Virus record (IMG/VR): IMGVR_UViG_3300000115_000083
Span: 1 to 36,470 of that record
Length of the DNA: 36,470 bases
Direction: 5' to 3' (one strand)
Source: a virus
In this document: positions 1 through 36,470 of the stretch, piece by piece
Layout: every line of letters starts with the position of its first letter
Position numbering within the stretch: position 1 is the first letter of the stretch
Program-made: the position numbers and the translations under genes
Notes under the pieces: generated by a model
What the model saw: only the letters and a program-made list of their open reading frames with translations
What the model was told of the DNA's origin: nothing
The model's database searches: none

Positions 1-2
1 TG

Positions 3-107
3 GGAGGACTATTTGGAATGATGATGTCATTCTATTTAGCACTTTGTTTTATACAATGGGTTAGTGATTTTGTAGAGGAAAGAAAATGGGAGGGTCTATG
101 GGACTGA
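3..107 (+). CDS. C-terminal end of a small membrane protein (5' partial)
   Basis: An open frame enters from the left edge and ends at TGA 105-107, giving 34 residues. The visible part is a single hydrophobic stretch (FGMMMSFYLALCFIQWV) followed by a charged tail DFVEERKWEGLWD, so it looks like the last transmembrane helix and short cytoplasmic end of a membrane protein. It overlaps the start of the next gene, which is the tight spacing seen through the window. No family can be named from this fragment. Confidence 0.5.
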   Translation, partial: GGLFGMMMSFYLALCFIQWVSDFVEERKWEGLWD

Positions 108-667
108 GAATAGGATTTGATTGTGATGGAGTCTTGCGAGATTTCATTCCAGATTTAATTGAAGGTATCAAGACAACGCATCCAGAACATGCAGATAAAA
201 TACTTGAACCTGAATCTTGGGATTGGGAACAATGGTTACCATTTTGGACTGAAGCAGAAACTGAGAAATATGTTTTCGAGGATAATTATTTAGATTACTT
301 TGGACCTGTATGTTCTCCTATCAAGTCATCAGTTGATGATTGGAAAAAATTAAAGGCTTGGGCAATATTAAACGACCACGAATTAGTTTTAGTATCTGCT
401 CAAAGACCACATTGCGAAGAACCAACAACTGCTTGGTTAAAAAAATATGGATTTGATTTTGATGAAATTCATTATACAAAACATAAATGGTCAATTGATG
501 TTGATGTATTGATTGATGACTCACCAGAGAAGTTAGAGCAATTTGCTGCAAGGAGTGTGAACTATGGCACTGCTATATGTTATAAACAATCTTGGAACAA
601 AGTATGTCAAGATGACTATATCTGTATAGACAGGTTGTCAGATGTTATGACAAAAGTATTCGGTTAG
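86..667 (+). CDS. HAD-superfamily 5'(3')-deoxyribonucleotidase-like protein
   Basis: This HAD-fold phosphatase resembles 5'-nucleotidases (NT5C type) that remove phosphate from (deoxy)nucleoside monophosphates; in a phage it would act in nucleotide turnover. Visible motifs: motif I FDCDGVLRD near the N terminus (nucleophile and acid/base Asp), motif II LVSAQ (Ser), a Lys in KHKW for motif III, and motif IV DVLIDDSP with the Mg-binding Asp pair. The 193-aa length fits. Two starts are possible: ATG 86, with AGAGGAA at a good distance, and ATG 98, behind GGGAGG and closer to the usual family N terminus (MGLRIGFD). The longer is given. Substrate is inferred from the family only. Confidence 0.8.
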   Translation: MGGSMGLRIGFDCDGVLRDFIPDLIEGIKTTHPEHADKILEPESWDWEQWLPFWTEAETEKYVFEDNYLDYFGPVCSPIKSSVDDWKKLKAWAILNDHELVLVSAQRPHCEEPTTAWLKKYGFDFDEIHYTKHKWSIDVDVLIDDSPEKLEQFAARSVNYGTAICYKQSWNKVCQDDYICIDRLSDVMTKVFG

Positions 668-738
668 CAAGGCTAGTACGGTTTTTGTACTATATATAGT
701 ATAAGTAATTATTTAATAACAAACTAGGAGAAAAAAAT
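668..738 (+). promoter_or_regulatory. Intergenic stretch with small hairpin and 14-bp palindrome
   Basis: Between the nucleotidase and hsp20 genes lies TAGTAC (674-679) that can pair with GTACTA (687-692) around a G/T-rich loop. It runs into a perfect 14-bp palindrome TACTATATATAGTA (688-701). The palindrome could be an operator or promoter core for hsp20. The hairpin has no T-tract after it, so it is a poor terminator. No exact copy of the phage late-type motif is present here. Function is inference. Confidence 0.3.
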
Positions 739-1080
739 ATGTTACTAACAACTAACTTAATAGATAATTTTTTTGATGATAGTTTCGCAATCAGAAAAAT
801 GAATAAAATAAATTATACAGATGATGTCACTCACGATGAAAATGGTGCTACGATAAAATTAAAAGTACCAGGCTTCAATAAAAAATCAATTGACATATCT
901 GTTGATTCTGAAACATTAACCATCGAAGGAAAAACAGATGATGATTCTTTTACAAAAAGATTTTCAGTTGATAATAAATTTGACTTCGATTCAATTGATG
1001 CAAAAGTTGTAGATGGATTGTTAACTTTAACATTACCTTATACTGCTGATGTCAAACCAAGAAAAATAAAAGTTAACTAA
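739..1080 (+). CDS. hsp20: Small heat-shock protein (Hsp20/alpha-crystallin family)
   Basis: This is an ATP-independent holdase chaperone that keeps unfolding proteins soluble. Of 113 residues, about 30-113 form the alpha-crystallin domain: IKLKVPGFNKKSIDISVD is the characteristic opening, followed by LTIEGK and the closing GLLTLTLPY. The C-terminal tail KPRKIKVN carries the I-x-V anchor used for oligomer assembly. The N-terminal arm is short. AGGAG stands 8 nt before ATG 739. Phage-borne hsp20 genes are common in marine T4-like phages and are thought to help virion assembly or protect host functions; that role is inferred. The next gene starts on its stop codon (TAATG). Confidence 0.93.
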   Translation: MLLTTNLIDNFFDDSFAIRKMNKINYTDDVTHDENGATIKLKVPGFNKKSIDISVDSETLTIEGKTDDDSFTKRFSVDNKFDFDSIDAKVVDGLLTLTLPYTADVKPRKIKVN

Positions 1081-1262
1081 TGATTGAGTTAATAGATTTC
1101 CAAAATAAAAAATGGGTCGTCAAAACTAAACTGGAAGGACACAAGGTTGAGGACCATACTAAGTTAAAGGGAATCTATGGCTGTGATTTAGTTTTAAAAA
1201 ACAATCAAGATATATTTTTTATACTCGATGAAGTTATAGATGTGGAGTTTGAAGATATATAA
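1080..1262 (+). CDS. Small hypothetical protein, coupled to hsp20
   Basis: A 60-residue acidic protein (starting MIELIDFQNKKWVVK) with no recognised domain. Alternating hydrophobic and charged residues (DLVLKNNQDIFFILDEV) suggest a small beta-rich fold. Its ATG overlaps the hsp20 stop (TAATG), so translation is probably coupled and the two likely belong to one transcript that ends at the terminator at about 1297. Function unknown. Confidence 0.6.
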   Translation: MIELIDFQNKKWVVKTKLEGHKVEDHTKLKGIYGCDLVLKNNQDIFFILDEVIDVEFEDI

Positions 1263-1265
1263 ATA
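1258..1265 (+). promoter_or_regulatory. TATAAATA box (T4 late promoter-like)
   Basis: TATAAATA matches the T4 late promoter consensus and sits across the stop codon of the preceding gene, in a 12-base context (ATATAAATAGGT) repeated exactly at the other TATAAATA site near 4318. Here the terminator at 1297 follows within about 40 bases, so a transcript would be very short, or the match is fortuitous in AT-rich DNA. Right after it the 9-mer AATAGGTTA occurs twice (1262-1270, 1274-1282). Confidence 0.3.
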
Positions 1266-1296
1266 GGTTACATAATAGGTTATATTATCTCTATCT

Positions 1297-1329
1297 AAAA
1301 AAAGGTTCTGTTTATTCAGGACCTTTTTT
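1297..1329 (+). terminator. Rho-independent terminator after hsp20 operon
   Basis: GGTTCTG (1304-1310) pairs with CAGGACC (1317-1323) with one G-T wobble and a 6-base loop TTTATT. The stem is extended by an A-run upstream and T6 (1324-1329) downstream. This closes the hsp20/60-aa unit before the next promoter motif at 1331. Confidence 0.85.
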
Positions 1330-1330
1330 G

Positions 1331-1345
1331 TATTTATATATATAA
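1331..1345 (+). promoter_or_regulatory. Phage late-type promoter motif
   Basis: TATTTATATATATAA ends 17 nt before ATG 1363 and directly follows the terminator. It is a variant of the repeated ATATTTATATA(T/C)(A/G)AA element found at 1784, 3787, 4177, 5558, 9405, 11705, 26748 and 34865. Confidence 0.5.
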
Positions 1346-1362
1346 CCAACTGGAGACTTCAA

Positions 1363-1521
1363 ATGACTGAAGAAAGAAAAGAAGCGATTCGTTACACAGC
1401 TTGGTTAAATCTATTCATTGGTATTTATAATCTTCATTTATACAATCAAGGTGATTGGTGGTTTAACTTAGTTATCGGTACACTCAACATAGGTGTTTGG
1501 GTATTTTTTAGAAAAATTTAA
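1363..1521 (+). CDS. Small two-helix membrane protein
   Basis: A 52-residue protein beginning MTEERKEAIRYTAWLNLF, with two hydrophobic stretches around LNLFIGIYNLHLY and FNLVIGTLNIGVWVFF, rich in Trp and Tyr, and a positive end RKI. CTGGAG stands 7 nt before the ATG, behind its own promoter motif. It probably lies in the host inner membrane. Function unknown. Confidence 0.7.
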   Translation: MTEERKEAIRYTAWLNLFIGIYNLHLYNQGDWWFNLVIGTLNIGVWVFFRKI

Positions 1522-1532
1522 CGGAGAAATAA

Positions 1533-1766
1533 ATTGGGAACGAAGATTTAATTACAATAGTATTAGCCTTTTCAATCGGCTTTATTCAAAACAACACAGG
1601 ACCACAACCTTATCATTACCAAGACACTATAGTAGTAGTTGATAAAAAATATCAATGCCCAAAACATTGTGCAGTATCTCACTATCACTCTGTTTTTTAT
1701 GAGGGTTACGGAATGACAATCGATAAAAATAATCTCGGAAAAAAAGTAAAAAAGAAAAATAATTAA
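1533..1766 (+). CDS. Small secreted/anchored protein with apparent ATT start
   Basis: A 77-codon frame runs from ATT 1533 to TAA 1764-1766. It has no ATG, GTG or TTG that could serve as start near its beginning: an in-frame TAA (1530-1532) lies directly before ATT, and GGAG (1523-1526) stands 6 nt upstream. The TTG at 1534 is in another frame and stops after five codons. The product starts with a hydrophobic helix (LITIVLAFSIGFI), continues with KYQCPKHCAVSHYHS (two Cys, several His, possibly metal-binding), and ends in a Lys-rich tail. Codon content and position fit a real gene. Start by ATT, as in infC, is inferred; a sequencing error or decayed start is the alternative. Confidence 0.55.
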   Translation: MGNEDLITIVLAFSIGFIQNNTGPQPYHYQDTIVVVDKKYQCPKHCAVSHYHSVFYEGYGMTIDKNNLGKKVKKKNN

Positions 1767-1783
1767 ATTTTTTGTGTTTATAT

Positions 1784-1797
1784 ATATTTATATACAA
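1784..1797 (+). promoter_or_regulatory. Phage late-type promoter motif
   Basis: ATATTTATATACAA ends 18 nt before ATG 1816. It has the same core and nearly the same distance as the sites at 1331 and 3787. Confidence 0.5.
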
Positions 1798-1815
1798 ATC
1801 ACATAGGAGATAGTT

Positions 1816-2646
1816 ATGGCAAAAGCAAGTAAAAAGATAATACAAAAGCATGAGCAAATGTTTTATCCTACGGTTAGAGTTAGGACAAAAAAGGCTGGTG
1901 GAAGTGGTACGGTTGTGTATTCAGAAAAACATAAAGGTGAAGTTTACACATATGTAATAACTAACCACCATGTCATCTCTGATAGTGTAAAGATTGAAAA
2001 AAAATGGGACCCTGTTCATAAAAGAAAAATGGACAAAGAGAAATTAGATACGGTGCATGTAGAATTTTTTAGATACAATAACTACTCTCACACCGTAGGT
2101 TCTTTCGCAGTTGAAGCAGATATTGTTGCATATTCTGAAGTAGAAGGTGGGCAAGATTGGGCTCTACTTAGAGTTAGGGATAAAGAGAATAAAGCTGATT
2201 GGGTAGCAAATTTATTTCCATTAAAAGACTTAGACAATGTTCATATCTTTGACCAAACATATGCAGTAGGTGCATCATTAGGTCACCCTCCAGTTGCATC
2301 TGAAGGAATGATAACTTATATGGATGATGAAATTGATTCTTATAAATATTGGATGTCTTCAGCTCCAACTATCTTTGGTAATTCAGGTGGTGCAGTTTAC
2401 AGGTGGTCTGGTGCAAGGAAACAATATGAGTATATTGGTGTACCATCACGAATATCAATTCAACCAATGGGATTCTCAGCTGATGCAATAACTCATATGG
2501 GCTATTTTATTCCTATCGACAGAGTTTATAAATTGTTAGAGGAAAATAATTATCAATTTATATATGATGCAGAATTTACGATAGAAGATTGTGAAGATGC
2601 TAGAGAAGGTAAACCAAAATCAAAAGATGAGGACGAAGAAAAATAA
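1816..2646 (+). CDS. Trypsin-like serine protease (S1/HtrA-type fold)
   Basis: A 276-aa serine endopeptidase of the chymotrypsin/HtrA fold without a PDZ domain. The catalytic triad is readable: His52 in TNHHVIS, Asp114 in GQDWALLRV, Ser190 in GNSGGAV. An oxyanion/substrate strand region follows (FIPIDRVYKLL). No signal peptide is seen, so it acts in the cytoplasm or in the virion. The C-terminal 20 residues are highly charged (KSKDEDEEK). It has its own late-type promoter motif and AGGAG. T4-like phages mature heads with a gp21 protease of a different fold; whether this enzyme processes virion proteins or host targets cannot be told here. Confidence 0.85.
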   Translation: MAKASKKIIQKHEQMFYPTVRVRTKKAGGSGTVVYSEKHKGEVYTYVITNHHVISDSVKIEKKWDPVHKRKMDKEKLDTVHVEFFRYNNYSHTVGSFAVEADIVAYSEVEGGQDWALLRVRDKENKADWVANLFPLKDLDNVHIFDQTYAVGASLGHPPVASEGMITYMDDEIDSYKYWMSSAPTIFGNSGGAVYRWSGARKQYEYIGVPSRISIQPMGFSADAITHMGYFIPIDRVYKLLEENNYQFIYDAEFTIEDCEDAREGKPKSKDEDEEK

Positions 2647-2654
2647 AATAAAGC

Positions 2655-2684
2655 TTGACTCATATAGGAAAAGCGTATTATATT
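2655..2684 (+). promoter_or_regulatory. Sigma70-like (early/middle) promoter
   Basis: TTGACT (2655-2660), an 18-nt spacer, then TATATT (2679-2684). The preceding bases AAGC make AAGCTTGACT, identical to the sites at 6481 and 35401, which also have 18-nt spacing. It drives the zinc-ribbon gene at 2700. Confidence 0.7.
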
Positions 2685-2699
2685 ATTAGGTGATAAAAT

Positions 2700-3113
2700 A
2701 TGACAAAGAAAATAAAAAGAAAATGGATGAGTTTTGTAGAAAAAGGCCAGAAATGGATGATTTGCAAAATTTGTCAATCTGAATATGTTGATGTTGATGA
2801 AGATACAGCTGCAGTTACTTGTTCTGATTGTGTACAACGAAGATGTTTAGCTTCAATGCCAATGGACCAGTTTTTCAAGTCAGTTAAACCTAAAACAGGT
2901 AGACCTCCTGGTTGGCATTTTATGAGTGAGTATGTTGACAAAAAAGGTAATGTGTTTCACAAAGGTAAAGAACAACCTGAATTAAAAGGAACTCTTAAAC
3001 CTACTAAAGTGAAACCACCAAAGAAAAGAAAGAAGTTAACAGCTGATGAAAAGTTATTTAAGAAAGCAGCTGATTATAAAAAAAGATTAAAAGCTAAAAG
3101 GAATAATAAATGA
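2700..3113 (+). CDS. Zinc-ribbon protein with basic C terminus, unknown function
   Basis: A 137-residue protein with a four-Cys zinc-binding pattern: CKIC at about 22-25 and CSDC at 41-44. A middle part reads GRPPGWHFMSEYVDKKGNVF, and a strongly basic C-terminal third has runs of Lys (KPPKKRKKL). The layout suggests a nucleic-acid or RNA-polymerase-binding regulator, but no named family is recognised. AGGTGA stands 6 nt before the ATG. It lies behind a sigma70-like promoter rather than a late-type one, so it is probably expressed early. Its stop overlaps the deformylase start (ATGA). Confidence 0.7.
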   Translation: MTKKIKRKWMSFVEKGQKWMICKICQSEYVDVDEDTAAVTCSDCVQRRCLASMPMDQFFKSVKPKTGRPPGWHFMSEYVDKKGNVFHKGKEQPELKGTLKPTKVKPPKKRKKLTADEKLFKKAADYKKRLKAKRNNK

Positions 3114-3697
3114 TAATAAAAGATAAAAATAAATTAAATACTAAATGTAAAGAAGTTACTGATTTTGACGAAGCAGAAAAAATAGCAGCTGAGTTATTAC
3201 AGACATTGAAAGATTCAAAAACTGGAATAGGATTAGCAGCAAATCAAATAGGTTATGATAAAAGAATTTGTGTTATAAATGTTAAAGAACCACTTGTACT
3301 TATCAATCCAAAAATAATAGATAGGTCTAAAGAAACATTTGTATTTCAAGAAGGATGTTTATCCTTTCCAAACAAACAAGTAAAGACTAATAGAAATGTG
3401 TCTGTATCTGTAGAGTGTGATAATATGGATTCAACATTATTTTTTAATGCTGACTCTAATGATGTAGATGATGCCTTTGAGTGTGCTTGTATACAGCATG
3501 AAATAGACCATCTTGATGGTGTAACAATGTTTGACCGTCAATTAAAAGGTATTACTATAAAGAGACAAGGTAAAAAAATCGGAAGAAATGATAAAGTAAC
3601 TTTAACAAAAGGAACAGAATCTAAAGTATTAAAATACAAAAAGGTTCAACCAATGTTGGAGGATGGATGGACTTTATCAGAACAATCTCAGATTTAA
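3110..3697 (+). CDS. def: Peptide deformylase with C-terminal extension
   Basis: Removes the formyl group from the N-terminal fMet of new proteins. All three family motifs are present: GIGLAANQIG (39-48), EGCLS (81-85; Cys83 metal ligand) and QHEIDH (129-134; two His ligands and catalytic Glu). The core ends near residue 153. About 40 extra residues follow (KKIGRNDKVTLTKG ... DGWTLS), which are not part of ordinary deformylases. Phage deformylases are known from marine phages and are usually trimmed rather than extended. The gene overlaps the zinc-ribbon gene by ATGA and a small membrane gene at its 3' end. Confidence 0.93.
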   Translation: MIIKDKNKLNTKCKEVTDFDEAEKIAAELLQTLKDSKTGIGLAANQIGYDKRICVINVKEPLVLINPKIIDRSKETFVFQEGCLSFPNKQVKTNRNVSVSVECDNMDSTLFFNADSNDVDDAFECACIQHEIDHLDGVTMFDRQLKGITIKRQGKKIGRNDKVTLTKGTESKVLKYKKVQPMLEDGWTLSEQSQI

Positions 3698-3837
3698 TAT
3701 TCTTTTTCCTTTCATTAATATTTGTTTTTATATTGGGTGTATTATTATGTTTCATAATATTATCTCTTATTATCCAAGACAGCTTAATATTTATATATAA
3801 GAGAACTGGAGAATTATTATGGCGAAAGAAACAATGA
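3667..3837 (+). CDS. Small single-span membrane protein overlapping both neighbours
   Basis: A 56-residue frame begins at ATG 3667 inside the deformylase gene, behind a strong GGAGG (3658-3662), and ends at TGA 3835-3837 inside the next gene. The product begins MDFIRTISDLIFFFLSLIF, has a long hydrophobic stretch continuing through VFILGVLLCFIILSLII, and ends in a basic tail (YKRTGELLWRKKQ). That is a clean N-in/C-in or signal-anchor pattern unlikely to arise by chance in a shadow frame. It contains the late-type promoter of the next gene within its coding sequence. Confidence 0.6.
   Translation: MDFIRTISDLIFFFLSLIFVFILGVLLCFIILSLIIQDSLIFIYKRTGELLWRKKQ
3787..3800 (+). promoter_or_regulatory. 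Phage late-type promoter motif
   Basis: ATATTTATATATAA ends 18 nt before ATG 3819, with CTGGAG in between. It lies within the coding sequence of the small membrane gene at 3667. Confidence 0.55.
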
Positions 3838-4148
3838 AAGATAAGTTAGATAGTATGGATGCTAAAATAGAACACATTGAAGATATAAATGCTGATAATA
3901 GAGCATTAATTGTAAAGTTAGTTAAACAAAATAATGAAATAATAACTTTTCTCAGAAATTTAGAAATAGATGAAGTTAGAGACGATGTATACTATTCCCC
4001 GGAAGAAAATAAACATAGTGCAAAGTTAGAGCAAATTAAAGCTTTACTTGATGAGTTTAGAGAAAAGAATAAAGATTTAAAAGAGTTTGAAGAAGAAATG
4101 GAAAAACATAAAGATAAATTGACTCCAGGTCAAATTGGAGAATCTTAA
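3819..4148 (+). CDS. Coiled-coil protein, unknown function
   Basis: A 109-residue, highly charged protein made almost entirely of helix-forming residues: DKLDSMDAKIEHIEDI near the N terminus and LDEFREKNKDLKEFEEEMEK near the C terminus show heptad-like spacing of Leu/Ile. It is likely a soluble dimeric coiled coil. GGAG stands 8 nt before ATG, behind its own late-type motif. No family recognised; a scaffold or adaptor role would be a guess. Confidence 0.65.
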   Translation: MAKETMKDKLDSMDAKIEHIEDINADNRALIVKLVKQNNEIITFLRNLEIDEVRDDVYYSPEENKHSAKLEQIKALLDEFREKNKDLKEFEEEMEKHKDKLTPGQIGES

Positions 4149-4176
4149 AAAAACCACTGGTTTGCAAAATAATTTG

Positions 4177-4189
4177 ATATTTATATTAA
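4177..4189 (+). promoter_or_regulatory. Phage late-type promoter motif without a following gene
   Basis: ATATTTATATTAA is identical over 13 bases to the site at 5558 (before phoH). No coding frame follows it; instead the structured stretch 4222-4307 begins about 33 nt downstream. A weak hairpin AAACC-ACT-GGTTT (4151-4163) precedes it. Confidence 0.45.
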
Positions 4190-4221
4190 ATGGTTATAAG
4201 AAAAATTATATGAAGTACACT

Positions 4222-4309
4222 AAATCCACAAATAGAATCAGTCTTTGATTCTGTAAAATCTCGGTTAATACATTTGTTATTATTAATAGAGTTATGTCTG
4301 TGGATTTTT
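4222..4309 (+). ncRNA. Candidate structured RNA (three-way junction)
   Basis: The non-coding gap holds three nested inverted repeats that fit one fold. The outer 9-bp stem is AAATCCACA (4222-4230) with TGTGGATTT (4299-4307). Hairpin 1 is AGAATCA (4234-4240) with TGATTCT (4246-4252) and a 5-base loop. Hairpin 2 is CTC (4260-4262) with GAG (4289-4291), plus TTAATA (4265-4270) with TATTAA (4281-4286). The outer stem runs into T5, so the 3' end looks terminator-like. A late-type promoter motif lies about 35 nt upstream. It is not tRNA-like: there is no T-loop sequence. It may be a free small RNA; a complex terminator is the alternative. Confidence 0.45.
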
Positions 4310-4317
4310 GTACCTTA

Positions 4318-4325
4318 TATAAATA
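4318..4325 (+). promoter_or_regulatory. TATAAATA box (T4 late promoter-like)
   Basis: TATAAATA, the T4 late consensus, lies 46 nt before ATG 4372 in the context ATATAAATAGGT, shared with the site at 1258. It would begin the outer-membrane protein transcript. Confidence 0.5.
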
Positions 4326-4371
4326 GGTAAAACAAAACAACGAGTAAGTTAATAGTTAAGGAGAAAACTAA

Positions 4372-5214
4372 ATGAAGAACCTAAGTATGAAAACTCTAAT
4401 CACCTACTCAATCGCCTTGATGGGATTGTTCGGTATTGTTAGAGCTAACGAAGTAGTTACAGAGACTACACTACCTGTCGTGTCTGTGACTGGTGAATTA
4501 AGCACGGACATTACCTTTGGTGACGCTACAACTTTTATGAGTCCATATACTGGATTAATAATAAGTGGTGACGGATGGGTTGTAAGTACAAATCTAGCGA
4601 ATGATGGCGTTGAAATCGAAGAGGCTAAGTATTCTTGGTCTGTAGTAGATGGAATTACACTAACATTCGGTAGTCAAGCAGAACCATATGGATTAGCGTG
4701 GGGTCTACACAGACCTGCAACTAACTGGTTTGCTTCAACTCCAAGAGAACACACGATTTCAAATGGTGTGGGATTTGGATTGAACAAATGGGGTGTTGGA
4801 GCTGATTTCTTTTATGGTGGTAATGAAGTAGATGCTGATGCTCATTGGGCAACAAGAGTGTCTTATGGAATTACACTTGCTGGATTAGATTCCAAATTCG
4901 GACTATCATTAAATAGTGACGAAGCTCAACTTGTAGATGTTAGTTTAGGCAATAGTCTATTCACTACATCTCTTGAGTATGATTTGTCAAGTGAGGCAGA
5001 TGGTGCATATTGGATGAGAGGTGTTATAACACCACCTCAAGCTCAAGGTGCATTTCTACTTATCGGGTTTAATTCCGATGAAGTTGTGACATATGGAGTT
5101 GGGTATAAATGCTCAGATAGGATGAAAGTCGTATCAGAGTTCACATCTGGAACGGATTCAGATGGAAATGACATAGATAATGACTTTGCTATCAGAGCAA
5201 GTTATTCATTCTAA
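4372..5214 (+). CDS. Phage-encoded outer-membrane beta-barrel (porin-like) protein
   Basis: A 280-aa protein with a signal peptide at the N terminus (basic start, hydrophobic TLITYSIALMGLFGIV, likely cleavage after VRA near residue 25). The rest alternates Gly/aromatic/polar residues in strand-length blocks (YRVSYGITL-like turns such as WATRVSYGITLAGLDSKFGL) and ends in ASYSF. A terminal Phe is the classic outer-membrane insertion signal. It therefore probably goes to the host outer membrane as a porin-like barrel. AAGGAG stands 8 nt upstream. Codon use (CTA, ATC, ACC, GCC) is less AT-biased than in neighbours, hinting at separate origin. Function (receptor masking, permeability, nutrient uptake) is unknown. 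Confidence 0.75.
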   Translation: MKNLSMKTLITYSIALMGLFGIVRANEVVTETTLPVVSVTGELSTDITFGDATTFMSPYTGLIISGDGWVVSTNLANDGVEIEEAKYSWSVVDGITLTFGSQAEPYGLAWGLHRPATNWFASTPREHTISNGVGFGLNKWGVGADFFYGGNEVDADAHWATRVSYGITLAGLDSKFGLSLNSDEAQLVDVSLGNSLFTTSLEYDLSSEADGAYWMRGVITPPQAQGAFLLIGFNSDEVVTYGVGYKCSDRMKVVSEFTSGTDSDGNDIDNDFAIRASYSF

Positions 5215-5241
5215 TAAACAATAAACAACGGAGGATTAACA

Positions 5242-5472
5242 ATGAATGTTAAATCAATTTTCGGAACAATAGGTGATACACTAACAGGTTTATTCGGTGT
5301 ACTAACAGGTCTTGTAGGCGTAGCAATTATGTCTCAAGTAGTGTTTGGTACAGGCTGGATGGGCATGGATGTAGTTGGCAATATTTCAAATATCGTTAAC
5401 ACATTTCTAACTGGTGGTGTAACTGGATTGCTTACATTGATTGTTCTATTTTCATTAATAGACAATAAGTAA
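5242..5472 (+). CDS. Small two-helix membrane protein, holin-like size
   Basis: A 76-residue, Gly-rich hydrophobic protein with two membrane stretches, about 12-38 (TLTGLFGVLTGLVGVAIMSQ) and about 50-73 (LTGGVTGLLTLIVLFSLI). These are separated by a short loop, with a charged end DNK. It follows the barrel gene by 27 nt with GGAGG upstream, and the shared terminator at 5495 makes the two a two-gene unit. Size and topology would fit a holin or inner-membrane partner of the barrel, but no family match is recognised. Codon use resembles the barrel gene (many CTA). Confidence 0.65.
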   Translation: MNVKSIFGTIGDTLTGLFGVLTGLVGVAIMSQVVFGTGWMGMDVVGNISNIVNTFLTGGVTGLLTLIVLFSLIDNK

Positions 5473-5494
5473 GTGATTTAAGTCACAATAAATT

Positions 5495-5524
5495 ATGGGG
5501 TTGCTTCGGTAACCCCATTTTTTT
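5495..5524 (+). terminator. Strong rho-independent terminator with UUCG tetraloop
   Basis: ATGGGGTTGC (5495-5504), TTCG loop (5505-5508), GTAACCCCAT (5509-5518), then a T-run to 5524. The stem is 10 bp with one G-T wobble and an exceptionally stable C(UUCG)G cap. It closes the barrel/membrane-protein cassette. Confidence 0.93.
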
Positions 5525-5557
5525 AAATATTTTTTGATAGATTCCTAAGTATATATT

Positions 5558-5570
5558 ATATTTATATTAA
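5558..5570 (+). promoter_or_regulatory. Phage late-type promoter motif
   Basis: ATATTTATATTAA, identical to the site at 4177, lies 31 nt before the phoH ATG (5602) and just after the terminator at 5495. Confidence 0.5.
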
Positions 5571-5601
5571 ACCAACATAGGTTAATATAGGAGAGTTATT
5601 T

Positions 5602-6468
5602 ATGAGCAAATCGAAAAGTTCTCAAAAAAATAAGGTTTCGTTATCCGAACTAAACAATCACACCACTACGAATAAAAGACAGGCATTAAAAGATTTAAAG
5701 ATGTTAAACTTTAATGAATTAATATACAAGAATACAGCACAAAAAAGATTCTATGAAACTATATCGAAAAAAGATATAACTTTCTGTATCGGTCCTGCAG
5801 GGTGTGGTAAAACATTTTTATCAGTACATAAAGCACTAAGAGAGTTAGGTGATAAACATTCATCAGTTGATGGTATAGTTATTGTCAAACCATTAGTAGA
5901 AGCGGCTGGTGAAAAGATAGGTTTCTTACCTGGTGATGTAGAAGAAAAGACAGCACCATTTATGATGTCGTTCTATTACAATATGGAACAAATAATAGGT
6001 AAACAGAGATTGAATATTTTGAAGGAGAATAGTGTTATTCAAGTAATACCTATGGCATATATGAGAGGTATAACCCTTTCAAATAAATTCGTTATATTAG
6101 ATGAAGCACAGAATGCTACACCTGAACAAATAAAAATGTTTGTAACAAGATTGGGTGAAGGTTCAAAATATATCATCACTGGTGATTTAGCTCAATCTGA
6201 TATTAAACACGGTAAAAGTGGATTAGAAGATGCAGTTAAAAGATTCGCTGGTGTTCACGGAGTAGGTTTAGCTTCTTTTAAAGAAAAAGATATTGTAAGA
6301 CATTCCTTAGTAAGAAGGTTACTTAAAAGATACCACGATAGTTTTCAAATTATGGATGAAGTATCAGCTGAAAAGACAATATCAATGTGGGTCCACGATG
6401 AAGGAATAGACGCACCAACTGATGGTTCATTGGAAACTATAAAAGAATATCGATATAGAGTAAAATAA
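5602..6468 (+). CDS. phoH: PhoH-like P-loop ATPase
   Basis: A 288-aa cytoplasmic ATPase of the PhoH family. Walker A is GPAGCGKT (64-71), Walker B is VILDEAQNA (164-172), and the sensor-like segment TGDLAQSDI lies near 193-201. PhoH domains resemble the ATPase part of superfamily 1 helicases and are often linked to RNA metabolism or phosphate stress; phoH is a widespread marker gene of marine phages. An N-terminal ~45 residues of basic, Ser-rich sequence precede the domain and about 60 residues follow it. ATATAGGAG stands upstream of ATG 5602. Its precise role in infection is not established. Confidence 0.93.
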   Translation: MSKSKSSQKNKVSLSELNNHTTTNKRQALKDLKMLNFNELIYKNTAQKRFYETISKKDITFCIGPAGCGKTFLSVHKALRELGDKHSSVDGIVIVKPLVEAAGEKIGFLPGDVEEKTAPFMMSFYYNMEQIIGKQRLNILKENSVIQVIPMAYMRGITLSNKFVILDEAQNATPEQIKMFVTRLGEGSKYIITGDLAQSDIKHGKSGLEDAVKRFAGVHGVGLASFKEKDIVRHSLVRRLLKRYHDSFQIMDEVSAEKTISMWVHDEGIDAPTDGSLETIKEYRYRVK

Positions 6469-6480
6469 ATAAAATAAAGC

Positions 6481-6510
6481 TTGACTTATATAGTAAAGAA
6501 GTTGTATATT
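6481..6510 (+). promoter_or_regulatory. Sigma70-like (early/middle) promoter
   Basis: AAGC followed by TTGACT (6481-6486), an 18-nt spacer and TATATT (6505-6510): same sequence and spacing as at 2655 and 35401. The bases after the -10 box (AGTTATAATGTATAA) closely match those at 35431. A start site near 6517 places ATG 6518 at the transcript end and favours ATG 6539 for translation. Confidence 0.75.
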
Positions 6511-6538
6511 AGTTATAATGTATAATGGAGAAAAATAT

Positions 6539-7060
6539 ATGATAAAGACATCTCATGCAACATATGTAGCATTCATACCTATGTTGATGTTAACTTGGTG
6601 GTTTTCTGGATTACTTGATAATCATCACGAAGAAAAAATGAGGTTACAAGAACACATATGGATGTTAGAAGACGATTGTGGATTTACAGAAGCAAACAGA
6701 ATAGCTTTCAATGTCACGGTTACTACATACAATCCAACAAGAGAACAATGTGATTCAACACCTAATATAACAGCTGATGGTACTAAGATTAAAACTTGGA
6801 AAGCAACTGAATATAGATATGTTGCTCTCTCAAGAGACTTATTATCTCGTTGGGGTGGTCCTTTTGATTATGGAGATTATATCATAATAGAAGGTACAGG
6901 TAAATGGGATGGAGTGTATCAAGTACGAGATACAATGAATCCTAAATGGGTTAAAAGAGTAGACATACTTACTACGAATAGTAGATTTAAATATGATAAT
7001 ATTACGATGTATAAGTATGTAAATGAAAATGAGTATCTAATTACTGATACAGGTTTATAA
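6539..7060 (+). CDS. Membrane-anchored 3D-domain protein (double-psi barrel)
   Basis: A 173-aa protein with an N-terminal membrane anchor (about 9-25, VAFIPMLMLTWWFSGLL) and a C-terminal 3D domain named for three conserved Asp. They are visible as Asp80 in ITADGT, Asp131 in VRDTMN and Asp142 in RVDIL, with VTTYNP and VALSRDLL between. The fold is shared with MltA and RlpA, which act on peptidoglycan, so a wall-directed role in the periplasm is likely. The start is placed at ATG 6539 because GGAG (6527-6530) lies 8 nt upstream. The earlier in-frame ATG 6518 falls at the predicted transcription start and would add 7 residues. A place in host lysis is inference. Confidence 0.75.
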   Translation: MIKTSHATYVAFIPMLMLTWWFSGLLDNHHEEKMRLQEHIWMLEDDCGFTEANRIAFNVTVTTYNPTREQCDSTPNITADGTKIKTWKATEYRYVALSRDLLSRWGGPFDYGDYIIIEGTGKWDGVYQVRDTMNPKWVKRVDILTTNSRFKYDNITMYKYVNENEYLITDTGL

Positions 7061-7077
7061 AATAAGGGAAACACAAT

Positions 7078-7266
7078 ATGAAATGTATGATGAGTGTGGA
7101 TGGTTCTAACATCGTTAGAGTCTCTGATGAGAAGGCAAGTAAATTATTTCACGAAGGTTTTAGATATGTATCTAAATCAGTTTGGAAAGAAAAAGTTCGT
7201 GATGTAAATAAAAAAGAAGAAACCAAAAAAACTAAAAAATCTAAAAAGAATAAATCTAAAAAATGA
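7078..7266 (+). CDS. Small Lys-rich hypothetical protein
   Basis: A 62-residue protein: an N-terminal part (MKCMMSVDGSNIVRVSD) with a pattern of alternating hydrophobics, then FHEGFRYVSKSVWKEKV, then a tail of almost pure Lys/Thr/Ser (ETKKTKKSKKNKSKK). The tail would bind nucleic acid or acidic surfaces. The stop overlaps the next ATG (ATGA), so the pair is coupled. Function unknown. Confidence 0.6.
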   Translation: MKCMMSVDGSNIVRVSDEKASKLFHEGFRYVSKSVWKEKVRDVNKKEETKKTKKSKKNKSKK

Positions 7267-7604
7267 TTTGGAATAAATATATTTTATATAGTATATTATT
7301 AGCAACATTAGGTAATTTAATAGTATGGTTTCAATTGAATGGTCAATTGAAATGGGATTTCATGCGAAACAATATGTTATTAGTATGTTTGATAGGCATG
7401 CCAGTAAGTTATATCTTTTACAAAGTAACAGAATTTGCTTATTTAGGACTAGGTTCATTATGGGGTGTAAGATTTTTAGTATACTCTGTTAGCTACTTAG
7501 TATTTCCTTTTTTAACATATTATTTTTTGGGAGAAGGATTAACAATAAAAACAATTATTAGTATATTATTATCTTTATTAATATTAATAATACAATTAAT
7601 ATAA
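7263..7604 (+). CDS. Four-helix membrane protein (EamA/DMT-like half-size)
   Basis: A 113-residue protein with four hydrophobic helices, roughly 7-24, 38-56, 64-86 and 92-113, with few charges between. Its size equals half of a drug/metabolite-transporter (EamA-like) protein and the end LLSLLILIIQLI is typical of small inner-membrane proteins; the family link is tentative. It is translated by ATGA overlap from the Lys-rich gene. The DNA is extremely AT-rich toward the 3' end and passes straight into the AT repeat tract. Confidence 0.65.
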   Translation: MIWNKYILYSILLATLGNLIVWFQLNGQLKWDFMRNNMLLVCLIGMPVSYIFYKVTEFAYLGLGSLWGVRFLVYSVSYLVFPFLTYYFLGEGLTIKTIISILLSLLILIIQLI

Positions 7605-7686
7605 TATATAATATATAATATAATAACTATATAATAACTATATAGTAATATAATAATAACTAATAACTAATATAATAACTAATAGG
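7605..7686. repeat. AT-rich low-complexity tract with AATAACTA repeats
   Basis: About 80 bases made only of A and T with isolated C and G. AATAACTA occurs five times (7622, 7633, 7655, 7662, 7674), mixed with ATATAATA units. It separates the membrane-protein gene from the HD-domain gene, whose ribosome site is a weak AGGAA. No gene is present. Possibly a slippage-prone spacer or a recombination or replication-opening site; the last is speculation. Confidence 0.7.
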
Positions 7687-7692
7687 AACAGA

Positions 7693-8439
7693 ATGAAAAA
7701 ATTAAACGAAACACAACTAAAAGAAAATTGGGATAAACTAATAAATTTAGTTTCTGTAACATTTTCTGGAGATAGAAAAGATAAACTTTTAAAAATGTAT
7801 AAACACTTCGAAGAACGAATGATGTTTGCACCCGCATCAGGTACTGCACACTTTCATAATTGTTTCATAGGTGGTTATGTAGAGCATGTTTTACACATCA
7901 CAGGAATATCAAGAAAATTATTTACAATGTATGGTGAGTTAGGAGCTCATATCGACTATACAGAAGAAGAAGTTATTTTTGCTGCTCTTCATCACGACTT
8001 AGGTAAAGTTGGAGATTTAGAAAATGATTATTATGTGCCGAATGATTCTAAATGGCATATCGAAAATCAAGGTAAGTACTATAAGAGAGGTAAAGAATTA
8101 AACTTTATGACGGTAACAGATAGAGCAATTTATTTGTTAAATCATTTTGGTTTAACAATGTCAGAGAATGAATATTTAGCTTTAAGATTGACAGATGGAA
8201 TGTATGAAGAAGCTAATAAAACATATTTGATGCAGTATTTAGATGAGAATAAAGTTAAATCAAATTTATCAATTCTATTACATCAAGCTGATATGCTAGC
8301 ATCAAGAATAGAATATGAGAATTGGAAATACCAGGATGAAAAAAATTCTAACCCTGAGCCAGTTAAAATAGTTAATAAACAAGAACAAACAAAGGTAGAC
8401 GGCATGAAAAAGGCATTTGACGAGCTGTTTGATAAATAA
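7693..8439 (+). CDS. HD-domain metal-dependent phosphohydrolase
   Basis: A 248-aa protein with the HD superfamily metal site: His65 in GGYVEH, His101-Asp102 in LHHDLGK and Asp200 in LLHQAD. HD enzymes cleave phosphate esters in nucleotides or signalling nucleotides. The substrate here cannot be read from sequence; in a phage, dNTP/nucleotide metabolism or destruction of a host alarm nucleotide are both reasonable. The C-terminal 40 residues are charged and without a known domain. It lies upstream of a membrane-protein gene and the late sigma gene, close enough (3 nt gap to the next ATG) for one transcript. Confidence 0.85.
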   Translation: MKKLNETQLKENWDKLINLVSVTFSGDRKDKLLKMYKHFEERMMFAPASGTAHFHNCFIGGYVEHVLHITGISRKLFTMYGELGAHIDYTEEEVIFAALHHDLGKVGDLENDYYVPNDSKWHIENQGKYYKRGKELNFMTVTDRAIYLLNHFGLTMSENEYLALRLTDGMYEEANKTYLMQYLDENKVKSNLSILLHQADMLASRIEYENWKYQDEKNSNPEPVKIVNKQEQTKVDGMKKAFDELFDK

Positions 8440-8442
8440 ATT

Positions 8443-8703
8443 ATGATGATAGAAATTTTACTAACAATAACAATATTAATTCTAAGTGTAACATTATTTT
8501 ATGCACTCAGAAGGATAAATCAGTATGAAAACTTTTTAGTTGAAATAGAACAAGTAATAGCTTTCTCAACAGAAAAAATGAAACAAGTAGATGCAAAAGG
8601 TATTTATGAAGCAGAAGATGAGACAGGATTCTTTTTTGAACAATTAAAAAGTATTCAACTTCTTTTGGATGGTATTTTTGAAAACGATAAGGAGACTAAG
8701 TAA
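8443..8703 (+). CDS. Small N-terminally anchored membrane protein
   Basis: An 86-residue protein with one N-terminal membrane helix (about 3-22, IEILLTITILILSVTLFYAL), then RRINQYENF and an acidic helical cytoplasmic part. Two adjacent ATG codons (8443, 8446) could start it; no clear Shine-Dalgarno is seen, so translation is probably coupled to the HD gene just upstream. Its stop overlaps the start of the sigma factor gene (TAATG). Function unknown. Confidence 0.6.
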   Translation: MMIEILLTITILILSVTLFYALRRINQYENFLVEIEQVIAFSTEKMKQVDAKGIYEAEDETGFFFEQLKSIQLLLDGIFENDKETK

Positions 8704-9398
8704 TGGGTAGAAAAAAAACAACAAATTATTATTGGACTGATGACACAGAACAAGCAATAATTGCATATAATACGACAGACGATACAGACAAAAGAAATGT
8801 ACTTTATAGAGAAGAAATAGAATATCCTATAAATAAACTTTCAGAAAATATAATTAATACTTTTAAATTTAGTTATTTTGATGATGTGTTTAAAGATGTA
8901 CAGCATGAAGTAGTTGCTTTTATGATAATGAATATGCATAAATATGACCACAATAAAGGTTCAAAGGCATTTAGTTACTTTTCAGTAGTTGCTAAAAATT
9001 ATTTAATATTGAATAATAATGCTAATTATAAAAAGTTAAAATCACATACATCTCTTAGTGCTCTTTCAAATGTAAAAGGTGATGATGTTAATAGCGATGC
9101 TAAAACTTTATTAAATGAATCTATAGCATATTTCGAAGATAAGATTCCAGATATATTTGGTAAACAAAGAGATAGAATGGTTGCATATGCAATAATCGAT
9201 TTAATGAAATCTATAGATGATATTGAAGACTTTAATAAAAAATCTTTATACATATTAATTAGAGAGATGACTGATGTAGATACATCTCAAATAACAAAAG
9301 TTTTAAATGTGATGAGGAAACATATGAGAGTACTTCAAAACAACTATTATAAAAAGGGTTCAGTATTTCCTATATCAAAAATTGATAAGTTTTCCTAA
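8703..9398 (+). CDS. 55: Late-transcription sigma factor (T4 gp55-like)
   Basis: A 231-aa protein resembling T4 gp55, the small sigma-like subunit that directs host RNA polymerase to phage late promoters together with the sliding clamp. The region around residues 66-105 matches the sigma region-2-like core of the gp55 group: VQHEVVAFMIMNMHKYDHN followed by GSKAFSYFSVVAKNYLI. The C-terminal half is helical and basic; T4 gp55 carries a clamp-binding motif at its very end, and here the end reads FPISKIDKFS. GGAG overlaps the end of the preceding gene. This factor is the natural reader of the repeated late-type motif found through the window. Confidence 0.85.
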   Translation: MGRKKTTNYYWTDDTEQAIIAYNTTDDTDKRNVLYREEIEYPINKLSENIINTFKFSYFDDVFKDVQHEVVAFMIMNMHKYDHNKGSKAFSYFSVVAKNYLILNNNANYKKLKSHTSLSALSNVKGDDVNSDAKTLLNESIAYFEDKIPDIFGKQRDRMVAYAIIDLMKSIDDIEDFNKKSLYILIREMTDVDTSQITKVLNVMRKHMRVLQNNYYKKGSVFPISKIDKFS

Positions 9399-9404
9399 TT
9401 TTAT

Positions 9405-9418
9405 ATATTTATTAGTAA
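9405..9418 (+). promoter_or_regulatory. Phage late-type promoter motif
   Basis: ATATTTATTAGTAA, a variant of the repeated element, ends 13 nt before ATG 9432 and opens the virion gene block. Confidence 0.45.
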
Positions 9419-9431
9419 CAGGAGAATTGTA

Positions 9432-9824
9432 ATGAGTGATGAAAAAATATTTGAAGGTAAGTCCTTCTCTGATTTAACTAAAGATATATACGATAATCAG
9501 AAAAACAAAAAGTTACAACTTGATTTATTAATACAAGAACTTCACGGCATGATACAAACATTAGATGATGCTGTTATGATGGCACCCCTAATAAAAGAAA
9601 TGTTTGAAGTATCTGTAAAAAACGATGAGCACTTAGTTAAGTTAGCTAGTGTTTGGCAAAGAATAATTTCAAAATCACCTTCGGGTAATGAAGACGGAAT
9701 GTTCTTATCAGAAGCAGAAAAAGAAGATTTGATAAATGCTCTTCAATCTGATGTAGATGATATACAAAAAAAACACGAAAAAATAACTCAAGAAAAAGAA
9801 CAAAATAAAACAGCAAGGACATAA
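9432..9824 (+). CDS. Helical protein preceding the spike gene, unknown function
   Basis: A 130-residue protein, almost all helix by composition (LLIQELHGMIQTLDDAVMMA, LVKLASVWQRII), with an acidic C-terminal helix and a Lys/Gln/Thr-rich end. It sits first in the late block and its stop overlaps the spike gene start (TAATG). That suggests a virion-assembly role such as a chaperone for the hub or spike, but no family is recognised. AGGAGA upstream of ATG 9432. Confidence 0.6.
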   Translation: MSDEKIFEGKSFSDLTKDIYDNQKNKKLQLDLLIQELHGMIQTLDDAVMMAPLIKEMFEVSVKNDEHLVKLASVWQRIISKSPSGNEDGMFLSEAEKEDLINALQSDVDDIQKKHEKITQEKEQNKTART

Positions 9825-11176
9825 TGGCTAATTTTACACAGAGACCAGAATCAAATCTTGGTAAAACACCTGTATTAGATAGTCCAGGTATACAATCGGA
9901 TTTTTTACAATTTATACCTGCTACGGTTACTGGTGTTGTTAATTGTGGTGAATCTATTATAAGTAATAATAATAGTGAAGCTAATATGATAACGGTTACT
10001 AAAAATGTTTTTTCGGAAGATGTTAATCTACGAGGGGTAGATAAAACTAAATTTAAACCATTAATACGAGGTTTTGCTGATAGTATCACTATCGGTGATT
10101 CTGTTTTAGTTACTTATATTGGTAAAAATGCATTTTATCTCGGCCCGATAAATACTTACAATAGTCCATCACAGAATTTTGACCCAACATTGAAAAGAGA
10201 TACTTTTATAGAAACGGTAAAAGGTGCTGTCAAATCTGCAGTAATGAAACAAGGTATATCTGCTACTTTCCCAAAAGAAATTTTTTATAAAAAATTAATA
10301 AAAAGATTTATTCCGGATTTAGATGACCCTAACGATAGTTTTAGTAAAATAGAGCATCCAACTACTGGAAATAAAATATTAAGTGATATTCATACAGACT
10401 TGACCTTAGAGGGTAGACATGGTAATAGTATAAGAATCGGTAGTAGAAATATCAATCCTTATCTTTTTATTTCAAATGGTAGAATAATTAACCAACGGAC
10501 AGAAAGTGTCTTAGATGGTAGTATTTTATCAATGACTGATACTGGTACACTAAATCAACATTTTCCTGCTAAGTTTATTAAATTAGACGAGACAGAATAT
10601 GAATTTAAATTAGGTGACGAATCAATAGAAACACCTATAAATTTTATAAAAGATACTTTTCAAAAAACATTAGGACGGGGATTAGGTTTAGAAGGTGAAG
10701 ATGATGATGATATTGAAACTACTATTTATGGATATAATAGTCCACAATTATTTATTAATTCAGATAGAGTTACAATTAATTCAAAGAAAGATAGTATTTT
10801 TTTATCTTCGTTTAGACATATACATTTAGGTTCTGGAGATACTATGACTTTCTCCACTTCTAATAATGTAGTTTTTAATGTGGGTGCAGAAGAAGCAAGT
10901 TATGTAGTTAATGCACCTCAAGTAAAATTAGGTTCACAAATCGATGACGAGACAGAACCAATAGTTTTAGGTGATACATTATTAGACTTATTATCAAGGC
11001 TATCAGATGAATTAACTTCATTATGTACATCAATTACAGCAATAACGGTCCCAACAACTCAAGGACCATCTGGAACACCAATCAACTCGGGTGACTTTAC
11101 CTCTATAAGTAGTAACATATCAGGTATTCAAGGAGAGTTAGAATCATTTTTAAGTATAAGAAACAGAACTACTTAA
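9824..11176 (+). CDS. Putative baseplate central spike/needle protein (gp5-like)
   Basis: A 450-aa protein. Residues about 25-110 read as an OB-fold (FIPATVTGVV ... RGFADSITIGDSVLVTYIG ... FYLGPIN), the fold at the base of phage tail spikes. About 200-360 is beta-rich (DLTLEGRHGNSIRIGSR, RVTINSKKDSIFLSS, MTFSTSNNVVFNVG), as expected of a trimeric beta-prism or helix. The end (EPIVLGDTLLDLLSRL, GPSGTPINSGDF ... ISGIQGELESFLSIRNRTT) is the usual C terminus of spike/hub proteins in T4-like phages. No lysozyme domain is visible, unlike T4 gp5. Position directly before further baseplate genes supports the call. Confidence 0.6.
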   Translation: MANFTQRPESNLGKTPVLDSPGIQSDFLQFIPATVTGVVNCGESIISNNNSEANMITVTKNVFSEDVNLRGVDKTKFKPLIRGFADSITIGDSVLVTYIGKNAFYLGPINTYNSPSQNFDPTLKRDTFIETVKGAVKSAVMKQGISATFPKEIFYKKLIKRFIPDLDDPNDSFSKIEHPTTGNKILSDIHTDLTLEGRHGNSIRIGSRNINPYLFISNGRIINQRTESVLDGSILSMTDTGTLNQHFPAKFIKLDETEYEFKLGDESIETPINFIKDTFQKTLGRGLGLEGEDDDDIETTIYGYNSPQLFINSDRVTINSKKDSIFLSSFRHIHLGSGDTMTFSTSNNVVFNVGAEEASYVVNAPQVKLGSQIDDETEPIVLGDTLLDLLSRLSDELTSLCTSITAITVPTTQGPSGTPINSGDFTSISSNISGIQGELESFLSIRNRTT

Positions 11177-11177
11177 C

Positions 11178-11666
11178 ATGCCATTAGCTGCTGCAGACTT
11201 AGAGGGAGAATTAATATCACTTTCAAAACAGGCAGGTGCCAACAATGATGTCAACTATGCGCAGTTAGGTAAAGCAATGCAAGTATATGGTGCTGGAATG
11301 CAGTTTCCGCCACCAGCTGGTTTAGGTGCGGCAACTTCTGCAATGGAAGGTATCCTAAGTCCTCTACCTACTAATGTTGCAAATATACCTGCTCTAAAAC
11401 TTGCCTTTCAAGTATGGGCAATGAATATAATGATAGGTTTTCCAGCAAATCCAGCCGATTTGATGGCTGTACCAACTATTGCACCTGCAGGTCAACCACC
11501 AATCGATAGTGTTCTTTCCACACCAACTGAAGATATAGAGGGAAGAGCTAAAAACTTTGCTTCTGTTGTTGATACTTGGATAAAAACAGGTACATATGAT
11601 AATGGTACATTTGTTGTTATTGCTGGAGCTCCAACTCCAGCTCCAGTTATTGTTCCTTGGGGTTAG
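11178..11666 (+). CDS. Ala/Pro-rich virion-associated protein, unknown function
   Basis: A 162-residue protein rich in Ala, Pro and Gly (PLAAADLEGEL, MQFPPPAGLGAATSAM), with helical N-terminal and central parts and a Pro-rich end (GAPTPAPVIVPWG). It starts 1 nt after the spike gene stop. No signal peptide or PAAR motif is seen. By position it probably works with the spike (tip, plug or assembly factor). The DNA near 11622-11645 repeats CTCCA units that encode the Pro-rich end. Confidence 0.55.
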   Translation: MPLAAADLEGELISLSKQAGANNDVNYAQLGKAMQVYGAGMQFPPPAGLGAATSAMEGILSPLPTNVANIPALKLAFQVWAMNIMIGFPANPADLMAVPTIAPAGQPPIDSVLSTPTEDIEGRAKNFASVVDTWIKTGTYDNGTFVVIAGAPTPAPVIVPWG

Positions 11667-11704
11667 TTTAATATATTAAATTTAAATAAAAATTTTAAAA
11701 TTTC

Positions 11705-11719
11705 ATATTTATATATGAA
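11705..11719 (+). promoter_or_regulatory. Phage late-type promoter motif
   Basis: ATATTTATATATGAA, identical over 15 bases to the site at 26748, lies 26 nt before ATG 11746. It opens the gp25/gp6 block. Confidence 0.6.
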
Positions 11720-11745
11720 TAGGTTTATAACATTAGGAGTGTAAT

Positions 11746-12195
11746 ATGAAAAAATCAGAACTGAAATTTATGATACGAGAAATAGTTAGAGAAGAAGTAG
11801 CTCTTTCGATAAAGGCTGTCGTCAATGAATTGACACAACCTACTCAAAATTCTAAATCCCAACAAGTAGTAGTTGAAAAAAAAGTAAATGAAAATAAATC
11901 ATTTACAAAAAATTCTATATTAAATGAAGTTATGAATGAGACAGCTTCAGATGAAGAATGGAAGACAATGGGTGGAGGAACTTATGATTCAAGTAAGATG
12001 AATGATGTTATGGCATCACAATATGGTAATTTGATGCAAAATTCTTCACAACCTAGTCCGGATGCTATGGTAGCAACTTTAGGAGTAAATCCAGCTCAAG
12101 TTTCAGATAAAATAAAAGATAATATGTTCAATAAAGATTATAGTACTTTATTAAAAAAGGTAGATGAGAAAGCAAAACAAACCCGTCAAAGATAA
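11746..12195 (+). CDS. Virion-block protein with basic N-terminal helix, unknown function
   Basis: A 149-residue protein starting MKKSELKFMIREIVREEVAL, a strongly amphipathic helix. A Gln/Ser/Asn-rich middle follows, then a C-terminal part with GVNPAQVSDKIKDNMF and a basic end (AKQTRQR). Low complexity in the middle suggests a disordered linker. Being directly upstream of gene 25, it is probably structural or a scaffold. No family recognised. GGAG precedes the ATG. Confidence 0.6.
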   Translation: MKKSELKFMIREIVREEVALSIKAVVNELTQPTQNSKSQQVVVEKKVNENKSFTKNSILNEVMNETASDEEWKTMGGGTYDSSKMNDVMASQYGNLMQNSSQPSPDAMVATLGVNPAQVSDKIKDNMFNKDYSTLLKKVDEKAKQTRQR

Positions 12196-12214
12196 TAGGT
12201 AATAGGAGATAATA

Positions 12215-12649
12215 ATGGCTTTTGAAATACTCAAGCCTGAAAATCAGAATAAGGATGGTGAAAAACAATTTACACAAATTGGATTTTCTTTGCCATTTGG
12301 ATTTGAAAATAATAATACTACCAGTACGACCTTGGACGCCTTGAAAACAAATATGACAAATTTATTAGTTACGGATAAAGGAGAAAGATTATTTCAACCG
12401 AATTTAGGAATAAATCTTAATAAATTCCTTTTTGAGCCGATGGGGCTTGAAGTGGGATTAGAATTAAAAGAGGATATAGAAAAACAACTTAAAATTTGGT
12501 ATCCCTTTTTGATTATAAAAAAAATAGATGTATTACAAGAACCAAACAATAACCTTATAAAAATTAATTTAGTATTTTCTTATGAAAGAACACCGAACTT
12601 AGAAGAATCAGTTCAGATAGATGTAGGTGGTACAGGGAGTGATTATTAA
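12215..12649 (+). CDS. 25: Baseplate wedge protein gp25-like
   Basis: A 144-aa member of the gp25/gpW family, the conserved wedge component that joins the baseplate to the tail sheath in contractile tails. Family signs: the IGFSLPFGF opening, LLVTDKGERLFQPNLG (the usual T.KGER....FG-type core), then LNKFLFEPM and a C-terminal strand pair (KKIDVLQ, IKINLVFSY). Length matches T4 gp25 (about 130 aa). AGGAG precedes ATG 12215, and the stop overlaps gene 6 (TAATG). The baseplate role follows from family and order. Confidence 0.9.
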   Translation: MAFEILKPENQNKDGEKQFTQIGFSLPFGFENNNTTSTTLDALKTNMTNLLVTDKGERLFQPNLGINLNKFLFEPMGLEVGLELKEDIEKQLKIWYPFLIIKKIDVLQEPNNNLIKINLVFSYERTPNLEESVQIDVGGTGSDY

Positions 12650-14847
12650 TGCCTTATAATAATGATACAGACAAAACATATGCACAACAAAATGTTAATT
12701 ATACGAATAGAGACTTTAATTCTTTAAAACGGGCTTTAATAAATTATACTAAAACATATTTCCCTTCAGCATATAAAGACTTTAATGAGACATCACCGGG
12801 AATGATGTTGTTAGAATTATCTGCATATGCAGGTGATGTTTTAAATTATTATGTTGATGATAGTTTTAAAGAAATGATTTTACCATTAGCAGAAGATAAA
12901 AGTAATTTACTTAATTTAGCTAAAACTACTGGATACAAACCGAAACCTATCGTACCAAGTTTTGCAGATATAGAGTTCTCATTATTAGTTGATGCAGATA
13001 TATCTAATTTAAATAATATTGTACCTAATAGTTCTCAGATACTAACTATAGACAAAGGGGTAAAAATAACATCAACGGCTAATCCAGATGTTATATTTGA
13101 ATCATTAGAACCTGTGGATTTCAATACAAGTAGTTCTCTTGATGAAAGATTTATAGTTAATGATGTTGATAGTAATACTGGAATAGCTACAAATTTTATC
13201 AGTAAGAGGACGATTAGAGCAGTATCTGGAGAGACAAGAACTGCAACTTTTAATATTTCTGCTCCAGAAAAATATAAAAAAATAAATTTAGTTGAAAATA
13301 ATGTTATAGAAATTTTAAGTATTATAGATAAAAATAATAATAAATGGTATGAGGTAGAGTTTTTAGCTCAAGAAAATGTACCAGTTTCTACATATTATGC
13401 ATACGACCCTGATAGAGTTACTGCATATACTGATGTTGATGATACAAATATTGCTGTACCATTTAGTTTATCTTTTATCAGAACAACAAAAAGATTTATA
13501 ACAGAGATGGAAGAAAACGGAACAACCTCTATAATTTTTGGAAATGGTGTAGTAAAAAATGGACACCAATTCGAAACTACTTTTTTAGATATAGAACAGG
13601 AAGGTGTAAAATTACCTACTACTAATTTTTCTCCAAAACCTTTAAATCCTAAAATGGCAGAATATTATGGTTCTCTTGGAGAAGCACCTGCAAATACAAC
13701 CTTAACAATAACATATAGAGTTGGTGGAGGTTTGGGTTCAAATGTAAATTCTGGTGATTTAGTTTCTTATGATAATGTAGTTACAATCCCAGCTGGTGAA
13801 TCTACTGCTAATTTAACGGTAACTAACCCCCAACCTGCTTTAGGTGGGAAAGAATCAGATTCTATTGAAGAAATACGACAGAATGCAATTGCAAATTATT
13901 CTACACAACTAAGATGTGTGACTAAAGAAGATTATGAGGGTAGGATAATAAGTTTACCAGCACGATATGGTAGTATTGCAAAAGTATATTGCACAACAGG
14001 TGGAGAAGTAACACAAACAGATAATATTAATCTGGTCAACAATTTACAGACTTTGATGGACAATGTTATTGTAGAAATTTTAGCTAAAGGTTCAGACCCA
14101 CAAATTACAAATGTAGCAGAAGCATATGATGTAAATTTAGCTAATGCAGTACCTTTGATTGCAGCAGATGGAGAAAATGTAACAGAGGATGATAGAGCGA
14201 GAGTATTTGAGGCATATAACACATTAAAACAATTTACAGGTAATACTAATAATGTTTCGACCGTTGATATTTATTTATTATCGTATGATTTTAATGGTAA
14301 CTTGGTACCTTGTTCTGATTTAATTAAACAAAATATAAAAAATTATTTATCTCAGTTTAGAGTCGTAACAGATAGAGTAAGAATTTTAGATGGATATATA
14401 GTTAATTTCGGAGTCTTGTTTGATGTTTTAGCATTCCCGAACTTTGATAAAAGTGTAATTAAAAGTAATTGTATTGAAGCTCTTCAAGAATACTTCCACA
14501 TAAAAAATATGCAATTTAAACAAGTGTTATATTCAACAGATTTAATAAGTATACTAAGTGGGATAGAAGGAGTTAAAGCAGTTAATGATATAATTATAAC
14601 ACAAGATGTTGATTTTACTAATGTTTCAGGAGAACCTATATTTTCTCCAGCTTTATATAGTAAATCAATTAATATTAATCAAGAATCAATGATAATAAAC
14701 GAAATGGGATACGGGTATTATTATAACTTCCAGGAATTCTTTAGTTTTCAAGCACCAGAAGGTCGTGGTGTTGTTTTACCACCAGTAGACCCAACTATAT
14801 TTGAACTTAAAGACCCAAATAAAAATATAAAAGGGAGGGTTAGATAA
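12649..14847 (+). CDS. 6: Baseplate wedge protein gp6-like (gpJ family)
   Basis: A 732-aa protein whose N terminus (NYTNRDFNSLKRALINY ... YFPSAYKDFNETSPGMMLLE) is the signature of T4 gp6 and its relatives, including P2 gpJ. This protein forms the wedge ring of the contractile-tail baseplate. Residues about 380-460 carry the conserved core (GGKESDSIEEIRQNAIANY ... LRCVTKEDYEGRI). Its length is close to T4 gp6 (660 aa). It is placed directly after gp25 and overlaps the following gene, as in other T4-like baseplate operons. Confidence 0.92.
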   Translation: MPYNNDTDKTYAQQNVNYTNRDFNSLKRALINYTKTYFPSAYKDFNETSPGMMLLELSAYAGDVLNYYVDDSFKEMILPLAEDKSNLLNLAKTTGYKPKPIVPSFADIEFSLLVDADISNLNNIVPNSSQILTIDKGVKITSTANPDVIFESLEPVDFNTSSSLDERFIVNDVDSNTGIATNFISKRTIRAVSGETRTATFNISAPEKYKKINLVENNVIEILSIIDKNNNKWYEVEFLAQENVPVSTYYAYDPDRVTAYTDVDDTNIAVPFSLSFIRTTKRFITEMEENGTTSIIFGNGVVKNGHQFETTFLDIEQEGVKLPTTNFSPKPLNPKMAEYYGSLGEAPANTTLTITYRVGGGLGSNVNSGDLVSYDNVVTIPAGESTANLTVTNPQPALGGKESDSIEEIRQNAIANYSTQLRCVTKEDYEGRIISLPARYGSIAKVYCTTGGEVTQTDNINLVNNLQTLMDNVIVEILAKGSDPQITNVAEAYDVNLANAVPLIAADGENVTEDDRARVFEAYNTLKQFTGNTNNVSTVDIYLLSYDFNGNLVPCSDLIKQNIKNYLSQFRVVTDRVRILDGYIVNFGVLFDVLAFPNFDKSVIKSNCIEALQEYFHIKNMQFKQVLYSTDLISILSGIEGVKAVNDIIITQDVDFTNVSGEPIFSPALYSKSININQESMIINEMGYGYYYNFQEFFSFQAPEGRGVVLPPVDPTIFELKDPNKNIKGRVR

Positions 14848-15968
14848 TGCATTATTTTGTATTCCCTTCAGCTGATTCTTGGATTTCAAGTGGTTCTAAT
14901 AATTTAACTGGAGAATCTTATAAAGACCAAAACTTTGGTCAAGACCAAATATTAGAAGTTGGTAAAGAATTTTATAATACAAGTTTTGATTACCAAAATA
15001 GAGCCTTGATTAATTTTAATGGAACTAGCTTTACCGAGATGTCACAATCTATAGTTAACGGGGACATACCTACAGATGCAAAATTTGTACTTAAATTATA
15101 TGAGTCTGCAGGAAACTCTGATTTATCTTCAGAATATAAAATTGAAGGTGCTGCAATATCTGAATCGTGGGACGAGGGTGTTGGAAAATTCGGTGACAAC
15201 CCTAAAACAACTGAAGGGTGTAGTTGGGAGAATAGACTTTTCCCTCAAGGTGGTAATGCAACAACTTGGAGTAAGTCAACTGGACTACCAGACCACGGAG
15301 TCTCTACAATTTCTTCAAATTTTGGTAGTCAATCGTTTTCGTATAATAGTGCTGATATAAATATGGACATAACTAATATGACACGGGCGTGGTTAGATGG
15401 TACTAATAAAAATAATGGTATACTTCTAAGGTTAAGTGGCAGTCAAGAAACAGATGAAGTAACTACAGCTAATTTAAAATTCTTTTCAAGAAATACACAT
15501 ACAATATATGCTCCGAGAATTGAAGTTCAATGGGATGGACATGCGATTGTTACTGGTTCTGCTACTGGTTCATTAGATAAGTTAGATATATCAGGTGACT
15601 CAGATAACCATATTTTTACAATAGGTTTAAAGGAAAAATATAGAGATACCGATGTTATTAAATTTAGATTAGGTGCTAGAAAACAATATATACAAAAAAC
15701 TTTCTCAACATCTTTTCAAAGAGCCTCTGGTTCATTCATACCTGAGGGTAGTGGTTCATATGCTATAGAAGACCTAGCAACAGGAGAAAAGGTTATAGAC
15801 TTCTCAGAATATACAAAACTTTCTTGTGATTCTAAAAGTAACTATTTCATTGAACACTTAAATGGATTTTATCCAGACAGATTTTATAAAATTTTGGTAA
15901 AGGTAAAGTATGACGATAATCAAGAAATCATTTATGATAACGATTTCGAGTTTAAAATAGTGAGGTAA
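14847..15968 (+). CDS. Baseplate/tail protein with DNRLRE-like beta-sandwich
   Basis: A 373-aa protein. Residues about 1-230 have the pattern of a DNRLRE-type jelly roll: FPSADSWISS, a gap, QNFGQDQILEVG, RALINF, then MTRAWLDG and NNGILLRLSG, ending in APRIEVQW. In other proteins this domain binds polysaccharide or structures fibres. The rest (KEKYRDTDVIKFRLGARKQY ... FYPDRFYKILVKVKYD) is beta-rich and ends with FEFKIVR. It occupies the place where T4 has baseplate genes 7/8. GGGAGGG precedes the ATG, overlapping the end of gene 6. Confidence 0.6.
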   Translation: MHYFVFPSADSWISSGSNNLTGESYKDQNFGQDQILEVGKEFYNTSFDYQNRALINFNGTSFTEMSQSIVNGDIPTDAKFVLKLYESAGNSDLSSEYKIEGAAISESWDEGVGKFGDNPKTTEGCSWENRLFPQGGNATTWSKSTGLPDHGVSTISSNFGSQSFSYNSADINMDITNMTRAWLDGTNKNNGILLRLSGSQETDEVTTANLKFFSRNTHTIYAPRIEVQWDGHAIVTGSATGSLDKLDISGDSDNHIFTIGLKEKYRDTDVIKFRLGARKQYIQKTFSTSFQRASGSFIPEGSGSYAIEDLATGEKVIDFSEYTKLSCDSKSNYFIEHLNGFYPDRFYKILVKVKYDDNQEIIYDNDFEFKIVR

Positions 15969-15969
15969 T

Positions 15970-18900
15970 ATGGCTGTCCAGTACGAAACACTCAACGAGT
16001 TTAAAGCTTATACAACAAGGATATCAGAATATATTGCTAAAGAATCTTTAGTTAATATACCTGGATTAGTTTCAACAGGCCCTAATTCAAATAATCCATC
16101 ACAACAAGCTGAATTTTTAGACTTTGTAAGTCAATCTGGAGTAAGTCATCTACAATGGTATCACAAAACAATTGCTAATGGTAAAGTAAAAAAACATAGA
16201 AAAAGTAATGAACCTTTAATTGTTTTTAATGATGAAAAATCCAGTAACTTAGAAGATTTAAATGTATTAGAATATATAGCGTATAAATTAGCAGGTGTTG
16301 AACCAGAATTAGGATTGGCTGTTGGATTATTTGGTTTACCGAATCCTAATATACAAGATGGTTCTCAAAACAATTTTCAAGATGCTACCGTAGAAACGGC
16401 TACACAAAATTGGGGTTATGTACCATATGTCTATATAAAAGCTTCATTTAACTATATAATGTTAGCACCTCAACAGATACCAAGTATTGTTGCATCAAAT
16501 TCTAATTATTTTGATGCAGATAGTTTCATCTCAACAATGACTGAACAAGGTTTTATTTTCCAGTTAGATAGTGAGTATGATTTATCAGATAATTTTTCAC
16601 AATTTTTACCTGTCGGTACTAAAAAAAGATATGTTAGTAAACAAGCATTAAGAAATTTTTCTGATACTACTATAACAGAATTGCAACCAGATACTATTCG
16701 AATAAAAATAGATAAATTTTTTGATAGTTGGAATAAAGTAAAAGAATTTATTCCAATCGGATATCAAGCAACAACAGGACAGAATTTTATAGCTAACCCT
16801 TCATTTGGGGGAGGAATAGGTCCTGGAGTATTAACGAGAAATACAGATTTGACTGATAGAGCAGCTTTTCAAGAAGTAGTAACAAGAGAAAATCCAGGGT
16901 TTTCAGATTATGTTTTAAAGCAAGACGGATATCAAGATTCTTTTTATTCAATAAATTTAAGTGCAGGTCCAGATTTTTCTTATGGTGCTGCAACTACATA
17001 TGTTGCATCTTGTTGGGTTTATGCAGACCCAACTTATCAAGGAGTAGATGAAGCATTATTTGATATACAAATGGAACAACCAAACGAACAGACTGGTCAA
17101 AACTCTATTTATAATGCACCCCAAATAATTAATGACATAACGGGTGAAATTATTATTGGAGGATTATGGGCTGACAATCAAGGTAATGTGTGGCGTCAGT
17201 ATAAAAAAGTATTTACTACTCCTTCAGTTTTTTCTGAAGAGGGTAAAATAATTTGGTCACTTGGAAAAAGTTATGCAGCAACAGGTGATACACAACTATA
17301 TGATGCATCAAATAGTAATCCAAATGCGTTTAGGTATATAACTGGATTGCGAATCGAAACAGGTACAGAAGTACAAAATTTAGAAAGACTACAATTAACT
17401 GCAATAAATGAACAATCTATAGCAAGAGTTGCAAAAGATTGTCAATCTTTGTTAAATCCATATGATGTACCATTATTTTCTTTTAATGACTTCGATGATT
17501 TTGTAGAAGGACAAAAAGTATCATCACAAATTGCAGATTTATATGTAGATATAAAAGATGGGTTACTTGAATCGTTAGAATCGATAACAGATAGTTCTTC
17601 AACTGCCTTTAATAATCTTTCTCTACAATTACAAGCAGCTGGCGAAATATCTGGAGATGCAGCAGTCAATATTTCTTCAGCGTTTACAGAAGCAGCTGGT
17701 CAAGTTAGTATTAAAGTGAATGAATTAACATCACAGATATTAGGTTTAAAAAACTCCTTTATAAATAATATTAATATAAATGGAGGTAGTGGTGGTTCTG
17801 GCAACCAAGAACAGAGTCAAGGTCAAGCTGCAAACGGTACATATGCTTATACATCTTACTTAACAAACCCATCTCCGGCAAACAATATACAATTTTCAAA
17901 AAATATGTATACAAGTTGGAATGGTGGATATCCTTTAGCAGTTGGATATGAATCTAATTTTGGTATTTCTGATAATTTTAACAGAAACCCACAAGAAAGA
18001 TTAAATCAAATAGATGGTAATTACGAAATATTACAATCAAATCAAAATTTATGTTTTACTTCAAGACCATTACAAACTTATACAACACAGCAACCTTTAC
18101 CTGTAAAAGAATTTAATCGAATAGTAGCTAGAGGTAATCAACAACAAGGAATTTCTACGGTTGGAATACATAATGGTACGACTGCTATACATCCAATTTT
18201 AAATAATGTTTTTGATGGTACTACTATTACACCTCAACAACCTCCATTTAATTCAACTTTATCACCTATAGGTGGAGATGCTTTATTTCATGCTTTATAT
18301 GGTAATAGTGTTAATGATTATGTAAGTCAAAAAATAATACCTATTACTGCAGAATCTTTTAATCAAAATTCATATATCTTTACTCCTGCAACTTGGAATT
18401 ATTTTCATGGTAATGCTGGGTGGGCAAGTAAAACTTTATTTGAAAATGGTATTATGACAGCAAATTCAGGTGGAGGTTTAGAAAATAATGGTATAGCAAC
18501 AGAACAGGGTAATGGAGCATCATTAATTCCAAACACAAAAGCATATGCAGATTTAGTTTTCAAAAAATGGAATGCTTTAAGAGCTGCAAGAGGATTAGGT
18601 ACTGAAGTGTTAGATAAAGGACACACTTATTTACCGTATTTAGGACCTGATGGTTATTTAGCTCCATCTAATACTGAAACTTATAATGATACATCTTATC
18701 CATATGTAACAGATTCAAGTGTAATCGTTACAACACACGCTTACAAACCAGGCGAGTATATGGATATTAAAGTTAGTTTAACACCAAATGGTAATTTTCC
18801 TAATCCAAGTTATACAGATAAACTAGGAGTATCAAGAGATTTAATAGAATCTTACAATATATTTTTATCTGGTGTTGATAAAAGAAATTATGTAACAAAA

Positions 18901-21777
18901 AATGATACAAATACTGCATTTGGTTTTAAATTTTGGAGAAAAACTTTATTTTGTTATAACGCATATCACAATGGTGAATCAATATTAAATAATGAATTAA
19001 ATATACGAACAGGATTTGAGGTAGAAGATTTTTATCCCGAAGGTACATTAAATAATAATTATCAAGGTGGCCAAGATGGAGGCGGTAATTTATTTACGAA
19101 TATGTGTCCACTCATACCTGGTAGTTATGTAAAAGCAGCAAATGGTGATTTTAATTATTTGAATCAGGGTGGTATAAGATTATTACCTAAACATTTAAGA
19201 CAAAATGTTTTACAAAACGATGGTGGAAATGGTGGTTCTGTAAATGGGGAAGGATTAGAAAATAATAAACATACATTTTTACCATTTTCTCAATATCATT
19301 TACAACCAATGTATGGTGGTCTCTGTGGAGTACCAATTTTAAGAACCGTAAGAACACAAGATTTAACTCAGGCAGAAATAAACGCTGGCGAAACTGCTTA
19401 TAGAATATTTAGATTGAGGGTACAAGCAGATATACCTACAGACCATCCAGTAATGTTTGAAACAAGAGCTGAAGGGGCATCAGATGCCTCACCTGGTATT
19501 TATAATGATTATTTTGGATATTCAGCAACTACACCATATATAAAATATACACAAGAAGGTAATACAAACCTTACATATCGAGAACGAGCAAACATTTATG
19601 ATATTAGATATATGCCTTCTACAAAAAATCCAATATGGAATATTTTATCAAGACAATGGTTAGGTGTATCGAATTTTGGTGTAGATACCGATAACCTTTA
19701 TGGTGACTCTGACAACCCTCACATTTATGAAGAGGGTTATTTACAATTAGCTGGTGGTGGTATGTCATCAATGTGGAATAACTATGGTGGTTTTCAAAAT
19801 GAAAGACAAAATAGTTTACCATTAGAACAATCTACTTTTAAAATAAAATATTTTGGTGCAAATCCTAATGATGTTCAAGATTTAAAAGGGCAATGTGGAG
19901 GCGCAGCCAATTCAACTGCAGGTGGAGATTATTCAGGTGGGTTTGAAATGACTGCTCAAAGAGCTTACTGGAATTCAATCATACAAGGTGCACCCAATAC
20001 TTCAAATAATCCAGATAATGTAAACTTGTTGTTAGAAGCATACACACAATATTCAGCTGATAATTATCCAAATGGTGAATCACCGTTTTTTGATAATGGT
20101 GCTGCTTTACAATTATCTTATGACCAAACATTTATGGACGAGATTGGTGATGTGTATGACCCATATAATGCTAACAATAATATAACATTACATTCTGGTG
20201 ATGACTTTGGTTTTGCAATGAATATGATATTTGCTTCTACACCGGTTTTTTGTGATTTTGACCAATCATTTGAAAGACCATTAATATTAGCAGAAAATAA
20301 TTATCCTACTTTAACTATTGATGAGTTTTTATTAAATGAATCTTTTGAGGGACATGCTAACTTCAATACTGGTTTTGTATTTAGAAATAATCGGTTTTCG
20401 ACAGGTGATTTTTTATCAGCTGGTCAAGAATATGATTATGGACAATTAGATGGTTCTCACATTTTAAGTGTAGATGAACACCCATCAGAATTAATTGTAA
20501 ATTGTGAATTTTCTATAGTACCAATGCTACCTTGTCAACAGGGTAGTGATATTGATTGGATAGGATATACACCTTTCGGTAAACCGATAAAAGGAGATGA
20601 AGTGTATGGAAGTTGGACTGGTGTAGATTATACATCAGGTTTACAGGAATCAACTACTAATGGATTACCAGACATTGTAAGTTTTAAAACATCAGTTCAA
20701 TATAGTGGAGCACCTTTTTCAGATGAACACTTCCAAGATATAGGTGTTGCTGATAGATTTGGAAATATTTCTTCTCCTTTTTATGATTGGACAAGTTGGC
20801 CTTTTCATAATAACTTAGGTAATTCTACTACAGGTGCTGGAAGAAATAGATTTTTAGATTTAAGAACGGTTGTTCCAGGTACTGGATGGATATATAATGC
20901 TTTACTGGATTCTGATATTGGTGGAGCTGTTTATCAAGGTGCTAACCCAATTCGTTTTGATGGCCATGGTCAGTTCAATACTGGTGACTCTCCTCACGAT
21001 ATTGTAGCAGCAGGAGCAGTTGGTGGTTTTTCAAAACCTCAGAGTGCAAAAACTACTCCATTAAGTAATGGTTCACTCGGGGCTAGTAGACAAAATGGTG
21101 CAACTTGTCATAGAGCAGGTGAGCTAGCAGTTTTATCTACATTTAATATATTACAATCTCAAGCTGTACCAGGTTATCATACTATACCACCTAATTTAGA
21201 TTTTGTCAATGGTATGGGTGGTGCTTATGTTGGTTCAAATACATTCATTTCTAACGCTACAATGTTTGATGATGATTTTCAAACCAATCTCCAAGGTGAT
21301 AATTATTTAGGGGATTTTGGTGATTTACTTGTCAGTAATAATTATCCAGCACCATATGGTACTTGGAAATTGACTTATGATTTAGAAAGAGCAGTATCTT
21401 TTGGTGTGTTATGTGATTTATATCCTTTTGACCCTATTGGGGGAGAAATGACACCTATGTATAGAAGAATACATAATCAAGTTTTATGGAGATATAATTG
21501 GTACGGTTGTGGATTAATAGCTCCATTTTGGAGATATAAAAGTAATTTTGTTGTTGATGATGAGCATTATAACTCTTCTGGTTTACAAGGAAGTATAGAT
21601 GGATTGATTGAATATGGTCAAGAAGGTCAAGGTGGTGGTACCGGTGGTGGAACTGGTGGTGGTGCTGGTGGCCAAGGACAACAATCTTCTAATACTGCTC
21701 CAAACAATCAAATGTGGGGTTGGTCTAAAGAGAGTGATGCTGATGGTAATAGTCCATATGACCAGGCTGCTCAATAA
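15970..21777 (+). CDS. Giant (1935-aa) baseplate/tail structural protein
   Basis: Starts MAVQYETLNEFKAYTTRISEY. Residues 1-270 look like a conserved anchoring region. About 271-467 resemble a carbohydrate-binding-module-like jelly roll (FIANPSFGGG, YVASCWVYAD, WRQYKKVFTT, FRYITGLRIETG). About 510-597 are helical (ESLESITDSSS, SQILGLKNSF). A Gly/Gln-rich linker follows (about 605-620). About 620-1880 is a long Asn/Tyr/Gly-rich beta region. The end is another Gly linker (about 1886-1905, GGGTGGGTGGGAGG) and a short tail SPYDQAAQ. It may replace T4 gp7, or it is a giant fibre; position in the baseplate operon favours a wedge-attached role. Surface-exposed, glycan-binding use is inference. Confidence 0.6.
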   Translation: MAVQYETLNEFKAYTTRISEYIAKESLVNIPGLVSTGPNSNNPSQQAEFLDFVSQSGVSHLQWYHKTIANGKVKKHRKSNEPLIVFNDEKSSNLEDLNVLEYIAYKLAGVEPELGLAVGLFGLPNPNIQDGSQNNFQDATVETATQNWGYVPYVYIKASFNYIMLAPQQIPSIVASNSNYFDADSFISTMTEQGFIFQLDSEYDLSDNFSQFLPVGTKKRYVSKQALRNFSDTTITELQPDTIRIKIDKFFDSWNKVKEFIPIGYQATTGQNFIANPSFGGGIGPGVLTRNTDLTDRAAFQEVVTRENPGFSDYVLKQDGYQDSFYSINLSAGPDFSYGAATTYVASCWVYADPTYQGVDEALFDIQMEQPNEQTGQNSIYNAPQIINDITGEIIIGGLWADNQGNVWRQYKKVFTTPSVFSEEGKIIWSLGKSYAATGDTQLYDASNSNPNAFRYITGLRIETGTEVQNLERLQLTAINEQSIARVAKDCQSLLNPYDVPLFSFNDFDDFVEGQKVSSQIADLYVDIKDGLLESLESITDSSSTAFNNLSLQLQAAGEISGDAAVNISSAFTEAAGQVSIKVNELTSQILGLKNSFINNININGGSGGSGNQEQSQGQAANGTYAYTSYLTNPSPANNIQFSKNMYTSWNGGYPLAVGYESNFGISDNFNRNPQERLNQIDGNYEILQSNQNLCFTSRPLQTYTTQQPLPVKEFNRIVARGNQQQGISTVGIHNGTTAIHPILNNVFDGTTITPQQPPFNSTLSPIGGDALFHALYGNSVNDYVSQKIIPITAESFNQNSYIFTPATWNYFHGNAGWASKTLFENGIMTANSGGGLENNGIATEQGNGASLIPNTKAYADLVFKKWNALRAARGLGTEVLDKGHTYLPYLGPDGYLAPSNTETYNDTSYPYVTDSSVIVTTHAYKPGEYMDIKVSLTPNGNFPNPSYTDKLGVSRDLIESYNIFLSGVDKRNYVTKNDTNTAFGFKFWRKTLFCYNAYHNGESILNNELNIRTGFEVEDFYPEGTLNNNYQGGQDGGGNLFTNMCPLIPGSYVKAANGDFNYLNQGGIRLLPKHLRQNVLQNDGGNGGSVNGEGLENNKHTFLPFSQYHLQPMYGGLCGVPILRTVRTQDLTQAEINAGETAYRIFRLRVQADIPTDHPVMFETRAEGASDASPGIYNDYFGYSATTPYIKYTQEGNTNLTYRERANIYDIRYMPSTKNPIWNILSRQWLGVSNFGVDTDNLYGDSDNPHIYEEGYLQLAGGGMSSMWNNYGGFQNERQNSLPLEQSTFKIKYFGANPNDVQDLKGQCGGAANSTAGGDYSGGFEMTAQRAYWNSIIQGAPNTSNNPDNVNLLLEAYTQYSADNYPNGESPFFDNGAALQLSYDQTFMDEIGDVYDPYNANNNITLHSGDDFGFAMNMIFASTPVFCDFDQSFERPLILAENNYPTLTIDEFLLNESFEGHANFNTGFVFRNNRFSTGDFLSAGQEYDYGQLDGSHILSVDEHPSELIVNCEFSIVPMLPCQQGSDIDWIGYTPFGKPIKGDEVYGSWTGVDYTSGLQESTTNGLPDIVSFKTSVQYSGAPFSDEHFQDIGVADRFGNISSPFYDWTSWPFHNNLGNSTTGAGRNRFLDLRTVVPGTGWIYNALLDSDIGGAVYQGANPIRFDGHGQFNTGDSPHDIVAAGAVGGFSKPQSAKTTPLSNGSLGASRQNGATCHRAGELAVLSTFNILQSQAVPGYHTIPPNLDFVNGMGGAYVGSNTFISNATMFDDDFQTNLQGDNYLGDFGDLLVSNNYPAPYGTWKLTYDLERAVSFGVLCDLYPFDPIGGEMTPMYRRIHNQVLWRYNWYGCGLIAPFWRYKSNFVVDDEHYNSSGLQGSIDGLIEYGQEGQGGGTGGGTGGGAGGQGQQSSNTAPNNQMWGWSKESDADGNSPYDQAAQ

Positions 21778-21789
21778 TAGGGGAATGAA

Positions 21790-22356
21790 ATGAGTACAGA
21801 ATTTATAAATATTTATACTGATGACCAAAGTGATGTTATTGTAAATAATTTACAAGACATTATATCATATCCAAATTTAGAACTTACTAATTTAGGTGAG
21901 CAACCAAGGTCACCGTATACTTATAAAAATAAATTTTATTTAGAAGTTAATGTATTTAATGAAAATGATTCATTTTTATTTAAATTAAATACTGGTAAAC
22001 CTCTATTAATGACTGAAGGAGGAGAATATTACTTAGGTGAATATCATCTTTACAACTATGATTATATGGTTGGCAAAGTACATTCTATTCAACCACATGG
22101 TACTTTAATTAAAGTTAGAGAATCACAAATAGATATTTTCCCTTTAACAAGATATTCAAGTAATTATGGTGCTAGTCATTCGACTGAATATTGTATTAAA
22201 CCTTCTCAAATATTTGATATAATGAAAAAAGTACCCTCGATAGACTTACAAAAGAATACAAAATATAAAATTCAGCATGTTATTATGAAAGATGCAATAT
22301 TAGCTGCTGGTGGATATATGTCAGGTGCAGGGTTAGAAACAGGGGGTATGGATTAA
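21790..22356 (+). CDS. Baseplate-block protein, unknown function
   Basis: A 188-residue protein starting MSTEFINIYTDDQSDVIVNN, mostly beta by composition (NKFYLEVNVFNENDSFLFKL, YLGEYHLYNYDYMVGKVHSI), and ending in a Gly-rich tail (GGYMSGAGLETGGMD). It sits between two giant structural genes and its stop overlaps the next ATG (TAATG). That implies coupled, near-equal production and a structural or linker role. GGGG/AATG context with AGGGG upstream. No family recognised. Confidence 0.6.
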   Translation: MSTEFINIYTDDQSDVIVNNLQDIISYPNLELTNLGEQPRSPYTYKNKFYLEVNVFNENDSFLFKLNTGKPLLMTEGGEYYLGEYHLYNYDYMVGKVHSIQPHGTLIKVRESQIDIFPLTRYSSNYGASHSTEYCIKPSQIFDIMKKVPSIDLQKNTKYKIQHVIMKDAILAAGGYMSGAGLETGGMD

Positions 22357-25300
22357 TGAGTAGTTTTCCAGAATATAACCCCACTGGTATAAGGTTGATT
22401 GCAAAAAGAATTTCTAATTCTAAAAAAGAAATTGAATTAACGGTTGTTTCTAATGCACAATCAGCATTTGAATCGGGCAACTTTCCATTATATATTCCAG
22501 GTGAGGGTAATATATCTACTCCTGTAAAAGCTATTTTAAAAAATATTAATGAAGTTATATTACAATACATTCAAGGAAATCAATCTGATGTAGTTGTTGA
22601 TGTTGGGGAAGGAAAATATATACCAATTGTAAATTCATTATTTTCAGAAGACCAATTTGCAGTAGTTAATTCTGCAGACAGAGATGTCTTTGTAATAAGA
22701 ACAAATGAACCTCTACCTTCTTCTTTTAAAAAATTATCTCAAATTAATATAAAAGTTATGGTGAGTGAATTAGTTTCACAAGAATTAATTTACGCAGGTG
22801 ATGTTAAAGAACCACCGAAACCTTTTGGACAACCTTTAGCAACTGATTACACTTTTAAAGGTAGAAATCCATACTATGATAAAAATTTAGAATTTGAAAG
22901 TTTTAATGATATGAGTGGTTCTGCTTCTTCACAAAAATTAGAAGGAGTTATTTCAGGTTCATATCTTAATGATATACAAGATTATAGTGCATTCGAAAAA
23001 TTTGCTCATTTTAGTTCTGTAGAAAAAAGAATAATAAATTTTAAAAATAAATTAAGAGATATACAATCAAATCTATCTGCAGTGTCATCTTCATTAAGAG
23101 GTTCAGGACAAAATGTTGATGTACGAGCTATTAAAGAAACTTCAAATACATTACCTCATTTAAAAGAATTAAGAGAAGAAAAATTTAGAAAAGCACAAAC
23201 AATAATTAATGGTTTTACAGGTTATGAAAAATTTCTATATTATGATAATCAGAAGACCACATCAGGTTCTGCACCAGGTCTTGGTCAAAATTTTGCTAAA
23301 AGTTTTCCTTTTACTCCTGGATTAGAAAAAGGTGTACAATTTAATAATGAAGGGTTTGAAACAACCTTTATCATATCAAGTTCTGCATCCGACTTCAAGT
23401 TAACTTCAGGACAATATGAAGTAGAAGATTATCCATTTTTTAATGATTCCGGTTCTTTTTATTTATCATTTTTAATGCGTGCATCTGCATCTTTTTCTGA
23501 TAGTATTGTATTTCAAAATTTTCAAACATCTTCATTACCTAAATATCCACAAGATAGTTTACATAATAAAATTATTGCAAACCCAACATCATCAGGAAGT
23601 CAATATAATAGATATGTTTTTGAAGCATCTGCTTCATATTGGGAACCTGCAAATACTAATATAACACCAGGTTTTTATAATCAAGTAACTTGGGATGCAG
23701 ACTCAGATGATATAAGAATTTTATCTGGTTCTAATGTAACAGGTTCAGGTACAATTACAGCATATGGAATGTATTCTGATTTTACAAATGAACCAGCAAC
23801 AGGTAGTGGTGTTTCTCATAAAGGTAGTTTTATTCCAAAAGGAGATTTATTTAATATTAATATAAATGGATTACCAGCTGGAGGAACAGGTGAAAATGTA
23901 ATAATTACTGATTTTAAGTTAACAAGAAAACAACCAGATAGTAATTACTTACCATTTAGTTATATACCAAATATAGATTCTACAGAATTTTCAAATTGGT
24001 ATGATGATATTATACTTACAGCAAAAAATTACGATGAATCTAATGTACACAGACTTTTAAACAATTTACCTGCAACTTATCAAAAAACTGATAATACATC
24101 TAATTCTGATTTGAGAGACTATGTTGATATGATAGGAGAGTTTTTTGATGAATATAAAGGATTAATTGATGATTATTATAGAATATTTAATCAAGGTTTT
24201 TCTGATTATGAGACATTACCTAACAAGTTTAATTCTTTATTATCAACTTGGATAGGGTTTGATATTATCGAACCACAATCGGGAAGTTTATTAGATAATT
24301 TCGGTTTAGATTCATATTCTACAGAAACACGCACAAAATTTCACAAAAATTTAGCTAATAGAGTTTTAAATAATATAAGTTATTTATATAAAACTAAAGG
24401 TACTCAGAATAGTATAAAAGCTTTACTTAGTATATATGGTTTACCATCAAATGTTTTAAAATTGAGAGAACATGGTGCAACAACTAAAACATATTATGAT
24501 ACGATATTAGGTAATGATATATCTGTTGAGTCAATAACCTTAAAAAATATTACTGGTAGTTTATCATATAAAGAAAAAACATCAAACTTTAACACTTTAA
24601 TTCCACATCCTGAAATGTCAATGTCTTTAGATTGGAATGGAACTGGAGAAGTATCTTCATCTGCATTTGAAGGTATATTTAAATTATTCCCAACATCAAA
24701 TACTCAAAGTTTAGCTGAAGATAGAGCAGACAATGATTCTGATATTAAGTGGAGGTTGATGGCAATGCAATCAAGTTCTAATCAACCAAATTATGCAAAA
24801 TTAAAATTTGAAATAAATAAAACAACTCATGCATCTGCATCTATTGACACAAGAAATGAATTTATTGAAACTGATTATCTAAACATAATGGATAACTCTT
24901 TGGTAAATGTATTATTACACAAAAGTTCATCTGGTCATAATGTTGTTAGTAATCATAACTATGAAATAATAGTAGGAAAATCTGTTAAAGATAAAATTCA
25001 TTTTATACATAAATCTGGACAATTAACAACAGATGGTTCATCAGGACCAGGCAAAGCTATCAATGAAAATTTCCTATCTGGAAGTGCTACAAGACTACGA
25101 TTAGTTCAAAAGTATACAGGTTCAATAGGTCAAATTAAAACTTGGAAAGAACCTTTAAGTATTGGGGCATTTAAACAACATTTATTTAATAAAAAAAGTA
25201 AAGTAGGTAATAATTTATCAAGTTCAATTGATGATATAAATATAGATTTACCTATGGAAGAAAACTACAAATCAGGTTCTGATTCATTTAAAATAATTGA

Positions 25301-26717
25301 CCAAAGTCCAGCTGGAAATGATATAAATTTAGATACAGATTTATTAGATGAAATGAATGGTACACCATATGATACAGATGTAATTAGTGTAATATCTTTC
25401 GGTGCAACAGGTACTGGTTTAGGTTCTTTAGAATTTAATGACAACCATATTATTATAAATGATAATTTTGAATTACAGGATAATTTATCCCATAAAAAAA
25501 GTTCTTTAGCATCAAATAATGAAAATGCTGTAAAAGATTTTATTAACACTAATAATTTAGAATTTGCAAGGTCACCACAAGAAGTAATAAATGATTTCAT
25601 ATTAGATAATGTTGGTAACTATGATTTTAATGATTTATTTGCAGACCCACGAGATGATTTTGCTGATTCTTATAAAGATTTAGAAAAATTTAATAATAAA
25701 GTACTAAAAGAAAATAATGTTAGTGTAAATATAAATAAATTCATTAGAGCAACATCAAAAATATTTTCAAGTAATGTACTGGAAAGTGTAACTAATTTAT
25801 TACCTGCTAGAGCTAAAGTTTCTAAGGGTACAATAATAAAACCAACTTTGACTGAAAGACTTAAATTTCCTCCTCTTGCAAGCAATCCTGATGTTGAACA
25901 CATACATAGAGAAGAAACAACTATTCCAGGAGACATAACAACTAAAGGGGGACATTTAGTCACACCACCAGAATATAATTTTGATAACATAACATCATTT
26001 GATAAAGATGTAGTATACGGGTATGATGCGGAAGCTGGTGAAGTAGATATATATAATCAATTAGGAATTGTAGAAAGAAGGAAACAGCCAGAAAATACTT
26101 GGGGTGCTAGTGTCAATGATACACACTTTGTAAGTAAATTGGAGTTAGGTATAAATAACGATGGAAATACTTATCATAATGAAGAAAGAGTTGTTTTTGA
26201 AATGCTCGGCGATACTGAATTTATTTCAGGTTCAAAAATAGGCAAGTCACATACATATCATTTAGATTATACAGATGCAAATACTTTTGATAATAAAAAA
26301 ATAATACAAACTTCAGAAGTTGTAGGTAAGAGAGATTTAGGTACTTCATTACAATTGATTGATAAAGATAATCCAGATGTTTATGGTGTATTAATGGATG
26401 ATTTTAGAATACCAACTAATCATACTGCAGCATATATTGATAAATCACATTACCAATTAAATAGAGGTTTCTTTCAAGGGTATAAATACCATGGAGGTTT
26501 AGGTACATTTGGAATAGGTACAAGTGCATATTGTTTAATTGGAAATTTAACTTGGACCGGAAATTTTGTTCCAGTAGCAAATGATGAATTTAATCAAGAA
26601 GGTCTTGAATGGACAGATTTATCTACGGCTTCTTTTTATACTATTGAAATGGAACCGTCAGCCAATAACAGATTACGATTAATAAGAACAGAAGCTGAAC
26701 CTGGAGTAACAACATAA
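22356..26717 (+). CDS. Giant (1453-aa) tail-protein-I-like baseplate protein with lectin-like domains
   Basis: Residues about 1-140 start the fold (IRLIAKRISNSKKEIEL). About 210-290 are helical (FSSVEKRIINFKNKLRDIQ). About 325-520 are a beta-sandwich region. About 560-710 match the phage tail protein I pattern (LLNNLPATYQ, DYVDMIGEFFDEYK, LSTWIGFDI, SYLYKTKGTQNSIKALLSIY), which links baseplate to fibres. About 750-950 look LamG/concanavalin-like (SMSLDWNGTGEV, RLVQKYTGSIGQIKTWKEPL). The C terminus (GFFQGYKYHGGLGTFGIG) is Gly/aromatic rich. The tail-I segment is the firm part of this call; the lectin parts are inference from strand pattern. It is the last gene before the promoter motif at 26748. 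Confidence 0.7.
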   Translation: MSSFPEYNPTGIRLIAKRISNSKKEIELTVVSNAQSAFESGNFPLYIPGEGNISTPVKAILKNINEVILQYIQGNQSDVVVDVGEGKYIPIVNSLFSEDQFAVVNSADRDVFVIRTNEPLPSSFKKLSQINIKVMVSELVSQELIYAGDVKEPPKPFGQPLATDYTFKGRNPYYDKNLEFESFNDMSGSASSQKLEGVISGSYLNDIQDYSAFEKFAHFSSVEKRIINFKNKLRDIQSNLSAVSSSLRGSGQNVDVRAIKETSNTLPHLKELREEKFRKAQTIINGFTGYEKFLYYDNQKTTSGSAPGLGQNFAKSFPFTPGLEKGVQFNNEGFETTFIISSSASDFKLTSGQYEVEDYPFFNDSGSFYLSFLMRASASFSDSIVFQNFQTSSLPKYPQDSLHNKIIANPTSSGSQYNRYVFEASASYWEPANTNITPGFYNQVTWDADSDDIRILSGSNVTGSGTITAYGMYSDFTNEPATGSGVSHKGSFIPKGDLFNININGLPAGGTGENVIITDFKLTRKQPDSNYLPFSYIPNIDSTEFSNWYDDIILTAKNYDESNVHRLLNNLPATYQKTDNTSNSDLRDYVDMIGEFFDEYKGLIDDYYRIFNQGFSDYETLPNKFNSLLSTWIGFDIIEPQSGSLLDNFGLDSYSTETRTKFHKNLANRVLNNISYLYKTKGTQNSIKALLSIYGLPSNVLKLREHGATTKTYYDTILGNDISVESITLKNITGSLSYKEKTSNFNTLIPHPEMSMSLDWNGTGEVSSSAFEGIFKLFPTSNTQSLAEDRADNDSDIKWRLMAMQSSSNQPNYAKLKFEINKTTHASASIDTRNEFIETDYLNIMDNSLVNVLLHKSSSGHNVVSNHNYEIIVGKSVKDKIHFIHKSGQLTTDGSSGPGKAINENFLSGSATRLRLVQKYTGSIGQIKTWKEPLSIGAFKQHLFNKKSKVGNNLSSSIDDINIDLPMEENYKSGSDSFKIIDQSPAGNDINLDTDLLDEMNGTPYDTDVISVISFGATGTGLGSLEFNDNHIIINDNFELQDNLSHKKSSLASNNENAVKDFINTNNLEFARSPQEVINDFILDNVGNYDFNDLFADPRDDFADSYKDLEKFNNKVLKENNVSVNINKFIRATSKIFSSNVLESVTNLLPARAKVSKGTIIKPTLTERLKFPPLASNPDVEHIHREETTIPGDITTKGGHLVTPPEYNFDNITSFDKDVVYGYDAEAGEVDIYNQLGIVERRKQPENTWGASVNDTHFVSKLELGINNDGNTYHNEERVVFEMLGDTEFISGSKIGKSHTYHLDYTDANTFDNKKIIQTSEVVGKRDLGTSLQLIDKDNPDVYGVLMDDFRIPTNHTAAYIDKSHYQLNRGFFQGYKYHGGLGTFGIGTSAYCLIGNLTWTGNFVPVANDEFNQEGLEWTDLSTASFYTIEMEPSANNRLRLIRTEAEPGVTT

Positions 26718-26747
26718 AATATTATTACATAAAAACTTAAAAAGTAC

Positions 26748-26762
26748 ATATTTATATATGAA
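26748..26762 (+). promoter_or_regulatory. Phage late-type promoter motif with long leader
   Basis: ATATTTATATATGAA, the same 15-mer as at 11705, lies 61 nt before ATG 26824, the longest leader of the class. The leader repeats AATTTAGGA twice just before the start codon (about 26800-26818), so the ribosome site AGGAG is partly duplicated. Confidence 0.55.
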
Positions 26763-26823
26763 AAGAATTATGATAGTTACAATCAGTCAGTTCAGAAAAA
26801 TTTAGGAAATTTAGGAGAATACA

Positions 26824-27531
26824 ATGGGATATTTAGATAATTCAACAATAGTAGTTGATGCTGTTTTAACTAAAGAAGGAAGAAGATTATTAGCTGAAGG
26901 ACAAGGTCTTGATATTCAATACTTTACTTTGTCAGATTCTGGTGTAGATTATACACTTTGGAATCCAGACCATCCAAGTGGTTCGGCATTTTATGGTGAG
27001 GCTATAGAAAGTTTACCATCCTTAGAAGCTATTCCAAGAGGTCAATTTTATATGAGAAATAAATTGATAACTCTTGATAAAGGAGTTACATCAATTCCTT
27101 ATTGGACAATAAATGATTCTACTGATATGGTTACTATTAATTGTGATGATGTAGCATCCAACGGAACTTGGCCAGGTACAAGAGTAACATTCAAAATAAA
27201 TGGAACAGATGCAAATGATAGAAACTTCCAATTAACAATACCAAATGGTTCAGCAATTTTAAATCTTACAGCTGGTGACACACAAAATGGTGATATATAC
27301 ACAGGAACTACTATAACAGCATTATCAAACGAAGAAGGACAATCAGTTTCATATCTACAAAATATTGAGTCAGAAGACGCAGCATTTTATTCAATTTCAT
27401 CCACAAACGATACATTTGATTTAAGATTCCATAAAGGTGATATTTCAACCGTAATTGATTGTACATTGATAAGTTTAAATACTGGCATAAACAAAACTTT
27501 CCGATTAAATATAACAGCGAAAGAAAGTTAG
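26824..27531 (+). CDS. Marine T4-like virion structural protein
   Basis: A 235-aa protein whose N terminus (MGYLDNSTIVVDAVLTKEGRRLLAEG) is a familiar opening of structural proteins in marine T4-like phages. It continues with QYFTLSDSGVDYTLWNPDHP and PSLEAIPRGQF; the remaining 130 residues are Thr/Asn-rich beta strands ending NITAKES. Position before fibre-like genes points to a collar, whisker or fibre-attachment part. Exact role unknown. TTTAGGAG precedes the ATG. Confidence 0.6.
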   Translation: MGYLDNSTIVVDAVLTKEGRRLLAEGQGLDIQYFTLSDSGVDYTLWNPDHPSGSAFYGEAIESLPSLEAIPRGQFYMRNKLITLDKGVTSIPYWTINDSTDMVTINCDDVASNGTWPGTRVTFKINGTDANDRNFQLTIPNGSAILNLTAGDTQNGDIYTGTTITALSNEEGQSVSYLQNIESEDAAFYSISSTNDTFDLRFHKGDISTVIDCTLISLNTGINKTFRLNITAKES

Positions 27532-27541
27532 GAGATAAATT

Positions 27542-28876
27542 ATGGCATATAATCAAGGTGGTAGTGGAAACAATGGAGCTGGCGGAGTCGGCGGCGTTAG
27601 ACGAGGAGGTTCTGCAGGCGTAGGTGGCGGTACTGGAGGTAGTGTAGGTCAAACACCCCAACAACAAAATATGACCACTGATTTAGGTGGAAGAATAAAT
27701 ATTGATTTAGTAGGTGGTGATTATATCAGAACACAACAAGTTGTGACAAAAGGATATTTTTCTAATGATGCAGGACTTTTAGAAGGGGGAAATATTCATA
27801 CTGGTTCTCTTGCAAAATCGAATCAAAGTTATTATTTTACTGCGACCAACACACACCCTTTATCTTCTTCAGCTGAAGTACAATTTGCAGTTACTTTTGG
27901 CCATAAAGGTGGCTCAGGTTCTGTTGTTTTAGGAGGAAATACAACCGGAGCACAGAATTTACAAGGTGCAACTGAAGCAATATATAAACAATTCGCTGGA
28001 CTTGTATTACCAGAAGCAGAAATTTCAGGTGGGTTTAAAATATCTGCACAAGGTACAAGTGGTGTACATTATACTGATAATACACCAGATGATTATATTT
28101 ATGTTCTCGTAGGAGAAAGAGCAAGATTTAAAGATAAAATGGACCATAAATCTTGGACTATAAGATTAAAAGGAAGAAATACTTTAGGAGGAGAAACTCC
28201 AACATTATCATTAACTGATAATAGTGCAGATACATCTGTAGCTCACACAACTTCAATATTTGGAAAAAAATATAGTATAGTTAGTGGTTCAGCTGGTGTG
28301 ATGAGTGGAAGTAATGGAGCAGCTGCTCATAGAACATTCGGATGGTTCTATCCAGAAGCAGGATTTATGATTTTTTCTGGAGCTGAATTATCTGCAAGTA
28401 TACCAGGACCATCTGGTTCTGCAGAAGGTCTAGGAGGAATGGACCAAATAACATCAAGTTTTTCTGCTAATTCTGCAGATGCTAATCGAATCTCTTCAAG
28501 TGGGTTTGCACCTAATTTATACAATGATGGTAATCCTGAAAATGCTTTAAGAATGATTAATTGTTTAGCAAATGTAGGTACAGAAGACCAAAGACTTAGA
28601 AGTTCTCAAGTTCAAAATAAAGCAAGTTACTATTGTAGAGTTAGACCAACTCAATGTAATTTCTCTACTAACCCTACATTCGTATCTGCTTCAAATGATA
28701 CAAATGTCGGAGCAAAAATAAGACATAAATCTATGTTTGGTAATCCAAATGTATTTATTACAGCTATAGGATTACACAGAAGTGACGGGAGATTAGTTGC
28801 TATAGCAAAATTATCAACACCGATTAAGAAGAATTTTGGAAGTGAAGCTACCGTTAAAGTTAACTTAACATATTAA
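27542..28876 (+). CDS. Virion protein consisting of Gly-rich arm plus conserved ~400-aa module
   Basis: A 444-aa protein. Residues 1-36 are Gly-rich (GGSGNNGAGGVGGV, VGGGTGGSVG), and about 50-444 form a module also found as the C-terminal 400 residues of the protein at 29861. Shared landmarks in order: a KGYFSN / GKFSN start, GSGSVV / GSGSLK, EAIYKQFAGLVL / EAVYKQYASIL, SWTIRLKGRN / KFILKLEGKN, SIVSGS / TIVSGS, HRTFGWFYPEAGF / HRRFGYFYPEVGI, NALRMINCLAN / NALLLANCMRN, and GRLVAIAKLSTPIKKNF / GYLVAVANFSKAIRKDF. It is likely a tail/fibre attachment protein; family name not known. Confidence 0.65.
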   Translation: MAYNQGGSGNNGAGGVGGVRRGGSAGVGGGTGGSVGQTPQQQNMTTDLGGRINIDLVGGDYIRTQQVVTKGYFSNDAGLLEGGNIHTGSLAKSNQSYYFTATNTHPLSSSAEVQFAVTFGHKGGSGSVVLGGNTTGAQNLQGATEAIYKQFAGLVLPEAEISGGFKISAQGTSGVHYTDNTPDDYIYVLVGERARFKDKMDHKSWTIRLKGRNTLGGETPTLSLTDNSADTSVAHTTSIFGKKYSIVSGSAGVMSGSNGAAAHRTFGWFYPEAGFMIFSGAELSASIPGPSGSAEGLGGMDQITSSFSANSADANRISSSGFAPNLYNDGNPENALRMINCLANVGTEDQRLRSSQVQNKASYYCRVRPTQCNFSTNPTFVSASNDTNVGAKIRHKSMFGNPNVFITAIGLHRSDGRLVAIAKLSTPIKKNFGSEATVKVNLTY

Positions 28877-28887
28877 AGAACAATGCT

Positions 28888-29850
28888 ATGGCTAGATTAT
28901 ATAAAGGAATTGAATATACTTCTACACCATATGATGAAGTAATATATCATAAAACTCAGACTTTTGGTGAGAGTTCTGAAGGAATCAACTCTATACAATA
29001 TAGGTCTGAATCTTTAGAATTTAACGATAGTGGTGTAGGTCAACTAAGTTATACTCCTTCAGGGAGTCACTATAACTTTGTAAGACATGCTTTATTCGAC
29101 ACAGGTTCTATATTTGATATCCATCCATATGGCAATGAATTTCACAAAAACAAATTTTATAATTCTGGTTCAGTAATTTATATACCACAGCAGTATTATG
29201 GAGAAAGAATAAACCCTAAGTCATTTAGACTTACTGATAGATTTGATACAGATAATAATGATGGTATACAAATACTTGATGATGGGTTTGGAAATCTATA
29301 TTCTGAAAATGCTAGTTTTTCTCAAAGTGCTAATCATCTTTCATCATCAGAAAATTATGTTGGGAATATTCACTATGAAACTGGTATAGTTGTTATAGCT
29401 GAAACAGGTTCTTGGTCAGGGTCAGTTGGTGGTAATGATAAAGTTAATGATATAGTTTATTCAAATGTAGGTAGAAATAATTTTAATGTTAGATTTGAAG
29501 CTACAAAAATTATACATTCCAATCAAATAACTTTAAAAATAAATGCTGGTGAATTTAATGCTTCATCTAATAGGACACTTTTTTCTGCTTCTAATGCAGG
29601 CTATTCTACTAAAATTTTAGATACTATTTCTGGAAGTATTAGTGGTTTTAAACCTTATGCTTCCACAATTGCTTTTTATAAAAGGAAACCAGGTCAAAAT
29701 ATTGCATTAATACCTACTGCAGACACAGAAGAAGAGGGACTTATTGCTTCTCATTATGAAGAAGAAGCAGTAATGGTTGCTAGATTTCCATCACCAATAC
29801 AGATGAGAGACGATACAGACTTAACGATAATTATTAAATATGATACATAG
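28888..29850 (+). CDS. Virion structural protein between module-sharing genes
   Basis: A 320-aa protein beginning MARLYKGIEYTSTPYDEV, Ser/Asn/Tyr-rich and beta-dominated. A conserved-looking centre reads RINPKSFRLTDRF, GIQILDDGFGNLYS and VGNIHYETGIVVIAETG, and the C-terminal part reads TIAFYKRKPGQNIALI ... VMVARFPSPIQMRDDTDLTI. The NPKSF.L / D.G.GNLY / G.I.Y..G pattern is recurrent in large marine-phage structural proteins. It lies 11 nt after the 444-aa gene and 10 nt before the 1657-aa gene. Its role is probably in the same fibre or collar structure; this is inference. Confidence 0.6.
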   Translation: MARLYKGIEYTSTPYDEVIYHKTQTFGESSEGINSIQYRSESLEFNDSGVGQLSYTPSGSHYNFVRHALFDTGSIFDIHPYGNEFHKNKFYNSGSVIYIPQQYYGERINPKSFRLTDRFDTDNNDGIQILDDGFGNLYSENASFSQSANHLSSSENYVGNIHYETGIVVIAETGSWSGSVGGNDKVNDIVYSNVGRNNFNVRFEATKIIHSNQITLKINAGEFNASSNRTLFSASNAGYSTKILDTISGSISGFKPYASTIAFYKRKPGQNIALIPTADTEEEGLIASHYEEEAVMVARFPSPIQMRDDTDLTIIIKYDT

Positions 29851-29860
29851 AGGATAATAG

Positions 29861-32800
29861 ATGAACAAAGAATTACATTGGAATGGGTTGGATTATGGTG
29901 AGATTGTAGAAATTGGATACACTACTGCCGACACAATGTATTATCCTGGTGATGACCGGAGCACCACCCCACACTCTCCATTTAATAACCCATCCTCTAC
30001 ATTTGAAAATACAACATATAATGTTAACGGCCGTTACATGCGTGCGCTTGGTGTTATGCAGGAATACAGATGGGCAGATAGAATTGAAGTTTGTTTAGCA
30101 TCCCCCGGGCAAAGATATTCAGCCGGCTCATATGCACAAAGTATTGCACATCCACTTGGAGATAATCCAAATCCAATAACATCTCTTGGCCCATTACATA
30201 GTGGTAATGATGCAGCCCAAAATACATCAGTTGATTGTTTACAAAACATTGGTTCTTGGAATCAAGTCTGTACTTGGCGTACAAAACCAGAAGTGATACA
30301 AATGTATAATTATCATCAATTATTAAGAGGAGTCCATCAAACTCAAATCTCCGCACAACCACAATATGGTTTAACTCTTCCAAACATTAATGATGATTTT
30401 ATTCATACTCCAAGCTACGCTTGGTGGGTATATGTTAGTAGCCGATGGAAAGTAATAGCAAGACAAGGTGTTACTAATAATAACAATGCACCTGAGTTTG
30501 GTTTTGTACCACCTATGATTCCATATATAAAAACAAGAATTTCTCCAGAAAAAATTTTCGGACCTATAGATACACCTTGGTGGAAATTTGGTGGCCAGTT
30601 CACTTCACCTGATATTGGTATTGATGATACATATGATATGAATTTAGATAAATTTCAACCAGTAGAATTATACTTCACAGGAGTTACTAATTTGCATAGT
30701 AGTTTGAACGACCAAGGTTCAACTCAAAATATACCTGATGATATTCAATTACTTCAAGAATATTATGATGCTATTACCAGTATTAATAATGGAGTTCCAG
30801 GAGGTGGTCAATATGATAGTATTATACATCCTCTAATAGAAGCTGGATTACAAGCATTTCAGCCAATTTATCCATTTATATCACCTGGTAGTACTCAGAT
30901 GTCAGATTACTTTCATCAACATCCTCCAGGACCAGATTTAACCTATGTTATATCAGACTATATTAACGAAGGTACTCCTTTTTATAATTTGTTTAATGCA
31001 GAACTAGGAGGGACTGGTACAGAATTAAATAATCCCGATTATGCATTACCAGGAACATTTATAGCTCAATTTGCAAATAGTCTACAAGGTAATCAAACTA
31101 TTCGATTACCACATGCAACATTTGCAATAGGTCCATATGGACCAAAAATCCAATCAGGAATATCTGTTTTACCAAGACAATTCAATCCACCACAAGATGG
31201 TATACTTAATACTACTGGAAATATAATGGCACAAAATGGATGGTTACCTGGTGATACAGGAGAAGCTATAAATTCATCTTATCAAGATTTAATGCCATAC
31301 ACATTTACTGAAAATACACCTGAATCAGCATTACTAATACAAACTTATTTAGCAAATTTTTATGCAAGACATACAGCAGGTAGACATGCAATATTAGGAA
31401 TGCAACCACTTTACTATTCATTAGATGAATTTTTTATACAAGATTATGATTTAATGGGACTTTATCAATACGACACTACAACAGGATTACCAATTAATCA
31501 CAACTCTACAACCTATACCGGGAATATATCAAATTATTTATTAATGTTGCAGAATCCGGAAACATATGAACTCACAATTGAAAATTGGACTAAATTATAT
31601 GTTATGTACAAAAGGTATAAAGCTACAAACCCAAGTGATAATGATTGGCCAAATAATATTACAAATTTAAACTCTCCATTAAGTGCAGTTGATATGCATG
31701 CTATTTATCCAGAATGGCCTCACATTGTTGAAGGACCAGGTGGAGGAACAGGAGCTGCAGCTGAATTTGCAGCTACTGCGTGGAATAAAGCTAATTTAAG
31801 AGGTTCTTTTGCACCTCTTGGACCGCCTGCACCTGCAGGTTATGTGCCAAAATGTGGTGTTAATTATCCACAATATCTAGGTATACCGTTTAATGTATCT
31901 CCTGATACAAATACTACGACACCAAATGATGGTGGTTATCCTTTTAATTTTCAATGTGGTATAAACTTTAATGCTGAAAATGCAGACACACTTACAGGTT
32001 ATATGACGGCTCTTGATTATATCATACCTTACGGTGATGATATACCATTAGAATTAAGTGACTTATTTAATTCATATTCAAACACACCAAATGGTATAGA
32101 GGGGTGTGAAAATCAAGCACATCTCATATATGAATTTTTAGATAAAGAATTATGGAAATATTTTTATACGATGCATCAAGCAGTGAAAAAGTTTGTAGAT
32201 TCAGAAAACACACTTGGTGATGATTATGTTTTTTATCCAAATCTAATTCCTCAAAATTTGATAATGAATACTTTAGAATTAACTAATAGAGAAAAAGAAT
32301 TAGTAGCATATGCAAGAACATTAGATATTGGAATGGCATCTACAAATACTTCATATCAAGATTTTATACAACAAACGGTAAATCAATGGAATCCATTTTT
32401 AGATAATCCGGGTGGTAATGGTGGTATGCCTCAAATTATACAATATGGTTTTTTAGATAATATTCGAAATAAATTAATACAATTAACTTTAAATCAGGGC
32501 GGGATAGCTCAATGGGAAATAAATAATTTTCTTTATTGGGTACTTAGTAATGGTTCAACCGTTTTCCCTCCAGGAGGGTTAGGAGGTGGGTTACCGGCCC
32601 CTACACCTATAGACAACGATTTTAGTATGTATGATGATGATACTGAATTAGGAACATTTGTAACAGCACCATTTATGATGGGGCAAGAATTACAACCTGG
32701 ACCTAATGAAATTATGTATACAGGTCCACATTTTCCTGGTTCAACAGCTGGGTATTGGCAAGTTTGTGCTTATCTTAATGAACATTTTCCTAATGGTAAT

Positions 32801-34834
32801 GTTTTATCTGTATCAAAAATTAGTAATGTTTCTAACCCAACTACCTATAACTATGCTAATGCTTTAGTTTATGCTACACAACCATTTCTCACACCGGAAG
32901 GTAATATAGAAACTAATACAGGTTGGTATCCTTCTCAATATTTAAGTGGAGAATCATTTTCAACTACAGACCATAATATTCTTTCAAATACTCCAGGTTT
33001 AAATCATCAAATTTTAGTTCAAGTAGCAGACACACAACCTCCATTTATGACTGATGTTTTTGGTATAACACCTGAAGAAGAATGGCCTTCAACTTATTTC
33101 CATGGTAATGTAACAATTGCTCAAATGATTCAAGAACTACAACTTGCTGGATACGATGGTCCAACTTTAGATGCTTATCCAACAACAGCTGATAGTGGTG
33201 GGACTGAGGCTGGAAACGGAATTATTAATCAATTAGATGGGTTAACGATATTTGCTCAAACAGGTGATTATCGACCATATCAATTTATTAAATGGTGTGA
33301 AATAACTGGATTAGAAAGTTTAATACAGACTTATTTTCCTATAGGAGAACCTATAGGTAGTGGTGAAAACATTTATCCAGGAAATTTTGATATTCCTGGC
33401 TTACCACCTCTGTTTTATATATCACCTAATGCAATAAGAAGTATAGGGGAATACAATAAGACAGAGTTAGAATATGAATCCCGTTTTAATGGACCTTTTA
33501 AAGGTAAACATTTGTTAGGGGGTAATGCACAATCATCATCAAATACTAATCAAAGGATAAATTCAAGATATGATGAACACGAAACACCAAGACCACACCG
33601 TGGTTTACATACAGAAAATATCACTCAAGCTGGTAAATTTTCTAACGCTATGGATAGTTCAAATTATATAAATGGACAACAATATGGTCCTGGTAGTACT
33701 ATATTATTAGGTAATCAAATTTTTACACAAAGTTTAGCACAAAGTAATGATGCATATGGTTTTCGTATTATGAATGGAGACCCTGATGAGGTTGGAGCAC
33801 AACCCGTGTTTACGGTAGCATATGGTAACATCCATGGTTCCGGTTCATTAAAACAATCTAATTCAGCATCACCTTCAGAGGCAGTTTATAAACAATATGC
33901 TTCTATTCTAAGAAATCTTGAAGTGAGTGGGAGTTTTTATTCCTTATCTGGTTCAATATCTTATCCTGGTTTTGAAAACAACGATATAGTTACAGGTCAA
34001 AGTTTTGCAAAACCAGATGCTAATGTATTTATTATAGCTGCAAACAAAGAAGTAGTAGGTGATAAACTTAGTGATAAATTTATACTTAAATTAGAAGGTA
34101 AAAATTCTAATGGTCATGCAAATACATTACATTTGACGAGTGATTTTGAGCATCCTGTATATGAATCAGGTACTGGATTAAAAAGATTAACCATCGTTTC
34201 AGGTTCTTGGAAACCATCTGCTGTTGGTAGCAGTCCAGCTATTGATAATGTAGTTGGTAGTAGTTTACATACACTTGCAACTCATAGAAGATTTGGTTAT
34301 TTTTATCCTGAAGTTGGTATTTGGATTTTAAATCCTGCTGTAGGTAATCAGGTATTAGGTGGTATCCCAGGAGAAGTAGGTAGTAATGTACAAGTTGCAT
34401 TTAATGATTCAACACAAAGAAATAATGGTTTAGCACCTCATGGAAAATCGAAGTCTGATAAAGAATATAACAATGCGTTACTTCTTGCAAATTGTATGAG
34501 AAATAGAGGTGATAAAATCACAATGCAAATTAATACTGAAACTGAAGAAATTCATAAAGGTATAATAGTAAAAGTACCAGCTGATGCATTAAACTATTCA
34601 TTAAATCCTAGTAGACTAATAGGTTATAACGAAGAGGGTGAATTTAATAATTTTGGAAATTCAATGACAGAAGGTGGGGGTGAAGATGCAAAAGGTAGTG
34701 CAACAACATACCCAAACCAAATACAATTATACAATGCTACAGGATATTTAGTTGCTGTAGCAAATTTCAGTAAAGCTATAAGAAAAGATTTCAATAAAGA
34801 ATTAGTTATAAAAGTAGTTCTACCAGTAGGATAA
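29861..34834 (+). CDS. Giant (1657-aa) adhesin-like virion protein with C-terminal anchor module
   Basis: About residues 1-1250 are unlike the neighbours: Pro/Asn/Gly/Tyr-rich (TPHSPFNNPSSTF, PWWKFGGQF, LPPLFYIS) with occasional helical stretches (TLELTNREKELVAYARTL). About 1255-1657 are the module shared with the 444-aa protein (IFTQSLAQSND, EAVYKQYAS, HRRFGYFYPEVGI, GYLVAVANFSKAIRKDF). The arrangement suggests a conserved virion-binding part carrying a large variable region that could reach the host surface. Codon use near 29940-30190 is less AT-biased than elsewhere (sites such as CCCGGG and GCCGGC). AGAGGATAA-type ribosome site precedes ATG 29861. Receptor binding is inferred. Confidence 0.6.
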   Translation: MNKELHWNGLDYGEIVEIGYTTADTMYYPGDDRSTTPHSPFNNPSSTFENTTYNVNGRYMRALGVMQEYRWADRIEVCLASPGQRYSAGSYAQSIAHPLGDNPNPITSLGPLHSGNDAAQNTSVDCLQNIGSWNQVCTWRTKPEVIQMYNYHQLLRGVHQTQISAQPQYGLTLPNINDDFIHTPSYAWWVYVSSRWKVIARQGVTNNNNAPEFGFVPPMIPYIKTRISPEKIFGPIDTPWWKFGGQFTSPDIGIDDTYDMNLDKFQPVELYFTGVTNLHSSLNDQGSTQNIPDDIQLLQEYYDAITSINNGVPGGGQYDSIIHPLIEAGLQAFQPIYPFISPGSTQMSDYFHQHPPGPDLTYVISDYINEGTPFYNLFNAELGGTGTELNNPDYALPGTFIAQFANSLQGNQTIRLPHATFAIGPYGPKIQSGISVLPRQFNPPQDGILNTTGNIMAQNGWLPGDTGEAINSSYQDLMPYTFTENTPESALLIQTYLANFYARHTAGRHAILGMQPLYYSLDEFFIQDYDLMGLYQYDTTTGLPINHNSTTYTGNISNYLLMLQNPETYELTIENWTKLYVMYKRYKATNPSDNDWPNNITNLNSPLSAVDMHAIYPEWPHIVEGPGGGTGAAAEFAATAWNKANLRGSFAPLGPPAPAGYVPKCGVNYPQYLGIPFNVSPDTNTTTPNDGGYPFNFQCGINFNAENADTLTGYMTALDYIIPYGDDIPLELSDLFNSYSNTPNGIEGCENQAHLIYEFLDKELWKYFYTMHQAVKKFVDSENTLGDDYVFYPNLIPQNLIMNTLELTNREKELVAYARTLDIGMASTNTSYQDFIQQTVNQWNPFLDNPGGNGGMPQIIQYGFLDNIRNKLIQLTLNQGGIAQWEINNFLYWVLSNGSTVFPPGGLGGGLPAPTPIDNDFSMYDDDTELGTFVTAPFMMGQELQPGPNEIMYTGPHFPGSTAGYWQVCAYLNEHFPNGNVLSVSKISNVSNPTTYNYANALVYATQPFLTPEGNIETNTGWYPSQYLSGESFSTTDHNILSNTPGLNHQILVQVADTQPPFMTDVFGITPEEEWPSTYFHGNVTIAQMIQELQLAGYDGPTLDAYPTTADSGGTEAGNGIINQLDGLTIFAQTGDYRPYQFIKWCEITGLESLIQTYFPIGEPIGSGENIYPGNFDIPGLPPLFYISPNAIRSIGEYNKTELEYESRFNGPFKGKHLLGGNAQSSSNTNQRINSRYDEHETPRPHRGLHTENITQAGKFSNAMDSSNYINGQQYGPGSTILLGNQIFTQSLAQSNDAYGFRIMNGDPDEVGAQPVFTVAYGNIHGSGSLKQSNSASPSEAVYKQYASILRNLEVSGSFYSLSGSISYPGFENNDIVTGQSFAKPDANVFIIAANKEVVGDKLSDKFILKLEGKNSNGHANTLHLTSDFEHPVYESGTGLKRLTIVSGSWKPSAVGSSPAIDNVVGSSLHTLATHRRFGYFYPEVGIWILNPAVGNQVLGGIPGEVGSNVQVAFNDSTQRNNGLAPHGKSKSDKEYNNALLLANCMRNRGDKITMQINTETEEIHKGIIVKVPADALNYSLNPSRLIGYNEEGEFNNFGNSMTEGGGEDAKGSATTYPNQIQLYNATGYLVAVANFSKAIRKDFNKELVIKVVLPVG

Positions 34835-34864
34835 TAAAATTTATAGGTTTGGAATATTTAATGT

Positions 34865-34878
34865 ATACTTATATACAA
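34865..34878 (+). promoter_or_regulatory. Phage late-type promoter motif (variant)
   Basis: ATACTTATATACAA, one mismatch from the site at 1784, lies 13 nt before ATG 34892. It begins the replication/recombination block after the virion genes. Confidence 0.45.
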
Positions 34879-34891
34879 TAGAGGAAAATAA

Positions 34892-35404
34892 ATGGTTACA
34901 TTAGGATTAGATGCATCAACGACTTGCGTTGGTTATGCATTCACAAAAGATAAGAAGATTCTCGATATGGGATTCATCGACATCAAAAAAGAAATAACAC
35001 CCAAAGATAAAGTACAGAAAGTTCTTGAACTTCTCAATAATAATCCGTATATTGAAGAGGTATATGATATTAACATTGAAGATAGTTTATCAGGATTTGC
35101 TGGTGGGAGAACATCTCAACAAGTTATTATTAAATTAGCAAAGTTTAATGCAATACTTTGTTTTATGTTAGAAGAAATGTTTGATTACGAAGTTAATAAC
35201 ATAAATCCAATGACTGCTAGAAAGAATGTATTTGGAAAAGCTAGAGTTAAAGGTATGAAAGCTAAAGATTTAGTTAAAATGAAGATAGAAGAAATGTACA
35301 ATACCAAGAAATGGTGTAAACATACTACACGAGGGAATTGGGATAAGAGGAATATAGATATGTACGATGGTTTAGTAATGGCACTTTTTGAAAAAAAAGC
35401 TTGA
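34892..35404 (+). CDS. RuvC-like Holliday-junction resolvase
   Basis: A 170-aa nuclease of the RuvC/RNase H fold. Acidic active-site residues are visible: Asp7 in LGLDAST, Glu63 in INIEDSL, and Asp156/Asp159 in NIDMYDGLVMAL. Length is close to bacterial RuvC (about 173 aa). It would cut four-way DNA junctions arising in replication and recombination before packaging. Classical T4 uses gp49, a different fold, so this is a replacement for, or addition to, that function. AGAGGA precedes the ATG. Its last codons AAA GCT TGA form part of the -35 region of the next promoter. Confidence 0.8.
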   Translation: MVTLGLDASTTCVGYAFTKDKKILDMGFIDIKKEITPKDKVQKVLELLNNNPYIEEVYDINIEDSLSGFAGGRTSQQVIIKLAKFNAILCFMLEEMFDYEVNNINPMTARKNVFGKARVKGMKAKDLVKMKIEEMYNTKKWCKHTTRGNWDKRNIDMYDGLVMALFEKKA

Positions 35405-35430
35405 CTTTAATACTAAAAATGTCGTATATT
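35401..35430 (+). promoter_or_regulatory. Sigma70-like (early/middle) promoter overlapping the resolvase stop
   Basis: AAGC then TTGACT (35401-35406), an 18-nt spacer and TATATT (35425-35430), matching the sites at 2655 and 6481. TTGACT contains the TGA stop of the resolvase gene. The likely start site falls at about 35437, that is, on the primase ATG (35438). Confidence 0.75.
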
Positions 35431-35437
35431 GTTATAA

Positions 35438-36358
35438 ATGTATAAGTACGAATTAGTAACATTGTTGGAAAAAGTTTTAATGAAAAGCTATGAAATGAAA
35501 AATGGTGAGCATGCTTTTCATTGCCCTTTTTGCAATCATCATAAGAAGAAACTTCAAGTTAATTGTGAAACACAAAAATGGCATTGCTGGGTATGTAATG
35601 TTGGAGGGTATAAAATTGGTATATTACTCCGTAAAATAAATGCACCTAAACAAATCATATCAGAAGTATTAAGAATACTTGGTGATTATAAGGGTATTAA
35701 ACACGAAAAAGATGAAGTTACAAAATATGATGTTTCATTACCACAATGTTATCAACCACTTTGGAAAAAATCAGATGACCCATTATATAAGAATGCTATA
35801 CATTATTTAAGACGAAGAGGAATAACTGGAATTGATATTCTTCGATATTCCATGGGGTTTTGTTCGTCAAACGGGTACTCTAATCGTATCATCATACCAA
35901 GTTATGATGCTGATGGAAAATTAAATTATTTTTTAGCAAGAGATATGTTTCCCAATTCAAAGTTTAAATACAAGAACCCACCAATGTCAAAAGACACGGT
36001 ATGTTTTGAAATGTTTATAAATTGGAAAGAACCAATTGTTTTAGTTGAAGGTGTGTTTGATGCAATTGCTATTAGAAATAATGCAATACCATTATTGGGT
36101 AAATTTCCATCTAAAACATTAGTAAAAAGATTAGTAGAAAAACAAGTAAAAAAGATTTATGTAGCTCTTGATGAAGATGCAAAAAAAGATGCTATTAAAT
36201 TAAGTAAATTTTTAATGGATTATGGTATCAATACATATATGTTAAATTTAAAAGAAAAGGACCCTTCAGAAATTGGTTTTAGTAATTTTTGGGAAATAGT
36301 AAAAAATACAAGTCAATCTAAATTTTCAGATATAATTAAGGAGAGATTAAATGGATAG
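35438..36358 (+). CDS. 61: DnaG-type primase (T4 gp61-like)
   Basis: A 306-aa primase that makes RNA primers for lagging-strand synthesis with the replicative helicase. The N-terminal zinc finger is FHCPFC (Cys29, Cys32) and WHCWVC (Cys50, Cys53). The middle region has the usual GFCSSNGYSNRIIIPSYDADG segment. The TOPRIM part shows VLVEGVFDAIAI (Glu204) and YVALDEDAKKD (Asp245/Asp247). Length is near T4 gp61 (342 aa). No Shine-Dalgarno precedes ATG 35438 and the predicted transcription start coincides with it, so translation may be leaderless. A later ATG at MKSYE would cut into the usual N terminus. Confidence 0.9.
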   Translation: MYKYELVTLLEKVLMKSYEMKNGEHAFHCPFCNHHKKKLQVNCETQKWHCWVCNVGGYKIGILLRKINAPKQIISEVLRILGDYKGIKHEKDEVTKYDVSLPQCYQPLWKKSDDPLYKNAIHYLRRRGITGIDILRYSMGFCSSNGYSNRIIIPSYDADGKLNYFLARDMFPNSKFKYKNPPMSKDTVCFEMFINWKEPIVLVEGVFDAIAIRNNAIPLLGKFPSKTLVKRLVEKQVKKIYVALDEDAKKDAIKLSKFLMDYGINTYMLNLKEKDPSEIGFSNFWEIVKNTSQSKFSDIIKERLNG

Positions 36359-36470
36359 TAATTTCAATATCGATTGGAGAAAGTCAGTAATAATATTAAG
36401 TGGTGGTTTCGACCCCATACATAAAGGACATATGAGAATGTTCAGAGAAGCAAGTAACTTAGGACACCAA
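36351..36470 (+). CDS. Nucleotidyltransferase / cytidylyltransferase-like protein (3' partial)
   Basis: The first 40 codons of a gene that runs off the right edge. VIILSGGFDPIHKGHMRMF is the (G/F)xFDPxHxGH nucleotide-binding motif of the HIGH-type nucleotidyltransferase superfamily (NadD, CoaD, glycerol-3-phosphate or sugar cytidylyltransferases). AAGGAGAG (36339-36346) precedes ATG 36351, which overlaps the primase stop by 8 nt. The substrate cannot be decided from the fragment; in phages such genes serve NAD salvage or sugar-nucleotide synthesis. Confidence 0.8.
   Translation, partial: MDSNFNIDWRKSVIILSGGFDPIHKGHMRMFREASNLGHQ

Follow-up and report, generated by a model that had tools for sequence, protein, structure and literature searches.

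Results

Layout of the locus

The window, as we call the whole stretch of 36,470 bases analyzed here, is a viral fragment in which a gene for a predicted porin is followed by one for a small membrane protein, hereafter the hairpin (Table 1). A sequence-only reading had described ORFs of 280 and 76 aa, a signal peptide and an ASYSF C-terminus on the first product, and a UUCG-capped terminator, and all of these were found in the sequence as stated. The same reading treated the two genes as one unit, and their adjacency is indeed kept across viral contigs; a comparable hairpin and T-run lie 3′ of the pair in most of the relatives whose downstream sequences were compared. Its view that codon use is less AT-biased in both genes held. 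GC and GC3 are 0.400 and 0.261 in the porin gene and 0.355 and 0.237 in the hairpin gene, above those of most neighbors (mostly ~0.25–0.35 and 0.10–0.22, respectively), but such values also occur elsewhere within the window. The unit had further been called inserted, which did not stand: close relatives carry both genes at the same location, so the raised GC does not point to a recent insertion, and recent horizontal insertion was ruled out as a reading of the base composition. Upstream of the unit, a small hydrophobic ORF (56 aa, 3667–3837) has homologues at the same location in several relatives.

The baseplate-wedge gene and its neighbors share ~33–40% identity with Flavobacterium phage immuto (Immutovirus) and Microcystis phage Mel-JY01, and the gene order of this region is common to the window and immuto. 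We place the window phage among T4-like phages, as a relative of Immutovirus; from the similarity to immuto together with the family of the hairpin, we infer a Flavobacteriales-type host. A PhoH gene (5602–6468) neighbors the unit. The product encoded at 6518–7060 is, judging by its motifs, a probable cell-wall hydrolase; it has no match in Pfam. Its relatives are encoded by phages of Bacteroidota and of Thermus, and two of these relatives overlap with an annotated “transglycosylase” (E 0.3–0.4). Elsewhere in the window, a 276-aa protease-like protein (1816–2646; PHROG 9683 protease, E 7e-8) is conserved in the cluster, and two very large ORFs, at 15970–21777 (1935 aa) and 29861–34834 (1657 aa), probably encode tail or fiber proteins, the former matching no PHROG and the latter no Pfam family.

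Table 1. Features of the porin–hairpin unit and its surroundings in the window
Feature	Position	Strand	Description
TATTTATA element	4178..4185	+	Probable late-class phage promoter core, ~190 nt 5′ of the porin gene
Leader, ~185 nt	4186..4371	+	Conserved hairpin GAATCA...TGATTC (~4234–4251) and conserved GGTTAATA block (from alignment)
TATAAATA box	4318..4325	+	Named by the sequence-only reading; probably a chance match
Porin gene	4372..5214	+	280 aa; signal peptide, 16 predicted strands, L3-position loop at residues 104–128, C-terminal Phe
Hairpin gene	5242..5472	+	76 aa; two-helix membrane protein, a-type, of a chromosomal Flavobacteriales a/b family
Intrinsic terminator	~5499–5525	+	UUCG loop (ggggttgcTTCGgtaacccc and T-run), from sequence
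Gene for membrane-anchored protein	6518..7060	+	3D-domain-like motifs (motif reading); outside the unit

Promoter element and leader

The upstream TATTTATA element favors gaps between genes. Five of its 12 copies in the window are intergenic, against 3.9% of bases, and in G003, a 168-kb relative, the figure is 19 of 35 copies against 4.8% of bases, where other 8-mers of equal composition reach only up to 15%. Its position is common to the aligned leaders (n = 17). Because copies in G003 precede tail genes (those behind the copies at 151586 and 153563 we take to encode tail sheath and tail tube), we regard the element as late-class, and the copy at 4178 is likely the late element of the porin–hairpin unit. 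The T4-type late promoter that had been proposed at the TATAAATA box was rejected on copy counts, with 11 exact copies on the plus strand against 8.2 expected, nearly all of them intragenic; nor is the box conserved at the aligned position in relatives.

The leader is conserved in a set made up of the window, L002–L022, L041–L043, and L061. Its 6-bp hairpin has changed on both sides at five of the six pairs with pairing kept, a level that none of 500 shuffles reached, and an Rfam search of the window gave no match. Phage tmRNA genes lie just 5′ of the porin unit in L004 (3700–4045), L022 (5302–5648), and L013 (5341–5641), with GNEYQYMAVA, GNEYQYMAAA, and DNYNTQIAYA as the tags of this set; in L035, a short, apparently deleted tmRNA match (2911–3108) is followed by tRNA-Ala.

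The porin

The first protein had been read as an outer-membrane barrel, and structure modeling agrees. An AF2 model built with 23 relatives (pLDDT 74, pTM 0.63) predicts a compact general porin fold with 16 antiparallel strands that would close the barrel, and the best of many Foldseek matches in the PDB were V. cholerae OmpT/OmpU (E 7e-10 to 1e-8) and the R. blastica porin (1e-7), with TM up to 0.65. It shares with these porins the predicted fold and number of strands, a C-terminal Phe, and a long loop that joins strands 5 and 6; it differs in having no detectable sequence homology to them, in being encoded by a phage, and in size, being shorter when mature (~255 residues) than the R. blastica chain (289 residues). 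The loop that follows strand 5 (residues 104–128, PYGLAWGLHRP...) is the longest and best conserved of the protein, with the invariant residues clustering at 97–127, and in the model it occupies the position of the L3 constriction loop of general porins. Because pLDDT is below 50 at residues 105–113, we say only that this loop may fold inward.

Sequence comparisons gave little. The porin has no match in Pfam, PHROG, or NCBIfam; Porin_O_P (PF07396), which does not match the window porin itself, weakly matches 7/23 members at a best E of 0.023, below the Pfam cut-off, and the best viral structure match (BFVD) is named a phosphate-selective porin. Neither the porin nor the hairpin has a significant phage relative in INPHARED. 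No porin relative was found in genome contigs (A3 patterns) or in the 246 genomes of the Flavobacteriales order (0/246); this search for a host origin had no positive control and could have missed a distant source.

The hairpin protein and its chromosomal family

The second protein was modeled as the two-helix membrane hairpin that had been expected from its sequence, with predicted helices at residues 3–35 and 44–74 (AF2, pLDDT 81). Foldseek returned just two matches, meaningless at E 8–9, and chaperone and stress families gave none. What the sequence-only reading had missed is that this protein has a chromosomal family in Flavobacteriales, and that the barrel beside it is exchangeable and dispensable.

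In one Flavobacteriales order, 62 of 246 sampled genomes match the hairpin, with E down to 3e-23, and nearly all of these hold exactly two copies, mostly <100 nt apart and in many cases convergent with polA; at the level of the taxonomic family, 8/10 genomes match. A sample of the phylum (296 genomes) gave a convincing match only in the MAG behind L094, a member of that order, where two tandem homologues lie on a contig that also carries polA and metabolic genes, along with two marginal matches inside larger ORFs. No family assignment was found for this tandem membrane pair beside polA. A tree of 52 sequences (74 columns) splits host-a from host-b with support 95/95. The barrel-adjacent phage copies, the window hairpin included, form two clades on the host-a side, although support is not firm for host sequences lying between these clades. 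On the host-b side stand L072 and the additional copies found in L006, L041, L048, and G003. The window hairpin scores 62 bits against the host-a profile and 25 against host-b. By these sequence comparisons, it is assigned to the chromosomal a/b family as a homologue.

The tandem a-plus-b arrangement is absent from the phage unit, where “a” stands with the barrel only, and some phages have a second, b-like copy elsewhere in the genome. Such copies were noted in L006 (8674–8883), L041 (8634–8843), L048 (11063–11275), and L107 (15503–15718), directly 3′ of the 3D-motif protein or 3′ of a phosphohydrolase-like gene. Since the host a/b distribution is wide and syntenic, capture of “a” by phages from their hosts is the simplest reading.

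Recurrence of the pair with a second barrel

A search for the two genes side by side in other marine phages had been suggested, and the pair recurs. Porin and hairpin genes are adjacent in 30/30 viral contigs where this is visible (the window included), despite differing neighbors and with an intergenic gap of ~24–33 nt; these are the contigs that hold the porin end and continue, 26 with a complete or nearly complete porin and 4 with the C-terminal part only. In the clade of L017 and L036, for example, the pair has other neighbors, and PhoH does not adjoin it.

In a wider search, distant homologues of the hairpin (33–39% identity) appeared behind another protein with a signal peptide, 136 aa long and weakly similar to OMP_b-brl. 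Using this small barrel as a query raised the number of contigs carrying it to 20, and the hairpin lies directly downstream in 19/20, the exception being L094. Homology of the two barrel families was not detected: a profile comparison gave a short chance alignment with a probability of 3.8. Sequence searches of the porin, the small barrel, and the hairpin against solved structures gave nothing credible.

The hairpin also occurs without a barrel, in L061, L068–71, and L072–76, and L035 records a natural deletion, with a 41-codon porin remnant (signal peptide, MKNRMKNLVVVLSLIAGIYGIT...) ahead of an intact hairpin gene. As the a-type gene stands behind two different barrels, and the barrel has been lost in L035 and L061, the hairpin is the constant element and the barrel the exchangeable and dispensable one. 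Thus, going by gene context and predicted structure, phages pair an a-type protein with either of two seemingly unrelated barrels, and the retention of the hairpin with a different pore in related viruses makes the pairing a repeated viral strategy.

Complementary arms of 9–12 nt (ATTAGAGAG... or GAGAGCATT...), with differing extensions, flank the 136-aa barrel gene and were found in the leader and gap of L063, L065, L080, L082, L083, L087, L089, and L093. Each lies within the shuffled range except that of L093, but they recur, and long-range mRNA pairing is possible. No such long-range complement spans the porin gene.

Discussion

Possible functions of the pair

The function that we tentatively favor for the pair is late envelope permeabilization linked to lysis. 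Late in infection, the phage would produce an outer-membrane pore and supply the inner membrane with additional “a” subunit. This protein would join or displace the host a/b assembly and make the inner membrane permeable, the barrel would increase the permeability of the outer membrane, and both would prepare the envelope for lysis, or help time it, together with wall-hydrolase or holin genes close by. The proposal asks for no specific barrel, which could therefore be exchanged and sometimes lost. Strict adjacency to unrelated barrels (30/30 for the porin, 19/20 for the small barrel) may hint at such a role, as might the late-class element upstream, the deletion in L035 that spares the hairpin, and the neighboring lysis genes. 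Among the last, a holin-like gene of 55–57 aa (PHROG 34682 “holin,” E 3e-4 to 9e-4) lies 3′ of the hairpin in L017–L020, L036, and L037, and in the porin clade the probable 3D-motif wall hydrolase lies one gene beyond the pair, downstream of PhoH. Hairpin family members lie directly 3′ of the 3D-motif protein in L006 and L041, the L072 copy is two genes after a Phage_lysozyme gene, and the L092 copy is near an endolysin.

The comparison with holins is divided. The hairpin is like class II holins and pinholin S21 in size, in its two hydrophobic helices (as modeled, within a short protein), and in having both ends probably cytoplasmic, and lysis genes lie near it in several contexts. It differs from them in its chromosomal tandem relatives and in having no evident SAR-type helix or dual start, and no holin family, class II included, matches the hairpin proteins. 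Other points also tell against a part in lysis. No lysis gene is in view beside the chromosomal a/b pair, syntenic next to polA, and none was seen beside the pair in several small-barrel phages. The muramidase-like gene of the near-complete relative G003, at 154152, is ~106 kb from the pair, and rupture of the outer membrane at lysis is not a known activity of porins.

A more doubtful alternative is exclusion of superinfecting phages or masking of the receptor. The barrel would occupy or replace a surface receptor and the hairpin would stop incoming DNA at the inner membrane, which would prevent both secondary infection and the binding of progeny to debris. Barrels do swap between phages, and the porin loops modeled as external (residues 50–59 and 150–157) differ in length around a conserved core. 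In its small size and two-helix layout the hairpin resembles T4 Imm, likewise an inner-membrane protein from a T4-like phage; it differs in having a partner barrel and a late-class promoter, and has no established homology to Imm. For the outer membrane, Llp of T5 offers a precedent as a phage exclusion protein with an envelope role, whose use against adsorption to lysed fragments has been described, although it is a lipoprotein that binds the receptor FhuA and not a porin (PMC9586334). Early expression is usual for exclusion proteins (PMC9586334), but our unit has the element class of tail genes. The origin of the hairpin, too, is a chromosomal pair of general kind and no immunity family.

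Nutrient or ion uptake is an unlikely function. Here the porin would open the outer membrane, and the hairpin, as an inner-membrane channel subunit, would boost uptake for virion synthesis in nutrient-poor water. The modeled diffusion-type fold with its L3-position loop would suit this role, as would the weak Porin_O_P resemblance, the name of the top viral structure match, and the PhoH neighbor. That neighbor is not constant, however, as the L017/L036 clade shows; the a/b family has no known transport function; and the other class of barrel is an OMP_b-brl-like protein of just 136 aa, a kind of barrel that is often not a diffusion pore. Still less probably, the host a/b pair would support membrane or outer-membrane-protein homeostasis, and phage “a” would serve as a helper for tolerating late overproduction of barrel and virion proteins. 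The housekeeping-like conservation of a/b in its order and family is in keeping with this, as is the retention of “a” by phages even after barrel loss; the lack of any chaperone or stress family match and of a barrel gene adjoining the host pair speaks against it. It is highly improbable that either protein, or the two together, forms part of the virion: the late-class element would allow it, but the porin has a signal peptide, a barrel model, and a C-terminal Phe, and the unit has its own terminator and is not located among the structural genes.

Relation to known systems and significance

Outer-membrane proteins encoded singly by phages, phage barrels, and small two-helix phage membrane proteins are already known. 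The Lc porin of PA-2 and Lom of lambda are phage-encoded outer-membrane proteins, and BFVD holds further phage genes for outer-membrane barrels. The present unit differs from all of these in that the barrel almost always precedes a host-family membrane protein and comes in two exchangeable types. Homology to Lom, Ail, or OmpX was not found for the 280-aa protein, which matches no Pfam or PHROG family and has 16 predicted strands, not 8. In the literature searched, mostly outside subscription journals, we found no constant host-family hairpin with exchangeable barrels, and nothing on point about phage-encoded porins. We file the pair under phage envelope-modifying genes, as a variant with a constant hairpin and a swapped barrel.

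On more than one occasion, phages of marine Flavobacteriales may have taken over one subunit of an inner-membrane pair that is conserved in their hosts and joined it to outer-membrane barrels that can replace one another. We put this forward with reserve as a two-membrane module that would open or remodel both membranes late in infection, an undescribed form of envelope takeover. A constant inner-membrane partner with a swapped barrel implies that the two membranes are acted on in concert, and it opens this cooperation to genetic study. For phages of Bacteroidota, whose lysis and exclusion systems are poorly known, the pair is a new candidate. Attention is drawn as well to the chromosomal a/b pair of small-genome marine Flavobacteriales as something worth acquiring for phages, and knowledge of the phage pair would bear on the host pair too. 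Tandem membrane proteins of 69–83 aa lie beside polA in many small-genome Flavobacteriales (L104, 1599–2138; L114–L133).
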